Source of the DNA: Hyphomicrobiales bacterium
GTDB taxonomy: Bacteria; Pseudomonadota; Alphaproteobacteria; Rhizobiales; Beijerinckiaceae
Length of the DNA stretch: 64,000 nt
Direction of reading: 5' to 3'
NCBI GenBank assembly: GCA_900470775.1
Contig: UCBZ01000032.1
Span: 124,001 to 188,000 of the forward strand
The position numbers and the translations under genes were made by a program. Shown piece after piece: positions 1 to 64,000 of the stretch (positions are counted from its first letter, which is position 1; each line of letters begins with the position of its first letter). The notes beneath the pieces are model-generated. The model saw only the letters and a program-made list of their open reading frames with translations, ran no database searches and was not told the origin of the DNA.

Positions 1-883
1 AGACGCGGCCCAGGATGCGGGCCTCGAGGCCGGGTTCGCCCGCCGCCGCGATCGACAGCCGCTCCGGCCGCACCGCCAGTTGCAGCGGGCCTTTGCCGGC
101 GCCGGGAAGCGGCAGGACGAGATCGCCGATCGCAACCGAGCCCTGCCCGTCGCCGGTGCCGGCGAGCACATTGGTCTTGCCGAGGAAGCTCGCGACGAAA
201 GCGCTGGCGGGACGGTCATAGACCTGGTCGGGCGCGCCGATCTGCTCGATGCGGCCCTGGTTCATCACAACGATGCGGTCCGACAGCGCCATCGCCTCAT
301 GCTGGTCATGGGTAACGAGGATGGTGGTGGTGCCGACCGAGCGCTGGATCTGGCGCAATTCGCCCTGCATCTCCTCGCGCAGCTTGGCGTCGAGATTGGA
401 GAGCGGCTCGTCGAGCAGGAGCAGCGCCGGCTTGATGACGAGTGCACGGGCGAGCGCGACGCGCTGCTGCTGGCCGCCCGACATGCGGCGCGGGTAGCGG
501 TCGGCAAAGCCTTTCAGCCCGACGAGTTCCATCGCGGCCAGCGTGCGCTTGTCGCGATCGGGCTTGGAGACATCGCGCATCTCCAGCCCGAAGGCGATGT
601 TTTCAGCCACCGTCATATGCGGGAACAGCGCGTAGCTCTGAAAGACGATGCCGAGCCCGCGCTTGTTGGGCGCGACGGAGACGAGGTCGGCGCCATCCAG
701 CCTGATGCCGCCCCGATCGACATCGACGAAGCCGGCGATCATCTGCAGCGTCGTGGTCTTGCCGCAGCCCGAGGGGCCAAGCAGCGAGACGAACTCGCCG
801 CGCTCAACCGACAGGTTCATCGCATCGACGGCAGTGAAGCCGCCGAAGCGCTTGGTCAGGCCATCGAGGACGAGATGCGACAT
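1..883 (-). CDS. ABC transporter ATP-binding protein, PotA type (partial, 3' end beyond window)
   Basis: ATPase subunit of an importer for a polyamine-like or other small organic solute, acting on the cytoplasmic face of the inner membrane. Read from ATG at 883, the protein shows Walker A GPSGCGKTT at about residues 36-44, the Q-loop segment VFQSYALFPHMTV, the signature MSGGQQQRVALARAL, Walker B LLLLDEPLSNLD and the switch histidine in LVTHDQHEAMAL. A TOBE-like C-terminal region begins before the left edge, where the gene is cut. It follows the binding-protein gene at 1049-2083 on the same strand with a family A palindrome between them. Permease genes probably lie further left. The substrate cannot be read from the sequence. 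Confidence 0.93.
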   Translation of the reverse strand, partial: MSHLVLDGLTKRFGGFTAVDAMNLSVERGEFVSLLGPSGCGKTTTLQMIAGFVDVDRGGIRLDGADLVSVAPNKRGLGIVFQSYALFPHMTVAENIAFGLEMRDVSKPDRDKRTLAAMELVGLKGFADRYPRRMSGGQQQRVALARALVIKPALLLLDEPLSNLDAKLREEMQGELRQIQRSVGTTTILVTHDQHEAMALSDRIVVMNQGRIEQIGAPDQVYDRPASAFVASFLGKTNVLAGTGDGQGSVAIGDLVLPLPGAGKGPLQLAVRPERLSIAAAGEPGLEARILGRV

Positions 884-926
884 GGGTGTCTTGCTGATTT
901 CGTGAAAGAGGGCACGGAAGCACACC

Positions 927-1024
927 CGTCATCCCGGGCTTGCCCCGGGATCCATCATAGAACACGACGGTGCCCTACGATGGATCCCGGATCGGCGCGG
1001 CTTCGCCGCTTGTCCGGGATGACG
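927..1024. repeat. Family A interspersed palindrome, copy A1
   Basis: About 98 bases with outer arms CGTCATCCCGGG and CCCGGGATGACG-like ends and the inner paired motifs GGATCCATCATAG and CTACGATGGATCC. It sits between the binding-protein and ATPase genes of one operon, so it would be transcribed and could fold as a long hairpin. Confidence 0.85.
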
Positions 1025-1048
1025 GGGGGTGGTTCGCAGGCTGGACGA

Positions 1049-2083
1049 TTACCGCTCGACCTCGCGGTTCCAGCGCCGCGTCCACTCCTCGCGCTTGGCG
1101 TTGGCGACGTCCCAGTCGACCGCCTTGAGTTTCTTCACGTCCTCGCCATAGGGCAGGCCCTTCTGCTCGTCGGTGGTCAGCGTCACGGTCGTGTTGGCGG
1201 GGCCGAAGCCGGCGCCGGTCGCCATCACCTTCTGGATCGGGGCTGAAAGCATGAACTGGATGAAGGCGTTGGCCTCGGCCGCGTTCTTCGAGCCCTCGAT
1301 CGGGCAGGCGGCGACGCCGAGCGCATAGCCGCCTTCCTTCGGATAGACGAACGCGACCGGGAAGCCGGTATCGGCGAAGGCCTTGACGCGGCCCGAGCCC
1401 CAGACGCCGAGCACGGCCTGGCCGTTCTGGAACAGCTCAGTCATCTTCGCCGGGGACGGCTCATAGGCGATGATGTTGGGGTTGATGTCCTTCTTGAAGG
1501 CCTCGAAGCCGGGCTCGATGTTGTTCTCGCCGCCGCCGCCCATCTGGGCGAAGGCGATCAGGGCATGCAGGCCGTAGGTGTTGTTGATCGGCGGCGTGAC
1601 GATCTTCTTGCCATAGGTCTTGGACTTCAGGTCGTTCCAGGAGGTCGGAGCCGGCCATTTGTTCTCGGCGAAGACCTTGGTGTTGTAGAACAGCCCGGTG
1701 CCGACGAGGCCGAGGCCGACGCCCTTGTTCGACTTGAACCTCATCACCGGCGCGACGTCCTTGTAGACGGGGCCGTCGGTCAGCGTGCCGCAGAAGCCGA
1801 GCGCCACCGCCTGATAGGCCGGGCCGTCATCGACGATGGCGACATCGATCTGCTGGTTGCCCTTCTGCGCCTGCAACTTGGCGAGGGTGTCGGTCGAGTT
1901 GCCGGCAACGTATTCGATCTTGACGTTGGCCTGCTTCTCGAAGGCCGGGATCACGTCCTTGCGCATGGTCTGCTCATAGGAGCCGCCATAGCCGGCCACG
2001 AACATCGTCTTCTGCTGGGCGAAGGCGGCCGATGCGACGAGCGCGGTGCTGGCGGCCAAGGCGAATGTAACGGCAATCTTCAC
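1049..2083 (-). CDS. ABC transporter periplasmic binding protein, PotD-like (family 1 type)
   Basis: 344-residue extracellular solute-binding protein. Residues 1-22 are a Sec signal peptide ending ASAAFA before QQKTMFVAGYGG. The segment GGSYEQTMRKDVIPAFEKQ and the later GVWGSGRVKAFADTG fit the spermidine/putrescine and iron-type binding-protein fold, and the length is normal. Translation starts at a GTG (2083) preceded by a strong GAGGAGGGG ribosome site. It feeds the PotA-like ATPase downstream on the same strand. A LysR gene is divergent at 2206. Substrate unknown; polyamine, opine or amino-acid derivatives are possible. Confidence 0.88.
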   Translation of the reverse strand: MKIAVTFALAASTALVASAAFAQQKTMFVAGYGGSYEQTMRKDVIPAFEKQANVKIEYVAGNSTDTLAKLQAQKGNQQIDVAIVDDGPAYQAVALGFCGTLTDGPVYKDVAPVMRFKSNKGVGLGLVGTGLFYNTKVFAENKWPAPTSWNDLKSKTYGKKIVTPPINNTYGLHALIAFAQMGGGGENNIEPGFEAFKKDINPNIIAYEPSPAKMTELFQNGQAVLGVWGSGRVKAFADTGFPVAFVYPKEGGYALGVAACPIEGSKNAAEANAFIQFMLSAPIQKVMATGAGFGPANTTVTLTTDEQKGLPYGEDVKKLKAVDWDVANAKREEWTRRWNREVER

Positions 2084-2146
2084 GGGATCCCCTCCTCGTT
2101 TTCGAGTGATGGTGAAGGTTCTGCGACAGGCTGGAACTGGTCAAAT

Positions 2147-2157
2147 CGAATGATTCG
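2147..2157. promoter_or_regulatory. Short perfect palindrome in the LysR/binding-protein divergent promoter region
   Basis: CGAATGATTCG, an 11-base inverted repeat centred on G2152, lies between the divergent starts at 2083 and 2206. It contains the spaced T/A symmetry that LysR regulators bind. It is short and could be chance, so the call is only a candidate operator. Confidence 0.35.
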
Positions 2158-2205
2158 CGGAAGACATACCGAAATGTTATGATTGGCTTCCAACCCTGGA
2201 ATGCC

Positions 2206-3144
2206 ATGCTGAACCCTCGCCAAATCGAAGCCTTCCGGACCGTGATCGTCACCGGAGGCATCACTTCGGCTGCCCGCGCGCTGCATATCAGCCAGCCGGC
2301 GGTCACGCGGCTGATCCACGATCTCCAATATGCGCTGGGCCTGACGCTGTTCGAACGCCGCGGAACCAGGCTGGTCCCCACCAACGAGGCGCTTTCGTTA
2401 TATCGGGAGGTCGAGCGGCAGTTCGTCGGGCTGGATCGCATCGAGAGCGCTGCGCGACAACTGCGCGAGGGCGAAGCCGGCCGGCTCCGGATCGCGGCGC
2501 TGCCGACCTTCAATGTCGGCTTCCTGCCGCGCATCGTCGGCGCCTTCCTGAAGGAGAAGCCGGGTCTCGAAGTCTCGATCTACGGGAGCATCTCGTCGCA
2601 GGTGATGGAATGGGTCGCCAGTGGATTCTGCGATGTCGGCTTCGCCCAGTCCCCGCTCGACTTCCCGAACATCGAGGTCGAGGCGATGGCGCCGGTTCCC
2701 GGCCTCGCAGTCATTCCCGAAGGCCATCGCCTGGCGGGCAAAGAGGTGCTGGAGCCGCAGGATTTCGCGGATGACCCCTTCGTGCTGCTCGAACAGTCGA
2801 CGCCGATGCGCTACTATACCGACGCCGTCTTCGCCGCGGCACGTATCAGCCGCCGATCGCGCGTCGAGACGCCGCTGTCGATGATTGCCTGTTCGCTCGT
2901 CGCAGCCGGTGCCGGGCTTTCGATCGTCGATCCGTTCACGGCGGCGGAGTATCATGGCCGCGGCGTCGTCGCGCGGCGCTTCCGACCCTCAATCCACTAT
3001 GATGTCGGCGTCGTCTGGGGCGCCGGGCGCCTGCGTTCGACGCTGGCGCTCGGCTTCGTCCAGAAGGTGAAGGCCGCGGTCGAAGCGATGGCTGACCGCG
3101 ACGCGATTGCAGCAGAGCCGTCAGGCGGCCTGCCTGTCCCATGA
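2206..3144 (+). CDS. LysR-family transcriptional regulator
   Basis: Regulator of 312 residues from ATG 2206; an in-frame ATG at 2179 would add nine residues but has poor ribosome-site spacing, and the family normally begins as [13 protein letters not shown] does here. The N-terminal winged helix (about residues 4-62) contains [19 protein letters not shown]. The rest is a periplasmic-binding-like effector domain starting [15 protein letters not shown]. It is divergent from the PotD-like gene, so it probably controls that uptake operon in response to the substrate. Its 3' end overlaps the convergent zinc GTPase gene by 24 bases. Confidence 0.92.
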
Positions 3145-4350
3145 CGGGAACGGGTCGTCGAGCGCGAGCAGGCCTGGAGTCATCCCGGTCGCCGGGCTGC
3201 CGGCCAGGCAGGCATCGAGCGCGGCGCGGATCGCGGCCTCGTCCATCTCGGCCGTCCCGATGAAGACGAGTTCCTGGCGGCGGTCGCCCCAGGTTTGCGA
3301 CCAGTGCCGGCGCATCAGCGAGGCGAACTCCTCCGAACGTGGCCAGCGATCCTTCGGCACCGCCGCCCACCAGCTGCCCATGCCCTCCGTCCGCGTGATG
3401 CGGCCCGCCAGCGAATATTCGCCCACCCAGCGCGACCGCGTCGCCAGCCAGAAATGCCCCTTGGCGCGGATCACGCCGGGCAGGCGGCGGCCCAGCAGGT
3501 CATGCAGCTTTTGCGGATGGAAGGGGCGCCGCGCCCTGTAGACGAAGGAGCGGATGCCGTATTCCTCGGTCTCCGGGACATGGTCGCGGAAGCCGAACAG
3601 CTCCTTGTGCCAGAGCGGATGTTCCTGCGATCGCTCCTCGCGGTAGAGCTTCGTGTCGAGCACGGAATCGAGCGGGACGCGGCCGAAATCGGCCTCGACG
3701 ATGCGGGCATCGGCATTGAGGCCGCGTACGACCTGCCGGACCTTCTCGCGCTGCTCGGGCGTCGCCTCGCCGATCTTGTTGATGACGACGACATCGGCGA
3801 ATTCGATCTGCTCGACCAGAAGATCGACCAGCGTGCGCGCATCGCCTTCGCCGGCAATCTCGCCGCGATCGGCGAGAAAGTCGCGGCTGTCATAATCGGC
3901 CAGCAGGTTGAGGGCATCGACGACGGTGACCATCGTGTCGAGGCGCGCGACATCGTCGAGCGAATGGTCGTCCTCGTCGCGGAAGGAGAAGGTCGCCGCG
4001 ATCGGCAGGGGCTCGGCGATGCCGGTACCCTCGATCAGCAGGTAGTCGAAGCGCTTCTCGACAGCGAGCCGGCGGACCTCCGTGAGCAGGTCGTCGCGCA
4101 GCGTGCAGCAGATGCAGCCATTGCTCATCTCGACGAGCTTTTCCTCGGTCTGCGACAGGCCGGCGCCGCCCTCGCGGACGAGATCGGCGTCGATATTCAC
4201 CTCGCTCATGTCGTTGACGATGACCGCGACGCGCTTGCCCTCGCGGTTGTTGAGGATGTGGTTCAGCAGGGTCGTCTTGCCGGCTCCGAGGAAGCCCGAG
4301 AGCACGGTCACGGGCAGGCGGCGGTCGAGGAGGCTGTCGGCGGGAAGCAT
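3121..4350 (-). CDS. COG0523 GTPase, zinc metallochaperone type (ZigA/ZagA-like)
   Basis: G3E-family GTPase of 409 residues that in related bacteria delivers zinc to client enzymes during zinc starvation. Visible motifs are Walker [10 protein letters not shown] (about residues 19-27), the metal site NGCICC (77-82), [11 protein letters not shown] and the guanine motif VINKIG. The C-terminal CobW_C domain follows [18 protein letters not shown] 4350 was chosen; an upstream in-frame extension to 4437 would run through the Zur-like operator. The operator at 4376-4398 and the divergent AztD-like gene argue for a zinc role rather than cobalamin, for which a separate cobW exists at 55655. Confident on family, fairly confident on zinc. 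Confidence 0.88.
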
Positions 4351-4375
4351 GGGCAAGGGTCCGTCTTGAAATGAA

Positions 4376-4398
4376 AATTTGTTACAGTATAACATTTC
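4376..4398. promoter_or_regulatory. Zur box between divergent zinc genes
   Basis: The core GTTACAGTATAAC (4381-4393) is nearly symmetric, and its right flank TATAACATTTC matches the proteobacterial Zur consensus exactly. By eye, 18 of the 22 defined positions of the 23-base consensus fit. It lies in a short AT-rich patch inside high-GC DNA, 26 bases upstream of the GTPase start and 51 bases upstream of the AztD-like start, so one site could repress both genes when zinc is plentiful. Confidence 0.75.
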
Positions 4399-4448
4399 AT
4401 TTCTGTCAACCGACGACGCCGCCCCTTCCAACCGCACAGGATGTTTCA

Positions 4449-5756
4449 GTGACCAAGCCCTTCCGTCCCATCGCCCTGGCGCTCGGCTCGATGCTTTCGC
4501 TCGGCCCCGCCCAGGCTCATGACCACACCGTCCTGCGCGGGCGCCTGGTCTTCGCCGACCATGACAAGCCGGTGCTGCGCATCCTCGATCTCGACAGCGG
4601 CGAGACGACCCACAGCTTCCCCGTACCGTTGCCGAATGTCGGGCTGGCCACCGCTGGTGACGGCCGCCATGTCATCGTCAAAACCGGCGACGAGGCCGGG
4701 ACGATCCGGATTCTCGACAGCGGTTTGGTGCGCGAATCCCATGGCGACCATGACGACGTCGAAAAGCTGACGCCAAGAATGCTCGACCTCGTCGTGACCG
4801 GCGACAAGCCGGCCCATGTCGTCTCGGACCACGGCCAGATCGCGCTGTTTTATGACGGCGAGCGGCCCTGGCTGCGGAAAAGCGACCCCAAGGTCGTGCT
4901 TCTGGACCTCGCCAGCCTGGGAAGCAAATCCCCCAGATCCATCGTCTGGAAGAGCCCGGCCCCGCAGCACGGCATCGCGATCCCCATGGGCAAGAGCCGC
5001 CTCCTCGTCTCCGTGCCCAACCCCGTCTATGCCAAGGGCGAGGACAGGAGCGCCTCGTCGCGTCCCGACGGGTTCGAGATACTCGACACAACGGGAAAGC
5101 CCGAGAGCTGGAAGCCCGTCTTTGCGATCGACGACACGGCGAAAGCCGATGCCTCCTGCCGACTGTTCCACGGCCATGCCGCTCTCAAGGACACGCATGT
5201 CTTCGGCTGCGCTGAGGGCGAAGGCGGCGGCGTTCTCGTGCTGCGGCGGGATGGAAGGAGCTTTGCGGCGCACAAGCTGGCCTATCCGGACGGGCGCCGC
5301 ACCAGCGCGATCAAGGGCGGCGGCGGTCGCCATCTGGTCGGAAATTACGGGTTGAAGTCACCTTACGACTCGCTGCTGCGCATCGATCCGGTAGCCGCCA
5401 GCTTGTCGGAGGCCGATGTCCTGAAGGTGCCGTGCGAACAGGGCGCCTGCCAGTTCGAGGTCTCCGCCAACGGCAAGCGGCTCGCCAATCTCACCGCCGA
5501 CGGCAAGCTGCGTGTCTACGAGATCGCGCCGGCCTGGAAGGAGCTTGCAAGCTTCGATGCCGTGCCGGCCTTCGATTGCGCCTATGGCGCGAAGACGCCG
5601 ACCCCGAACCTCGCCATCATCGGTGCCAGCGCCTTCATCAGCGACCCGACGCAGGGGCGAATCCGAGAATACCATCTCGACACCCTGCAGCAGGGCCTCG
5701 ACCTGCCCGTCGACGGCAAGCCCACGATCATCGCCGGCGGTGCGTCAGGCGGCTGA
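4449..5756 (+). CDS. aztD: AztD-like periplasmic zinc metallochaperone (beta-propeller)
   Basis: Predicted secreted protein of 435 residues. GTG 4449 gives an n-region KPFR and a signal peptide ending AQA before HDHTVLRG, with AGG eight bases upstream; a longer reading from 4371 would translate through the Zur box. The body resembles the beta-propeller of AztD, the chaperone that loads zinc onto the AztC binding protein in Paracoccus. Putative metal ligands include the N-terminal HDH, the loop HGDHDD near residue 100 and LFHGHAAL. No aztABC transporter genes are next to it. It is divergent from the COG0523 GTPase and shares its operator. The AztD name rests on recalled family features. Confidence 0.75.
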
Positions 5757-5795
5757 GCTGCCGCTCCGGCGCGTGTCAAATCTTGCATTGAAACA

Positions 5796-5905
5796 CGCCG
5801 TCATCCTGGGCGACCGTAGGTCGTCCCGGGATCCATCGTAGAAAGCCGAACCCTACGATGGATCCCGGAGCTGCGCCGCTGCGCGGCTTGTCCAGGATGA
5901 CGGCG
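5796..5905. repeat. Family A interspersed palindrome, copy A2
   Basis: Outer arms GCCGTCATCCTGG and CCAGGATGACGGC enclose GGATCCATCGTAG and CTACGATGGATCC, with a variable small hairpin GCCGCTGCGCGGC. It fills the gap between the convergent aztD-like and outer-membrane-factor genes, where it could act as a bidirectional terminator. Confidence 0.88.
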
Positions 5906-5931
5906 TGGTTCCGACCGAAATCAATTCGGTC

Positions 5932-7461
5932 TCAGTAAGCAGCCCGCAGATGCGGACCTGTATTCGTGTCCACCACGCGCGGCAGCTCGACCTCGACCGG
6001 CCTGTCCCAGCCGCCGCCGAGCGCCTTGTTCAGCGCGACGAAGTTCGAGGTGGTGGCGACGCGGCTCTGGAGCAGCGTGTCCTCGGCGCTGTAAAGCGAG
6101 CGCTCGGCGTCGAGCACGTCGAGGAAGCTCGCGGCGCCCGACTGATAAAGCGAACGCGAGAGCCGCGCCGCCTCGCGGAAGGAAGCGGCGGCAGACGAGA
6201 GCTTGCCGGCGCGAACCCGCTCCTTGGACAGGTTGACCAGCGCATTCTCGACATCCTGCAAGGCGGTCAGCACCGCGAGGCGGAAGGCCGCGTCGGACTG
6301 GTCGCGCTGGGCTTCCGCGACCTCGACCGCCGCGCGCAGCTCGCCGCCATTGAAGATCGGTACGCTCAGGGTCGGGCCGAACGACCAGCCGATCGAGGAG
6401 TTCTTGGCGAGGTCGCCGGTCTTGAGCGCGGTCGTGGCGATATTGCCGGTCAGGCTGACACGCGGATAGAGCGCCGCTTCCGCCTGGCCGATCCTGGCGG
6501 TCGACTGGGCAAGCTGGCGTTCGGCGCGGCGCACATCGGGGCGATTGATCAGGACATCGGCCGGGATGCCGGCCGGCGGGGCGCCGCGCGCGCCGGGAAT
6601 CGGGCCGCCATTGCCCAGCACGCGGGCCAGCGCGGTGGGTTCCTCGCCGGTGAGCACGCCGAGCTGGTGCAGGCTCTGGGCGTAAGCCGCTTCCAGTGTC
6701 GGGATCGCCGCTTCGGTGGACGCCGCCTGTGCGGCGGCGCGCTCGACATCGAGCGCCGAGGCCGAGCCCGCCGTGAACTTGTTGCGGGTGAGCTTCTCGG
6801 TTTCGCGCTGCGAGGCCGCCGTGCGGCGAGCGAGCGAGGCGCGCGCCTGGGCGCCGCGCGCCTCGACATAATTGGTCGCGACGTCGCCGATCAGAGTGAG
6901 CAGGACGGCGCGGAGATCCGCGTCGGCCGCGTCGGCGCCATAGGTCGAGACCTCGACGCCGCGGGCATTCGCGCCGAACAGATCGAGCTCGAAGCTCGCA
7001 TCGAAGCCGCCCTGAAAGAGGTTGCCGGTGTTGTTGCTGCCGCTCGCCGAGGTCGCGGCCGAGGAGCGGGAGCGGGTCGCGGAGGCATCGCCATCGACGA
7101 CCGGGAACAGCGCGCCAATGGCCTGCCGCCGCGTCGCGCGGGCCTCGCGGATGCGGGCCTTGGCCGAGGCGACATCGAGGTTGCCGGCGACCGCGCGCTC
7201 GACGATCCGGTTCAGCCTGGTGTCGCCGAGCTTCGTCCACCATTGCGAGAGCTGCCGCGCCTCGAGCGGTTTCCTCGTCTTCGGCGCATTACCCCAGCTC
7301 GCCGGCAGGAGCTGACCGGGCGCGACGTAGTCAGGCCCGACGGCGCAGCCTGCCAATGCAATGACGACGACACTGACGCCCGCCATGCGCGACAGATTGG
7401 CGGCACGGAAAGCACGTTCGTTGGCAAGGCTCATGGCGAAAACCGTCTTCGTCATCCGCAT
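5932..7461 (-). CDS. RND efflux outer-membrane factor, NodT/OprM family lipoprotein
   Basis: TolC-like channel of about 509 residues that carries drugs from the RND pump across the outer membrane. The N-terminus has a lipoprotein signal with lipobox ALAGC followed by AVGPDYVAPG, the usual start of mature OprM-type proteins. Two homologous OEP repeats follow, with typical helices such as ARIREARATRRQAIGALFP and RVSLTGNIATTAL. Three in-frame ATGs (7464, 7461, 7455) follow a GAGG site; 7461 has the best spacing. It is the third gene of the operon after the fusion protein and the pump. Confidence 0.93.
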   Translation of the reverse strand: MRMTKTVFAMSLANERAFRAANLSRMAGVSVVVIALAGCAVGPDYVAPGQLLPASWGNAPKTRKPLEARQLSQWWTKLGDTRLNRIVERAVAGNLDVASAKARIREARATRRQAIGALFPVVDGDASATRSRSSAATSASGSNNTGNLFQGGFDASFELDLFGANARGVEVSTYGADAADADLRAVLLTLIGDVATNYVEARGAQARASLARRTAASQRETEKLTRNKFTAGSASALDVERAAAQAASTEAAIPTLEAAYAQSLHQLGVLTGEEPTALARVLGNGGPIPGARGAPPAGIPADVLINRPDVRRAERQLAQSTARIGQAEAALYPRVSLTGNIATTALKTGDLAKNSSIGWSFGPTLSVPIFNGGELRAAVEVAEAQRDQSDAAFRLAVLTALQDVENALVNLSKERVRAGKLSSAAASFREAARLSRSLYQSGAASFLDVLDAERSLYSAEDTLLQSRVATTSNFVALNKALGGGWDRPVEVELPRVVDTNTGPHLRAAY

Positions 7462-7468
7462 CATATCC

Positions 7469-10400
7469 TCAATGCGCCTCGACCGTCGCCGCAGCCGGGG
7501 TGGGAGATTTGCGCCAGCGCCGGACCATCTTGGCCACCAGCACATAGAGCAGCGGCACGAAGAACACGCCGAGCACGGTGGCGGCGATCATGCCGCCCAT
7601 CACGCCGATGCCGATGGCGTTCTGGCTGCCGGAGCCGGCGCCGGTCGCGATCGCCAGCGGCAGCACGCCGAGCACGAAGGCGAATGACGTCATCAGGATC
7701 GGGCGCAGGCGCTGGCGCGCCGCCTCCAGCGTCGCGTCGACCAGGGTCTTGCCCGCAGCCTCCTGCTCGATCGCAAATTCGACGATCAGGATCGCATTCT
7801 TGGCCGCCAAGCCAATCGTGGTGAGCAGGCCAACCTTGAAATAGACGTCGTTGGTCTGGCCGAAGAGCGTCGCGGCAGCGAGCGCGCCGAAGATGCCGAT
7901 CGGGACCGAGAGCATGACCGCGAAGGGAATCGACCAGCTCTCATAGAGCGCCGCGAGGCACAGGAAGACCACGAGTATCGAGAGCGCGTAGAGCGCCGCG
8001 GCCTGGCTTCCGGAAAGCCGCTCCTGATAGGACAGGCCGGTCCATTCATGGCCGAAGCCCGTCGGCATCTGCTTCATCAGCGCGTCGATCTCGTCCATGG
8101 CAGCGCCTGAGCTGACGCCGGCCGCAGCGGCACCCTGCATCTGCACCGCCGAGGAGCCGTTGTAGCGTTCGAGGCGCGGCGAGCCATAGGTCCAGCGACC
8201 CGCCGCGAAGGCCGAGAACGGCACCATCGAGCCGCCGGCATTGCGGACGAACCAGCTTCCGACATGCTCGGGCTGCATGCGGAACGGAGCGTCGGCCTGG
8301 ACATAGACCGATTTCACGCGGCCCCGGTCGATGAAGTCATTGACATAGGCCGAGCCCCAGGCGGCGGAGAGCGTCGCGTTGACGTCGCCCAGCGACAGCG
8401 TCAGCGCGCTCGCCTTCTCCTGGTCGATCTCGATCGAATATTGCGGCGTATCCTCCTGGCCGTTCGGACGCGTGCCCGACAGGCTCGGGCTCCGGCCCGC
8501 CAGACCGAGAAGCTGGTTGCGGGTCTCCATCAGCTTGGCATGGCCAGCGCCGGCGACGTCTTGCAAATAGAAGTCGAAGCCCGCGGTATTGCCGAAGCCC
8601 TGGATCGCGGGCGGGGCGAGCGCGAAGACCATGCCGTCCTTGATCGAACGGAAGGCGCCCATGGCGCGCCCGGCGATGGCCTGCGCCGTCGCCTGCTTGC
8701 CGACGCGTTCCTCGAAGGGCTTCAACCTGACGAAGGCGAGGCCGACATTCTGGCCCTCGCCGCCGAAGCCGAAGCCAGCGACGGTGAGCACGCCGTCGAC
8801 CAGGTCCTTCTCCTTTTCGCGGTAATGCGCACTGACCTGGTCGAGAACCCTGAGCGTGCGATCCTGCGTCGCCCCGACCGGCATCTGGACGCTGGTGAGC
8901 AGGATGCCCTGGTCCTCGTCGGGGATGAAGGAGCTCGGCAGCCGGTAGAACAGATAGGCCATGCTGCCGCCGATCACGAGAAAGACGAGCATAAAGCGCA
9001 GCGGCCTGGCGATCATGCCGGCAGCGCCACGGTGATAGCCGTTGGTCGTGCGCTCGAAGCCGCGGTTGAACCAGCCGAACACGCCCTTCTGCTTCGCGCC
9101 GTGGTTGGTCGGCTTGAGCAGGGTGGCGCAGAGCGCCGGCGTCAGCACCAGCGCGACGATGACCGAGAGCATCATCGCGGTGACGATCGTCACCGAGAAC
9201 TGGCGGTAGATGATGCCGACCGAGCCGCCGAAGAACGCCATCGGCACGAACACGGCCGAGAGAACCGTGGCGATGCCGACGAGCGCGCCGGTGATCTCGC
9301 TCATCGATTTGATCGTCGCGTCCTTGGGCGAGAGATGCTCCTCCTCCATGACGCGCTCGACATTCTCGACGACGACGATGGCGTCGTCGACGAGCAGGCC
9401 GATGGCGAGCACCATGGCGAACATGGTCAGCGTGTTGATCGAGTATCCGGCAAAGGACAGCACGCCGAAGGTTCCGAGCAGCACGACGGGCACGGCGAGC
9501 ATCGGGATGATCGTAGCACGCCAGTTCTGCAGGAAGACGAACATCACGACGAAGACAAGCAGGATCGCCTCGAACAGGGTGTGCACGACCTTCTCGATCG
9601 AGAGCAGCACGAAGGGCGTGGTATCGTAGGGGTAGACGACGTCGACACCCTCGGGCAGCGTGGGCTTGAGTCGCTCGATCGTGGCCTTGACACCCTTGGC
9701 GGTGTCGATCGCGTTGGCGCCGGTCGCGAGGCTGATCGCAAGGCCGGTCGTCGGCTGGCCGTTGTAGCGGGTGGAGGTGCGGTAGTCCCTGGCGCCGAGT
9801 TCGACGCGTGCGACGTCGTTCAGCCGGACGATCGAGCCCGACGCGCCGCTCTTGAGGATGATGTTCTCGAACTGCTGGACGGTCTGAAGGCGACTGAGCG
9901 CCGTCACCGTGGCGTTGAGCTGCTGGCCCGCGACCTGCGGCAGCCCGCCGAGCTGGCCGGCCGAGACCTGCGTGTTCTGCGCCTGGATCGCGGCGGTGAC
10001 GTCGCTCGGCATCAGCGCATATTTTTCGAGCTTGGAAGGATCGAGCCAGATCCGCATCGCGTAGCCGGAGCCGAAGATCTGCGTGGAGCCGACGCCGGGC
10101 ACGCGCTTGAGCGTGTCGTTCAGGGTCGAGTCGACATAATCGGCGAGATCGTTCGTGGTCATGCGGCCGTCCTTCGAGACGAAGGCGGCGACCATCAGGA
10201 AGCCGTTCGACGACTTCGAGACGGTGATGCCGGTGCTCTGCACCGTCTGCGGCAGCTGCGCTGTGACGAGCTGCAGCTTGTTCTGGACCTGCATCTGCGC
10301 GACGTCGGGATTGGCCACGCTGGTGAAGGTCAGCGTGATCGTGGCGTTGCCCGAGGAGGTCGAGGTCGCGGTCATGTATTGCAGATTGTCGACGCCGGTC

Positions 10401-10609
10401 ATGCCCTGCTCGATGACCTTGGTCACCGAGTTCTCGACCGTCTGCGCGTCGGCGCCAGGGTAATTGGCGCTGATGACCACGGTTGTCGGCGCGATCTGCG
10501 GATATTGCGAGATCGGCAGCGTCCGCAGCGCCAGCAGGCCGGCCAGCATGATGACGATGGCGACGACCCAGGCAAAGATCGGCCGTTCGATGAAGAAGCG
10601 CGAGAGCAT
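7469..10609 (-). CDS. RND multidrug efflux pump, HAE1/AcrB family
   Basis: Inner-membrane proton-driven drug exporter of 1046 residues, the normal size for the family. It begins [18 protein letters not shown] as AcrB does and has the paired transmembrane aspartates in [18 protein letters not shown] near residue 405. Two large periplasmic loops separate helix TM1 from TM2 and TM7 from TM8, and the conserved [13 protein letters not shown] stretch lies near residue 860. It is four bases downstream of the fusion-protein gene and four to eight bases upstream of the outer-membrane factor, so the three are translated from one mRNA. It probably accepts amphiphilic compounds; the exact substrates cannot be read. 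Confidence 0.97.
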
Positions 10610-10613
10610 GGCG

Positions 10614-11849
10614 TCAGTTCTTCTGCGCCGGGACGCTGCCGGGCATAGAATCGAGCGCAGCCTGACGGTTGGCCGATTTGAGCTCGCCGCTGGCCTCGTC
10701 GATCGTCACCTCATTGCCGGTGACGGTCTGACCCGGCCGCACGAGCTGACCGCCCTCGACGATGATGCGCTCGCCGTCCTTGACGCCCCTGTCGACGAGC
10801 CAGTTGTTGCCGACGCTGCGCGATGTCGCGACCACGCGTTCCTCGACCTTGCCGTCGGCGCCGACGAACTTGGCCGTCGCCTCGCCCTTGGTGTTCCGGC
10901 CGACCGCGCGCTGCGGCAGCAGGAATGAGTTCTCGGCGATGCCCTCCTGCACCACGGCCCGCACGAACATGCCGGGCAGCAGGAGACGGTCGGGATTGGG
11001 GAACTCGGCCCGCACCGTGAAGGTGCCGGTGGTCTGGTCGATATTCGCCTCGGCGAATTCGAGCTTGCCGGACTGGGCGTATTCGGCGCCGGTGTCGAGC
11101 TTGAGCTTCACCGCGACGTTGGGGCCGCTGAGCTTCAGGCGGCCCTCCGCGACCGCGCTGCGGAACTTGAGCAGGTTGGTGCTCGACTGGATGACGTCGA
11201 CATTGATGGGTTCGAGCGCCCGGATCGTGGTCAGCGCCGTGGTCTGGCTTGCGGTGACCAGTGCGCCCGGGGTCAGCGTCGAGCGATCGACACGGCCGCC
11301 GATCGGAGCGGTGACCCTGGTGAAGCCGAGATTGATCCGCGCCGTATCGAGGCTCGCCTTGGCTGACGCGACGTCGGCCTGGGCCTGCGCCAGCGCGGCG
11401 TTGGCGTCGTCATTGTCCTGCTTGCTGATGGCGTTCTGGCGGATCAGGTCGCGATAGCGATCGACCTTGGCCTGGGCGCTGGGCACCGCGGCTTCCGCCC
11501 GCGCGAGCGCCGCCACCGCGCTGTCGAGGGCGGCCTGATAGGGCGCGGGATCGATCTCGTAGAGCAAATCGCCGGCCTTGACCTCGCTGCCCTCGCGAAA
11601 CAGGCGCGACTTGATCAGGCCGCCGACCTGCGGGCGCACCTCGGCGACAAGGCTGGCGGCGACCCGGCCGGGCAGTTCGGCTGAGATCGCGACCGGCTGC
11701 GGCCGCAGCACCACGACGCTGACCTGGGCCTGCGGCTGCGGCGGCGGAGCGGCGGCCTTCTCGCTGTTGCAGCCGGCCAGGCCCATACCGAGCAAGGCGC
11801 CCCCCGAGAACAGGAGGCGCCGGACAGTATCGGTTCGCGTGATCGGCAT
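10614..11849 (-). CDS. RND efflux periplasmic adaptor (membrane fusion protein), AcrA-like
   Basis: Lipoprotein adaptor of 411 residues that bridges pump and channel. It has a lipobox GLAGC, a lipoyl-like segment [21 protein letters not shown], a coiled-coil hairpin around [21 protein letters not shown] and the beta-barrel region [19 protein letters not shown] 11849 has GAGG six bases upstream and is preferred over ATG 11861, which lies inside the operator palindrome. First gene of the efflux operon, divergent from a TetR gene. Confidence 0.95.
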
Positions 11850-11860
11850 CTGGCGCCTCA

Positions 11861-11884
11861 TTAGGAAACTGGTGAGTTTCTTAA
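11861..11884. promoter_or_regulatory. Palindromic operator of the efflux operon
   Basis: A 24-base imperfect palindrome with arms TTAGGAAACT and AGTTTCTTAA around GGTG; the inner GAAACT/AGTTTC match is perfect. It lies just upstream of the adaptor start and between the divergent adaptor and TetR genes, the usual place for an AcrR-type repressor site. Binding by the neighbouring TetR protein is inferred. Confidence 0.65.
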
Positions 11885-11937
11885 CGCTTGATTTCTGCCC
11901 CTGTCAAACGCCATGATGTTTCCAGGGGTAACTGCCA

Positions 11938-12600
11938 ATGATCGACAATTATGGGGATGCGATGGCCGCGACGCCGCGCCTGCGCGGGCGGCCGAAGCAG
12001 AGACCGGACGCGGAAGAGCGGCAGCGCATCGCCGCTGCCGCCTGCGATCTGTTCCTCGATCTCGGCTACGGCGCCACCACGATGGATGCGGTGGCGGCGC
12101 GCTGCGGTGTCTCGAAAAAGACACTTTACCGGCTTTTCCCGGCTAAAACCGACCTGTTCCGGGCGATGATCGCCGATCATCGCAAGTCGATGCTGGCGCT
12201 GCCGCGTGCCGATGACGACCTGCCACTGGACGAGGCGCTGGCCGATATCTTCCGCCTCGATATCGGCGAGGTGGAGAACCGCGAGCGGCTCGCCTTCATC
12301 AGGCTCGCCATTGCGGATGCCGACCGATTTCCCGAAATCGGCGAAGCGATCACAAAAGAGGGAGCGGCGCCGGCACGGCAGCTGCTCGCGGACTGGCTCG
12401 ACCGCCAGCAGCAGCGCGGCACCCTGCGGTCTTTTCCACCGGGAACGGCGGCGCGAATGCTGATGGATATGGTCTTCAGCGTTCTGGTAAAGCGCTTTCC
12501 GGGCGACGACCTGATGACGCGCGAGGACCGCATCGCCCATGCCCGGCAATGCATCGACGTGTTTCTGCGCGGGGTCGCGGAGGTGGCGCCGCTCGCGTGA
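11938..12600 (+). CDS. TetR/AcrR-family transcriptional repressor
   Basis: Local regulator of 220 residues, probably repressing the divergent RND operon and released by drug binding. The helix-turn-helix runs about residues 46-70 with TTMDAVAARCGVSKKTLYRLFPAK, preceded by a basic RLRGRPKQRP tail. The C-terminal ligand and dimer domain, with MDMVFSVLVKRFPGD, resembles the AefR/TetR_C group. An AGGGG ribosome site stands before ATG 11938. Its 3' end converges on the amidohydrolase gene with only 31 bases between them. Confidence 0.93.
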   Translation: MIDNYGDAMAATPRLRGRPKQRPDAEERQRIAAAACDLFLDLGYGATTMDAVAARCGVSKKTLYRLFPAKTDLFRAMIADHRKSMLALPRADDDLPLDEALADIFRLDIGEVENRERLAFIRLAIADADRFPEIGEAITKEGAAPARQLLADWLDRQQQRGTLRSFPPGTAARMLMDMVFSVLVKRFPGDDLMTREDRIAHARQCIDVFLRGVAEVAPLA

Positions 12601-12631
12601 GCGCCGGCCCGGCTTAAAGCCGCGCGCGAAC

Positions 12632-14068
12632 TCAGCAGCAGCCGAGGCGCGCGAGGTAGTGCTGGCGCACCGCGCTCTCCAGCGGCGGCAGGGCGGAGAC
12701 GAGGCCGGCACGCTGCGCGATGCCGCTGCGATAGATGCCGCGCAATTCGTCATGGACGGCGTCGAGATCGACGCCCTGGACGCGGCCATGGCTGACGATC
12801 GTGCGGCCGGCGACGACCAGTTCGCGGATATGGCGGCGATTGGCGCGGGCGAACATCAGGTCGAGCGGATCGACCGGCATCAGCGCATCCTCGTCGAGCG
12901 CGGCGCGGTCGAGGATGAGGAGATCGGCCGCCTGCCCTGCCGCGATCTGCCCACCGGCCGGCGCGCCGAGCGCGATGCGGCCGTTCTCCAGCGCCATAGC
13001 GAGCACGTCGCGCGGTGACAGTTCCGTGTCGAAGCCCCAGCCTGAATGCAGCGACCAGAGCAGGCGCAGTTCGCGCAGGGCGTCATCATCCTCGTCGAAG
13101 GCCTGGCCGTCGACACCAAGCGCGACCTTGCAGCCGCGCCGGACCATCTCCGCGACCGGCGCGAGGCCCGAGCGCAAGGCAAGGTTGGAGGAGGTATTGG
13201 TGGCGATGACGCAGCCGGCCTCGGCGATCATCTCCAGCTCATCGGGCCGGGCCCAGACGCAATGCGCCAGCGTCAGGCGCGGCGACAATAATCCGATCTC
13301 CTTCCAGTGCTTCACCAGCCCGTTGGGATAGGTCCGGTCGGCCCAGTCGCGCTGGTATTTCGTCTCGAAGAGATGGGTTGTCACGCGCCGCCCGGTCAAA
13401 GCGGAAGCCTCAGCGATGGCCTGCCAGAGCGCGTCGGAACCCCATTGCGGGCCGTTGGGGGCGTATTGCACATCGACCATCGGCCCGGCGATGGCCTGAG
13501 CCACCGCATCGACGCGGGCGATCTGCTCGGCGATGGGGAGCATGGGGGCGAGATAGCGGCTTTCGATCTCGGCGCGGGAGACGGGATCGAGCGCCGCCAG
13601 CACCGGGCCGTGATCGCCATAGACCAGCGGGTTCTGGTCGCGCATGCCGACGCCGAAGGCGATGCGGACACCGACATCGCGGGCGGCGCGGGCCATGGCG
13701 GTGGCCTCCGTGGCCAGATCCGTCAGGCCCATCGGCCGGACATGGTGGATCATCACCGCGCCCTGCCCACCGAGCGCGGCGCGGCCGAGCGGCGCCAGCG
13801 TCGCGAGATAGGGATCGACGGGGGCAAACAGCGCCAGCCGATGCAGCCATTGTTCGAGTGGCTTGCCGAAGCCGCCGACGGAGCTCGTCCAGATCGGGCG
13901 GGCATGGTCATGCGCATTGACCAGTGCCGGCAGCACGACGACGTCGTCCTGCGGTGGGCTCGTGGCGGCCTCGACGGCCGCGATCCTGCCGCCGTCGAGG
14001 GTGAGCGTGGTGTCACCCAGGCTGCGGCGCGCATCGAAGGCGTGGCCGGCGGTGATCTGGCGCATCAT
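12632..14068 (-). CDS. Atz/TRZ-like amidohydrolase (chlorohydrolase/deaminase family)
   Basis: Metal-dependent hydrolase of about 478 residues. The metal-site motifs of the cytosine-deaminase/Atz branch are visible: LVNAHDHARP (HxH), a histidine in THLFETKYQRDW, LAHCVWARPDE and the aspartate in ALGVDGQAFDEDDD. The C-terminal strand region ADLLILDRAALDEDAL completes the composite domain. ATG 14068 or 14065 follows GGAG. It is last in the NMT1-type uptake operon, separated from the second binding protein by a family C palindrome. A deaminating or ring-side-group role on a nitrogen heterocycle is likely; the substrate is unknown. Confidence 0.87.
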   Translation of the reverse strand: MMRQITAGHAFDARRSLGDTTLTLDGGRIAAVEAATSPPQDDVVVLPALVNAHDHARPIWTSSVGGFGKPLEQWLHRLALFAPVDPYLATLAPLGRAALGGQGAVMIHHVRPMGLTDLATEATAMARAARDVGVRIAFGVGMRDQNPLVYGDHGPVLAALDPVSRAEIESRYLAPMLPIAEQIARVDAVAQAIAGPMVDVQYAPNGPQWGSDALWQAIAEASALTGRRVTTHLFETKYQRDWADRTYPNGLVKHWKEIGLLSPRLTLAHCVWARPDELEMIAEAGCVIATNTSSNLALRSGLAPVAEMVRRGCKVALGVDGQAFDEDDDALRELRLLWSLHSGWGFDTELSPRDVLAMALENGRIALGAPAGGQIAAGQAADLLILDRAALDEDALMPVDPLDLMFARANRRHIRELVVAGRTIVSHGRVQGVDLDAVHDELRGIYRSGIAQRAGLVSALPPLESAVRQHYLARLGCC

Positions 14069-14112
14069 GAGGCTCCGTGCTGGTGGATCGGACGTCGTCG
14101 CACGTTGTCGCA

Positions 14113-14207
14113 CGTCATGCTCGGGCTTGACCCGAGCATCTCTTAAAATCAGCGCCTTCTCGTCCTGATATTCCCGGGTCGGTGCTGCGCACCGCCCGAG
14201 AATGACG
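14113..14207. repeat. Family C interspersed palindrome, copy C1
   Basis: Begins CGTCATGCTCGGGCTTGACC and ends CCCGAGAATGACG, with CGAGCATCTC in the left arm. Lies between the second binding-protein gene and the amidohydrolase gene, inside the operon. Confidence 0.8.
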
Positions 14208-14214
14208 CTGGTCC

Positions 14215-15258
14215 TCAGCTCTTCGGCACAGCAAAACTGCGCTCGGCGCGGGGCGGCAGGAAGGCGCGGTTGAACACGTCCTCGACCTTCGGCGTGCCCT
14301 TCAGCTCGAAGGCCTCGCCGATTTGGGTGATCGCCTTGGCCATGCGCTCGTCGGAGACGTCGCCGGCGCCGAGTGTCTGTGTCTCAGGCGTGAACATATG
14401 CGCCTTGTAGGTGAATGCGATGCGCCTGGCCTCGATCTCGGCGTTCACGGTCGGCTCGACGCGGTTCATCACCTTGCCGCCCTCAGTCGGGTTGGCGGTC
14501 ATCTCGATCATCGCCTTGTTGATGGCCCGGACGAGCCCTGCGACCGCCTTGGGATTTTCCCTGATCAGCTTCTGCGAGACCATGACGCCGTTCGAATAGG
14601 ATTCGATGCCGTGGTCCGCATACATGATGAATTTGTAGTCTTTGTCGGGATCCTGCTTCATCCCGACCAGGTTCATGTAGGAGGTCACGGTGAAGACGAA
14701 GCCGCCATCGACCTGGTTCTGCACAAGCATCATCTCCTGCACGGACGGCGCGATGTTGACGATCTCAACCTTGCCGGCGTCGACGCCGTTGAGCTTGGCG
14801 AAGATCGGGAAGAGACGCTGCGTGGCGGCGCCAGCGGGCGAACTCAGCTTCTTGCCCTCGAGGTCCTTCAGCGTCTTGACCGGCCCATCGGCCTTGTGGA
14901 TGATCGCGAAGGGCGCCTTGTTGTAGATCATGTAGACCATCACCGGCTGCTCGCCCGGCTTGTTCACGGCTTGCTGGATGATCGCGTTCATGTCGCCGAA
15001 ACCGGCGTCATAGGCACCGCCCATGATGCGGGTCACGGTCGCGGCCGAGCCATCGCCCTGGTCAATGGTGACGTCGAGGCCCTCGGCGGCGAAATAGCCC
15101 TTCTCCTTGGCGTGGAAATACCAGGAGTGGACGCCCTGGAATTTCCAGTCGAGCGTGAAGCGGATCTTGGTCGGAGCCTGGGCCAGGGCGGGCGCGGCGA
15201 AGCCCATGGTCGCCGTGATGGCGGCGGCAAGCGTGGCTTTCAGGAAGTGGCGGCGCAT
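14215..15258 (-). CDS. NMT1/THI5-like ABC transporter binding protein (second copy in operon)
   Basis: Periplasmic binding protein of 347 residues, of the class that binds pyrimidine-like, taurine-like or riboflavin-like ligands. Signal peptide residues 1-26 end [43 protein letters not shown] and [14 protein letters not shown] are typical NMT1 motifs. It is clearly paralogous to the protein at 19535-20587, and both lie in the same operon. An AGGAGA ribosome site precedes ATG 15258. Partner of the permease 35 bases upstream in transcription order. Confidence 0.92.
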
Positions 15259-15292
15259 CGGGTTCTCCTGGTCTCGGGACGGGCGGGAATGG

Positions 15293-16075
15293 TCAGGCGG
15301 AAGCGAGGTCGGTCTTGCGGTGGGCCCAGCCGGTGACGCGCTGCTCGATCAGCGAGAACAGGACGTAGAGGGCCACACCGAGGCCGGCGAGGACGAAGAG
15401 CCCGGCGAAGACCAGCGGCACGTTGAAGCTGGAAGACGCGATCATCATCATGTTGCCGATGCCGCGGTTGGAGGCGACCGTCTCGGCCACGACCGAGCCG
15501 ACGAAGGCGAGCGTGATCGCGACCTTCAGCGCGGCGAAGAAATAGGGCATCGCGCGCGGCAGGCTGACATTCCAGAGGATGTCCCATTTCGACGCCTTGA
15601 GCGTCTTCATCACGTCCTCGAGCTCGGGCTCGACGGTGGCGATGCCGGTCGCGACGTTCACGACGATCGGGAAGATGCAGATGATCATCGCGGTGAGGAT
15701 CGCGGGCACCGTGCCGGCGCCGTACCAGAGCACGAAGATCGGCACGACCGCGACCTTGGGTATCGAGGAGAAGCCGACCAGCAGCGGATAGGCGGTGTCA
15801 TAGGCGAGCTTCGACGACCCGATCAGGATGCCGAGCAGGAGCCCGATGACGACGCCGATGCTGAAGCCGATCAGCGTCGTGTAGAGCGTCTGCCAGGTGT
15901 GCGGCCAGATCGCCGGCCAGTACTGGATCAGCGCCGCAATGATCTGCGTCGGGCGCGGCAGCAGGATGTCGGAGATGCCCGCCATCAGGCAGAACAGCTC
16001 CCAGAACACGAAGACGCCGATGATGAGCGCGGTCGAGGCGCCCTTCTCGCGGATGATCTCGCCGATCCGTTCCAT
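15293..16075 (-). CDS. ABC transporter permease, SsuC/ThiX type
   Basis: Inner-membrane permease of 260 residues of the BPD_transp_1 family, with about six transmembrane helices. It starts [20 protein letters not shown] and carries the cytoplasmic coupling loop [31 protein letters not shown] (shown here in part as the EAA-like motif). ATG 16075 with GGAGGAGC upstream was chosen over a longer reading that would include palindrome B1. It works with the ATPase at 16239 and the two binding proteins. Confidence 0.93.
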
Positions 16076-16110
16076 CAGATGCTCCTCCGAAACGTGCCCG
16101 CAGTTCTCAC

Positions 16111-16228
16111 AGCCCTCATCCTGAGGAGCCGCGAAGCGGCGTCTCGAAGGATGCTCCAGAAAGCTCCGGAGACCGCTGGAGCATCCTTCGAGACGCGGGC
16201 TTGCGCCCACTCCTCAGGATGAGGGCTG
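16111..16228. repeat. Family B interspersed palindrome, copy B1
   Basis: Starts AGCCCTCATCCTGAGGAGC and ends CTCCTCAGGATGAGGGCTG. Inner arms GAAGGATGCTCCAG and CTGGAGCATCCTTC pair. Small side hairpins are GCCGC-GAA-GCGGC and GGGC-TTGC-GCCC. Located between ATPase and permease genes of the operon. Confidence 0.88.
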
Positions 16229-16238
16229 TGTGTGTGAC

Positions 16239-17114
16239 TCATGATCTGGGTCCACCGGGCGCGTGGCTGACGATGCCGGTGCCGCCGCGCGCGCCGACGA
16301 TCATCGCCCGCAGGCGCTGGTTGAGCGCGACGAAATCGGGCTCGAAGGTCATGTCGATGGTGCGCGGGCGCGCGATCTCGACCGGTGAATCGTCGAGGAT
16401 GCGGCCGGGCCTGGCGCTCATCACGCAGATGCGGTCGGCGAGATAGGCGGCCTCCTTGAGATCATGCGTGACCAGAAGAACGGTCAGCTTCTTGGAGAGC
16501 CAGAGGTCCTGCATGATCGCCCAGAGCTCCTCGCGGGTGAACTGGTCGAGCGCGCCGAAGGGCTCGTCCAGCAGCAGGAGGTCGGGGTCGTGGATCAAGG
16601 CGCGGCAGAGATTGGCGCGCTGCATCATGCCGCCCGAGAGCTGCCAGGGGTACTTGTCGCCGAAGCCGCCAAGGCCGACCTGGTCGAGCAGCGTCTCGAC
16701 GCGGTCGCGATATTCGGTCTTGCGCTTGGCGCGATAGCCCTGCCGGAAGGGCGGCACGATCTTCAGCGGCAGCATGACGTTGTCGCGGATGTTGAGCCAG
16801 GGCAGCAGCGTCGGGTTCTGATAGGCCATGCCGATGCGGATCGGCGTCGCGCCGATCTCCCGGCCGGCGACGAAGACATGCCCCGTGGAGGGCTTCAGCA
16901 ATTCGCCGACCATCTTCAGAATGGTCGACTTGCCGCAGCCGGAAGGGCCAACCAGCGCGACGAACTCGCCCTCGGCGACTTTCAGTGAGGTCGGCGCCAG
17001 CGCCTGCACGGCCTTCTCGCCGCGGCCATAGGTGATCGAGGCGCCCTGGAACTCGATGAAGGCCGGAACGCGTATCGCGGTGGCCGGCTCGATGGTGGTG
17101 AGGCTTACGTTCAC
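16239..17114 (-). CDS. ABC transporter ATP-binding protein, SsuB/TauB type
   Basis: ATPase of 291 residues driving the NMT1-type importer. Walker A GPSGCGKST lies near residues 57-65, the Q-loop in MAYQNPTLLPWLN, the signature LSGGMMQRANLCRAL, Walker B LLLLDEPFGALD and the switch histidine in LVTHDLKEAAYLADR. Its ATG overlaps the stop of the hydantoinase-like gene as ATGA, so transport and catabolic genes are translationally coupled. The last codons end about ten bases from palindrome B1. Confidence 0.95.
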   Translation of the reverse strand: MNVSLTTIEPATAIRVPAFIEFQGASITYGRGEKAVQALAPTSLKVAEGEFVALVGPSGCGKSTILKMVGELLKPSTGHVFVAGREIGATPIRIGMAYQNPTLLPWLNIRDNVMLPLKIVPPFRQGYRAKRKTEYRDRVETLLDQVGLGGFGDKYPWQLSGGMMQRANLCRALIHDPDLLLLDEPFGALDQFTREELWAIMQDLWLSKKLTVLLVTHDLKEAAYLADRICVMSARPGRILDDSPVEIARPRTIDMTFEPDFVALNQRLRAMIVGARGGTGIVSHAPGGPRS

Positions 17115-18577
17115 GACCTAGCTCCCGTTGCGGCGATGGCAGGCGCTTGCAAACATGCAGCCAAGGTCTGGTCGGCATTGCGGACATTGGGCTTGGGCAT
17201 GGCCTGGATGCCCGTGACCTGCCGGCCCCAGCCGCTGGTCGCCTCGACGAGCTTGCGATCGCGCTGGACGAAGCGGCCGCGCACCAGCGTGTGGATCGGC
17301 ACGCCGGTGACGCTGACGCCCTCGAAGGGCGTGATCTTGCCGCGTGAATGCAGCGCTTCGGCCCGGATCGTCTCGGTGCGCTCCATGTCGACGACGGCGA
17401 TGTCGGCCTCGGCGCCGGCCTCGATGCGGCCCTTGGCCGGCCAGAGGCCGAAGGACTTGGCCGGGTTCTCGGCCGAGATGCGGACATAATGCTCCAGCGT
17501 CATGCGGCCTTTCGAGACCTCGTTCAGCATCAGCGGCATCTGCGTCTCGACGCCGGGGAAGCCGCAATCGGCCTGCCAGATCACCGACTTGGTCTTCTCC
17601 TCGACGCTGTGCGGGGCGTGGTCGGTCGCGATCATGTCGACGACGCCCGATTGCAGCGCTGCCCAGATCGCAGCGGAATCCGAGGCCTCGCGCACCGGCG
17701 GGTTGACGCGGATGATCGAGCCCAGCCGCTCGTAATCGCGGCTATCGAGCAGGAGATAGCAGGGGCAGGTCTCGCCGGTGATCTCGACGCCGCGCGCCTT
17801 GGCGTCAGCGAGCGGGCGCAGTTCGGCGGCCGAGGAGATATGCAGGATATGGACGCGCGCGCCGGTCCATTCGGCGAGTTCGGCCGCACGCGAGACCGCT
17901 TCCGCCGCGACGATCGCAGGGCGCGCTGCGATATGGGCGAGCGGGTCGTTGCGGCCGGCCGCCATCAGGCGCTGCTGGCGCCAGGCCATGATCGAGGCCG
18001 TCTCGGCATGGAGCGAGATGCGCAGCCCCGAGGGCGCGATGATCTCGAAGCCCTCCAGCATCGCGCCGGTCGAGGGCGATGGCAGATTGCCGAAGGTGTT
18101 GCCCATGAAGCATTTGAAGGCGTTGACGCCGCCGTCGATCAGGCCCTGCAGCTCGTCGATGTTGTCCTCCGCCAGCAGCCCGTAGATGCCGTAATCGACA
18201 TGGGCCTTGGCGGCCGCCTCCTGCTTCTGCCTGAGTTCCACGACCGAGCGCGTCGGCGGGTTGGTGTTGGGCATCTCAAAGACGGTGGTGGTGCCGCCCA
18301 TCGCGGCCGCCGCGCTGCCGGTGCGCCAGTCTTCCTTGTGGGTGTAGCCGGGCTCGCGGAAATGGACATGGACGTCGATGGCGCCCGGCAGCAGGAATTT
18401 GCCGGTGACGTCGACCGTCTCGCGATCAGCCGGCATCGCAGCGGGGGCACCGACCAGCGCGATCAAACCGTCCTTGATCGCGACATCGGCGGCAAAGCGC
18501 GTCTTGCCGGTGACGATCGTGCCGCCGGTGAGGACGAGGTCGGCGATGAAGGGAGCTTCGGTCATGGCGGCGCTCAC
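17111..18577 (-). CDS. Dihydroorotase/allantoinase/hydantoinase-like amidohydrolase
   Basis: Cyclic amidohydrolase of 488 residues. The metal motif DVHVHFREPGYTHKED is close to dihydroorotase and allantoinase. The lysine in GVNAFKCFMGN is probably the carbamylated bridging ligand. Histidines in LHAETA and HILHIS and the aspartate in DMIATDHAPHS complete the site. It should open a cyclic amide or ureide ring. It overlaps the SDR gene upstream and the ATPase gene downstream by four bases each, so it belongs to the uptake operon rather than to general pyrimidine synthesis. Allantoin, a hydantoin or a dihydropyrimidine are candidate substrates. Confidence 0.9.
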   Translation of the reverse strand: MSAAMTEAPFIADLVLTGGTIVTGKTRFAADVAIKDGLIALVGAPAAMPADRETVDVTGKFLLPGAIDVHVHFREPGYTHKEDWRTGSAAAAMGGTTTVFEMPNTNPPTRSVVELRQKQEAAAKAHVDYGIYGLLAEDNIDELQGLIDGGVNAFKCFMGNTFGNLPSPSTGAMLEGFEIIAPSGLRISLHAETASIMAWRQQRLMAAGRNDPLAHIAARPAIVAAEAVSRAAELAEWTGARVHILHISSAAELRPLADAKARGVEITGETCPCYLLLDSRDYERLGSIIRVNPPVREASDSAAIWAALQSGVVDMIATDHAPHSVEEKTKSVIWQADCGFPGVETQMPLMLNEVSKGRMTLEHYVRISAENPAKSFGLWPAKGRIEAGAEADIAVVDMERTETIRAEALHSRGKITPFEGVSVTGVPIHTLVRGRFVQRDRKLVEATSGWGRQVTGIQAMPKPNVRNADQTLAACLQAPAIAATGARS

Positions 18578-19368
18578 AGCATGGCCCAGCCGCCATCGAC
18601 CGGCAGGTCGACGCCGGTGATCTGGCGGGAGACGTCGGAGGCGAGGAAGAGGCAGGCATTGGCCACGTCCTCATCGGTCGAGACGCGCTTCAGCGCATAA
18701 TCGGCCGCGTGCTTCTCGAAGGCGGCTTCTTCCGAGATGCCGAGGCGTTTTGCCATCTCTGGCACGACCTTGCCGCGGAAGCGCGGCCCATCGACCATGC
18801 CCGGCGCGACGCAGTTGACGTTGATGCCATAGGGCCCAGCTTCCAGCGCGAAGCTCTTGGTGATGCCGCGCAAGCCCCATTTCGAGGCTGAATAGGCCAT
18901 CCGCCCTGCCCGTCCGCGCATGCCGAAGGTGCCGCCGACATTGACGACCTTGCCGGAGCCCTGGGCGATCATCGCCGGCAGGCAGGCGCGCATCGTGTTG
19001 AAGCAGCCGCGCATGTTGAGGTCGACGATCTCGTCGAACTCGTCCTCCGTGGTCTCCCAGCCGGTCTTGCCGATCGGGCCCGAGCCGCCGGCGACATTGA
19101 CGAGGATGTCGATGCGCCCGCCGAAGGCGGTTTTGGTCTGCGCGATGGCAGCGTCGCAGTCCGAGCCTTTGGTGATGTCGCAGGCGATGACGATGGCTTC
19201 CGCGCCCTTGGCCCGCATTTCGGCGGCGACCGGCTCGATCGCGGCGATGTCGCGGCCGATGAGCGCCAGCTTGCAGCCCTCGGCCGCGAAGGCCCGGGTG
19301 ACGGCGGCGCCCATGCCCTTGGCCGGGCCGGTGATGACCGCGACGCGGCCTTTGAGGTTCAGATCCAT
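18574..19368 (-). CDS. Short-chain dehydrogenase/reductase (SDR)
   Basis: Classical SDR of 264 residues using NAD(P)H. The nucleotide motif is TGPAKGMGAAVTRAF (TGxxxGxG form), followed by NVAGG for the NAG motif. The catalytic Tyr-x-x-x-Lys is in MAYSASKWGLRG, and GGTFGMRG replaces the usual serine strand context. The C-terminal DVSRQITGVDLPVDGGWAML is standard. Start ATG 19368 begins MDLNLKGRVAVITG. It sits between the first binding protein and the hydantoinase-like gene, so it probably acts on the same imported compound or its product. Confidence 0.92.
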   Translation of the reverse strand: MDLNLKGRVAVITGPAKGMGAAVTRAFAAEGCKLALIGRDIAAIEPVAAEMRAKGAEAIVIACDITKGSDCDAAIAQTKTAFGGRIDILVNVAGGSGPIGKTGWETTEDEFDEIVDLNMRGCFNTMRACLPAMIAQGSGKVVNVGGTFGMRGRAGRMAYSASKWGLRGITKSFALEAGPYGINVNCVAPGMVDGPRFRGKVVPEMAKRLGISEEAAFEKHAADYALKRVSTDEDVANACLFLASDVSRQITGVDLPVDGGWAML

Positions 19369-19410
19369 CGTCAATCTCTTGTTTTCGTATGTACTTAGTC
19401 TGTCCTCAAC

Positions 19411-19523
19411 CCTCATCCTGAGGAGGCCCGCAGGGCCGTCTCGAAGGATGCTCCAGCCCGTACCAGAGACTTCTGGACCATCCTTCGAGACGCTGCTGAC
19501 GCAGCTCCTCAGGATGAGGGCTG
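19411..19523. repeat. Family B interspersed palindrome, copy B2
   Basis: Arms CCTCATCCTGAGGAGG and CTCCTCAGGATGAGGGCTGG. Side hairpins GGCCC-GCA-GGGCC and GCTGC-TGAC-GCAGC differ in sequence from other copies but keep the pairing. Located between SDR and first binding-protein genes. Confidence 0.88.
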
Positions 19524-19534
19524 GAGGGAGGGCT

Positions 19535-20587
19535 TCAGCTCAGCTTGGTGATGCGGTCGGCCAGCGGCGGCAGGAAGCCGCGGCTGAAGACCTCGCTGGG
19601 GGTCGGCATGCGCGGCAGGCCGTCGGCCTCGACGACGATGGCGATCGACTTCCTGAAGCGCTCGTCGTCGACATCGCCGAGCCCGATCTTGGCCGCCTCG
19701 GGATGGCTCATCTCAGAGGCCAGCGTCGCGATCAGGCGCTCCTTCTCGATGGCCTTGTTGATCAGCGGCTCGCGCTTGGCGACGGCCTCGATCGCCGCGT
19801 CGTTGTCCCTGAGCGTATCCTTGAGGCCGCGGTCGATCGCCCGCAGCAAACCTTTCAGCGCATTGGGATTCTCGGTCGCGAGCTTGCGCGAGGCGATGAT
19901 GGCGTTGGAGTAGAGGTCCATGCCGTAGTCGCCGAAATTGATGAAGCGGAAGTCCTTGTTGGGGTCGATGCCGACGAGCTTGGCCGAGAAGGCGATGGTG
20001 TTGACGAAGCCGAAGACCCCGTCCACCTGCCCACGCTGCAGCATCTGCTCGCGCAGATTGGGCTGCATATTGGTGATGGTGACCTTCGAGGCATCGATGC
20101 CGGCGAGCTTGGCGAAGGCCGGAAAGAGCTTCAGCGCGCCGTCATTGGCCGGGCCGCCGATGGTGCGTCCCTCCAGATCCTTGGGCGTCTTGATCGGACC
20201 GTCGGCCTTGACCGCGATGGTGAAAGGAGGACGGTTATAGGTCGCCGAGATCGCCAGCGGCGTGGCTGCCCCGGCCTGGCTCCTGGCGACGAGCTGGATC
20301 AGCGCGTTGATGTCGCCGAAGCCGAGATCATAGGAGCCCGAGGCGACGGAGCCGACGGCGGCGCCCGAACCATTGCCCTGGTCCATGACGATCTCGAGCC
20401 CTTCGGCGCGGAAATAGCCGCGATCCTCGGCCAGGAAGAAACAGCCCTGCGGCCCCTGATAGCGCCAGTTCAGGATCATCTTGAGCTTGGTCGGCGTCTG
20501 CGCCAGCGCCGGTCGCGGCAGGGCCGACACCAGGGCTGCGGCGCCGGCGGCAAGGCTGAAACGGCGTCTGCTGATCGTGTCGGCCAT
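19535..20587 (-). CDS. NMT1/THI5-like ABC transporter binding protein (first copy in operon)
   Basis: Periplasmic binding protein of 350 residues, first gene of the operon. The N-terminus SRRRFSLAAGAAAL is a twin-arginine-like signal, with cleavage near PALAQ. KLKMILNWRYQGPQGCFF, DRGYFRAEGLEIVMDQGNG and DLGFGDINALIQLV match the paralogue at 14215-15258 closely. ATG 20587 follows GGAG with seven bases spacing. A LysR gene is divergent at 20727. Having two related receptors for one permease suggests two related ligands. Confidence 0.92.
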   Translation of the reverse strand: MADTISRRRFSLAAGAAALVSALPRPALAQTPTKLKMILNWRYQGPQGCFFLAEDRGYFRAEGLEIVMDQGNGSGAAVGSVASGSYDLGFGDINALIQLVARSQAGAATPLAISATYNRPPFTIAVKADGPIKTPKDLEGRTIGGPANDGALKLFPAFAKLAGIDASKVTITNMQPNLREQMLQRGQVDGVFGFVNTIAFSAKLVGIDPNKDFRFINFGDYGMDLYSNAIIASRKLATENPNALKGLLRAIDRGLKDTLRDNDAAIEAVAKREPLINKAIEKERLIATLASEMSHPEAAKIGLGDVDDERFRKSIAIVVEADGLPRMPTPSEVFSRGFLPPLADRITKLS

Positions 20588-20726
20588 GCCAGATCTCCAT
20601 GCCTGTTGCTTGCGCGGCGACCTGCCGCTGCCATGAAGGAAGCCTATGCCGGGTTGACCGATGCCGTCTTGTGCTGACTTCTTGCCGGAGCTGTTCGAAA
20701 AACGCATCGCTCATGAGGATCGCGCC

Positions 20727-21650
20727 GTGAAGCATCTGCGCCTGCTCAATTATGTCGACGAGGTCGCCCGCGTCGGCTCGATCCGGAAGGCCGCCGAGCG
20801 GCTGAACATCACCGCGTCCGCCCTGAACCGTCGCGTCCAGGACATCGAGGAGGAGCTCGGCACCAAGATCTTCGAGCGGCTGCCGCGCGGGGTCAGGCTG
20901 AACGCCGCCGGGGAATTGCTGATCCGGCATATCCGCAGCCAGCTTGCCGATATCAGCCGCGTGCGCTCGCAGATCGAGGATCTCTCGGGCTTCCGGCGCG
21001 GCACGGTCTCGATCGCCTGCAGCCATGCGCTGGCGCATGACTTCCTGCCCGTCGAGATCGCCTCCTACCGGCAGGCCTTCCCGATGGTCGAGTTCGACGT
21101 GCGCGTCGCCGTCCACAGCGAGGCCTTGCGGGCGCTGGTCGCCTATGAGGTCGATCTCGCGCTGATCTTCCGGATGTCGGCGATGGCGGGTTTCCAGGTC
21201 GTCGCCTCGGCCGAGCAGCGCATCGTCGCGATAATGCGCCACGACCATCCGCTTGCCGGCGAGGGCACCTTGCGCCTGCGCGACTGCGCCGATTATCCGC
21301 TCGCCTTGCCGGACAAGGGCTATGGCGGGCGGCAATTGCTGGAGGAGGCGCTGGCGCGCAGCTCGTTCCGGATGTCGCCGGTGGTCGAATCGAACTCCTT
21401 CGAGTTCCTGCGCAATTATGTGCGCTTCGAAAATGCGATCACCTTCCAGATCGAGATCGGCGCACCGACCAACCTCAAGGAGCGGGACGGGCTGATCTCG
21501 CGGCCGATCGATCCACGCGATATCGCCCCTGCCCGCTTCGCGATGGGGCAGTTGCATGGCCGCTCGCTGCCGGTGGCGGCCGCGAAGTTCGCGGAACAGC
21601 TGGCGCGGAAGCTGGAGAGTGCCAGCGCTACAGCCATTTCGGCACGGTGA
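20727..21650 (+). CDS. LysR-family transcriptional regulator of the NMT1-type operon
   Basis: Regulator of about 307 residues from GTG 20727, which has GAGG eight bases upstream; an upstream in-frame ATG at 20661 would add 22 atypical residues. The winged helix contains GSIRKAAERLNITASALNRRVQDIEEELG, recognisable in the first 62 residues. The effector domain starts GTVSIACSHALAHDFLP. It is divergent from the first binding-protein gene, so it most likely activates the uptake and catabolic operon on sensing the substrate. The last 23 bases overlap the convergent LOG-family gene. Confidence 0.9.
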   Translation: MKHLRLLNYVDEVARVGSIRKAAERLNITASALNRRVQDIEEELGTKIFERLPRGVRLNAAGELLIRHIRSQLADISRVRSQIEDLSGFRRGTVSIACSHALAHDFLPVEIASYRQAFPMVEFDVRVAVHSEALRALVAYEVDLALIFRMSAMAGFQVVASAEQRIVAIMRHDHPLAGEGTLRLRDCADYPLALPDKGYGGRQLLEEALARSSFRMSPVVESNSFEFLRNYVRFENAITFQIEIGAPTNLKERDGLISRPIDPRDIAPARFAMGQLHGRSLPVAAAKFAEQLARKLESASATAISAR

Positions 21651-22206
21651 CGCGCTCGAAGGCGATCAGCCCGTCGAGCAGCCGCGCCGGATCGGCGTTG
21701 ACGACGATGCCGTCGCGATGCGCCGGCGGCAGGAAGCCCTGCGCGATCATGTGGTCGATGAAGCCCATGAAGGGCTGGTAGTAGCCTGCGACATCGAAGA
21801 GCCCGGCCGGCTTGTCCATGTCGCCGAGTTGGTTCAGCGTCCAGGCCTCCATGAACTCCTCCAGCGTGCCGATGCCGCCGGGCATGGCGATGAAGCCGTC
21901 GGCGAGATCGGCCATGCGTTCTTTCCGCGCCCGCATGCCGTCGACGATCTCGTGCCGGGTCAGGCTCTCATGGAGATGGCCGAGATCGGCGAGCCTTCGC
22001 GTGATCACGCCATGCACCGCGCCGCCCTGCGCCAGCACCGCATCGGCGACGATGCCCATCAGGCCCTTATGCGTGCCGCCATAGACCAGCGTCAGCCCGC
22101 GCCGGCCGATCTCGGCGCCGAGCGCGGTGGCGGCCTCGCGATAGGCCTCGCCATGGCCGGTGTTCGAGCCGCAAAACAGGGCGATGGCGGTAAGGGCTCT
22201 TGGCAT
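21628..22206 (-). CDS. LOG-family protein (cytokinin riboside 5'-monophosphate phosphoribohydrolase type)
   Basis: Rossmann-fold nucleotide hydrolase of 192 residues from ATG 22206 (an alternative ATG at 22224 adds six). It has the family motifs FCGSNTG near the N-terminus, LVYGGTHKGLMG, and the signature PGGIGTLEEFMEAW with MRARKERM before it. LOG proteins cleave the N-glycosidic bond of nucleoside 5'-monophosphates such as AMP or modified forms. No neighbour shares an obvious pathway, and it converges on and overlaps the LysR gene. Function beyond the family activity is unknown. Confidence 0.9.
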   Translation of the reverse strand: MPRALTAIALFCGSNTGHGEAYREAATALGAEIGRRGLTLVYGGTHKGLMGIVADAVLAQGGAVHGVITRRLADLGHLHESLTRHEIVDGMRARKERMADLADGFIAMPGGIGTLEEFMEAWTLNQLGDMDKPAGLFDVAGYYQPFMGFIDHMIAQGFLPPAHRDGIVVNADPARLLDGLIAFERVTVPKWL

Positions 22207-22252
22207 CGTGGTCTTTCTAACCATCAGAAGTGGATCGCCTCACTCGGAAACA

Positions 22253-22366
22253 CGGCGTCATCCTGGACAAGCCGCGAAGCGGCGCAGCTCCGGGATCCAT
22301 CATAAGGCGGCGACGGTGCCCTATGATGGATCCCGGGACGGCCTTCGGCCGCCCAGGATGACGGCG
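22253..22366. repeat. Family A interspersed palindrome, copy A3
   Basis: Outer arms CGGCGTCATCCTGG and CCAGGATGACGGCG, inner GGATCCATCATAA and CTATGATGGATCCC, small hairpin GGCC-TTC-GGCC. Lies upstream of both the LOG gene and the acetamidase gene, which are divergent, so it occupies a promoter region. Confidence 0.88.
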
Positions 22367-22527
22367 TGTTTCCGCGCAAAATCAGCATGCCCTCAGCACA
22401 GGGCACGCCAGACCGCTATGTCGCGCCAACTGAGCAAGAGCGCGACCGCCGCAGCGCACGAAATTTGCACTCGACAGGCGAAGCGCGCCCAGACCATCCT
22501 CGCGCGACAGCCCCCACGGACGCAATC

Positions 22528-23469
22528 ATGACCCATCACCTGAAAGCCTCGCCCGAGACCTGCCATTGGGGTTATTTCGATGCCCGCGTCGCGCCTGCGC
22601 TGACCATCGCCAGCGGCGACACGGTGACGATCGAATCCGTCAGCGGCACGGCCGAGGTGCTGCCGCCGACCGGCTTCCATGTGCCGCCCGAGCTGCTGGC
22701 GATCCATGCCGCGCAGAAGGGCCCGCCCTTCGGGCCGCATATCCTGACCGGTGCCGTCTCCGTCGAGGGCGCCTGGCCCGGCGACGTGCTGCAAATCGAC
22801 ATCGAATCCGTCTCGCTGCGGCAGGACTGGGGCTACAACCTCAACCGGCCGCTCGCTGGCACGTTGCCCGACGATTTCCCGCATTTCCACCTGATGAACA
22901 TCCCGCTCGATTCCAGCCGCATGGTCGGGACGATGCCCTGGGGGCTGGAACTGCCGCTGGCGCCGTTCTTCGGTGTGATGGGCGTGGCGCCGCCGCTGGA
23001 ATGGGGGCGCTGCACCTCGATCATCCCGCGCGCCTTCGGCGGCAATCTCGACAACAAGGAGCTGGTCGCCGGCTCGACGCTGTATCTGCCGGTCTTCGTG
23101 CCCGGCGCGCTGTTTTCGGTCGGAGACGGCCATGGCGTACAGGGCGATGGCGAGGTCAACGTCACCGCGATCGAGACCGCGCTGTCGGGCACGTTCACGC
23201 TGACCGTGCGCAAGGATCTGCACTTCACCTATCCCCGCGCGGAGACGCCGACCCATGTCATCACCTGCGGCATGGACCCCGATCTCGACCGCTGCGCCGA
23301 AAAGGCGCTGCGCGACATGATCGTGCTGATCGTCGAGCGCACCGGCATCACCCGCGAACAGGCCTATGCGCTGTGCTCGATGGCCGCCGACCTGCGCGTC
23401 ACCCAGACGGTGAACCAGCACAAGGGCGTGCACTGCATGCTGCGGAAGGAATTGCTGGCGAAGCATTGA
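22528..23469 (+). CDS. Acetamidase/formamidase family protein
   Basis: Amidase of the FmdA_AmdA family, 313 residues from ATG 22528; longer in-frame readings run back into palindrome A3. The protein shows TCHWGYFD near the start, the conserved GDVLQIDIESV strand, the loop PRAFGGNLDNKEL and the closing MAADLRVTQTVNQHKGVHCML, all typical. The family hydrolyses formamide, acetamide or related short amides to ammonia and an acid in the cytoplasm. It converges on the glnT-like gene across palindrome A4. A link to the amide-releasing catabolic operon to its left is possible but not shown. Confidence 0.92.
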   Translation: MTHHLKASPETCHWGYFDARVAPALTIASGDTVTIESVSGTAEVLPPTGFHVPPELLAIHAAQKGPPFGPHILTGAVSVEGAWPGDVLQIDIESVSLRQDWGYNLNRPLAGTLPDDFPHFHLMNIPLDSSRMVGTMPWGLELPLAPFFGVMGVAPPLEWGRCTSIIPRAFGGNLDNKELVAGSTLYLPVFVPGALFSVGDGHGVQGDGEVNVTAIETALSGTFTLTVRKDLHFTYPRAETPTHVITCGMDPDLDRCAEKALRDMIVLIVERTGITREQAYALCSMAADLRVTQTVNQHKGVHCMLRKELLAKH

Positions 23470-23490
23470 GGGGGACCTGCTCGGGCCAAC

Positions 23491-23603
23491 GGCGTCATCC
23501 TGGACAAGCCGCGCAGCGGCGCAGCTCCGGGATCCATCATAGGGCAATGTCGTGTTCTATGATGGATCCCGGGACTTCGCTTCGCGAAGCCCAGGATGAC
23601 GGC
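23491..23603. repeat. Family A interspersed palindrome, copy A4
   Basis: Arms GGCGTCATCCTGG and CCAGGATGACGGC, inner GGATCCATCATAG and CTATGATGGATCCC, small hairpin CTTCG-CTT-CGCGAAG. Lies between the convergent acetamidase and glutamine-synthetase-like genes. Confidence 0.88.
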
Positions 23604-23638
23604 GGAGGTCCGCGCCAAAACCGCCCTCTAAGGCGCGC

Positions 23639-24934
23639 TCAAATATCGAGCGTGTTCGTTCGCTCCCACTGGGTGAGGTGGCGCGAATAGTCGTTCCACT
23701 CCTGCGTCTTGAGCTTGAGGAAGCCGTCGACCAGCGGCGCGCCGAGCGCAGACCGCAGCACGGTCGATTTGTCGAGCGCACGCAGGGCGTCGAGCAGGTT
23801 CAGCGGCAATTTCTTGGCGCCGCGGACCTTGTGGCCGTCGGTATACATGTTGATGTCGAGGCGCTTGCCGGGATCGCGCTGGTTGCGAATGCCGTCCATG
23901 CCGGCTGCGAGCACGGCGGCCGGCAGCAGATAGGGGTTGGCGGCGCCGTCGGCGAGGCGGAACTCGAAGCGCCCGGCATCGGGGATGCGGATCATGTGGG
24001 TGCGGTTGTTGCCGGTGTAGGTCACGGTATTGGGCGCCCAGGTCGCGCCCGAGACGGTGCGCGGCGCATTGATGCGCTTGTAGGAGTTCACCGTCGGGTT
24101 GGTGATGGCGCAGAGCGCATCGGCGCTGTGGATCAGCCCGCCGATGAAGCCGTAGCCCAACGCGGACAGGCCAAGTTCGCCTTTGGCATCGGCGAAGGCA
24201 TTGGCCTTCCCCTTCCATAGCGAGACATGCATGTGGCAACCCGAGCCGGTCAGGTCGATGAAGGGCTTGGGCATGAAGGTCGCGCGCAGGCCGTGCTTCT
24301 CGGCGATCGAGCGGACCATGAACTTGAAGAAGACGTGGCGGTCGGCGGTCTTGAGCGCATCGTCATAGTTCCAGTTCATCTCGAACTGGCCGTTGGCGTC
24401 CTCATGGTCGTTCTGGTAGGCGCCCCAGCCGAGCGAGAGCATGGCGTCGCAGATCTCGCGGATGACCTCGTAGCGGCGCATCAGGGCCGACTGGTCGTAG
24501 CAGGGCTTCACGGCGTTGTCGGCGGCGTCCGAAATCTGCGTGCCGTCGGCCGAGATCAGGAAATACTCGCATTCGACGCCGGTCTTCATCGTGTAGCCTT
24601 CGGCGGAAGCGAGCTGGTTTTTCAGCACGGTGCGCGGGGCCTGGGCGACCGGCTTGCCGTCCATCACGAGGTCGGAGGCGAGCCAGCCGATCTCGGGCTT
24701 CCAGGGCAACTGGATCAGGCTGTCGGGATCGGGCACGGCGAAGAGATCGGGATCGGCCGGGCTCATGTCGAGCCAGGTCGCGAAGCCGGCAAAGCCCGCG
24801 CCGTCGCGCTGCATCGGGCCGATCGCGCTGGCGGGCACGAGCTTGGCCCTGAGGCTGCCGAACAGATCGACATAGGAGATCAGGAAGTACTTTATGCCGC
24901 GTTCGGCGGCGATCTTTGTGAGATCGGTGGCCAT
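23639..24934 (-). CDS. glnT: Type III glutamine synthetase-like protein (GlnT/GmaS family)
   Basis: ATP-dependent glutamate ligase of 431 residues. Relatives are GlnT of rhizobia and GmaS of methylotrophs, which join ammonia or methylamine to glutamate. It contains YVDLFGSLRAKLVPAS, the metal and glutamate segments ECEYFLIS and NDHEDANGQFEMNW, the ATP-region GSGCHMHVSLW and NRTHMIRIPDAGRFEFRLAD. ATG 24934 was chosen because upstream sequence lacks family similarity. It follows glxD by 83 bases in the same direction, forming glxB-glxC-glxD-glnT. Whether the acceptor is ammonia or an amine cannot be decided from sequence alone. Confidence 0.88.
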   Translation of the reverse strand: MATDLTKIAAERGIKYFLISYVDLFGSLRAKLVPASAIGPMQRDGAGFAGFATWLDMSPADPDLFAVPDPDSLIQLPWKPEIGWLASDLVMDGKPVAQAPRTVLKNQLASAEGYTMKTGVECEYFLISADGTQISDAADNAVKPCYDQSALMRRYEVIREICDAMLSLGWGAYQNDHEDANGQFEMNWNYDDALKTADRHVFFKFMVRSIAEKHGLRATFMPKPFIDLTGSGCHMHVSLWKGKANAFADAKGELGLSALGYGFIGGLIHSADALCAITNPTVNSYKRINAPRTVSGATWAPNTVTYTGNNRTHMIRIPDAGRFEFRLADGAANPYLLPAAVLAAGMDGIRNQRDPGKRLDINMYTDGHKVRGAKKLPLNLLDALRALDKSTVLRSALGAPLVDGFLKLKTQEWNDYSRHLTQWERTNTLDI

Positions 24935-25017
24935 GGTCGATGCAGTTCCCCTCGAAGGCCCGTTTTCGGGCTCATTCACATGATGTCTCGTTTGCACATG
25001 ATGCGGCGCGCCGCGGC

Positions 25018-26355
25018 TCAGAACCGGCCGGTCACCCCCGGTATCCAGTCCGTCCCCGCAAGCGGGACTCGTGCCATCGCCGCGGCCTCGATCGTCAGCG
25101 CGACCAGATCCTCGGGCTCGAGATTGTGGACATGGCTCTTGCCACAGGCACGCGCGATCGTCTGGCATTCCAGCGTCAGCACGGCGAGATAATTGGCGAG
25201 GCGGCGGCCGGCCGCGACCGGATCGAGCCTGGCCGAAAGGGCCGGGTCCTGCGTGGTGATGCCGGCGGGGTCGCGGCCCTCATGCCAGTCGTCATAGGCG
25301 CCGGCCGTCGTGCCGAGCGCCTGGTATTCGGCCTCCCAATGCGGATCATTGTCGCCGAGCGCGACCAGCGCCGCCGTGCCGATCGCGACCGCGTCGGCGC
25401 CCAGCGCGAGCGCCTTGGCAACATCGGCACCGTTGCGAATGCCGCCGGAGACGATGAGCTGGACCTTGCGATGCATGCCGAGATCCTGCAGCGCCTGCGC
25501 CGCCTGGCGGACCGCGGCCAGCGTCGGGATGCCGACATTCTCGATGAAGACCTCCTGCGTCGCCGCCGTGCCACCCTGCATGCCGTCGACAACGACGACA
25601 TCGGCACCGGACTTCACCGCCAGCGCGGTGTCGTAATAGGGCCGCGCCGCGCCGACCTTCACATAGATCGGCTTCTCCCAATCGGTGATCTCGCGCAGTT
25701 CCTCGATCTTGATCTCGAGGTCGTCCGGCCCGGTCCAGTCCGGGTGGCGGCAGGCCGAACGCTGGTCGATGCCAACCGGCAGCGTGCGCATCGCCGCGAC
25801 GCGCTCGGTGATCTTCTGGCCGAGCAGCATGCCACCGCCGCCTGGCTTGGCGCCCTGGCCGACGACGATCTCGATGGCGTCGGCCTTGCGCAGATCGTCG
25901 GGGTTCATGCCGTAGCGCGAGGGCAGATACTGGTAGACCAGGATCTGCGAGCTCTGACGCTCTTCCTGGGTCATGCCGCCATCGCCGGTGGTGGTCGAGG
26001 TGCCCATCGCCGAGGCGCCGCGCCCAAGCGCCTCCTTGGCATTGGCCGAGAGCGAGCCGAAACTCATGCCGGCAATGGTGATCGGGATTTTCAGCGTGAT
26101 CGGCTTCTTGGCGAAGCGGGTGCCGAGCACGACCTCGGTCGAGCATTTCTCGCGATAGCCTTCGAGCGGATAGCGCGAGATCGAGGCGCCGAGAAACAGC
26201 AGATCGTCGAAATGCGGGAGCTTGCGCTTCGCCCCGGCGCCGCGGATGTCGTAGATGCCGGTCGCTGCCGCGCGGCGAATTTCCGACAGCGTGTACTCGT
26301 CGAAGGTCGCCGAGGCGCGCGGAACTGTGCGGGGTGTCTTGCTGAGGTCGCTCAT
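25018..26355 (-). CDS. glxD: FMN-binding glutamate synthase domain protein (GlxD/MgsC)
   Basis: Large synthase-domain subunit of 445 residues, homologous to the central FMN domain of glutamate synthase and to the catalytic subunit of N-methylglutamate synthase. Visible motifs include PITIAGMSFGSLSANAKEAL, GDGGMTQEER, GQGAKPGGGGMLLG, VDGMQGGTAATQEVF and LIVSGGIRNGADVAKALALGADA for FMN phosphate binding. Cysteines near the C-terminus (ECQTIARACGKSH) fit an iron-sulphur site. ATG 26355 is preferred to GTG 26358. It would combine with GlxB and GlxC into a three-subunit enzyme. A family A palindrome separates it from glxC. Confidence 0.9.
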   Translation of the reverse strand: MSDLSKTPRTVPRASATFDEYTLSEIRRAAATGIYDIRGAGAKRKLPHFDDLLFLGASISRYPLEGYREKCSTEVVLGTRFAKKPITLKIPITIAGMSFGSLSANAKEALGRGASAMGTSTTTGDGGMTQEERQSSQILVYQYLPSRYGMNPDDLRKADAIEIVVGQGAKPGGGGMLLGQKITERVAAMRTLPVGIDQRSACRHPDWTGPDDLEIKIEELREITDWEKPIYVKVGAARPYYDTALAVKSGADVVVVDGMQGGTAATQEVFIENVGIPTLAAVRQAAQALQDLGMHRKVQLIVSGGIRNGADVAKALALGADAVAIGTAALVALGDNDPHWEAEYQALGTTAGAYDDWHEGRDPAGITTQDPALSARLDPVAAGRRLANYLAVLTLECQTIARACGKSHVHNLEPEDLVALTIEAAAMARVPLAGTDWIPGVTGRF

Positions 26356-26406
26356 CACGTTCCGCCTCTGGAGATTTCAGGGCATGCCAACCTGGTTCGG
26401 GAACAC

Positions 26407-26516
26407 GCCGTCATCCCGGACGCAGCGAAGCGGAGCTCCGGGATCCATCGGAGAGAACTACGCTCTACGATGGATCCCGGAGCGGCGCGGCTTCGCCGCT
26501 TGTCCAGGATGACGGC
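26407..26516. repeat. Family A interspersed palindrome, copy A5
   Basis: Arms GCCGTCATCCCGGA and TCCAGGATGACGGC, inner GGATCCATCG and CGATGGATCCCGG, small hairpin GCGGC-TTC-GCCGC. Located inside the glx operon between glxC and glxD. Confidence 0.85.
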
Positions 26517-26544
26517 AGTGGTTCCGAGCACAAACGGCATGACT

Positions 26545-27243
26545 CTAGTAGCTCGACACGTTGTCGACGTGGAAATGATAGAGCGTGCGCGCCGAGCCGT
26601 AGCGCTTGAACTCGCCGATATCGACGGAGCCGGCCAGGCCTGCCGCTTCGAGCTTGGCGGCCAGCAGCGCCCGGTGCTCGTCGCGCATTGCCTTCTCGAT
26701 GCAGTCGGCGCCGAGGCTCGCGACCGTGCCGCGCACGAACAGCCTGGCCTCATAGAGGCTGTCGCCCAGCGCTTCGCCGGCATCGCCGAGCACGACGAGG
26801 CTGCCGGCCTGGCCCATGAAGGCCGACATGTGGCCGACCGAACCCTTCACGACGATGTCGACGCCCTTCATCGAGATGCCGCAGCGCGCGGAGGCGTTGC
26901 CGTCGATGACGATCATGCCGCCGCAGCCGGTGGCACCGGCCGACTGGCTGGCATCGCCCTTCACATGGACGAATCCCGACATGATGTTCTGGGCGAGACC
27001 GACGCCGGCATTGCCGTTGATGACGATGCTGGCATGCTTGTTCATGCCGCCGCAGTAATAGCCGACCGGCCCGTCGATCTCGATCGTGACGGGGGCATCG
27101 ACCCCGGCCGCGACCGCATGGAGCCCGCGCGGGTTGGAGACGCGCCAGAGCGTCTCGTTGGTATCGGGGCCGAGCGCGTGAAGCGCGGCGTTGAGCTCCC
27201 GCACCGAGCCGGTGGCGAGGTCGATGGCGTGATGTCCGCTCAT
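26545..27243 (-). CDS. glxC: GXGXG-domain subunit of glutamate synthase-like enzyme (GlxC/MgsB)
   Basis: Protein of 232 residues equivalent to the C-terminal beta-helix domain of glutamate synthase. It has the repeated glycine pattern GPVGYYCGGMN, INGNAGVGLAQNIMSG, VKGDASQSAGATGCGG, IDGNASARCGISMKG and VVLGDAGEALGD. It probably forms the structural scaffold between the amidotransferase GlxB and synthase GlxD. Its ATG overlaps the glxB stop as ATGA. Confidence 0.92.
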   Translation of the reverse strand: MSGHHAIDLATGSVRELNAALHALGPDTNETLWRVSNPRGLHAVAAGVDAPVTIEIDGPVGYYCGGMNKHASIVINGNAGVGLAQNIMSGFVHVKGDASQSAGATGCGGMIVIDGNASARCGISMKGVDIVVKGSVGHMSAFMGQAGSLVVLGDAGEALGDSLYEARLFVRGTVASLGADCIEKAMRDEHRALLAAKLEAAGLAGSVDIGEFKRYGSARTLYHFHVDNVSSY

Positions 27244-28121
27244 TGCAGGCGATTCCAGAAATAGACCTGCGCCGGCTCCGGCTCCCAGACCCTGGCCGAG
27301 GCGATGCCCGGCAGGTCGGCCAGCGCGCGGTATTCCGAGCCGAAAGCGACGTAGGCTTCCGTCTCCGCCATCACCGCCGGCTTGCAGGCGATCGGGTCGC
27401 GCAGCACGCCAAAGCCGCTCTCAGTGCCGACGACGAAGGTGTAGAAGCCGTCGAGATCATCAAGCGAATGCTCCAGCGCCTGCCCGAGCGTGTCGCCGGT
27501 GCGCATGCGCGAGGTGAGGTAGGCGGCCGCGACCTCGCTGTCATTGTCGGTGGCGAAGGCGAGGCCCTCGCGCTCCAGCCTGCGACGCAGGCCGCGATGG
27601 TTCGAGAGCGAGCCGTTATGGACGAGGCACTGGTCGGCGCCGGTCGAGAAGGGATGGGCGCCGTCGGTGGTGACCGCGCTTTCGGTCGCCATGCGGGTGT
27701 GGCCGATGGCGTGGGTCCCGGCCATCCGCTCCAGCCCGAAGCGCTTCGCCACCTCGGTCGGCAAGCCGACCTCCTTGTAGATCTCCATGCGCTCGCCGGC
27801 GCCGACAACCACGATGCCGGGTGCCGTCGCGGCCAATGCGGCGCGAACCGCCGCCTCCTGCCCCACCGGCACGGCGAGCACGGCATGGGTGTCGCGGGCG
27901 GTGACCGGCAGGCCGAGCCCGGCGGCCAAACCGGCGAAATCCGTGCCCTCCAGCCCACGCAAAGTCAGCTTGACGGAGCCGGCACTGCCCTCGCCATAGA
28001 TGGCGAAACCGGCGGAATCCGGCCCGCGATCACACATCACGCCGAGCATGGTGGAGAGCAGCGAACCGAGCTCGGGTTCGAGGCGCGGATCCTTGATGAA
28101 CAAGCCGACAATGCCGCACAT
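27240..28121 (-). CDS. glxB: Class II glutamine amidotransferase (GlxB/MgsA)
   Basis: Ntn-type amidotransferase of 293 residues. Cys2 after the initiator (MCGIVGLF) is the nucleophile, followed by MCDRGPDSAGFAIYG and the glutamine-binding GHTRMATESAVTTDGAHPF and LVHNGSLSNH. It should release ammonia or transfer the amide nitrogen from glutamine to the GlxD active site. First structural gene of glxBCD-glnT, transcribed away from the XRE-cupin regulator with 239 bases between them, holding palindrome B3 and the inverted repeat at 28343. Confidence 0.93.
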   Translation of the reverse strand: MCGIVGLFIKDPRLEPELGSLLSTMLGVMCDRGPDSAGFAIYGEGSAGSVKLTLRGLEGTDFAGLAAGLGLPVTARDTHAVLAVPVGQEAAVRAALAATAPGIVVVGAGERMEIYKEVGLPTEVAKRFGLERMAGTHAIGHTRMATESAVTTDGAHPFSTGADQCLVHNGSLSNHRGLRRRLEREGLAFATDNDSEVAAAYLTSRMRTGDTLGQALEHSLDDLDGFYTFVVGTESGFGVLRDPIACKPAVMAETEAYVAFGSEYRALADLPGIASARVWEPEPAQVYFWNRLQ

Positions 28122-28168
28122 GGCGCCGTTCCTGATCGAAGAACGCGCCTTTCGGCGCCCAACCTCCA

Positions 28169-28286
28169 GCCCTCATCCTGAGGAGCGCTCTGCAGGAGCG
28201 CGTCTCGAAGGATGATCCAGGAGGCTCTGGAGACCTCTGGAGCATCCTTCGAGACGCCGCTTCGCGGCTCCTCAGGATGAGGGCTA
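28169..28286. repeat. Family B interspersed palindrome, copy B3
   Basis: Arms AGCCCTCATCCTGAGGAGC and CTCCTCAGGATGAGGGCT. Side hairpins GCGCTC-TGCAG-GAGCGC and GCCGC-TTC-GCGGC. Lies between the XRE-cupin gene and glxB, in the leader of glxB. Confidence 0.88.
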
Positions 28287-28342
28287 TGGAAGTGCCGGCA
28301 GCCTAAGGAACGGCCGACGTCACGTCAATCAGTGGGAATATA

Positions 28343-28361
28343 ATTTTCTCTTGGAGAAAAT
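28343..28361. promoter_or_regulatory. Perfect AT-rich inverted repeat upstream of glxB (candidate XRE-cupin operator)
   Basis: ATTTTCTC and GAGAAAAT, eight-base perfect arms around TTG. The last base overlaps the stop codon of the XRE-cupin gene. It is AT-rich in high-GC DNA and lies upstream of glxB. It could be the operator read by the XRE-cupin protein or a weak terminator; no clear T run follows. Confidence 0.5.
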
Positions 28362-29032
28362 CAGACAGCCGGCGGCAACCGGTTGAAGATGATGATCGAA
28401 AGATAGGTCATCGGCCGCACGATCAGTTCCTCCGGCCCATGGGTCGCGGCGGAATCGAACAGCAGCGAGTCGCCGGGCCGGAGATGATAGGTCCGGTCGC
28501 CATGGCGATAGATCACCTCGCCGCTCAGCATGTAGATGAACTCGACGCCGGCATGGCGGAAGCCGGTATAGGGCACCGCCTCCTCGCTCAGCGTGATCAG
28601 ATAGGGCTCGACCGCGATCTCGCCACCGAGCGCGTGACCCAGCAGTTCGTAGAGATGGCCGACCTTGGTGCCGCGCCGCTCGATATGGACGCCCTGCCCG
28701 GCCGGGACATAGGAACAATCACGCTTTTCCTCGAAGACCGAGAAGAGCGAGCTGATCGGCACGTTGAGCGCGGTCGTGATCGCCTGGAGCGTCGCCAGCG
28801 AGGGCGAGATCAGCCCGTTCTCGATCTTGGAGAGCATCCCGACCGAGATCGCGGCGGCGCCGGCGAGATCGGAAACGGTCAGGTCGAGGTCGTGGCGGAT
28901 CGCGCGGATGCGCTGGCCCAGCGCCTGTTCCAGCGTGCGGGCGGCGGCAGCGGGCGCGCCCGAGCCGGTGCGCAGCTCATCGGCGGCGGCGTCTGCCGTC
29001 TTCGCGTCCTTGCGTCCGGGCCGTATCGCCAA
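28361..29032 (-). CDS. XRE-cupin transcriptional regulator
   Basis: Regulator of 223 residues with an N-terminal helix-turn-helix (RIRAIRHDLDLTVSDLAGAA then ISVGMLSKIENGLISPSLAT) and a C-terminal cupin (RHAGVEFIYMLSGEVIYRHG, YHLRPGDSLLFDS). Such proteins, for example PuuR, often govern polyamine and glutamylation pathways, with the cupin sensing a small ligand. Translation starts at TTG 29032, supported by TAGGAG six bases upstream. It precedes glxB on the same strand, so it probably controls glxBCD-glnT and itself. Confidence 0.92.
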   Translation of the reverse strand: MAIRPGRKDAKTADAAADELRTGSGAPAAAARTLEQALGQRIRAIRHDLDLTVSDLAGAAAISVGMLSKIENGLISPSLATLQAITTALNVPISSLFSVFEEKRDCSYVPAGQGVHIERRGTKVGHLYELLGHALGGEIAVEPYLITLSEEAVPYTGFRHAGVEFIYMLSGEVIYRHGDRTYHLRPGDSLLFDSAATHGPEELIVRPMTYLSIIIFNRLPPAV

Positions 29033-29120
29033 CGCAATCTCCTATCCGGACGCATCTGCGTGGACCGGCCGCCCGCAGGGGGAGCCGGTCCGTCGCGTGG
29101 TCGTTTTAGGCCTTGGCCGT

Positions 29121-29573
29121 TTACGCCTTGGCGCGGGCGGCGCGCTTGGGCTTCACGGCGGCGGGGGCCGGAACCGCGGCCTTGCGGCCCAGGCCCATCG
29201 ACTTGGCCAGCGCCGAACGCGCCTCGGCATAGGCTGGAGCGACCATCGGATAATCGGCCGGCAGGCCCCATTTGGTGCGGTACTGCTCGGGCGTCAGGTC
29301 GTATTTGCTGCTGAGATGGCGCTTCAGCGACTTGAAGGACTTGCCGTCCTCCAGGCAGATGATCGCCTCCGGCGTCACCGACTTGCGGATCGACACGGCC
29401 GGAACCAGCGGCGCGGCGGCCGGCGCCTCGGGCTCGCCGCCAAGCTTGGCGAGCGAGGCGTGGACGCTGGCGATCAGATCGGCGAGATCGGCGCGGGGGA
29501 CATTGTTGCGGGCGACATAGGCGGAGACGATCGAGGTCGTCAGATCGAGAAGCTCTTCGTTATTGTCTGCCAT
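29121..29573 (-). CDS. MucR/Ros-family transcriptional regulator
   Basis: Small zinc-finger-like DNA-binding protein of 150 residues typical of alphaproteobacteria. The core is ISVRK-type SIRKSVTPEAIICLEDGKSFKSLKRHL (shown here by its parts CLEDGKSF and LKRHLSSKYDLTPEQYR), where the second finger cysteine is replaced by aspartate as in many MucR proteins. The N-terminus MADNNEELLDLTTSIVSAYV fits oligomerisation, and an alanine-lysine tail ends the protein. MucR members act as broad silencers of surface and motility genes. It lies between the glx locus and the chemosensory operon. Confidence 0.93.
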   Translation of the reverse strand: MADNNEELLDLTTSIVSAYVARNNVPRADLADLIASVHASLAKLGGEPEAPAAAPLVPAVSIRKSVTPEAIICLEDGKSFKSLKRHLSSKYDLTPEQYRTKWGLPADYPMVAPAYAEARSALAKSMGLGRKAAVPAPAAVKPKRAARAKA

Positions 29574-29807
29574 GGTGCGTTCCGATCGAGAGAAGAAATG
29601 ACATTGCTGTGAGAACTGTATTGGGATTACGGCGAAGACAGGTGAATGTCTATCCGCGACGCATCGAAACCTGACTCAAAGGTTGATGATCCACCGAAGG
29701 TTCCGCGACAAACGGCGGCTTTGCACGCAAAGCGCGCAACGACATGGGCTCAGCTCAACGCCTGTTCCGAATCAGTTGAACGATCTGACGCGTTTCGGAC
29801 CAGTCGC

Positions 29808-31598
29808 TCAGAACAGGAAGTCGTCGAGATTGTCCGTCGACTGCACGACGACTGGCGCGGCCGCACCGGATGACGCCGGCAACAGCAATCCGATCACGGC
29901 CTGATGGATCGTGCGCTCGCCCGCCATGGTGTAGTTCGGCCAGACATGCGCGTCGATGAGACCGCGCACGCGCTCGGCCATATCAGCCCGCGAGGGCATC
30001 TCCTGATCGGCAACGACGCGCGCGAGTTCGACGGCGCCCGAGGCGATCAGGTCGCTCATCGCGCCGGCATTGGAGAAGGACAGCCGCGCATCTGCGACCA
30101 CGGCACTGAAGCCGCTGCCCTCGCGGGTCAACTGGCCCAGCGTCGCACCGAGGCGGTCGCCGGTCTGGCGCATGGCCGACAGCGAGCTGCGCATCGCTTC
30201 GTCGAGCGCGGCAAAATGGGCGGCGTCGAGGCGCCCGCCGCGCTTCAACCCCGCGGAGGCCTCCTGCATCCGGGCGAAGGTCGGGGTCAGCTGGTTAGCG
30301 TCCGTCGCGACTTGATCGGCCGCCACCTTCAACTCCTGAGCGATCACGACGAGGCTGCGCCCGCCGGTGCCGATGCGTGCGGCGCGCAGGCCGGCATTCA
30401 TGCCGATCAGGACGATGCTGGAAACCGTGCCGGCGAGCGCCGCGACGGTCTGCTGACAGGTTTCGAGCACGGTCGCCAGCGCGTCCGTGACGCGATCGAC
30501 GCCGGAGCGGGCGCGGTCGCATTTGCCGAGCAGGTCGGAGGCCCGCGCCAGATCCGACTCGAGATCTGCGAGGAAGGAGCCTGATGTGCCGCCGTCACCT
30601 TGATACAGCGAGCGCACGAGATCGAGCAGGCCGGCCGTGTCGCCGGCCAGCAGCGCCAGCGCGGATTCGATCGCGTCGGCATCCTGGGCGAGCGTCAGCG
30701 CGCTCTCGTCGAGTTGGGCGGCCTGCAACCGGCGCAGCACGAGCCCGGCCGCGCCACGCTCCTCGACGTCGAAATCGGCAACCGGACCCGTGGCCTCTCC
30801 GAGCGAGCCGAGCAGACGCAGCGCTGTGATGACATGCTCCAGCCTCTGCCGGATGCTGTCGCCCGATTGCAGGGCGATGATCGCACCGCCGGCCGCCATC
30901 GCGATCTTGCCGGAATGAATCGCGGCATCTGATGTCAGGGAGACGCTGCGCCGCTGGCGCTCGGCCACCTCGGCAAGGGTCAGCTCCAGGTTGTCGGCGA
31001 GCCCCGACAGCGCATGGCCATAGCGCCCCTCGAAATCGCGCTGCGCCGCAAGCGCCGAGCCGAGCAGGGCGCTGAGATGGTCGTGGTCGCGGGCGCAGCT
31101 CTGGATGGTGTGCTGGGCCTGCGTGGTCAGGGCCACGATCTCGCTGGTGAAGTCGCCGAAATCGCGGCCGGCCGCCTGGACGGAGACGGCCTCGATGCGG
31201 GCGCTGCGGGCCAGGATCGTGATCAGCCGCATGTGCTCGAGCAGGCGCTCGAGAGACAGCGATGCCTCCTTGCTGTGGGTCGCAAGTTCCTGCAGCACGC
31301 CGGTCTCGTCGCGCAGACCGTCATTGATCGCACGCAGCTCTCCGGCCAGTCCCGAGAGTGCTCTGCCCGCCTCGGCGATCTCGGCGCCGGAGAGCTCGGT
31401 GGAGAGCGTCGAAAGCCGCTCCTTCAGCCCCTCGAACAGGCTCAGGCCTTCGCCGAGCTGGCTGCCGGCCCTCGCGAAGGTGACGTCGATCTCGCGGGCA
31501 CTGCCTTCCAGTGCCTGGACCAGCCGCGCCAGACCCGGATCACCGCTGGCCATCACAACCCCACCGATGCCCTTGTCGACTTCAAACGCCGCGCGCAT
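29808..31598 (-). CDS. Soluble MCP-like coiled-coil protein, last gene of chemosensory operon
   Basis: Protein of 596 residues without a convincing membrane helix, mostly helical and alanine/leucine rich. Two stretches resemble degenerate MCP hairpin tips: LARSARIEAVSVQAAGRDFG near residue 130 and LIGMNAGLRAARIGTGGRSL near residue 400. Both lack the exact receptor-tip consensus. The C-terminus STDNLDDFLF recalls the CheY-binding tail of CheZ. The gene overlaps the cheB 3' end by 17 bases; a shorter start at 31553 is possible. It may be a cytoplasmic receptor, an array adaptor or a CheY-binding protein. Function not established. Confidence 0.75.
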   Translation of the reverse strand: MRAAFEVDKGIGGVVMASGDPGLARLVQALEGSAREIDVTFARAGSQLGEGLSLFEGLKERLSTLSTELSGAEIAEAGRALSGLAGELRAINDGLRDETGVLQELATHSKEASLSLERLLEHMRLITILARSARIEAVSVQAAGRDFGDFTSEIVALTTQAQHTIQSCARDHDHLSALLGSALAAQRDFEGRYGHALSGLADNLELTLAEVAERQRRSVSLTSDAAIHSGKIAMAAGGAIIALQSGDSIRQRLEHVITALRLLGSLGEATGPVADFDVEERGAAGLVLRRLQAAQLDESALTLAQDADAIESALALLAGDTAGLLDLVRSLYQGDGGTSGSFLADLESDLARASDLLGKCDRARSGVDRVTDALATVLETCQQTVAALAGTVSSIVLIGMNAGLRAARIGTGGRSLVVIAQELKVAADQVATDANQLTPTFARMQEASAGLKRGGRLDAAHFAALDEAMRSSLSAMRQTGDRLGATLGQLTREGSGFSAVVADARLSFSNAGAMSDLIASGAVELARVVADQEMPSRADMAERVRGLIDAHVWPNYTMAGERTIHQAVIGLLLPASSGAAAPVVVQSTDNLDDFLF

Positions 31599-32688
31599 TC
31601 CCGCCCCCTAACGCCGACGTCGCCTGCGGCCACGCCATGATCTCCTGCGGCACGCGCGAGAGCTTGACGATCCGCTCGGCCGAGCCGAGATCGATCGCCT
31701 CCTTCGGCATGCCGAAGACGACGCAGCTGTCTGCGTCCTGCGCCAGCGTGCGTGCGCCCGCCTTGCGCATTTCGAGCAGCCCGCGCGCACCGTCGTCGCC
31801 CATGCCGGTCATGATGATGCCCATGGCATTGGCTCCGGCATATTGCGCCGCTGAGCGGAACAGCACGTCGACCGAGGGCCGGTGGCGAGAGACATGCGGC
31901 CCGTCCTTGATCGCGACGCGGTACTGCTGGCCGACACGCTGCAGCAGCATGTGGCGGTTGCCAGGCGCGATCAGGACGTGGCCGGTGGTGACCTCGTCTC
32001 CGTCCTCCGCCTCCTTGATCTCCATGGCGCAGATGCCGTTCAGCCGCCGCGCGAAGGCCAGGGTGAACTTTTCCGGCATGTGCTGGACGATGGCGATGCC
32101 AGGGCAGTTCGCCGGCAGCTGCTCAAGGACCTCGCGCAGGGTTTCGGTTCCGCCTGTCGAGATGCCGATGCAGACGATCTTGTCCGTGTCATGCCGGACG
32201 CGCCCTAGCACCGGCGGCGGCAGGATCGCGTCGGCCGTCAGCTTCTTCTCGATTGGCATGCGCGGTTCGCGCGGCCGCAGCTTCGCCTGCGAGGCGGCAC
32301 GGACGGCATGACGAAGCCGGTCGGCCGTCTCCATCAGCGCGGCGCGCGTATCGATGCGCGGCTTGGGCAGGACATCGACGGCGCCGGCCTCCAGCGCGTC
32401 GAACAGCGCCCGCGATCCCGCCTCGGTCAGGGTCGAGCAGATGATGACGGGGATCGGCCGCTGCGCCATGATCTTGCGCAGGAAGGTGAGCCCGTCCATG
32501 CCGGGCATCTCGATGTCGAGGATCATGACATCGGGGACTTCGCTCTGCAGGCGGCGCGCGGCGGCGAAGGCATCGGCCGCCGTGCCCATGATCTCGATGC
32601 CCGGATCCTCCCCGAGGATCGAACTGAGGACCTGCCGCACCGAGGCGGAATCGTCGACGATGAGCACGCGGATGGGCTTGCGGGTCAT
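31582..32688 (-). CDS. cheB: Chemotaxis protein-glutamate methylesterase CheB
   Basis: Protein of 368 residues that demethylates and deamidates receptors after phosphorylation by CheA. The receiver domain has VLIVDDSASVRQ and the phospho-aspartate in MILDIEMPGMDG. The esterase domain carries the Ser-His-Asp triad in GISTGGTET, IVQHMPEKF and MTGMGDDGA. Its ATG overlaps the cheR stop as ATGA. Confidence 0.97.
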   Translation of the reverse strand: MTRKPIRVLIVDDSASVRQVLSSILGEDPGIEIMGTAADAFAAARRLQSEVPDVMILDIEMPGMDGLTFLRKIMAQRPIPVIICSTLTEAGSRALFDALEAGAVDVLPKPRIDTRAALMETADRLRHAVRAASQAKLRPREPRMPIEKKLTADAILPPPVLGRVRHDTDKIVCIGISTGGTETLREVLEQLPANCPGIAIVQHMPEKFTLAFARRLNGICAMEIKEAEDGDEVTTGHVLIAPGNRHMLLQRVGQQYRVAIKDGPHVSRHRPSVDVLFRSAAQYAGANAMGIIMTGMGDDGARGLLEMRKAGARTLAQDADSCVVFGMPKEAIDLGSAERIVKLSRVPQEIMAWPQATSALGGGNARGV

Positions 32689-33569
32689 GCTGCCGACCTC
32701 CCGTTCACCGCCAGTCCAGCCTGGTAGATCGTGGGCGCGACGGAACGCAGCCGGTCGACGCCGCTGCCGGCCATCGATTCCGAATGACCGAGCATCAGAT
32801 ACCCTCCCGGCCGCAGATGCGAGGCGAGCCGCGACAGCACCTCCTGCTGCGTCGCCCTGTCGAAATAGATCAGCACATTACGGCAAAAGATCACGTCGAC
32901 GTCGCGGTCGAATGGATAGGATTCATCCATCAGGTTCAGCCGTTCGAAATGGACCTGCCGGCGCAGTTCAGGCGTGACGCGGACGAGATCGTCGCGCGGA
33001 TCCTTGGAGCGCATCAGATAGCGCTGCTGCATCGGCGACGGCACGGGCTCGACGAAGGCGCGCGGATAGATCGCGGAGCGGGCCTCGCGCAGCACCTCCG
33101 TCGAGATATCCGTACCCAGGATCGAGAAGCGCGCGACCTTTCCGGCCGCAACCATGTCCTGCAGCACCATCGCGGCGGTATAGGCCTCGGCTCCGGTCGA
33201 GGCGGCGGCGCTCCAGACTTTCAGGTTCGGCGGACGTCCGCCATGGCGTTGCGTCAACTGCTGCACGGCGACGTCACGCAGGAACTCGAAATGGCTCGGC
33301 TCACGGAAAAAGTCGGTCTTGTTGGTGGTGACGCAGTCGATCAGGTGGATCAGTTCGTCGTCGAGCCCGTCCCGGTCGAACAGGTGCACGCCATAGGCCT
33401 GGAGTCCCGAGAGGCCGAGCGCGCGCACGCGCTTGCGCAGCCGGCCCTCCACCATGGTCCGCTTGGCCGGCGGCAGCTTGATGCCGACGCGCGACTCGAT
33501 GACCTTCGAGATCGCGGTGAAATGCTTGTCGGCCAGGTGGTCGTAGGTCTCGGCAACTTTCTGCGTCAT
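32685..33569 (-). CDS. cheR: Chemotaxis protein methyltransferase CheR
   Basis: SAM-dependent receptor methyltransferase of 294 residues. An N-terminal helical domain (LRKRVRALGLSGLQAYGVHL) precedes the Rossmann domain with KVWSAAASTGAEAYTAAMVL, ILGTDISTEVLREA, VDVIFCRNVLIYF and PGGYLMLGHSES. The usual GEEPY of the SAM loop reads GAEAY here, an uncommon change. It follows cheW by four bases and overlaps cheB. Confidence 0.96.
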   Translation of the reverse strand: MTQKVAETYDHLADKHFTAISKVIESRVGIKLPPAKRTMVEGRLRKRVRALGLSGLQAYGVHLFDRDGLDDELIHLIDCVTTNKTDFFREPSHFEFLRDVAVQQLTQRHGGRPPNLKVWSAAASTGAEAYTAAMVLQDMVAAGKVARFSILGTDISTEVLREARSAIYPRAFVEPVPSPMQQRYLMRSKDPRDDLVRVTPELRRQVHFERLNLMDESYPFDRDVDVIFCRNVLIYFDRATQQEVLSRLASHLRPGGYLMLGHSESMAGSGVDRLRSVAPTIYQAGLAVNGRSAA

Positions 33570-33573
33570 CGGC

Positions 33574-34056
33574 TCAAGCCGCCTTCTCTGGCGCGACCGC
33601 GGCGAGCATCGGCAAATCGTCCGATTCCATCAGACGTTCGAGATCGAACACGACGATGAACGCCTCGCCCTTGCGGCCGATGCCGGCGATGTAGTTCGAC
33701 TGCCAGCGGCCGCCGACATCGGGAGCGGCCTCGGTGTGGTCGTCGTCCAGGCCGGTGACCTCGAAGACGCGGTCGGCGACGAAGCCGACGCCCAGCGTGC
33801 GACCCTTGACCGGCACGTCGAGGATGATGATGCGGGTGGCGTCGGTCGGCTCGGCGCGGACCAGGCCGAGCTTGGTGCGCAGATCCACGATCGGGTAGCC
33901 GGCGCCGCGGACATCGATCATGCCGAGCAGGAAATTCGGCGCATGCGGCAGCTTGGAGATCGGCCGCATGTCGAGGATCTCCCGGACATTGCGGATGTCG
34001 ATGCCGAACAGCTCCTGGTCGATGCCGAGCGTCAGATATTGGGCGGTATCAGCCAT
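33574..34056 (-). CDS. cheW: CheW coupling protein (first copy)
   Basis: Scaffold protein of 160 residues linking receptors to CheA. ATG 34056 has GAGG five bases upstream. The two SH3-like lobes are visible through QYLTLGIDQELFGIDIRNVREIL, PNFLLGMIDVRGAGYPIVDLR and GVGFVADRVFEVTGLD. Placed between the first MCP gene and cheR. A second CheW of equal length lies at 38518. Confidence 0.95.
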   Translation of the reverse strand: MADTAQYLTLGIDQELFGIDIRNVREILDMRPISKLPHAPNFLLGMIDVRGAGYPIVDLRTKLGLVRAEPTDATRIIILDVPVKGRTLGVGFVADRVFEVTGLDDDHTEAAPDVGGRWQSNYIAGIGRKGEAFIVVFDLERLMESDDLPMLAAVAPEKAA

Positions 34057-34148
34057 GATGACCTCGCGGGATGCGTTGAAGAGCGGCGAGCGAAAAGCCT
34101 GGACCGGGCGGTCCGGCCCCACCGGGAGGCGTGGCCGGACGCATCGGG

Positions 34149-36332
34149 TCAGTTGCGGTGGAAGGCAGCGTCGTCGCCGTCCTCAGCCCCGGCCATGTCG
34201 AAGGTGAAGCCGCCGCTGGCCGCCTTCCTGGCAGGGCGGGCAGGCGCCTTCTTCGGCTGGACGACCGCGGCCATGCTGGCGGCCTTGCCGCGCAGCTGCT
34301 TGACTGCGATGTCGACGACCGCGGGCCGGACCGTCGCTCCATTTTCGAGACGGAAGAAGGCGATGGTTGTCTGGAGCTGCTCGGCCTGTGCGGCGAGTTC
34401 CTCGGAGGTGGCCGAGACCTGCTCGGAGGCGGCCGCGTTCTGCTGGGTGACCTTGTCGAGCTGCTGGATCGCCTGGTTGATCTGGCTCGAACCGACATCC
34501 TGCTCGCGGCAGGCCGCCGTGATCTCCTCGACCAGCTCCGCCGTCTTCTTGATGTCGGGCACCAGCTTGGCCAGCATCGAGCCGGCCTCCTGCGCCACCT
34601 TCACCGTGTCGACCGAGAGCGTGCCGATCTCGGCAGCCGCCGCCTGGCTGCGTTCGGCGAGCTTGCGCACCTCCGAGGCCACCACCGCGAAGCCCTTGCC
34701 GTGCTCGCCGGCCCGCGCCGCTTCCACCGCCGCGTTCAGCGCCAGCAGATCGGTCTGGCGGGCGATCTCCTGGACGATGTTGATCTTGGCCGCGATCGTC
34801 TGCATCGCCTCGACAGCCTTGCCGACCGCGATGCCCGAAGCCTCCGCATCCTTGGCCGACTGGCCGGCCATCTTCTCCGTGGTCGCGGCGTTCTCGGCGT
34901 TCTGCTTCACATTCGCCGCCATCTCCTCCATCGAGGACGAGGCCTCCTCCGTCGACGAGGCCTGCTCGGTCGAGCCCTGAGACAGCTGCTCGGCACTCGC
35001 CGACAGCTCCTGCGAACCAGACGACACGTTCTCCGCTGCCTGGATGGCCTGGGTGACGATGGTGCGCAGCTTCTCCAGCATGTTCTCCAGCGCGATGCCG
35101 AGCGTGTCCTTGTCGGAGAGGCGCCTGGCCTCGACCGTCAGGTCGCCATTGGCGATCGCGTCGGCCACCGCAGCGGTGGCGTTGAGATTGGCGGTCATGG
35201 TGTTGAGCGAGGTGACGAGATCGCCGATCTCGTCATTGTTCTTGACCGCGATGGTCTGGCTCAGGTCGCCGATGGCGACCGCATTGGCGAGACCGACGGC
35301 GCTGGCGAGCCCACGGCTGATGCTGAGCGCGATCCAGGTCGCGGCAACGACGGCGATCAGGAGTGACAGCCCAAGGATGCCGAGCAGCAACTGCTTGGCG
35401 AAGGCAGAGGCTTCCGCGGCGATGGCGGCGGCCTGCTCTGCGGCCTTCTCAACGTAATGGGCGTAGTCTTCCAGCGTCTTCGTCAGATCGGAAGCCGCAT
35501 CGCGACCCGCTGTCATCGAGGAGGTTGTGGCCTTGACGGTGCCGGCCTCGGCCGCGATCGCGACCGTGCGCAGCACAGAAACGATTCCCTTGTCGAAAGC
35601 CGCGATCATCGCATCAGTGGGAATGTCAAAGCCGGCCAGTTCGGCAGCCGACTTGGCCAAGCGGGCGCGAACCTGTGTGGCCTGCTGCCGGACATCGGCG
35701 TTCAGCTTCTCGACCTCAGCGACGCTCGCGATGTTGAAGGACAGTGCAGCGGTCCTGGTCATGCGAATCCATTCCAGGCGGGCCTCCTGAAAGCCGAGCG
35801 CCGCACGCAGCATCTCGGGCGAGGCCCCCGGCCGGCCCACCTGCGCAATCACCGGATTGGTCGTGGCGGTGACGGACTGGATGAGCGGAATTGTCTCGCT
35901 CAACCAGGCCTGGGTGGCGCGGTTGTTGGAGTTGAGCTTGGCGAAGGCCAGGGTCTCGTCCTGGACACTCGCGAAACGGGTGGCCTTGGCGACGATGTCG
36001 GCGACGCGGCGCTTGCCTTCCTCGTCGGCGATGCGGGCGAGATCGTCCTTGCGCTTCATCGCGCCCTGGCGAAGGTCAACGGCATTGGCGACGAAGCCAG
36101 CGATGTCCTTGTCGTCGGAGGACATCACGGCGTTCTTTTCGGCCCGTACCGAGTTGCTGATCGCCTCGGCGATATCCCCGAGCGCGTTCAGCCGCTGAGT
36201 CCAGGTGACCAGCTCATGCTGTGTCTCCGTCATGTTCGACAATTTGACGTAAGCCAGTCCCCCCGCAGCCATGGAGAGGGCGATGACGACACCGAAGGTC
36301 GCGGCCAGTTTGGCCTTGATGGTCAGACGCAT
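34149..36332 (-). CDS. Methyl-accepting chemotaxis protein (MCP 1)
   Basis: Transmembrane receptor of 727 residues. TM1 is about residues 9-30, followed by a helical periplasmic sensor of about 280 residues, TM2 near [20 protein letters not shown], a HAMP domain and a second HAMP-like stretch with [18 protein letters not shown]. The signalling tip reads [20 protein letters not shown]. No CheR-tethering pentapeptide is seen; the C-terminus is a basic linker ending DDAAFHRN. About 230 residues of the signalling domain are identical to MCP 2 downstream in sequence order. Ligand unknown. Confidence 0.95.
34351..35045. repeat. Near-identical 695-base direct repeat, copy 1 (MCP signalling domain)
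   Basis: Same sequence, with only scattered single-base differences and no indel, as 36629-37323 at a constant offset of 2278 bases. It encodes the MCP signalling domain from AENVSSGSQ to TTIAFFR. Confidence 0.9.
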
Positions 36333-36429
36333 GACGAGAACTCACAACGGTTGATGGGACATTCCGAAAGGGTAGGCCCGGCATTTCGAATGGGAGCCAC
36401 CGCCCTCGGGCGGCGGCTCGTTTCATGGG

Positions 36430-38490
36430 TCAGGAGGCGCGGCGGAACTGGGCGTCGTGCTCGTCTTGCGTCTCGTCCAGATCGAAGGCGAAGCCCCCGG
36501 ACTTGCCCTTGGCCGAGCGAGCCGGCGCTCCTCTGGACGTCTTGGGCGCAGCCGCGACCTTCATCTGTGCCACCTTGGCCTTGAGTTTGCCGACCGCCTG
36601 ATTGACCCCGGCATCGGCCGCGTCGATCCGGAAGAAGGCGATGGTTGTCTGGAGCTGCTCGGCCTGTGCGGCGAGTTCCTCGGAGGTGGCCGAGACCTGC
36701 TCGGAGGCGGCCGCGTTCTGCTGGGTGACCTTGTCGAGCTGCTGGATCGCCTGGTTGATCTGGCTCGAACCGACATCCTGCTCGCGGCAGGCCGCCGTGA
36801 TCTCCTCGACCAGCTCCGCCGTCTTCTTGATGTCGGGCACCAGCTTGGCCAGCATCGAGCCTGCCTCCTGCGCCACCTTCACCGTGTCGACCGAGAGCGT
36901 GCCGATCTCGGCAGCCGCCGCCTGGCTGCGCTCGGCGAGCTTTCGCACCTCCGAGGCCACCACCGCGAAGCCCTTGCCATGCTCGCCGGCACGCGCCGCC
37001 TCGACCGCCGCGTTCAGCGCCAGGAGGTCGGTCTGGCGGGCGATCTCCTGCACGATGTTGATCTTGGCCGCGATCGTCTGCATCGCCTCGACCGCCTTGC
37101 CGACCGCGATGCCCGAAGCCTCCGCATCCTTGGCCGACTGGCCGGCCATCTTCTCGGTCGTCGCCGCGTTCTCGGCGTTCTGCTTCACATTCGCCGCCAT
37201 CTCCTCCATCGACGAGGAAGCCTCCTCGGTCGACGAGGCCTGCTCGGTCGAGCCCTGCGACAGCTGCTCGGCACTCGCAGACAACTCCTGCGAACCAGAC
37301 GACACGTTCTCCGCAGCCTGGATAGCGTCACCAACGACCTGGCGGAGCTTTTCGACGGTGCCATTCAGCGCCGTCATCAGATCGCCGACCTCGTCATTGG
37401 TGCTGGGCGTGACCGTGCGGGTCAGGTCGCCGGCCGCGACGGCGTTGGCCAGGGATACCGCGCCGGAGAGACCGCGGCTGATGCTGATGGCGATCCACGC
37501 CGCGGCGATAAGGGCGATCAGCAGGGAGGCAGCAACGGTGCCGATCAGCAGTGAGCGGGCCAGTGCGGCTTCCTGACGGGCACTCTCCGCAAAGGAATCC
37601 ATCTGCGTGACCGTCAGCTTCTGGTAGTTCTCGAGAGCTTCGATCGTTTCGTTGAACGCCGCCCGGCCTTCACCGTTGGCGATGCTCGTGGCCTTGGCGT
37701 TGCTGGCTTCTCTCATGAGCGGCGCAGCCTGATCGACGGCCTTCAGATAGCGGTCGAGTTCACCGACCATCGCGCCGGCGGGAACACCAACCGAAGCAAG
37801 CTTGTCCTTCAGCTCGTTTCCGATGAGCTTGATCGAACGGGATGCAGCGGCGATGTCCTGAAAGGCCGTGTCGGCCTCTGCAGCAATAGCCGCATCGAGC
37901 CCTGCGGGCATCGCCTGTGCAATACGCAGCATCTCAATCTTGAGATTCTGCAGGCTTGCGTTCGCCAGCTGCGCCTCGGCGCCGCTCAATCGGGCAATTT
38001 CAGCCGTGGCGCCGTCAAAGATGGTCGAAAGGGCCTTGGAAGCCGGCAGGGCGCCCAATTTCCAGAGTTCTGAAGCGCGATGGCCGGAGCCCTCGATCAA
38101 CAGCTTGGCGACCTGATCGTCAAGATCTGCAGCCTTGCTCAACTTGACTGCTACGGTATCGAGGAAACGCTTGTCTTGCTCGCTGGCGACCGCATACAGT
38201 TCGTCGCGCAGCTTGGCGACGGTCTGACGGCGCGTAACCATCGCGCGCTGGTTATCGACAAGCTCCTTTTCGGTCGTGGCAAGGCGCATGCGGGTCAGCG
38301 CCCGCTGAGATCCCTGCAGTGCATCGGTCGCGTCGGAGGCCTTGCGTGTCCGCAGGGATTGCTCGACCAGGCGCTCCTGTGTTTCCGTCATCGAATTCAA
38401 TCGCGTATAGCCGATTCCGCCCGTGAGCATCGTCAGGGCGATGATGACGCCGAACGTCGAACCCAATTTGGCCTTGATCGAAAAGCGCAT
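36430..38490 (-). CDS. Methyl-accepting chemotaxis protein (MCP 2)
   Basis: Transmembrane receptor of 686 residues beginning [19 protein letters not shown], aligned with MCP 1 (MRLTIKAKL), which sets the start at ATG 38490. TM1 is about residues 9-30. The periplasmic helical domain differs strongly from MCP 1, so it should sense a different stimulus. TM2 is near [20 protein letters not shown], then one HAMP and a signalling domain with tip [20 protein letters not shown]. The C-terminal tail ends [10 protein letters not shown]. It lies 27 bases after cheW copy 2. Confidence 0.95.
36629..37323. repeat. Near-identical 695-base direct repeat, copy 2 (MCP signalling domain)
   Basis: Second copy of the segment at 34351-35045. 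Similarity stops abruptly at both ends of the signalling domain while flanking parts of the two MCP genes have diverged. Confidence 0.9.
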
Positions 38491-38517
38491 CGTAAGCCCC
38501 CACATGGAGAAAAATGC

Positions 38518-39000
38518 TCAGCCCAGGATGCGGGCCATGTCGGGAACGATGACGAATTCGTCGTTCCACTTGGTGATGAAGCGGATGAAGTCCGGCCGCC
38601 AATGGCTGCCGAGGCGCGGCGTCTGCTGGGCGTGTTTCGTCGAGACTTCGGTCACCTCGTAGACCTTGTCGGCAAGCAGCCCGAGCGTGACCGGGTCGCC
38701 GTCGATCTCGACCTCGACGACGACGATGCGGGTGTCGGGCGTCTGGGCCGCCCTGGCCATGCCGAAGCGGATGCGCAGATCGGCGAGCGGTATGACGTTG
38801 CCGCGCACATTGATCAGCGCGGGCAGGAAGGAGCGGGCGCCGGCGACGCGCGTCACCGGAACGGGATCGATGATCTCGCGGACCATGTCGGTCTCGATAG
38901 CGAAGATCTCGTTGCCCAGGCCGACCATCAGCACCTGCAGGCGGGTCTCGATCACCGGCGGCGCGCCCCTGGCAGCCTCTTGGATCTGGAGCTGGTTCAT
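38518..39000 (-). CDS. cheW: CheW coupling protein (second copy)
   Basis: Coupling protein of 160 residues starting MNQLQIQEAARGAPP; its ATG overlaps the cheA stop as ATGA, which fixes the start. Lobes are seen in LQVLMVGLGNEIFAIETDMVREI, FLPALINVRGNVIPLADLR and LGLLADKVYEVTEV. It precedes MCP 2 and probably couples it to CheA. It differs clearly from the CheW at 33574, so the two are not a recent duplication. Confidence 0.95.
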   Translation of the reverse strand: MNQLQIQEAARGAPPVIETRLQVLMVGLGNEIFAIETDMVREIIDPVPVTRVAGARSFLPALINVRGNVIPLADLRIRFGMARAAQTPDTRIVVVEVEIDGDPVTLGLLADKVYEVTEVSTKHAQQTPRLGSHWRPDFIRFITKWNDEFVIVPDMARILG

Positions 39001-41057
39001 CACGCTGCCTCCGGCGTTCTGTCGCTCTCGGCCCGGGCCTGGCCGAGCGTCACGAGCTGGGCGACATCCATGATCAGCGCCGCCGAGCCATCGCCGAGGA
39101 TGGTCGCGCCGGAGAACATGGTGACGTCGGAGTGGAGCTTGGACAGCGACTTGATCACCGTCTGGTGGCTGCCGATGATCTGGTCGACGACGAGGCCGAC
39201 GCGGGTGTCGCCGATCGAGGTGACGATCACCTTCTGGTGGGGATCGGGCTGCCCCTCGGCATCGAAGACGTCGCGCAGGCGCAGGAACGGCACGAGTTCG
39301 CCGCGGACGTTGAGGAAGCTGCGACCCTTGGCGCGAGCCTCCGCTTCCGCCGTCAGCTCGATGCATTCCTCGACCGCCGAGAGCGGGATGATGTAGCGGC
39401 CCTCGCCGACCCGGATCAGCAGGCCGTCGATGATCGCGAGCGTCAGCGGCAGGCGTAGCGTCACCGAGGAGCCATGGCCGGGGATCGTGGTCAGGTCGAT
39501 GGTGCCGCGCATCGCCTCGATGGTGCGCTTGACCACGTCCATGCCGACGCCGCGACCCGACAGGGCCGAGATGGTCTTGGCCGTCGAAAAGCCTGGATGG
39601 AACAGGAACTGGTGGATCTCGTGCTCGCTCAGGCTTGCGCCCGGCTGGATCAGGCCGTTCTCCTCGGCCTTGGCGCGGATGCGGGCGGTGTCGAGCCCGG
39701 CGCCGTCATCCTGCACGGTGACCAGCACCTGGGCGCCGACATAGCGGGCGGCGAGCTCGATGCGGCCGGTGCCCGACTTGTTCGTCTGGCTGCGCTGTTC
39801 GGCGCTTTCGATGCCGTGGTCGATGGCGTTGCGGATCAGATGGACCAGCGGATCGGCCAGGCGCTCGATCATGGTCTTGTCCATCTCGGTGTCCTCGCCG
39901 ACCGTGACGAAGTCGACCGGCTTGCCGAGATCGCGCGAGAGATCGTGGACGAGGCGACGGAAGCGGCCGAAGAGCGAGCCCATCGGCACCATGCGCACGC
40001 CCATGGTCGAGTCGCGCAGGCCCGACGCCAGGCGCTCGATTTCCTCGGCGATCGCCTTGATCGCGAGATCGGTGCCGGAATGGGCGATCTGGCTGAGACG
40101 GGCCTGGGCGATGACGAGTTCGCCGACCCGGTCCATCAGCTCATCCAGGCGCTCGGCCTGGACCCGGACGGTGGAGGTCTTGTCGTCGGCGCGACGGTTG
40201 AACTCGGCCTTCTCGGCCGCGGGCGCAGCAGCAGCCGGGAGCGGAGCGGCGGCTCGCGGCGGGGATGCGACGGCGGCGAGTTCCGGCACGTCGTCGGGCA
40301 TCGACATGTCCAGCGCCGGGAAGAGGCCCGCGGCCGGCGCATCGAGCGCGGTGATGACGAGCTTCATCTCGTCGCGGACGAACATGAAGACGTCCTCGAT
40401 CTCGTCCTTCGAGCAGGCGCTCTGCAGCGTCACCGTCCAGGCGATCAGGCAGCTTTCCGGATCGAGCGCGTCGAGCTCCGGCACCTTTTCCAGATCGGCC
40501 TCGACGACGCAGGGGCCGAGCGCCCGCAGATCGTCGAGCAGCACCAGCGGATTGGTGCCGTTGCGCAGGATGTCCGGCTCAAAGGCGATCTCGATCTGCC
40601 AACCGGCCTGGGCCGGTTCGGCCGGCGCAGCCACCGCGGCAGTGTCCGCCGCTTCGGTCGGCGCGACGCCATGCGATGCACTCGGGCCGCCGCCAATCAG
40701 GCGCTGCAGTTCCTCGACGATCGCCTCGCCGATGATCGGATCGGTGGAATCGGGATCGTCGATCAGCGTGCGGATATAGTCGCGGGCCGAGAGCGAGACC
40801 GTGACGATGTCGTGGTTCGCATCGATCTTGCCCTTGCGGATCAGGTCGAAGGCCGTCTCGAAATCATGGGTGAAGGCCGCGACCTTGTCGAAGCCGAACA
40901 TCGCGCCCGAGCCCTTGATCGTGTGCAGCGCCCGGAAGGCGGCGTCGATCAGGTCCCGGTCCTGCGGGGTCTGGCCGAGGTCGAGCAGCACCGTCTCAAG
41001 CGAATCGAGCAGCTCGGCAGCTTCCTGGCGGAAGGTTTCTGCGGGATCGAGTTCCAT
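39000..41057 (-). CDS. cheA: Chemotaxis histidine kinase CheA
   Basis: Kinase of 685 residues. The Hpt domain has the phospho-acceptor His45 in ALHTIKGSGAMFG. A CheY-binding region around residues 155-240 is followed by an acidic/proline linker, dimer helices, the ATPase domain (N box HLIRNAIDHGIES, VTVQDDGAGLD, GRGVGMDVVKRT) and a CheW-like regulatory domain ending GDGSAALIMDVAQLV. It overlaps cheY by one base at the start and cheW at the end. It phosphorylates CheY and CheB in response to the two MCPs. Confidence 0.97.
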   Translation of the reverse strand: MELDPAETFRQEAAELLDSLETVLLDLGQTPQDRDLIDAAFRALHTIKGSGAMFGFDKVAAFTHDFETAFDLIRKGKIDANHDIVTVSLSARDYIRTLIDDPDSTDPIIGEAIVEELQRLIGGGPSASHGVAPTEAADTAAVAAPAEPAQAGWQIEIAFEPDILRNGTNPLVLLDDLRALGPCVVEADLEKVPELDALDPESCLIAWTVTLQSACSKDEIEDVFMFVRDEMKLVITALDAPAAGLFPALDMSMPDDVPELAAVASPPRAAAPLPAAAAPAAEKAEFNRRADDKTSTVRVQAERLDELMDRVGELVIAQARLSQIAHSGTDLAIKAIAEEIERLASGLRDSTMGVRMVPMGSLFGRFRRLVHDLSRDLGKPVDFVTVGEDTEMDKTMIERLADPLVHLIRNAIDHGIESAEQRSQTNKSGTGRIELAARYVGAQVLVTVQDDGAGLDTARIRAKAEENGLIQPGASLSEHEIHQFLFHPGFSTAKTISALSGRGVGMDVVKRTIEAMRGTIDLTTIPGHGSSVTLRLPLTLAIIDGLLIRVGEGRYIIPLSAVEECIELTAEAEARAKGRSFLNVRGELVPFLRLRDVFDAEGQPDPHQKVIVTSIGDTRVGLVVDQIIGSHQTVIKSLSKLHSDVTMFSGATILGDGSAALIMDVAQLVTLGQARAESDRTPEAA

Positions 41058-41422
41058 CAGGTCCTCACCAGCTTTGCGACCACGGCGAGCAACTGCTCGG
41101 GCTTGAACGGCTTGGTGATCCAGCCCGTCGCGCCGGCGGCCTTGGCCTCCTGCTTGACGGCGTCGTCGGATTCCGTGGTGAGGAAGACGATCGGCACGCC
41201 CATGAAGGCCGGCAGCGCGCGCAGGGCCTTGATCATCTGCATGCCGTTCATCACCGGCATGTTGAGGTCGGTGATGACGAGATCGAAGCTTTGCGCCCTG
41301 GCCTTGGCGAGGCCTTCCGAGCCGTCGCCGGCCTCGACGACGTTGTGACCGGCCGGCCCGAGCACGAGCTTGATCATCTGCCGGACGCTCGGCGAATCAT
41401 CGACGGTGAGAATGCTGGCCAT
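41057..41422 (-). CDS. cheY: CheY-type response regulator
   Basis: Single receiver domain of 121 residues. Acidic pair in ILTVDDSPSVRQ, phospho-acceptor aspartate in LVITDLNMPVMNG, switch threonine in VFLTTES and lysine in GWITKPFKPEQL. ATG 41422 has AGGA eight bases upstream, better than the TTG two codons earlier. Located between the STAS gene and cheA. Confidence 0.95.
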   Translation of the reverse strand: MASILTVDDSPSVRQMIKLVLGPAGHNVVEAGDGSEGLAKARAQSFDLVITDLNMPVMNGMQMIKALRALPAFMGVPIVFLTTESDDAVKQEAKAAGATGWITKPFKPEQLLAVVAKLVRT

Positions 41423-41424
41423 GG

Positions 41425-41736
41425 TCAATTCCTGGATGGGTCGGCGTGCCGCATGCCGGGCAACGGCACCCCGGCGCGCTCGAAGGCGGAGCGGACGCTC
41501 TCCGTTTCCGCCAGAATCGCGAAAGGCAGGCCGTGCGCAGCGAAGGTCTTCTCCGCGCTGACCATCATCTGGACGAATGTGATGTCGGCCTGCTCGACGG
41601 CAGCACAGTCGATCTCGACGCCGGAGCCCGAATTAACCAAGCCAACGAGCGAAGTCGCCGTCGATCTTGAATTACGTATGGTAATATCGGATCCTAACTC
41701 GATCCGAACCACACTCCCGGCGCCTTTTTTGCTCAT
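41425..41736 (-). CDS. STAS-domain protein, first gene of chemosensory operon
   Basis: Small protein of 103 residues with a STAS-like pattern: VVRIELGSDITIRNS, SGSGVEIDCAAVEQADITFVQMMVSAEKTFAAHG and a C-terminal helix ESVRSAFERAGV. The usual phosphorylated serine after the Asp reads Ile-Thr (ADITF), so control by phosphorylation is uncertain. STAS proteins open several alternative chemosensory operons. A GTG at 41745 could add three residues. Confidence 0.82.
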   Translation of the reverse strand: MSKKGAGSVVRIELGSDITIRNSRSTATSLVGLVNSGSGVEIDCAAVEQADITFVQMMVSAEKTFAAHGLPFAILAETESVRSAFERAGVPLPGMRHADPSRN

Positions 41737-41760
41737 GCCGAACACACCAATTCTGAGATA

Positions 41761-41784
41761 TGACCAATATTCACAATATGGTCA
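41761..41784. promoter_or_regulatory. Inverted repeat upstream of chemosensory operon
   Basis: TGACCA and TGGTCA arms twelve bases apart with further pairing of TATT and AATA across a bulge. It is in an AT-rich stretch (about 41750-41835) just upstream of the STAS gene. It is a plausible operator or promoter element; no known regulator is assigned. Confidence 0.45.
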
Positions 41785-41791
41785 CTGCGAT

Positions 41792-41813
41792 TTATAAGCT
41801 TATTCACTTATAA
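41792..41813. promoter_or_regulatory. Second AT-rich inverted repeat upstream of chemosensory operon
   Basis: TTATAAG and CTTATAA separated by eight bases, followed by two direct ATTCACTTA copies (41803 and 41814). Lies in the divergent-free control region of the che operon, where MucR-type silencers, which favour AT-rich DNA, could also bind. Confidence 0.4.
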
Positions 41814-41980
41814 TTCACTTAACGAACCAACCGATTATCTTGATGTGTTGTTGACTATCATGCGCGCCTGGAGTCGGGCTTGCGCCGCCCGAGTCAGTCC
41901 GGCCGCCGATGTCAGCACTTCGCTAACCATGCCGCGCCGATGCCGTTATTGGTTGGTCGTGCCGCAGGAACGGCGCTCGC

Positions 41981-43003
41981 TCAGCGGGTATGGCGGGTCT
42001 GCGAGGGCCGTTCGCCGAAGGTCCGGCGGTAGTCGAGCGCGAAATGCCCGCGGTTGACGAAGCCCCAATGCCGCGCGATCTCCTCGATCGAGCGGGTCGA
42101 GAGCGGGTCGAGCAGTTCCGCCCTGACGCCGGCAAGCCTCGCCTGCTTGAGGTAGTCGTGCGGGGACATCTGCTTGTGGCGACGAAAGCCTTCCTGCAGC
42201 GAGCGCAGGCCGATGCCGATGGCCTCGGTGACATCCTGGACCGTCAGCGGGCCGGAGGTATGCGCGTCGATGAATTCGATCGCCCGCCGGATCAGCCACG
42301 GCGCCGGCGCCGGGGCCTGCCGTTCGAACCAGGACGAATAGGGGTGTGGGAAGGTTTCCAGGATCAGCATGATCAGGGCATCTCGCAGCCGCCGCGCCGC
42401 ATGCGGCGCGCTCGCGAGCGGGGCGTCGCCTCGGAAGCCCGCCGCGATGGCCGCCATGATGCCCGCCAGCGTCGCCCCGGTGGCGGTGTGGACATCGAAC
42501 GGCACAGCGAAATCCAGCCGCTTCGTCACAGGGCGCTCGAAGGCGGATTGCAGTGTCCGCGCGACCTCCTCGCCATGCAGCGTGAAGGTCGAATGCACGC
42601 TGCCCTCGGCATATTCTCCGCTTTCGGCCAAGGCCGTGTTGAGGATCAGGCCCTGGCCCGGCACGGCGGCGAGCGTTTCGCGGCCGACCGAATAGAGCGT
42701 GCCGCCGGCGGCGACGATGCGGATGGTCAGGTTGTCATGCGGCGTGCCGCGCCGCAGCCGCATGCCGCCGGGATATTCGGCCTCGACGAGGTTCGCCGAG
42801 GCGAGGCTGCGCCCGGTCAGGCGTGCCTCGAAGCCATCGGGACGCAAGGGCTCGAGCACGAGGTCGCGGCGCAGCAGGCCGATCAGCCAAGCCTGCGTCT
42901 CGCCGACATCCCGGCTGACGAAATCATGGCGGTCATCGTCCGGGCCGGGCTCGCCCGAGATGGAGCCCGCCTTGCGCGACTCGGAGGGCGTCGGCCTCTT
43001 CAT
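41981..43003 (-). CDS. AraC-family transcriptional regulator
   Basis: Regulator of 340 residues. The C-terminal double helix-turn-helix starts at about residue 235 with RAIEFIDAHTSGPLTVQDVTEAIGIGLRSLQEGF and ends SIEEIARHWGFVNRGHFALDYRRTFGERPSQ, the classic AraC signature. The N-terminal part resembles the AraC_binding_2 sensor type (RRGTPHDNLTIRIVAAGGTL). Its targets are not evident; it lies between the che operon and hemC on the same strand. Confidence 0.93.
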   Translation of the reverse strand: MKRPTPSESRKAGSISGEPGPDDDRHDFVSRDVGETQAWLIGLLRRDLVLEPLRPDGFEARLTGRSLASANLVEAEYPGGMRLRRGTPHDNLTIRIVAAGGTLYSVGRETLAAVPGQGLILNTALAESGEYAEGSVHSTFTLHGEEVARTLQSAFERPVTKRLDFAVPFDVHTATGATLAGIMAAIAAGFRGDAPLASAPHAARRLRDALIMLILETFPHPYSSWFERQAPAPAPWLIRRAIEFIDAHTSGPLTVQDVTEAIGIGLRSLQEGFRRHKQMSPHDYLKQARLAGVRAELLDPLSTRSIEEIARHWGFVNRGHFALDYRRTFGERPSQTRHTR

Positions 43004-43059
43004 TTCGCCATCTGAGGCCGGGCGGCCTGCCCGATCAAGAGGCCGTCGCGTGCCGCCAG

Positions 43060-44004
43060 TCAGGCGCCGACATATTTGAAATGGGCGCCGACGCTGCGAT
43101 AGGACGCTTCGAGGACATCGACGCCGCCAGCCAGCCGTAGCGTTTCAGCCACGGCGAGACCCAGTTCGACGGCTTCGCTGCCGGGGCGGTCGAGGCTGGC
43201 GGTGATGCGCTTGCCGCCATCATAAGAGGTGATCTGCGCGTGAAGGTGGAGCCGGTCGTCGCGCCAGGTCGCGCTGGCGCCCACGGGCAGGCTGCAGCCG
43301 GCCCCGAGCGCGTGCAGCATCGCGCGCTCGCCATCGACCTCGGCGCGTGCCTTCGGGTTCTCGATGTCCTTGAGGATGGCGAGAATCGCGGTATCGGCGG
43401 CGCGGGCCTGGACACCGAGCGCGCCCTGTCCGATCGCATAGGGGAACAGCACGGGGTCGAGCAGTTCCGAGGTCGCGCCCTCAAGTCCGAGGCGCTGCAG
43501 CCCGGCCTGCGCCAGTATCACCGCATCGAGCCCGTCATCGCCGTTGATCTTAGCCAGGCGCGGCCCGACATTGCCGCGAATCGGCACGATCTCGACATCG
43601 GGCCGCAGGCTGAGCATCTGCGAACGCCGGCGCAGCGAGCCGGTGCCGACGCGGGCGCCCTGCCGCAAATCCGCAAGCGTCGCGCCGCAGAGCACGTCGC
43701 GCGGATCGACGCGCTCTGGCACGGCCGCCAGCACGAGGCCCTCGCGCAGGGTCGTCGGCAAATCCTTCAGCGAGTGGACGACGATATCGACCTCGCCCGA
43801 GACGAGCTGTTCCTCGTGCTCGGTCGAGAACACGCCGATGATGCCGAACTGGTGGAATTCGGAGACGCGGTCCTTGTCGGCGATCGTCTTGATCGGATGC
43901 AGCGAGAACTCGGTCTCGGGATGCTTCACCTTGATCAGCCCGGTAATGTAGTTGGTCTGCGCGATCGCCAGCGGGCTGCGGCGCGTGCCGATTTTCAGGA
44001 GCAT
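43060..44004 (-). CDS. hemC: Hydroxymethylbilane synthase (porphobilinogen deaminase)
   Basis: Enzyme of 314 residues that joins four porphobilinogens into hydroxymethylbilane, the precursor of haem, sirohaem and cobalamin. It starts MLLKIGTRRSPLAIAQTN (usually GTRGSPLA) and has DIVVHSLKDLPTTL, GTGSLRRRSQML and the dipyrromethane-binding cysteine in LGAGCSLPVGA. ATG 44004 fits the family; a longer reading to 44046 has no support. It feeds the corrin genes further right. Confidence 0.96.
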   Translation of the reverse strand: MLLKIGTRRSPLAIAQTNYITGLIKVKHPETEFSLHPIKTIADKDRVSEFHQFGIIGVFSTEHEEQLVSGEVDIVVHSLKDLPTTLREGLVLAAVPERVDPRDVLCGATLADLRQGARVGTGSLRRRSQMLSLRPDVEIVPIRGNVGPRLAKINGDDGLDAVILAQAGLQRLGLEGATSELLDPVLFPYAIGQGALGVQARAADTAILAILKDIENPKARAEVDGERAMLHALGAGCSLPVGASATWRDDRLHLHAQITSYDGGKRITASLDRPGSEAVELGLAVAETLRLAGGVDVLEASYRSVGAHFKYVGA

Positions 44005-44204
44005 GGAAGAACTACCTAGCGTGGAGGCCGTGCCAGCCTCCGTCATTGGAACCGGTCTATATCAGCGGATCGCCATCGCCGCGAGTGCGGCGTACCACCA
44101 CCCCGGCCGAACGCCTTGGCATGGATCAAAGACGAGACCCGAAGCCGGAATGAACCAACGCCGTCCCGCGCGATTGAGCGACAGGCGAGCATGGAGGAAC
44201 GGAT

Positions 44205-44780
44205 ATGGAGTGCAGCAGCGCCGACAGGTCGCGGGCCGCCGCCGCCGCCGAAGCGGAAACGGTGGTCGATTTCTGGCGCGATGCCGGGCCGGAGCGCTGG
44301 TTCACGAAGGATGCCGCCTTCGACATCCTGTTCCGCGAGCGCTTCATGCAGCTTCATTTCGCGGCGGCGCGGCGGGAGCTCGACCATTGGTCCGGCACGG
44401 CGCAAGGGTCGCTTGCGCTCGCAATCCTGCTCGACCAGTTTCCGCGCAACAGCTTCCGCGACACGGCGCATATGTACGCCACCGATCCGCTGGCGCGGCT
44501 TTTCGCGGGACGGGCGCATGAGTCCGGCCATGGCGAGGCCATCGCGGCGGAGCTGCGGCTGTTCCTGCATCTGCCCTTCTGCCATTCCGAGGATCTCGCG
44601 GACCAGGATCTCTCGGTGCAGCTCAGCACCCCGCTGGGTGGGGATGCTCGGGAGTATGCCGAGGGCCATCGCGAGATCATTCGGCGCTTCGGCCGCTTCC
44701 CACATCGCAACGCCCTGCTCGGACGCGAGACCACGCCGGAGGAGCAGGCCTTTCTCAGCGAGGGCGGCTTTCCCGGCTGA
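44205..44780 (+). CDS. DUF924 family protein
   Basis: Protein of 191 residues with the typical DUF924 pattern: VVDFWRDAGPERWFTKDAAFD, ALAILLDQFPRNSFRDTAHMYATDP, ELRLFLHLPFCHSEDLADQD and a C-terminal RRFGRFPHRNALLGRETTPEE. The family has a TPR-like helical fold and no established reaction. Divergent from hemC, and ends three bases from the convergent eutC stop. Confidence 0.92.
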   Translation: MECSSADRSRAAAAAEAETVVDFWRDAGPERWFTKDAAFDILFRERFMQLHFAAARRELDHWSGTAQGSLALAILLDQFPRNSFRDTAHMYATDPLARLFAGRAHESGHGEAIAAELRLFLHLPFCHSEDLADQDLSVQLSTPLGGDAREYAEGHREIIRRFGRFPHRNALLGRETTPEEQAFLSEGGFPG

Positions 44781-44783
44781 AGT

Positions 44784-45578
44784 TCAGCGCTCCGGAAGCG
44801 CCACGGGCGCCACACCCGCCTCCAACGCCGCGTCGCTGTCGTCCTTGAGGTCGACGCCGGTGAGCGCGCGACGCAAGCCCTGGTCGATCAACCAGGCGAG
44901 CTTGAAGGCGGCATCCCCGAAACTCAACCCGCCGGGGCGGATGTTCGAGATGCAGTTACGCACGGCGTCGGTCAGTCCGCGCCGCGGGCCGAAGGTGAGA
45001 TAGGCGCCGAGCGAATCCGGCGAGGACAGGCCAGGCCGCTCGCCGATCAGCACCGCCACCATCCGCGCGCCCAGCGCGAGGCCCGCTTCGTCGCCGAGCG
45101 CGACGCGGGCCTGAGCCGCGATGACGACAGGCGCCAGCGTCAGTTTCTGGCGTTGCAGGATAGGCAGCAGCGCGGCGATGAACGGCACGGCGTTCTGATG
45201 CACGGCGGTCGAGGACAGTCCGTCGGCGACGACGATGGCGAGGTCAAACATCCCCCGTCGCGGCGCCAGCGCGGCCTCGCTCTCCGGCGACAGGCTGCGG
45301 CCAAGATCGGGCCTTCGCAGATAATCCTCGCGCGAGCGGGCGGCGCTTTGCGCCATCAGCGTCTCAAGACCGAGCGCCGCGCATTCAGCAGCGACCTCCT
45401 CTGGACGGAAAGGTGCATGCACCGCGTCGCGCGCCTGGGCATGGGCAAGCCCGAAGCGCAGCACCTCGCGCATCGGCAGCGAGGCGCCGGTGCGGCCAAG
45501 CGCGATCCGCGCCGGGGTCAACCGGGCGAGGTCGGCGAAGCGCGTCGCGGACCGGGGCGGCTCGTCAGGCTCGCTCAT
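44784..45578 (-). CDS. eutC: Ethanolamine ammonia-lyase small subunit
   Basis: Subunit of 264 residues of the adenosylcobalamin-dependent lyase that converts ethanolamine to acetaldehyde and ammonia. LTPARIALGRTGASLPMREVLRF, FRPEEVAAECAALG, FDLAIVVADGLSSTAVHQNA and RPGLSSPDSLGAYLTFGPR are family features. Its start overlaps the eutB stop by four bases. No microcompartment shell genes are next to it, so the enzyme would be free in the cytoplasm. Confidence 0.95.
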   Translation of the reverse strand: MSEPDEPPRSATRFADLARLTPARIALGRTGASLPMREVLRFGLAHAQARDAVHAPFRPEEVAAECAALGLETLMAQSAARSREDYLRRPDLGRSLSPESEAALAPRRGMFDLAIVVADGLSSTAVHQNAVPFIAALLPILQRQKLTLAPVVIAAQARVALGDEAGLALGARMVAVLIGERPGLSSPDSLGAYLTFGPRRGLTDAVRNCISNIRPGGLSFGDAAFKLAWLIDQGLRRALTGVDLKDDSDAALEAGVAPVALPER

Positions 45579-46963
45579 GCGGCGCGGTCCTGCATCGCGG
45601 TGAGCAGCGCCTGCCCGCCCTGCCCCGCGCTCAGCCGCCCAGTGGGGTCGATGATGTCCATCCGCCGCAGCCAGTCCTCGAACTCGGGCGCGCGCCTCAG
45701 TCCGAGAACCTCGCGGATGTAGAGCTGGTCGTGGAAGGAGGTCGACTGGTAGTTCAGCATGATGTCGTCGGCGCCGGGCACCCCCATGATGAAGTTGACG
45801 CCGGCCGTGCCCAGCAGGGTCAGCAGCGTGTCCATGTCGTCCTGATCGGCCTCGGCATGGTTGGTGTAGCAGATGTCGCAGCCCATCGGCACGCCGAGCA
45901 GTTTGCCGCAGAAATGGTCCTCCAGCCCGGCCCGGATGATCTGCTTGCCGTCATAGAGATATTCCGGGCCGATGAAGCCGACGACGGTGTTGACCAGCAG
46001 CGGCTGATAGGCCCGGCAGACGGCATAGGCGCGGGCTTCCAGCGTCTGCTGGTCGACACCGTGATGGGCATTGGCCGAGAGCGCCGCGCCCTGCCCGGTC
46101 TCGAAATACATGACGTTGTCGCCGACCGTGCCGCGCTTCTGCGAACGGCCGGCCTCCAGCCCCTCCTGCAGCAGCGCCAGCGTCACGCCGAAGGAGGCAT
46201 TGGCGGCTTGCGTGCCGGCGACCGACTGGAAGACCAGATCGACCGGCGCGCCCTGCTCGATCAGCGCGATCGAGGAGGTGACGTGGGTCAGGATGCAGGC
46301 CTGGGTCGGGATGTCGAAGCGCGCGATGACGCCGTCGAGCAAGCGCAAAAGCTCGCCGATCCGGGCCGTGCTGTCGGAGGCCGGGTTGATGCCGATGACG
46401 GCATCGCCGCAGCCATAGCTGAGGCCGTCGATGGTCGAGGCGAGGATGCCGGCGGCATCGTCGGTCGGATGATTGGGCTGGATGCGCACGGCCAGCCGGC
46501 CGGGCAGACCGAGCGTGTTACGGAAGCGCGTGACGACGCTGCATTTGCGCGCGACGAGGATCAGATCCTGGTTGCGCATCAGCTTGGAGACGGCAGCCGC
46601 CATCTCCGGCGTGATGCCGGGCGCGAGCCGGGCGAGCGCGTCGGTCGTCGCGGCCTCCGAGCAGAGCCAGTCGCGGAATTCGCCGACCGTCAGCGTGGCA
46701 ACCGGCGCAAAGGCTGCCGCATCGTGGCTGTCGACGATCAGGCGGGTGACCTCGTCGATTTCGTAGGGAACCAGCGCCTCGTGCAGGAAGGTCCGCAGCG
46801 GCAGATCGGCCAGCGCGATCCGGGCCGCCATCATCTCCTCCATGCTGCCGGCCGCCAGACCCGCCAGCACGTCGCCCGAGCGCAGCGGCGTCGCCTTCGC
46901 CATCAGCTCCCTGAGATCGGCGAAGGCATAAGACTGCCTGCCGACCGCGACGCGATACCCCAT
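45575..46963 (-). CDS. eutB: Ethanolamine ammonia-lyase large subunit
   Basis: Catalytic subunit of 462 residues, normal length. ATG 46963 with GGAG seven bases upstream starts MGYRVAVGRQSYAFADL. Recognisable stretches include DSTARIGELLRLLDGVI, TSSIALIEQGAPVDLVFQSVAGTQ, FETGQGAALSANAHHGVDQQT and GADDIMLNYQSTSFHDQLY. It binds adenosylcobalamin made by the cob genes nearby. A GMC oxidoreductase gene is divergent. Confidence 0.97.
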   Translation of the reverse strand: MGYRVAVGRQSYAFADLRELMAKATPLRSGDVLAGLAAGSMEEMMAARIALADLPLRTFLHEALVPYEIDEVTRLIVDSHDAAAFAPVATLTVGEFRDWLCSEAATTDALARLAPGITPEMAAAVSKLMRNQDLILVARKCSVVTRFRNTLGLPGRLAVRIQPNHPTDDAAGILASTIDGLSYGCGDAVIGINPASDSTARIGELLRLLDGVIARFDIPTQACILTHVTSSIALIEQGAPVDLVFQSVAGTQAANASFGVTLALLQEGLEAGRSQKRGTVGDNVMYFETGQGAALSANAHHGVDQQTLEARAYAVCRAYQPLLVNTVVGFIGPEYLYDGKQIIRAGLEDHFCGKLLGVPMGCDICYTNHAEADQDDMDTLLTLLGTAGVNFIMGVPGADDIMLNYQSTSFHDQLYIREVLGLRRAPEFEDWLRRMDIIDPTGRLSAGQGGQALLTAMQDRAA

Positions 46964-47162
46964 CAACCGTCTCCCGGACGCGGCCAAGAGGCCCCGACGC
47001 CATATCAACCGCTCACCACGACCCTAGCAAGGCGCGGGCCGAGACCGGGCGCTGCGGCACATCCGCATTGCGAGCGCGCACGCATTGCCCCGCCGCCCCA
47101 TGCACCGTATCCCTCGCCTGACGAGAGCGGGGCGACACCCGCCATCGCGAGCAGGAAACGCC

Positions 47163-48812
47163 ATGGCCGATCGAGATGATGCCGGACGCCGCACGGTCGG
47201 CACTTACGATTATGTCGTGATCGGCGCCGGCTCGGCCGGCTGCGTGCTCGCCAACCGGCTCTCGCGCAATCCCAAGACACGGGTGCTCGTGCTGGAGGCA
47301 GGCGGGCGGGACGACTGGATCTGGTTCCACATCCCCGTCGGCTATCTCTTCGCCATCGGCAATCCGCGCGCCGACTGGCTGTTCAAGACCGAGCCGCAGG
47401 CAGGGCTGGGTGGCCGTGCCCTGGCCTATCCGCGCGGCAAGGTGCTCGGCGGATCGTCCGCGATCAACGCCATGGTCTATATGCGCGGGCAGGCCGCCGA
47501 TTACGATGGCTGGCGCCAGCTCGGGCTTTCCGGATGGGGCTGGGACGATGTGCTGCCCTATTTCCTGGCGCATGAAGACCATGCCGGCCCGGGCACAGGC
47601 GGCATGCACAAATCCGGCGGGGAATGGCGCGTCGAGCACCCACGCGTGCGCTGGGCCATTCTCGATGCGATCCGCGAGGCGGCGGCAGCAGCGGGCATCG
47701 CCAAGATCGACGATTTCAACACCGGCGACAACGAGGGCTCGTCCTATTTCCAGGTGAACCAGCGTCGCGGACGGCGGCTCAGCAGCTTCAATGCCTTCAT
47801 GCGGCCGGTGCTGGACGACCGCGAGAGCAATCTCCGGCTCGAAATAGGTGTGCTGGTTGAGCGCGTCGTGATCGAGGAGGGCCGGGTCACATCCGTCGAG
47901 TTCATCCATGGCGGCGAGAAACTGCGCGTCGAGGTGACCGGCGAGGTCGTGCTCAGCGCCGGCGCCATCGGCTCGCCCGCCTTGCTCGAACGCTCCGGCA
48001 TCGGCGATGGCGCGCGCCTGCAGGGCCTCGGCATCGATACCGTCGCCGATCTGCCCGGCGTCGGCGAGAATTTGCAGGACCATCTGCAGATCCGGCCGGT
48101 CTACAAGGTCGAGGGCGTGCGCACGCTCAACAGCGACTATGCCAAGCTCTGGCGCCGGCCGTTGATGGCGCTGCAATATGCGGCGCTGCGCAGCGGGCCG
48201 CTGACCATGGCGCCCTCGCAGGTCGGCGCCTTCGCGAAGTCCTCGGCCGAATACGCCACGGCCAATCTGCAATATCATTTCCAGCCGCTTTCGCTGGATT
48301 CATGGGGCTCCGGCCTGCATCCCTTCGACGCCTTCACCGCCAGCGTCTGCAATCTGCGCCCGACCAGCCGCGGCCATGTCCACATCAAGACGCCGCATGT
48401 CGATGACGCGCCGGCGATCTCGCCGAACTATCTCGACACGGAAGCCGACCGGCAGGTCGCGGTCGATGCCATGAAGCTGACCCGCCGGATCGTGGAGCAG
48501 GCGCCGCTTGCCCGCTTCCGGCCGCAGGAGCATCTGCCCGGCGCCGCTGCCGCGAGCGACGAGGACCTGCTTGCCGCTGCCGCGGCCTTGGGCACGACGA
48601 TCTTCCACCCTGTCGGCACGGCCAAGATGGGCAGTGACAGCGACCCCCGCGCGGTGCTCGACGAACGGTTGCGGGTGCGCGGCATCCGGGGCCTGCGCGT
48701 GATCGATGCCTCCGCGATGCCGGCAATCACCTCGGGCAACACCGCCAACCCAACGATGATGATCGCCGAGAAGGGCGCGGCGATGATGATCGAGGATGCG
48801 CGGGCGGGGTGA
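47163..48812 (+). CDS. GMC-family FAD oxidoreductase (choline/alcohol dehydrogenase type)
   Basis: Flavoprotein of 549 residues oxidising an alcohol group. The FAD motif is YDYVVIGAGSAGCVLANRL, GMC signature 1 is PRGKVLGGSSAINAMVYMRG, signature 2 lies in LSAGAIGSPALLERSGIG, and the catalytic histidine and asparagine are in IFHPVGTAKMG and SGNTANPTMMIAEK. ATG 47163 follows AGGAAA. It is divergent from eutB with 199 bases between. An alkanol, choline or ethanolamine-derived alcohol are possible substrates; none is proven. Confidence 0.93.
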   Translation: MADRDDAGRRTVGTYDYVVIGAGSAGCVLANRLSRNPKTRVLVLEAGGRDDWIWFHIPVGYLFAIGNPRADWLFKTEPQAGLGGRALAYPRGKVLGGSSAINAMVYMRGQAADYDGWRQLGLSGWGWDDVLPYFLAHEDHAGPGTGGMHKSGGEWRVEHPRVRWAILDAIREAAAAAGIAKIDDFNTGDNEGSSYFQVNQRRGRRLSSFNAFMRPVLDDRESNLRLEIGVLVERVVIEEGRVTSVEFIHGGEKLRVEVTGEVVLSAGAIGSPALLERSGIGDGARLQGLGIDTVADLPGVGENLQDHLQIRPVYKVEGVRTLNSDYAKLWRRPLMALQYAALRSGPLTMAPSQVGAFAKSSAEYATANLQYHFQPLSLDSWGSGLHPFDAFTASVCNLRPTSRGHVHIKTPHVDDAPAISPNYLDTEADRQVAVDAMKLTRRIVEQAPLARFRPQEHLPGAAAASDEDLLAAAAALGTTIFHPVGTAKMGSDSDPRAVLDERLRVRGIRGLRVIDASAMPAITSGNTANPTMMIAEKGAAMMIEDARAG

Positions 48813-48933
48813 CAAGGGAACGCGAACGACGGGCGTTCCATGAAAAGGCGCAAAGCCCCATCATTCGTATGATGCGCGATCAGCCGATCAGGACAAGATC
48901 GCGGCTGGAACGACCCCCACGCAAGGACGAGCG

Positions 48934-49455
48934 ATGACGGAGCCCCAGCCGCAGAACGACAAGCGTGGCCCGCTTGGCCGCGTCCTGTTCGCCATCCTGC
49001 GGACCATCCTGACCGTCCTGATCGTGATCGACGAGATCGCCCGGCCGCTCTATCGGCCGCTGATCGCCTGGGTCGCGTCGCTGGAAATCGTCGCGCGGAT
49101 GGAGCGCTGGATCGCGCGACAGCCGCGCCTGGCAATCCTGGCCCTGCTCGCCGTGCCCTTCGCCGTCGCAGAGCCGCTGAAGCTGCTCGGCCTCGTGATG
49201 ATGGCCGATGGTCGGGCCCGAAGCGGCCTGATCGTCTTCGGCTTCGCCCATCTGGTGAGCTTCCTGCTCGTCGAGCGCATCTACCATGCCGGGCACGAAA
49301 AGCTCCTGACCTATGGCTGGCTGGCCTGGGTCATGGGGCTGCTCACGAAGCTCCGCAGCCGCGTCATGGACTGGGTCCGCAGCAGCGCGGCCTATGCGAT
49401 CGCGCTGCGCAGCCGCGACGCGGCACGGCAATGGTGGCGCGGATTGCGGGCGTGA
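48934..49455 (+). CDS. Small hypothetical membrane protein
   Basis: Protein of 173 residues not recognised as a named family. Hydrophobic segments lie at about 17-35 (LFAILRTILTVLIVIDEIA), 66-90 (LAILALLAVPFAVAEPLKLL) and 98-113 (GLIVFGFAHLVSFLLVE), with a short N-terminal charged tail and an arginine-rich C-terminus. Probably an inner-membrane protein with two or three helices. The gene stands alone between the GMC gene and palindrome B4. Confidence 0.75.
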   Translation: MTEPQPQNDKRGPLGRVLFAILRTILTVLIVIDEIARPLYRPLIAWVASLEIVARMERWIARQPRLAILALLAVPFAVAEPLKLLGLVMMADGRARSGLIVFGFAHLVSFLLVERIYHAGHEKLLTYGWLAWVMGLLTKLRSRVMDWVRSSAAYAIALRSRDAARQWWRGLRA

Positions 49456-49484
49456 ATGAGCAGCAAGACTGCTCGGTTTCACCA

Positions 49485-49604
49485 CAGCCCTCATCCTGAG
49501 GAGCCGCGTAGCGGCGTCTCGAAGGATGCTTCAGGAGGCTCCGGTGCAATCTGGAGCATCCTTCGAGACGCGGCCTTCGGCCGCTCCTCAGGATGAGGGC
49601 TGTG
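49485..49604. repeat. Family B interspersed palindrome, copy B4
   Basis: Arms CAGCCCTCATCCTGAGGAGC and CTCCTCAGGATGAGGGCTG. Side hairpins GCCGC-GTA-GCGGC and GCGGCC-TTC-GGCCGC. Lies between the convergent membrane-protein and dehydrogenase genes. Confidence 0.88.
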
Positions 49605-49621
49605 GGTAGCTAGGCTGTGCT

Positions 49622-50593
49622 TTAGACGACCTGATTGCGCAGGGCGCTCTCGCCGCGCGTCAGCCGGCCGAGGTTTTCGATCAGCAGGTCGACGACATTG
49701 CCCTCATAGGCGCGCGTCTCGCCGGCGCTGTGCGGGGTGACGATGACCTGCGGCATCGCCCAGAGCGGCGACGTCGCGGCCAGCGGCTCCTCGACGAAGG
49801 TGTCGAGGCCGGCGCCGGCGATGCGCCTTTCGCCGAGCGCTGCGATCAGCGCCTGCTCGTCGACGACCTTGCCACGCGCGACATTGATCAGGAGCGCGGT
49901 CGGCTTCATCGCGGCCAGCGCCTTCGCATCGATCAGGTTTTCCGTCTCGGGCGTCAGCGGGCAGGTCAGCGCGACGATGTCGGCCTGCGCCATAACCTCG
50001 TGCAACTGGTCGGGCCGCACGATCGCCTCGATGCCGGGCTGCGGCTCCGGACTGCGGCGCACGCCGATGACACGCAGGCCGAAGGCGGCCGCCAGCGTCG
50101 CCAGTCGCAGGCCGATGCGGCCGAGACCGACGATGACCAAGGTCTTGCCGGCAAGCTCGTCCTCGCGGCGGGCGCGGTCGCCGATCATCGGGCGCCAGGT
50201 CTTGGCCGTCTGGTTGTCGCGGGCGAGATGGATCTGGCGGGTCAGGCCCAGGATCAGCGCCATGGCGTGCTCGGAAACCGCCCGCTCATTGGCTCCCTGA
50301 GCGCTCGCAAGCCGGATGCCGGCGGTGGCGAAGGCCGCCTTGTCGTACTGGTCCGTGCCAGCGCTGACCGACTGGACGAAACGCAGCTTCGGGCTCGTCG
50401 CGATCAGTTCGTTGCGCCAGAGGCCCGAGACCACCACCACATCGGCCTCATGCGCGCGGGCTTTGAACTCGTCGAGCGAGCGCACCTCGAAGCTCTTCGC
50501 CGAGCGCCCCCGCGTCTGGAATTCAGCCTGTAGCTGATAGGCGGCATGGGCGAAGCAGATGGTCAGTTCGCTTTCGGGTGGCAGCGCGGGCAT
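49622..50593 (-). CDS. D-2-hydroxyacid dehydrogenase family protein
   Basis: NAD(P)-dependent reductase of 323 residues. The nucleotide motif GLGRIGLRLA lies near residue 155, and the catalytic Arg, Glu and His are in LINVARGKVVDEQ, DTFVEEPLA and VTPHSAGETRAYEG. It interconverts a 2-keto acid and a D-2-hydroxy acid. The exact substrate is not clear. It ends 17 bases from palindrome B4 and lies just downstream of cobC on the same strand, without an obvious cobalamin link. Confidence 0.92.
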   Translation of the reverse strand: MPALPPESELTICFAHAAYQLQAEFQTRGRSAKSFEVRSLDEFKARAHEADVVVVSGLWRNELIATSPKLRFVQSVSAGTDQYDKAAFATAGIRLASAQGANERAVSEHAMALILGLTRQIHLARDNQTAKTWRPMIGDRARREDELAGKTLVIVGLGRIGLRLATLAAAFGLRVIGVRRSPEPQPGIEAIVRPDQLHEVMAQADIVALTCPLTPETENLIDAKALAAMKPTALLINVARGKVVDEQALIAALGERRIAGAGLDTFVEEPLAATSPLWAMPQVIVTPHSAGETRAYEGNVVDLLIENLGRLTRGESALRNQVV

Positions 50594-50692
50594 TCGATCG
50601 ATTCCTCTCGAGGCAAGGCGTGTTCAGGCGAAAGTGAGCGGCAAACTAGCGGGCGGCTCGGGCTCTGTCCCGGCGTGTGGCGCATGCAAGAC

Positions 50693-51754
50693 TTACGCTG
50701 AAACCGCGCGCGGCGCGAAGGACGCCAGCGCTGCCTCCAGCCTGCGCCAGGCTTCCGCGTCGCCGGGCAGGCCGAAGCGCAGCCATGTCGCATCGTTCTG
50801 GAAGCGGCGGACATAGAGGCCGTGGCGGCCGAGATGCGCAAAGAGCGCCGGCGCATCGGGCGTCGCCAGCAGGCGAAACAGCGCCGTGCCGCCGACGATC
50901 CGGCCAAGCGGCGAGAGCAGGGCATCGAGCCGGGTTGCATCGGCGGCGCGCGCCGCGCCGGCCGCCGCGAGCCATTCGGAGTCGGCCAGGGCCTGTGCCC
51001 CGATCTCCAGCGCCGGGCCGGCGACCGCCCAAGGACCCATCGCGGCGCGCAGCACGGCCATCGGGCCTTCCTCGCCGATCGCGAAGCCGAGCCTCACACC
51101 AGCCAGCCCGTAGGTCTTGCCGAAAGAGCGCAGCACGATCGTCGCAGGCGGCAGGGTTGGCAGCAGGCTGTTCTCCGGCGTGAAATCGGCAAAGGCCTCG
51201 TCGAGGATCAGCATGCCGCCGCGCATGGCGCAGCGCGCGGCGAGAGCGGCAAGGTCTGCGACCGGAAGACTGCGGCCATCGGGATTGTTCGGATTGACCA
51301 CCACGACGCTAGCGGCGTCAGCCGTTTCGGCCGGCGTAGTCGCCTCGGTCACGTCAGCACCAACCTTGCGCCATGCCTGTGCGTGCTCGGCATAGGTCGG
51401 CCCCAGTACCGCGACCGGACCCGCATGGACCAGCGACGGCAGCACGCGCGGCAGCAGGTCGATCAGGATCTGCGTGCCCGGCGCGGCAACGATGTGGACG
51501 CCGGGAGGAACGCGATAGGCGGTTCGCGCCGCCGCGAGCAAGGCCGCCTCGCCGTCGGCGCCGGGCAGACGCTGCCACAGGCTTAACGGCAGCTCGGGAA
51601 GCGGATAGGGGATGGGATTGATCCCGGTGGAGAGATCGATCCAGGGTTGCGGCGCATCGGGAAACAGCGTCCGCGCCTGGGCGAGATCGCCGCCATGCCA
51701 GATGCCGTCCTCAGCCACGATCGCTCCCGTTCCGCATGAATCGTCCTGTCGCAT
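50693..51754 (-). CDS. cobC: L-threonine-O-3-phosphate decarboxylase
   Basis: PLP enzyme of 353 residues making aminopropanol phosphate for the nucleotide loop of cobalamin. It has the family start HGGDL near residue 22, the segment IDLSTGINPIPYPLP, VVVNPNNPDGRSLP and the PLP lysine in RSFGKTYGLAGVRLGFA. If ATG 51754 is used, it shares the tetranucleotide CATG with the ATG of cobD on the other strand; GTG 51718 is an alternative start. Confidence 0.93.
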   Translation of the reverse strand: MRQDDSCGTGAIVAEDGIWHGGDLAQARTLFPDAPQPWIDLSTGINPIPYPLPELPLSLWQRLPGADGEAALLAAARTAYRVPPGVHIVAAPGTQILIDLLPRVLPSLVHAGPVAVLGPTYAEHAQAWRKVGADVTEATTPAETADAASVVVVNPNNPDGRSLPVADLAALAARCAMRGGMLILDEAFADFTPENSLLPTLPPATIVLRSFGKTYGLAGVRLGFAIGEEGPMAVLRAAMGPWAVAGPALEIGAQALADSEWLAAAGAARAADATRLDALLSPLGRIVGGTALFRLLATPDAPALFAHLGRHGLYVRRFQNDATWLRFGLPGDAEAWRRLEAALASFAPRAVSA

Positions 51755-52730
51755 GAACCCCGCCGAGACCCTGCTTCTGCTGCTCGCGGCGCTCCTCGTC
51801 GAAGCGGCGCTCGGCTATCCGGAGCGCTTGTATGCGCTGATCGGCCATCCCGTCACCTGGCTCGGCGCGCTGATCGCGCGGCTCGACCGTTGGCTGAACC
51901 GGGAGGATGCAGGGTTTGCTGCCCGCAAGGCGGCGGGGATCGCGGCGCTTCTTATCCTTCTGGCGGTGACGCTTGCTGTCGCGCTCGGTTTGACATGGCT
52001 CTGCCGGCCGCTCGGACCCGCCGGCCTGCTGCCGCTCGCGCTCTTTGCCTCGACCCTGCTGGCGCAGCGCAGCCTGCACGAGCATGTCGCTGCCGTCGCC
52101 GACGGGCTGGAGCGCGGCGGCCTCGTGGAGGGCCGAAAGGCCGTGTCGATGATCGTCGGGCGCAATCCCGACAGTCTCGACGAGGCCGGAGTGTCGCGCG
52201 CCGCGATCGAGAGCCTGTCGGAGAATTTCTCCGATGGCGTGGTCGCGCCGGCCTTCTGGCTCGGCGTCGCCGGTTTGCCGGGCATCGCGCTCTACAAGGC
52301 GATCAACACCGCCGATTCGATGATCGGCCACAAGACGCCGCGCCATCTCGCCTTCGGCTGGGCCTCGGCCCGGCTCGACGATCTCGTCAACCTGCCGGCC
52401 TCGCGGCTGACGGCGCTGCTGCTGATCGCCGCCGCAGCACTCGACCGTGAGGCCGATGCGGCCAACGCCTGGCGGGCGGTGCGCCGCGATGCGCGCCAGC
52501 ACCGCTCGCCCAATGCCGGCTGGCCGGAAGCGGCGATGGCCGGCGCGCTGGGGTTACGCCTCGCAGGACCGCGCATCTATGGCGAGGTCGTGGTGGACGA
52601 TGGCTGGATGGGCGATGGCCGCGCCGAGGCGACGGCCGCCGACATCCGCCGGGCGCTGCGGCTGTATCGTCGGGCCTGCGGGGTGCTGTGGGGGCTGGCG
52701 GCGGTGGGCGGGGCGGTTGCGCTCGTCTAG
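51753..52730 (+). CDS. cobD: Adenosylcobinamide-phosphate synthase (CobD/CbiB)
   Basis: Inner-membrane protein of 325 residues that attaches aminopropanol (phosphate) to adenosylcobyric acid. Hydrophobic N-terminus ETLLLLLAALLVEAALGYPERLYALIGHPV, then SMIVGRNPDSLDEAGVSRAAIESLSENFSDGVVAP (shown by its conserved parts), ALYKAINTADSMIGHK and GDARQHRSPNAGWPEAAMAGAL-like RDARQHRSPNAGWPEAA. Start ATG 51753 fits the family. It is divergent from cobC and converges on cobO across palindrome C2. Confidence 0.95.
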   Translation: MNPAETLLLLLAALLVEAALGYPERLYALIGHPVTWLGALIARLDRWLNREDAGFAARKAAGIAALLILLAVTLAVALGLTWLCRPLGPAGLLPLALFASTLLAQRSLHEHVAAVADGLERGGLVEGRKAVSMIVGRNPDSLDEAGVSRAAIESLSENFSDGVVAPAFWLGVAGLPGIALYKAINTADSMIGHKTPRHLAFGWASARLDDLVNLPASRLTALLLIAAAALDREADAANAWRAVRRDARQHRSPNAGWPEAAMAGALGLRLAGPRIYGEVVVDDGWMGDGRAEATAADIRRALRLYRRACGVLWGLAAVGGAVALV

Positions 52731-52731
52731 C

Positions 52732-52825
52732 CGTCATGCTCGGGCTTGACCCGAGCATCTCGTGCCGAGAGAGGCTTTGGCGCCCGTTCCGGGCTGAGAT
52801 TCTCGGATCAAGCCCGAGAATGACG
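52732..52825. repeat. Family C interspersed palindrome, copy C2
   Basis: Begins CCGTCATGCTCGGGCTTGAC and ends AGCCCGAGAATGACG, with GAGCATCTC in the left arm and GATTCTCGG in the right. Lies between convergent cobD and cobO. Confidence 0.8.
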
Positions 52826-52833
52826 TGCTTCGC

Positions 52834-53445
52834 CTAGAACTCAATCCCCTCCTGCGCCTTCACGCCCGCCGCGAAATGGTGCTTCACCAGCGTCATCTCC
52901 GTCACGAGGTCGGCGGCTTCGATCAGCTCAGGCTTGGCGTTGCGGCCGGTGACGATGATGTGGAGGTCGCTGCGTCGCGCGGCCAGTGTCGCGACGACCT
53001 CGGCCAGCGGCAGGTAATCGTAGCGCAGCGCGATGTTGAGTTCGTCGAGCACGATCAGGCGGATCGTCTCGTCGGCCATGAGTTCCTTCGCCTTGTCGAA
53101 GGCGCGGGTCGCGGCGGCGATGTCGCGGGCCTTGTCCTGCGTCTCCCAGGTGAAGCCCTCGCCCATGGTGTGCCACGAGACCTGGTCGCCGAAAGCCTCC
53201 AGCGCCTTGCGCTCGCCGGTCTCCCAGGCGCCCTTGATGAACTGCACCACGCCGATGCGCCAACCATGGCCTAGCGCGCGCAAGGCGAGCCCGAAGGCCG
53301 CCGTCGACTTGCCCTTGCCGGGTCCGCTGTTGACGATGAGCAGACCCTTCTCGACCGTCTTGGCGGCGACCTCGGCGTCCTGCACCGCCTTGCGCTTCTC
53401 CATCTTGGCCTTGTGGCGGGCGGCTTCGTCGGTTTCCGCGGTCAT
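52834..53445 (-). CDS. cobO: Cob(I)alamin adenosyltransferase CobO
   Basis: Enzyme of 203 residues that adds the adenosyl group from ATP to the corrin cobalt. It has the N-terminal HKAKMEKRKAVQDAEVA, the P-loop NSGPGKGKSTAAFGLALRA, FIKGAWETGERKAL, LIVLDELNIALRYDYLP and the end KHHFAAGVKAQEGIEF, all typical of CobA/CobO/BtuR. ATG 53445 matches relatives; an ATG at 53460 overlapping the cobU stop is also possible. Downstream of cobU. Confidence 0.95.
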   Translation of the reverse strand: MTAETDEAARHKAKMEKRKAVQDAEVAAKTVEKGLLIVNSGPGKGKSTAAFGLALRALGHGWRIGVVQFIKGAWETGERKALEAFGDQVSWHTMGEGFTWETQDKARDIAAATRAFDKAKELMADETIRLIVLDELNIALRYDYLPLAEVVATLAARRSDLHIIVTGRNAKPELIEAADLVTEMTLVKHHFAAGVKAQEGIEF

Positions 53446-53456
53446 ATTTCGGTCTC

Positions 53457-53969
53457 TCATTTCACCAGCATCGGCAGTCCGGCGACCATGAAGACCACGC
53501 GGCCGGCGCGAGCCGCAACCGCCTGATGCAGCCGGCCGGCCTCGTCGCGGAAGCGCCGCGCCAGCGCATTGTCGGGCACGATGCCGAGCCCGACCTCGTT
53601 GGAGACCAGCACGACCGGGGCGGAGGCCTGGGCGCAGGCCTCGATCAGGGCCGCGCCCGCCGCAGCCGTATCGTGCTCGGCGAGCATGAGATTGGTCAGC
53701 CAGAGCGTCAGACAATCGACCAGCACCGGCCGCCCGGCCGGAAGCCCGCGAATCGCGTCGGGCAGGTCGAGGGCAGCGTCGAGCGTGATCCAGTCGCCGG
53801 AGCGCCGCGCCCGGTGCTCGGCAATGCGCGCGGCCATCTCGTCGTCCCAGGCCTGCGCCGTCGCGATATAGGCCCAGGGCGGCGGCAAAGCCTCGATCAG
53901 CGCCTCGGCATGGCGACTCTTGCCCGAGCGGGCGCCGCCGATGACGAGGGTGAGATGGGGGATATCCAC
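53457..53969 (-). CDS. cobU: Bifunctional adenosylcobinamide kinase/guanylyltransferase
   Basis: Enzyme of 170 residues (CobP in aerobic nomenclature) that phosphorylates adenosylcobinamide and transfers GMP to it. P-loop LVIGGARSGKSRHAE near residues 8-22, the guanylyl-accepting histidine region MAARIAEHRARRSGDW, DCLTLWLTNLM and VVLVSNEVGLGIVPDNALARRFRDEAGRLHQ (only partly quoted motifs: SNEVGLGIVP) identify it. It is transcribed away from the riboswitch, with palindrome C3 near its start. Confidence 0.95.
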   Translation of the reverse strand: MDIPHLTLVIGGARSGKSRHAEALIEALPPPWAYIATAQAWDDEMAARIAEHRARRSGDWITLDAALDLPDAIRGLPAGRPVLVDCLTLWLTNLMLAEHDTAAAGAALIEACAQASAPVVLVSNEVGLGIVPDNALARRFRDEAGRLHQAVAARAGRVVFMVAGLPMLVK

Positions 53970-53985
53970 GGGCAGCGACCTCCGT

Positions 53986-54063
53986 CGTCATGCTCGGGCT
54001 TGCCCCGAGCATCTCCTGCAAGAGATTCTCAGGCTCTGCGCTTCGCTCCGCCCGAGAATGACG
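53986..54063. repeat. Family C interspersed palindrome, copy C3
   Basis: Begins CGTCATGCTCGGGCTTGCCC and ends CGCCCGAGAATGACG; shorter than the other two C copies. Lies upstream of cobU and of the riboswitch, in a divergent promoter region. Confidence 0.78.
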
Positions 54064-54107
54064 GCGCCCTGCATTGCACAGCACCGCCCACATGGCTAAT
54101 GATCTCA

Positions 54108-54268
54108 GCCGACGGTGCCTCCGCAAGGAGGTGAAAAGGGAACGCGGTGCGATACCGCGGCTGCCCCCGCAACTGTAAGCGGCGAGTTCTGCGCCATCGG
54201 CCACTGGGAGCGATCCCGGGAAGGCGGTGCAGGATGCCTAGACCCGCGAGCCAGGAGACCTGCCGTCG
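54108..54268 (+). promoter_or_regulatory. Cobalamin (AdoCbl-type) riboswitch
   Basis: All main conserved blocks are present in order: GGTGCCTCCGCAAGGAGG, AAAAGGGAA (54134-54142), the CCCGCAACTGTAAGCGG block (54166-54182), the B12 box GCCACTGGG from 54200, GGGAAGGCGG, and GACCCGCGAGCCAGGAGACC at 54241-54260. It stands about 50 bases upstream of cbtB and should shut off the cbt-cob operon when cobalamin is plentiful. Confidence 0.95.
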
Positions 54269-54319
54269 TCCGATCCGCATTTCCAACAGGCCGCCGGCGG
54301 GGCGGCCAGGAGAACAGTG

Positions 54320-54496
54320 ATGAACACGGTTACGGTTTCCACGCAGCAGGCCAGCGTTTCAGAACGCGTCAAGGCCGTCGCTGCGGCGCTCCTGCTGGGC
54401 AGCGTGCTGGTCTACACGGTCGGATTCGCGGCCTCGGCCAGCGTCCACAACGCGGCGCATGACACGCGCCACGGCCTCGCCTTTCCCTGCCACTAG
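54320..54496 (+). CDS. cbtB: CbtB, small subunit of cobalt transporter
   Basis: Short protein of 58 residues with one membrane helix (AVAAALLLGSVLVYTVGFAA) and a metal-binding histidine tail HNAAHDTRHGLAFPCH, the hallmark of CbtB. AGGAG stands eight bases before ATG 54320. Immediately downstream of the riboswitch and 12 bases before cbtA. CbtAB is thought to carry cobalt across the inner membrane. Confidence 0.95.
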   Translation: MNTVTVSTQQASVSERVKAVAAALLLGSVLVYTVGFAASASVHNAAHDTRHGLAFPCH

Positions 54497-54508
54497 GGAA
54501 ACAGCATC

Positions 54509-55258
54509 ATGGTCAATCGTGTTCTCGCGGTCAGTCTTCTGGCCGGGCTTCTGGCTGGGCTCATCGTCGCCGCGCTCCAGCATGTCACCACCACGCCGCT
54601 GATCCTCAAGGCGGAAACCTATGAGGCGGCTTTGCGCGCTGTCGCGCCGTCACAGGCTGCCTTCTCCGGTGAGGCCAGGGTTTTCGGCGAAGCCAGGATT
54701 CTGCTGGCCCACGGCACCGAAGCGCATGGCGACCACGCCGAGTGGAAGCCGCAGGACGGCCTGCAGCGGACGCTGTTCACCAGCGTCGTGACCATCGCCA
54801 CCGCGATCGGCTTCGCCGCGCTGCTGCTGGCCGGTATGATCGCCGCCAACGAGACCATCGACGAGCGTCGCGCCCTGATCTGGGCGGCCTGCGGCTTCCT
54901 CGCCTTCGGCCTCGTGCCGGCGACGGGGCTGGCCCCCGAACTGCCCGGCGCCGCCTCGGCGGCGCTCGAACAGCGACAGCTCTGGTGGATCGTCACCGCA
55001 TTGGTCACGGCCGGCGGGCTGTTCGTATTCCTGCGCATGGAGACGCCCTGGCTGCGCGCCCTCGCGGTGCTGGCGATCCTGGCGCCGCATATCTTTGGCG
55101 CGCCTCACCCGGCCGCGCCCGAGAGCAAGGTTCCGGCCGAGATCGCGGCGCATTTCGCCGCGCTTTCGCTCGCCATCCAGGCCGCGCTCTGGCTCGCCAC
55201 CGGCTTTGCCGTAGGCCGGCTCTGGCCCTGGTTCACGCGTCGCGCCGCAGCACAGTGA
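54509..55258 (+). CDS. cbtA: CbtA, membrane subunit of cobalt transporter
   Basis: Membrane protein of 249 residues with about five helices, including VLAVSLLAGLLAGLIVAAL near the start, TIATAIGFAALLLAGMIAA, WAACGFLAFGLVPATGLAPELPG and LAIQAALWLATGFAVG. The loop HGTEAHGDHAEW carries metal ligands. It works with CbtB to supply cobalt for CobN. The stop is two bases before the next ATG. Confidence 0.95.
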   Translation: MVNRVLAVSLLAGLLAGLIVAALQHVTTTPLILKAETYEAALRAVAPSQAAFSGEARVFGEARILLAHGTEAHGDHAEWKPQDGLQRTLFTSVVTIATAIGFAALLLAGMIAANETIDERRALIWAACGFLAFGLVPATGLAPELPGAASAALEQRQLWWIVTALVTAGGLFVFLRMETPWLRALAVLAILAPHIFGAPHPAAPESKVPAEIAAHFAALSLAIQAALWLATGFAVGRLWPWFTRRAAAQ

Positions 55259-55260
55259 CC

Positions 55261-55650
55261 ATGTCGGACAGCGATCTCACCATCCATGTCTGCACGGCGT
55301 GCAGGCGTGTCCGCGAGGATCTGCCAGAGGGTTACGACCAGCCCGGCGCAGCCCTGGCCGAGGCGCTGACGCAACGCCTCAACGGACAGGCGAACGGCAT
55401 CACGGTGGTCACGGCCGAATGCCTCGCCGTCTGCAAGCGGCCCTGCACCATCGCGCTCTCGGCCGACGGCAAATGGACCTACCTGATCGGCGACCTCGAA
55501 ACCGACACCCATCTCGACGATATCGTCAGCGCGGCTGAAGCCTATGCCGCCAGCGCCAACGGCATCGTTCCCTGGAAAGAGCGCCCCCCTTGCTTCCGCA
55601 AGGGCGTGGTCGCACGCGTGCCGCCGATGCCGGCGCGCCAGCAAGGATGA
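55261..55650 (+). CDS. DUF1636 cysteine-rich protein of cobalt/cobalamin operons
   Basis: Protein of 129 residues with a thioredoxin-like ferredoxin pattern: HVCTACRRVRED (CxxC, about residues 11-14) and VVTAECLAVCKRPCTIAL (CxxxCxxxC, about 54-62). DUF1636 proteins recur in cobalamin clusters and may bind a metal or iron-sulphur cluster, but no function is proven. It lies between cbtA and cobW, two bases after cbtA, so a role in cobalt handling is a fair guess. Confidence 0.9.
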   Translation: MSDSDLTIHVCTACRRVREDLPEGYDQPGAALAEALTQRLNGQANGITVVTAECLAVCKRPCTIALSADGKWTYLIGDLETDTHLDDIVSAAEAYAASANGIVPWKERPPCFRKGVVARVPPMPARQQG

Positions 55651-55654
55651 CATC

Positions 55655-56707
55655 ATGAACGCCCCGCAGACCCCCACTCTGGGTAAGATTCCCTGCACGA
55701 TCATCACCGGCTTCCTCGGCGCCGGAAAGACGACGCTGGTGCGCCACCTGCTTGAAAACGCTCAAGGCAAGCGCCTCGCGGTGCTGGTCAACGAATTCGG
55801 CGATCTCGGCTTCGACGGCGAATTCCTCAAGGGATGCGGCATTTCCGGCTGCACCGAGGAGGATGTCGTCGAACTGCCCAATGGCTGCATCTGCTGCACG
55901 GTCGCCGATGATTTCGTGCCGGCGCTGGAGAAGCTTTTGAACCGGGCCGACCCGCCGCAGCACATCCTGATCGAAACCTCGGGGCTCGCCCTGCCCAAGC
56001 CGCTGGTCAAGGCCTTCAACTGGCCGGCGATCCGCGCCCGCGTCACGGTCGACGGCGTCATCGCCGTGGTCGATGGGCCAGCCGTCGCCGAGGGCCAGTT
56101 CGCCGACGATCCCGAGGCGATGGCCGCGCAAGCCGCGCAGGACGCTTCGGTCGAGCACGACAACCCGCTCGAGGAGGTGTTCGAGGACCAGATCCTCTGC
56201 GCCGATCTGATCCTGCTCAACAAGAGCGATCTCATCGACGAGGCAGCCAAGGCCCGCGTCAAGGCCGAGATCGCGCAGCACCTGCCCAAGGCGATCAAGA
56301 TCGTCGAGACCAGCCATGGCAAGGTCGAGCCGGCACTGATCGTCGGCCTGGGCGCGGCGGCCGAGGCCGATCTCGCCGCGCGCCCATCGCATCATGGCGA
56401 GGGCGAGGATCACGACCATGACGATTTCGATTCGGTCGCGCTGGCGCTGCCCGCGGGTCTCTCGCCGGAGGCTTTGTCCGCCCGCGTGGCAAAGGCGGCC
56501 GAGGCGGACGGCGTGCTGCGGCTGAAGGGTTTTGCCGGGGTCCCGGGCAAGTCGATGCGGCTCGTCGTGCAGGGGGTCGGCCGTCGCGTCAGCCATCATT
56601 TCGACCGCGCCTGGGGCGAAGGCGAGGCGCGCGACGGGCGACTGACCGTGATCGGGCTCAAGGGCTTCGACGTGAAGGCCGTGGAGGCCGCGCTCGCCGG
56701 CGCCTGA
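55655..56707 (+). CDS. cobW: CobW, COG0523 GTPase for cobalt insertion
   Basis: GTPase of 350 residues. Walker [15 protein letters not shown] lies near residue 19, the metal motif NGCICC near 76, LIETSGLALPKPLV and LLNKSDLID follow. A histidine/acid loop HHGEGEDHDHDDFD before the C-terminal domain is typical of CobW and can hold metal. It is thought to load cobalt or protect CobN. Four bases after the DUF1636 gene and 35 bases before cobN. Confidence 0.95.
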   Translation: MNAPQTPTLGKIPCTIITGFLGAGKTTLVRHLLENAQGKRLAVLVNEFGDLGFDGEFLKGCGISGCTEEDVVELPNGCICCTVADDFVPALEKLLNRADPPQHILIETSGLALPKPLVKAFNWPAIRARVTVDGVIAVVDGPAVAEGQFADDPEAMAAQAAQDASVEHDNPLEEVFEDQILCADLILLNKSDLIDEAAKARVKAEIAQHLPKAIKIVETSHGKVEPALIVGLGAAAEADLAARPSHHGEGEDHDHDDFDSVALALPAGLSPEALSARVAKAAEADGVLRLKGFAGVPGKSMRLVVQGVGRRVSHHFDRAWGEGEARDGRLTVIGLKGFDVKAVEAALAGA

Positions 56708-56742
56708 CGGCCGGCGATTTTCGAGGACAGGTCTGCGAAGAC

Positions 56743-59700
56743 ATGCATCTTCTCCCGACCAGCGAGATCAGGCTCGACGACGGCGCGGACGCCGTCGATC
56801 TCGGCCTGCCGCCGGGGGACGTGCTGGTGCTGTCCTTCGCCGACAGCGACCTCTCGGCGCTGGCGGCGGCTGCCGCCGGTTGCGGGCTCTCCGTCCGCCT
56901 CGCCTCGCTGCGTCGTCTGAAGCACCCGCTCTCGATCGACTTCCTGATCGAGAAGACGGTGGCGAAGAGCCGCTTCGTGCTGGTGCGCTGCCTCGGCGGG
57001 CTGGATTACTGGCGCTACGGCATCGAGCAACTCGGCGATGTCTGCCGAGCGCAGGGCATCGCGCTCGCCGTGCTGCCGGGCGACGACCGGGTCGATGACC
57101 GGCTGGCGGAATACGGCACGGTGCCGGCAGGCTGTGCGCAGGCGATGCTGGGTTATTTCCAGGCAGGTGGCGGGGCCGAGAACATGCGGCGCCTCCTGGC
57201 GGTCGCGGCGGAGTATCTTGGCACGGCGCATCCCTCATCCGATCTTGCTCCCCTGCCCCTCCCGCCACTCTTCGCGCTCGGCGACGGCGCTGCCCCACTC
57301 CCTTGGCGCGAAGCGCTGGCAGCCCTGCCCGCCGACAAGCCCCTCGTCCCGATCCTCGTCTACCGCTCGGCCGTCAGCGCCGGCGACACGGCGATGGGTG
57401 AGGCGCTCGCCGCTGCCATCGCCGCTCGCTGCCATGCCCCGCTCATCCTCGCTTTGACCAGCCTGAAGGACCCCGCAGTCACGGCCGAGCTCGCCGCGCT
57501 GATCGCGACACGCCGGCCTTCGCTGATCGTCACGACCACGGCCTTCTCGGCCCGCGAAGGCTCCGATTTCGTACTCGACGCCGCCGATTGTCCCGTGCTG
57601 CAGGCCATGCCGGTCGGCAGCGCGCGAGAGACCTGGGCGGCGTCGCCGCGCGGGCTCTCGGCCGCCGACCTCGCCATGCAAATCGCGCTGCCCGAATTCG
57701 ACGGGCGGCTCGGCACGATTCCTGTCGCCTTCAAGGCTGACGTTCAGGATGCGGCGACCGGGCTGACGACCCGCCGGCTCGTGCCGGACGCGGACGGCGT
57801 TGCCGCGCTGGCCGATCTCACGAGCGGCTGGATCGGGCTGGCCGCCAAGCCGGCTGCGGAACGCAAGCTGGCGCTGGTGATGTCGGATTATCCGGCGCGT
57901 GGCGGCCGGGCCGGATTTGCCGTCGGGCTCGATACGCCTGCGAGCGTGGGCGCGATCGAGACGCTGCTGGCGGAGGCGGGGTACGATCTCAGCCCACGTC
58001 CTCACACCCTCAGCCCTCATCCTGAGGAGCCGCGCAGCGGCGTCTCGAAGGATGCTTCAGGAGGCTCGGAGCCCACTGGCGCATCCTTCGAGACGCAGGC
58101 TTCGCCTGCTCCTCAGGATGAGGGCTGGAGGTTGATGCAGGCGCTGACCACCGGCCCGGCCGACCTTGCCCAGCCGCTCGAAGCCTACCGCGCCTGGCTC
58201 GCGACCATCCCCGCCGAGGCGCGCGACACGCTCCTCGCCACGCATGGCGACCCGGTCTCCGATCACGCCTGCATCAACGGAATTTTCCGCTTCCGCGCCG
58301 TCCGCAACGGCCACCTGACCATCGCGCTGCAGCCGCCGCGCGATGCGACGCCGGACCGCAAGGCGCGATATCACGACCCCGACGCGCCGCCCGGCCATGC
58401 TTACCTCGCCTTCTACCGCGCCTTGCGCGAGACGGCCGGCATCGACGCACTGATCCATCTCGGCACCCATGGCACGACCGAATGGCTGCCCGGCAAGGCG
58501 GTGGCGCTGTCGGCCGCCTGCTGGCCGCGCCTCGTCACGCAGGGGCTGCCGGTGGTCTACCCTTATGTCGTCGACGATCCCGGCGAGGCCGCGCCGGCCA
58601 AGCGCCGGCTCTCAGCCATCACGCTTGGCCATCTGCCGCCTCCGCTGGCGCAGACCGGCGCGGCGGCCGAGACAGCGCTGCTGCGCGATCTCGTCGAGGA
58701 GTTCAGCCAGGCGCAGGTGCTCGATCCGCGCCGCGCCGACATCGTCGCGGCCGAAATCCGCGACCGGGCCGAGGCGAGCGGTCTGGCGCATTCCTGCGGA
58801 GTCACACCCGACCTGTCCATGAGCGAGGCGCTGACGCGGCTCGACGCGCATCTTTGCGACATCGCCGAACTGCCCTTCCGCGAGGGGCTGCATGTCTTCG
58901 GACGCTCCGAGGCCGATCCCGACTCGGCGTGGGCCGAGCGCGACGGGTTGCTGCGGGCTCTGGACGGACGCTTCGTGCCGCCCGGCCCGGCCGGCTCGCC
59001 GCATCGTGGCCGGCCCGATGTGCTGCCGACCGGCCGCAACCTCTCGACGCTCGATCCGCGCGCGATCCCGACGCGAGCGGCGGCGCGGCTGGGAGCGCTC
59101 GCGGCGCAGGCCGTGGTGGCGCGCCACCGGCAGGACCATGGCGAGGCGCCGCGCCGGATCGTGATGGATCTCTGGGCCTCACCGACGCTCCGTTCAGGCG
59201 GCGAGGATATCGCCCATGCACTGGCGCTGATGGGCGTCGTACCCCTCTGGGACCCGGCCTCAACGCGCGTGACGGGGTTTGCGATCACGCCGCAGCCGAA
59301 GCTCGACCATCCGCGTATCGACGTGACGGTGCGCATCTCGGGCGCCTTCCGCGACACCTTTCCGGCACAGGTCGGGCTGCTCGATGCCGCCGCGCGCGCC
59401 GTCGCCGCCCTCGACGAGCCCGAGGACTGCAACGAGCCCGCCGCCGCGCGTCGGCGCGGCGAGACGGGCGCGCGCATCTTCGGCGCCGCACCAGGGCGCT
59501 ACGGCGCAGCGATGGCAGACCGCGCGCTCGACGGCGACTGGGCGACGCGCGACGAACTCGGCGCGGCCTATCTCGCCGCCTCCAGCCATGCCTATGGCGG
59601 GCCGGAGGGGGCGGCCAGCGCCGATGCCGGCTTCGCGGCACGGATCAAGGCGGCGGACGCCTTCGTGCATGTCAGCGACACCGCCGGGCGCGACATCCTC

Positions 59701-60177
59701 GAGGCTTCGAGCGCCGCCGACGTCATCGGCGGGCTCGCCGCAGCAGCAAAAACACTGGGCGCAGACCCCGCGCTCTACAGCCTCGACAGTTCGAACCCCG
59801 AGGCGCCCAGGGCGCGCACCCTGGCGGAGGACATTGCCCGCATCGTCCATGGCCGGCTGGCGCATCCGCGCTGGATCGCATCCCACCTCGCCCATGGCTG
59901 GCGCGGCGCGGCCGAATTGGCGGAAGCGGTCGATACGCTGTTCGTCTTCGCCGCGAGCACGGATGCCGTCACCGACGGGCTGTTCGACGCGGTGTTCCAG
60001 GCCTGGTGTGCCGATGCAGCCGTCTGGACCGCGATCGAGGCCGCCAACGCGCCGGCCGCCGCCTCGATCCGGTCGCGTCTGGCGGAGGCGGCAAAGCGGG
60101 GCATCTGGACCAGCCGGCGCAATTCTGTCGGGACGTTTTTGGCCGGCGAGCGGGCGAGCCGCGAGGCCGCGGAATGA
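56743..60177 (+). CDS. cobN: Cobaltochelatase subunit CobN, with an in-frame palindrome insertion
   Basis: Large ATP-dependent chelatase subunit of 1144 residues that inserts cobalt into hydrogenobyrinic acid diamide together with CobS and CobT, which are not in the window. Motifs include MHLLPTSEIRLDDG, VLVRCLGGLDYWRYG, LIHLGTHGTTEWLPGK and NLSTLDPRAIPTRAA. Residues about 424-462 are encoded by a family B palindrome (58012-58128) inserted between EAGYDL and LMQALTTGP, where relatives have a short loop. The frame stays open. ATGA overlap with cobG. Confidence 0.96.
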   Translation: MHLLPTSEIRLDDGADAVDLGLPPGDVLVLSFADSDLSALAAAAAGCGLSVRLASLRRLKHPLSIDFLIEKTVAKSRFVLVRCLGGLDYWRYGIEQLGDVCRAQGIALAVLPGDDRVDDRLAEYGTVPAGCAQAMLGYFQAGGGAENMRRLLAVAAEYLGTAHPSSDLAPLPLPPLFALGDGAAPLPWREALAALPADKPLVPILVYRSAVSAGDTAMGEALAAAIAARCHAPLILALTSLKDPAVTAELAALIATRRPSLIVTTTAFSAREGSDFVLDAADCPVLQAMPVGSARETWAASPRGLSAADLAMQIALPEFDGRLGTIPVAFKADVQDAATGLTTRRLVPDADGVAALADLTSGWIGLAAKPAAERKLALVMSDYPARGGRAGFAVGLDTPASVGAIETLLAEAGYDLSPRPHTLSPHPEEPRSGVSKDASGGSEPTGASFETQASPAPQDEGWRLMQALTTGPADLAQPLEAYRAWLATIPAEARDTLLATHGDPVSDHACINGIFRFRAVRNGHLTIALQPPRDATPDRKARYHDPDAPPGHAYLAFYRALRETAGIDALIHLGTHGTTEWLPGKAVALSAACWPRLVTQGLPVVYPYVVDDPGEAAPAKRRLSAITLGHLPPPLAQTGAAAETALLRDLVEEFSQAQVLDPRRADIVAAEIRDRAEASGLAHSCGVTPDLSMSEALTRLDAHLCDIAELPFREGLHVFGRSEADPDSAWAERDGLLRALDGRFVPPGPAGSPHRGRPDVLPTGRNLSTLDPRAIPTRAAARLGALAAQAVVARHRQDHGEAPRRIVMDLWASPTLRSGGEDIAHALALMGVVPLWDPASTRVTGFAITPQPKLDHPRIDVTVRISGAFRDTFPAQVGLLDAAARAVAALDEPEDCNEPAAARRRGETGARIFGAAPGRYGAAMADRALDGDWATRDELGAAYLAASSHAYGGPEGAASADAGFAARIKAADAFVHVSDTAGRDILEASSAADVIGGLAAAAKTLGADPALYSLDSSNPEAPRARTLAEDIARIVHGRLAHPRWIASHLAHGWRGAAELAEAVDTLFVFAASTDAVTDGLFDAVFQAWCADAAVWTAIEAANAPAAASIRSRLAEAAKRGIWTSRRNSVGTFLAGERASREAAE
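58012..58128. repeat. Family B interspersed palindrome inside cobN, copy B5
   Basis: Arms CAGCCCTCATCCTGAGGAGC and CTCCTCAGGATGAGGGCTGG, side hairpins GCCGC-GCA-GCGGC and GCAGGC-TTC-GCCTGC. Read in the cobN frame it encodes a proline, serine and acid-rich segment (PHPEEPRSGVSKDAS onward) without a stop. Confidence 0.92.
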
Positions 60178-61463
60178 ACGCGCCTTCCCCCGATGCGCTG
60201 CGGCGCGGCTGGTGCCCGAGCACGCTGCGGCCGATGGAAACAGGCGATGGCTGGCTCGTGCGGCTGCATCCGCCGGAGGCGCTGCTAACCCCGGCGCAAC
60301 TCCGGCGCATCGCGGCGCTGGCGGGCGAACACGGCAACGGGCTGATCGAGATCTCGGCGCGCGGCAACATGCAATTGCGCGGGGTGACGGCGCAAACGCA
60401 TCCGGCGCTGGTCGAGACGCTGCTGGCGGAGCGATTGGTCGACGAGCATGACGGCGACGGCCCGCAGAGGCTGACGCTGGTCTCGCCGCTGGCCAGCGCA
60501 GCCAGCGACATGATCGATACCGGTGAGCTTGCGGCAGAGGTCGAGGCCCGTGCGCGGATGATCGCTGGCCTGCCTGCCAAGTTCTGTATCGTCGTCGACG
60601 GCGGCGTGGCTCAGTCTCTCGACGGTTTCGCCTGCGATCTGCGTCTCGTGGCAACCGCGCCCGGGATGGTCGCGCTGGGCTTGGCAGACCGCCTGTGGTT
60701 TGCGCCGATTTCGGTCGGGCGGTCTGGCGATGTCGTCATGGCTCTGCTCACCCGCTTCGCCGCGTTGCGAGCGGCCGCGCCCGATGGGATCCGCCGGATG
60801 CGCGACCTGATGCCGGACGTGCTCGCGGCACTCTGCGACCTGCCGCCAGCCGCACCACCAGCGTCGCGCCCCGCGCCCCAACGCGCCGGACTGTTCGCGC
60901 TCGACGCAGGCGACTTCGCGGCGCTGGTTGGACTGCCCTTCGGCCGCGCCGATGCCGTGACGCTCGATCGGATCGGGGCCGCCGCCAAAGCACACAGTTG
61001 CGCCGATATCCGGCTGTCGCCCTGGCGCGGGATCGCCTTTCGCGGGATGGCGGAGGTCGATGCGGCAGGCCTCCTCGCCTTCGCCGAAGCGCTCGGACTG
61101 ATCGTTGGCGACGACGATCCGCGCCTTTCGGTGCAGGCCTGCGCGGGCGCGCCCGCCTGCCTGCGGGCCGAAACCCCGGCCATGGCCGATGCCGCGCAAC
61201 TGGCCGGGGCCATTGCGCCGCTGCTGGCCGATGGACTGACGCTGCATGTCTCGGGCTGCGTCAAATCCTGCGCGCAACCCGGTGCTTCGGACCTGACGCT
61301 GGTCGGTCGCGAGGGACGCTATGGCGTCGTCATCGGCGGGACAGCGCGGGACAGCGCCATCGCCGAGCTTGACCTTTCCGGGATCATGACGCGATTGCAG
61401 CCCGGACAGGAGATTCACGCCCGCCTCATTGCGGCGGGCCGGCTTGCGGGACCACGGGTTTGA
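60174..61463 (+). CDS. cobG: Precorrin-3B synthase CobG
   Basis: Oxygen-dependent monooxygenase of 429 residues of the nitrite/sulphite-reductase fold, specific to the aerobic cobalamin route. It has [12 protein letters not shown], the duplicated LSPWRGIAF segment and the iron-sulphur cysteines in [14 protein letters not shown] and [20 protein letters not shown]. Start ATG 60174 overlaps the cobN stop. It marks the organism as making cobalamin by the aerobic path. Confidence 0.95.
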
Positions 61464-62092
61464 AGAGCGGTTATGACTACATCCAGGACGGCGCGGCGAT
61501 CTATGAGCGCTCCTTCGCGATCATCCGCGCCGAGGCCGATCTGTCGCGCTTCTCGGGTCGGGCCGCCCATGTCGTGGTGCGGATGATCCATGCCTGCGGC
61601 ATGACCGATCTGCCGGCCGATGTGGCGATGTCGCCGGATTTCGCAGGCGCCGCCGAGGCCGCGCTGAAGGCCGGCGCGCCTGTTCTGTGCGATGCCAAGA
61701 TGGTTGCCAATGGCGTGACGCCCTCGCGGCTGCCGGCCCGCAACCCGGTGCTCTGCACGCTGGACGATCCCCGCACGCCCACTCTCGCCGCCGAGATGGG
61801 TACGACGCGCTCGGCTGCCGCGATGGAGCTGTGGCGGCCGCATCTGGCGGGGTCCGTGGTGGTCATCGGCAATGCGCCGACCGCGCTGTTCCGTTTGCTG
61901 GAGATGCTCGATGCCGGCGCGCCCTTGCCCGCCGCCGTGATCGGCATACCCGTCGGCTTCGTCGGCGCGGCGGAATCGAAGCTGGCGCTGGCGCAGGACG
62001 GGCGCGTGCCCTTCCTTGTCGTGCATGGCCGGCGCGGCGGCTCGGCGATGGCGGCGGCTGCCGTCAACGCGCTGGCGCAAGAGAAGGAATGA
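61460..62092 (+). CDS. cobH: Precorrin-8X methylmutase CobH
   Basis: Isomerase of 210 residues converting precorrin-8X to hydrogenobyrinic acid. The substrate-binding histidine is in [13 protein letters not shown], and [21 protein letters not shown] and [11 protein letters not shown] are conserved. Translation starts at TTG 61460, overlapping the cobG stop as TTGA. Confidence 0.95.
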
Positions 62093-62096
62093 GCCG

Positions 62097-62840
62097 GTGA
62101 GTATCGAACCGGCGAAAGTGATGCTGTTCGGCGTCGGCCTTGGGCCTGGCGATCCCGACTACATGACGATCCGCGCCCGCGACATCATCCTGCGTGCCGA
62201 CCGGCTGGTGCATTTCTGCAAGCGCGGCCGGCGCGGCAATGCCCGCGTCACCGCCGATGCCATCGTCGCGCCCGATGCCGCGCGCGAGATCGAACTCGCC
62301 TTCCCGGTGACGATCGAGGTTCCTGTCGAGGACGAAGGCTACAGCCTGCCGATCGCGGCCTTCTACGACGAATCCGCCGCGCTGCTGGCAGCCGAGATGG
62401 AAGCCGGGCGCACCATCGCCGTGCTCTGCGACGGCGATCCGTTCTTCTACGGCTCCTTCATGCATCTGTGGCGGCGGCTGTCGCCCCGCTTTGCGACCGA
62501 AGTGGTGCCGGGCGTGATGGGCATGGCGGGCGCCTGGACCCGCGCCAATGCGCCGATCACCTGGGGCGACGACATCCTGACCGTGCTGCCGGGCACCCTG
62601 CCGGAAGCCGAGCTGACGCGGCGCCTCGTCGACACCGACGCGGCCGTGATCATGAAGCTCGGCCGCAACCTGCCGAAGGTCCGCCGCGCGCTGAAGACCG
62701 CGGGGCTGATCCACCGCGCGATCTATGTCGAGCGCGCGACCATGGCGGAGCAGGTTGTGGCGAAGCTGAGCGACAAGGGCGACGACGAAGCGCCGTATTT
62801 CTCGATGGTGCTGGTCCCCGGCGAGGGGCGGCGGCTGTGA
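62097..62840 (+). CDS. cobI: Precorrin-2 C20-methyltransferase CobI
   Basis: SAM-dependent methyltransferase of 247 residues. GVGLGPGDPDYMTIRA near the N-terminus, AVLCDGDPFFYGSFMHLW, EVVPGVMGMAGAW and VIMKLGRNLPKVRRAL are typical. GTG 62097 with GGAA upstream was chosen; it begins four bases after the cobH stop. It stops in GTGA, the G of which starts the cobJ reading frame. Confidence 0.95.
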   Translation: MSIEPAKVMLFGVGLGPGDPDYMTIRARDIILRADRLVHFCKRGRRGNARVTADAIVAPDAAREIELAFPVTIEVPVEDEGYSLPIAAFYDESAALLAAEMEAGRTIAVLCDGDPFFYGSFMHLWRRLSPRFATEVVPGVMGMAGAWTRANAPITWGDDILTVLPGTLPEAELTRRLVDTDAAVIMKLGRNLPKVRRALKTAGLIHRAIYVERATMAEQVVAKLSDKGDDEAPYFSMVLVPGEGRRL

Positions 62841-63811
62841 GCAACGGTTTCTCACATTCTGATTCGTCTAACCCTCCGCCGTCATCCTGGGCGACCGAAG
62901 ATCGTCCCGGGATCCATCATAAGGCGCTGACGAGCCCTGTGATGGATCCCGGCGCTCCGCTTCGCTCCGGCCAGGATGACGGCGCAGAAGTGGAGAGGAC
63001 AGAGGAAAAGAAGGACTCGGAAGCAGGCTCCCTCACCGTCGTGGGCCTCGGCCCCGGCGAGGCGCATTGGCTCACGCCGGCTGCCCAGGCGGCGATCGAG
63101 GCTGCGAGCGACCTTGTGGGTTACGGCCCCTATCTCGACCGCGTCGCCCCGCGCGAAGGCCAGACGAAACACGCCTCAGACAACCGCGTCGAGATCGACC
63201 GGGCCGGCCATGCGCTGCGGTTGGCGGCGGCGGGCAGGACCGTCGCGGTCGTCTCGGGCGGCGACCCCGGCGTGTTTGCCATGGCGGCCGCCGTGTTCGA
63301 GGCGCTGGAGGCCGGCAACCCGGCCTGGCTGGCGCTGCCGATCACGGTCGAGCCCGGCATCACCGCGATGCTGGCCTCGGCGGCCAAGGCCGGCGCGCCG
63401 CTCGGTGGGGATTTCTGCGCGATTTCGCTGTCGGATAATCTCAAGCCCTGGGAGGTCGTGACCGCACGGCTCGAGGCGGTTCTGAAGGCCGATTTCGTGA
63501 TCTGCCTCTACAACCCGATCTCGAAGGCGCGGCCCTGGCAGCTGCGCGAAGCGCTGGCGCTGGCCGCCCGCATCCGCGCAGCCGAGACGCCGGTGATCTT
63601 CGCGCGCGCCGTCGGGCGGGCCGATGAGGGCTTGCGCATCCTGACGCTGGCTGAGGCGGTCGAGACGGCTGAATCCGCCGACATGGCGACGCTGGTGACG
63701 ATCGGCGCATCGAGCACGCGGCTGATCGCGCGTCCGGGCGATCAGCCTTGGGTCTACACGCCGCGCTCGGTGACGAAGAGCCCTTCCGCCACCAGCCAGG
63801 GCAGGACCTGA
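62837..63811 (+). CDS. cobJ: Precorrin-3B C17-methyltransferase CobJ, with palindrome-derived N-terminus
   Basis: SAM-dependent methyltransferase that contracts the corrin ring. The conserved body begins SLTVVGLGPGEAHWLTPAA, with VVSGGDPGVFAMAAAV, EPGITAMLASAAKAGAPLG and FVICLYNPISKARPWQ. From GTG 62837 (GTGA overlap with cobI) the protein has 324 residues, of which about 14-49 are encoded by palindrome A6. The alternative ATG 62942 lies inside the repeat. No start codon with a ribosome site is seen between the repeat and the conserved body. Confidence 0.9.
   Translation: MSNGFSHSDSSNPPPSSWATEDRPGIHHKALTSPVMDPGAPLRSGQDDGAEVERTEEKKDSEAGSLTVVGLGPGEAHWLTPAAQAAIEAASDLVGYGPYLDRVAPREGQTKHASDNRVEIDRAGHALRLAAAGRTVAVVSGGDPGVFAMAAAVFEALEAGNPAWLALPITVEPGITAMLASAAKAGAPLGGDFCAISLSDNLKPWEVVTARLEAVLKADFVICLYNPISKARPWQLREALALAARIRAAETPVIFARAVGRADEGLRILTLAEAVETAESADMATLVTIGASSTRLIARPGDQPWVYTPRSVTKSPSATSQGRT
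62878..62984. repeat. Family A interspersed palindrome at the start of cobJ, copy A6
   Basis: Arms CCGCCGTCATCCTGG and CCAGGATGACGGCG, inner GGATCCATCATAA and GTGATGGATCCCGG. It is open in the cobJ frame, giving RPGIHHKAL and MDPGAPLRSG, a translation also latent in other A copies. Confidence 0.9.
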
Positions 63812-64000
63812 TGGACATGGGCGACGGTCTCGACAGCGGGCTTGGGCGGACGGGCCACCATCACCACCGGCAGGCCGAGGCGGCGCGCCGCGACGAGCTT
63901 GCCGGCCGTGGCATCGCCGCCGGAATTCTTGCTGACCAGGACATCGATGCCCTCGCGGCGCATCAGATCCTCCTCGTCATCGGCGTGGAACGGACCGCGC
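63754..64000 (-). CDS. cobK: Precorrin-6A reductase CobK (partial, 5' part beyond window)
   Basis: C-terminal part of the NADPH-dependent reductase. It shows GPFHADDEEDLMRREGIDVL and VSKNSGGDATAGKLVAARR, the typical CobK ending. The gene is on the opposite strand and its last 58 bases overlap the 3' end of cobJ. The start lies right of the window. Confidence 0.92.
   Translation of the reverse strand, partial: RGPFHADDEEDLMRREGIDVLVSKNSGGDATAGKLVAARRLGLPVVMVARPPKPAVETVAHVHQVLPWLVAEGLFVTERGV

Follow-up and report, generated by a model that had tools for sequence, protein, structure and literature searches.

Unrelated families of palindromic repeats occupy the same loops of the cobaltochelatase subunit CobN in sister species of Bosea, and these in-frame inserts change with little constraint at the protein level. 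One of them, an element of the family designated B here, lies in the cobN gene of the window (the whole 64,000-nucleotide stretch that was analyzed; Table 1). We consider it probable that a selfish, REP-like family B element landed in a surface loop of CobN, where it would add about 39 disordered residues while affecting the enzyme little, and that the loop could then have acted as a landing pad for other elements. Palindromes of this kind are already known, as the RPEs of Rickettsia and as intragenic REPs; what is new is that unrelated families reuse sites repeatedly and in a lineage-specific manner.

Table 1. Features of the window discussed in the text (positions of the 64,000-nucleotide stretch)
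Feature	Position	Strand	Remarks
Family B copy	16108..16228	+	Outside any long spanning frame
Family B copy	19405..19522	+	Between two minus-strand frames
Family B copy	28168..28285 (start about 28168)	+	Outside any long spanning frame
Family B copy	49483..49602	+	Outside any long spanning frame
cobN, cobaltochelatase subunit, 1144 aa	56743..60177	+	Open through the repeat; NCBIfam, Pfam, Foldseek
Site 1, residues ~44-50	56872..56892	+	Empty in window
Site 2, residues ~158-175	57214..57267	+	Empty in window
Site 3 loop segment, residues ~417-463	57991..58131	+	Alignment of 104 CobN; AF2
Family B palindromic element, 117 nt	58012..58128	+	In frame, codons 424-462; REP-like head-to-head dimer
Site 4, C-terminus	60142..60174	+	Empty in window

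The product of the window cobN matches the NCBIfam CobN family NF008973 with a score above the cut-off, and its top Foldseek match is the CobN structure 7c6o. The first-pass annotation had described a full-length family B element inside the cobN frame that adds about 39 residues, and this description is correct: the frame crosses the repeat with neither stop nor frameshift, and the loop at site 3 has 63 residues, most of the segment being extra relative to the 24 residues found in 47 of 48 CobN from other genera (25 in the remaining one). Folded as single-stranded DNA, the repeat gives a near-perfect hairpin (z −11.3); as RNA, it reaches −99.5 kcal/mol (z −11.9). In the AF2 model of the protein (mean pLDDT 82.6, pTM 0.81), the segment that the annotation had proposed to map falls in a low-confidence loop (residues 421 to 457, pLDDT below 50) between helices 399 to 411 and 460 to 470, and the insert is thus modeled as disordered. 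The solved CobN 9uk9 aligns by sequence to residues 1 to 420 and 479 to 722, with no alignment between them.

CobN was searched for in 61 genomes of the genus, and 50 CobN loci were aligned first; a wider alignment contains 104 distinct CobN, including the proteins of 80 named loci, which show the genus to be Bosea and extend the set to Phreatobacter, Chelatococcus, Microvirga, Methylobacterium, and a few more genera. Three loci (L097, L102, and L110) match L044, L015, and L054, apparently from the same organisms, and were kept off the tree but counted among the 56 Bosea rows for loop length, while L118 was counted as Bosea from its tree position. Inserts are found at four places in Bosea CobN, namely, around residues 44 and 160, at 420 to 460, and at the C terminus (sites 1 to 4). 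By DNA, site 3 holds families A, B, C, and F in different Bosea species, site 1 holds E, F, and G, site 2 holds D (four with a nested family H), and site 4 holds G. The family references do not match one another, except for A and its variant A1, which makes gene conversion between families an unlikely cause of the switches. A literature search, with subscription journals mostly outside its coverage, showed no report of such repeats in CobN.

At least one insert or remnant is present in 44 of the 53 Bosea rows of the tree. Site 3 is filled in 37 of them, seven as short arm-only remnants; site 2 is filled in 24 of 51 rows with data (the family D fragment of G052 was scored as empty in this family-level count), site 1 in 13 of 48 with data, and site 4 in 2 of 53. 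Among the 48 rows that cover all four sites, nine have three inserts and seven have none. The family B segment is far from being a conserved part of CobN, since it occupies site 3 in 6 of 53 Bosea rows, one of them a remnant, and is absent from this position in all 48 rows of other genera. The clean empty site that the first-pass annotation had proposed to look for in sister genomes is mostly lacking: other repeat families fill site 3 in 31 of the 53 rows, and the 16 empty loops exceed the 24 residues of other genera by 1 to 13.

On a CobN tree from which the insert columns were excluded, the minimum numbers of state changes are 11, 11, 22, and 2 for sites 1 to 4, 46 in total, counts that are approximate because the tree was made quickly and 20 of its 53 inner branches have less than 80% support. 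Supported sisters carry unlike families at site 3 (G047 with B and G049 with A, G037 with B and G052 with A, G010 with B and G024 with F). Both orientations are seen for families C, D, and F and more than one frame for families D and A, evidence in favor of independent insertions. The cobN frame is preserved in nearly all genomes; in the MAG G059, a TAG occurs in frame at a place outside the inserts, and in G028 a frameshift inside a composite site 1 insert leads to a stop at codon 135.

The loops differ between lineages in how constant their length is. Site 3 ranges from 25 to 88 residues in 56 Bosea rows and is never 24. Site 2 has 29 to 32 residues in 48 non-Bosea rows and 27 to 114 in 54 Bosea rows, many of the latter being 30 to 31. 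Site 1 has 16 to 30 residues in the non-Bosea rows with data and 15 to 72 in 49 Bosea rows, of which 33 have 15 to 18, like other genera. Two further sites are used outside Bosea. The loop at residue 183 has 20 to 21 residues in 54 Bosea rows, 20 in five Phreatobacter rows, 16 to 32 in Methylobacterium, and 8 to 12 in four other rows, and it reaches up to 103 in six Microvirga rows and 69 in the single Chelatococcus row. The loop at residue 522 has 20 residues in 71 of 72 rows outside Methylobacterium and Methylorubrum (17 in the other one) and 20 to 94 in 32 rows of these two genera. Each lineage is thus shown to use its own CobN loops: sites 1 to 3 in Bosea, 183 in Microvirga and Chelatococcus, and 522 in Methylobacterium. 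Family B itself is present at other CobN sites in Microvirga (L121, L139, and L150) and Methylobacterium (L134 and L153), and family C is present at another site in one locus outside Bosea (L160); many Methylobacterium inserts match none of the family references.

These lengths bear on how the sites came to be reused. In the scheme that we favor, a family B palindrome would insert into a surface loop of CobN without breaking the reading frame, and its translation would add a disordered stretch of about 39 residues that leaves the enzyme little affected. This first insertion would turn the loop into a neutral spacer, in which later elements could nest, take each other's place, or become shorter through internal deletions. 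The insert peptide is presumably made and is probably harmless or near-neutral, and the distribution of the elements suggests that they are mobile. The proposed order of events is supported by site 3, where no sampled Bosea genome has gone back to the 24-residue loop of other genera, and less so by sites 1 and 2, where the argument is weaker because many empty Bosea loops are of ordinary length; those two sites are explained equally well by insertion into loops that had held no element before or by clean loss. In a more specific form, which we put forward tentatively and rate somewhat short of probable, the first palindrome in a length-invariant loop would create a neutral spacer where later unrelated palindromes preferentially survive, in the manner of a ratchet that locks lineages by chance onto particular sites.

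Structural tolerance alone might account for the same pattern: the loops would simply accept inserts, and independent insertions would pile up there by selection, with no need for a landing pad. In the AF2 model, the sites used all lie between secondary-structure elements (sites 1, 2, 183, and 522, in addition to site 3) or at the C-terminal end (site 4), and intragenic REPs are described as possibly neutral in flexible linkers or loops (Di Nocera et al., PMC3733652). Many Bosea rows have empty loops of ordinary length at sites 1 and 2, and loop length varies in Methylobacterium at site 1 (19 to 30 residues) and at site 183 (16 to 32), where no such repeats were recognized. However, the fold is common to all of these proteins, yet the loops used differ by lineage, and sites 2, 3, and 522 are nearly invariant in length outside the lineage that uses them. 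We regard tolerance by itself as a rather unlikely explanation, although one to be taken seriously.

Nested and partial elements are present, as would be expected if the inserts turn over within a landing pad. At site 2, family H interrupts one hairpin of family D in G001 and both hairpins in G008, G019, and G032, the arrangement in G008 and G032 being a symmetric double nesting. In these last two genomes, the 68-nt two-hairpin H element is in frame in both D hairpins (L034:1231-1524 in G008 and L052:1482-1772 in G032). At site 1, G003 has half of a family E element followed by G, and G028 (L056) has the left arm of E, then G, and then the right arm of E, the last recognized by its peptide. 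Family C lies beside a weak family B match in G013, and families B and G are found together in Microvirga L139 and L150. Collapsed elements whose outer arms remain in frame are seen in, among others, G016, G042, G060, G026, and G035. At site 3, G031 and G009 (L010 and L011) share an identical 93-nt segment, with flanks that are 72 to 100% identical per 60 nt, which suggests a recent shared replacement or transfer. The empty sites of the G008 clade contain short scar-like stretches that resemble the end of family C; these can be read as scars or as pre-insertion sites that resemble the element end.

Copies of family B are numerous in the genome of the window. A search of both strands gave 80 match rows at about 40 places, these being the 40 scored out of 134 candidates, so that the copy number is at least 40. 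Four further copies in the window match the cobN repeat, in agreement with the first-pass annotation, which had called them intergenic: those at 16108, 28168, and 49483 have no frame that reaches 60 residues past them on both sides, and the plus-strand frame across the copy at 19405 has no Pfam match. Three long frames across repeat copies in the window, all without a Pfam match, were taken as spurious. Among 39 copies from the same genome with flanks, six lie in a frame that extends at least 40 residues on both sides. The recognizable host genes are cobN and a gene for a dual ABC ATPase; the other four frames have no Pfam match and were considered spurious. In the ABC transporter gene (L083:686-2497), the family B element is in frame in the linker between the two ATPase domains.

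The queries for families B, C, and D were taken from cobN, so that cobN is present in each set of copies by construction. In a set of 26 family C loci drawn from five Bosea genomes, eight are crossed by a frame that extends 60 residues or more on each side; one of these is the cobN query place, and the seven that were scanned have no Pfam match and were rejected as spurious (a further frame, in L202, lies outside that scan). Among 29 family D match loci, not all of which are distinct copies, five are crossed by such a frame: the cobN query place, a gene similar to those for penicillin-binding proteins, a TusA frame in which the repeat sits ahead of the domain, and two others rejected as spurious for lack of a Pfam match. 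The penicillin-binding-protein-like gene (L189:3-3050, in G010) spans its family D match in frame.

The families found at site 3 may also be related to their abundance in the genome. In loose, first-look counts of candidates, family C has a median of 167 in the seven genomes with C at site 3 versus 52 in 43 others (one-sided P = 1.8e-4, with genomes treated as unrelated), and family B has 101 in six genomes versus 78 in 44, a weak difference (P = 0.09, with genomes again treated as unrelated).

Other genes are much less affected. UvrA, chosen as a control because it is named as a REP target elsewhere (PMC3733652), has no insert of 30 or more residues in 30 loci, a few of them partial, and differs by 9 to 27 residues near one end in 8 of the 30; in G011 it has 19 extra residues in two pieces. 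Inserts of this size are likewise absent from CarB in 30 loci, a few of them partial. Within the cob genes, the cobW alignment of 48 loci, of which many are partial, has no gap longer than 13 residues, and three loci have an N-terminal piece in another frame. By contrast, cobG (window positions 60174 to 61463) has an insertion site after VSPLA that is filled in 9 of 49 Bosea loci and empty in the window, with inserts that include B-, C-, and F-like peptides, and one more locus has a family-B-like insert near the N terminus. On the results for cobW and cobG, the whole cob operon was rejected as a general hot spot; the effect is not limited to cobN, yet it is far from general. A family A palindrome (window positions 62877 to 62987) lies directly before the tetrapyrrole methylase domain of a cobJ-like gene, the start of which is uncertain because the open frame runs through the palindrome.

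By its sequence, the window element is best called REP-like rather than a member of the CGTC REPs. It has CCTC on both arms, one of the variants (TGTC or CCTC) accepted for the CGTC tag, and consists of two inverted units with the tags outermost, as in a head-to-head dimer. However, its stem starts with AT but is uninterrupted for just 5 bp, where CGTC REPs have 8 to 9, and its loops are 25 and 27 nt long instead of 4 to 5, although odd REP loops are described for a few species (PMC3733652). The two arms have the tails GCTTCA and GCGCCA (CCA in CGTC REPs), and the ends (AGCCCTCATCC / GGATGAGGGCT) lack the GTAG tag. Family E at site 1 has the CGTC tag, a 9-bp AT stem, a 5-nt loop, the CCA tail, and the dimer structure, on both arms in six of eight inserts; the exceptions are L029, in which one arm fits, and L023, in which the stems are shorter and the loops longer. 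A Y1_Tnp (RAYT) domain is present in 6 of 61 genomes of the genus and has no match in the genome of the window, for which mobilization by a RAYT was accordingly rejected. A consistent target site duplication, the classical trait of MITEs, was not seen by eye when filled and empty site 3 sequences were compared.

CGTC and GTAG REPs are described as short, mostly intergenic palindromes, mostly in head-to-head dimers; those with the CGTC tag are common in alphaproteobacteria, have no tie to transposases in that description, and intragenic copies, sometimes in frame, are listed for several free-living bacteria (Di Nocera et al. 2013, PMC3733652). As short palindromes that at times lie in frame in genes, the Bosea elements resemble these intragenic REPs as described there. 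They differ in being concentrated in several loops of one metabolic gene in most sampled Bosea species, in belonging to several unrelated families with turnover and nesting, and in that related genera use other loops; the CGTC units also have longer stems and shorter loops than the window element. Site reuse has a small precedent in the same source, in which two Xanthomonas species, as a single case, carry unlike REPs at nearly the same place in recB. RPEs are palindromes of 105 to 146 bp that are tolerated in frame in conserved proteins of Rickettsia (Ogata et al., PMC2229807), and a guanylate kinase with such an insert is active (Abergel 2006, as cited in PMC2229807). Family B in cobN is likewise a palindrome in frame inside a conserved gene. 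The likeness to Rickettsia drawn in the first-pass annotation is thus apt as far as descriptions, rather than aligned sequences, can be compared, but RPEs are not the sole precedent, given the intragenic REPs, and Bosea is free-living and GC-rich and has the same sites reused by several families. Br-REP1 and Br-REP2 are palindromic repeats of Bradyrhizobium, a related alphaproteobacterial genus, and their abundance differs strongly between species (PMC5082802). Compared by description rather than by alignment, they differ from the Bosea elements in location, being described in 3′ untranslated and intergenic regions (PMC5082802).

If a putative transposase preferred palindromes or a sequence motif, the hot spots would reflect targeting at the DNA level rather than selection. 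The nested H elements that interrupt family D hairpins and the family-C-end-like sequence in the empty sites of the G008 clade are consistent with this. Nevertheless, no target motif shared across sites and families was apparent by eye, site 3 shows no consistent target duplication, and the real hosts of the 39 family B copies seem to be just cobN and one ABC transporter gene. Such targeting appears improbable to us as the main cause.

A role for the inserts themselves, for example, as a peptide module of CobN or as an mRNA hairpin that slows translation, would require that they be kept by selection. The hairpin signal is strong in most inserts: among those with at least 20 extra residues, each compared with 60 dinucleotide shuffles, z is below −3 for 10 of 13 at site 1, 22 of 22 at site 2, 28 of 31 at site 3 (including L102), none of two at site 4, four of five at site 183, and 8 of 14 at site 522, versus none of 60 control windows of cobN. 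The other six inserts at site 522, all from Methylobacterium, gave no significant value; these long inserts (L133, L141, L149, L154, L157, and L161) may be decayed repeats or inserts of another kind. The very stable RNA hairpin within the coding sequence and the presence of an insert or remnant in most Bosea rows could be taken as signs of function. The ratio omega was estimated from few sequences with the inserts assumed to be orthologous, and it ranges from 0.42 to 1.28 in six groups of inserts (no value was obtained for a seventh group, which consists of two near-identical C inserts), compared with 0.11 to 0.19 for the rest of cobN. The values at sites 1 and 2, 0.42 to 0.53, are below 1, as they would be for peptides under some selection. 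Overall, the enzyme is under clear purifying selection and the inserts are under little. Moreover, unrelated peptides from differing families and frames replace one another, and seven rows have no insert at any of the four sites. Retention for function is thus very improbable.

An error of assembly or annotation has a negligible probability: the genome of the window is a draft of 96 contigs, but the same phenomenon is present in many assemblies, including those in one or two contigs (G009, G010, G012, and G032), so that the genus-wide pattern is not an assembly error, even if the named records, which encode 26 of the same proteins, probably represent the same genomes and are not independent.

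The proposal of the first-pass annotation that a multicopy palindrome is tolerated as an in-frame protein insert is supported, and Bosea CobN can be viewed as a natural record of the tolerance of selfish DNA inside proteins. In-frame palindromes have been known since their discovery in Rickettsia, and the question is whether they reflect random arrival, targeting, or tolerance. The CobN of Bosea and its relatives provides at least 46 state changes in one conserved enzyme, and the occurrence of empty, filled, nested, and collapsed sites in closely related species makes that question testable by comparison and by simple swaps. The case also shows how protein loops could become long and disordered without selection for the peptide. 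If the ratchet is true, each lineage would carry its own serially overwritten sites in the same enzyme.
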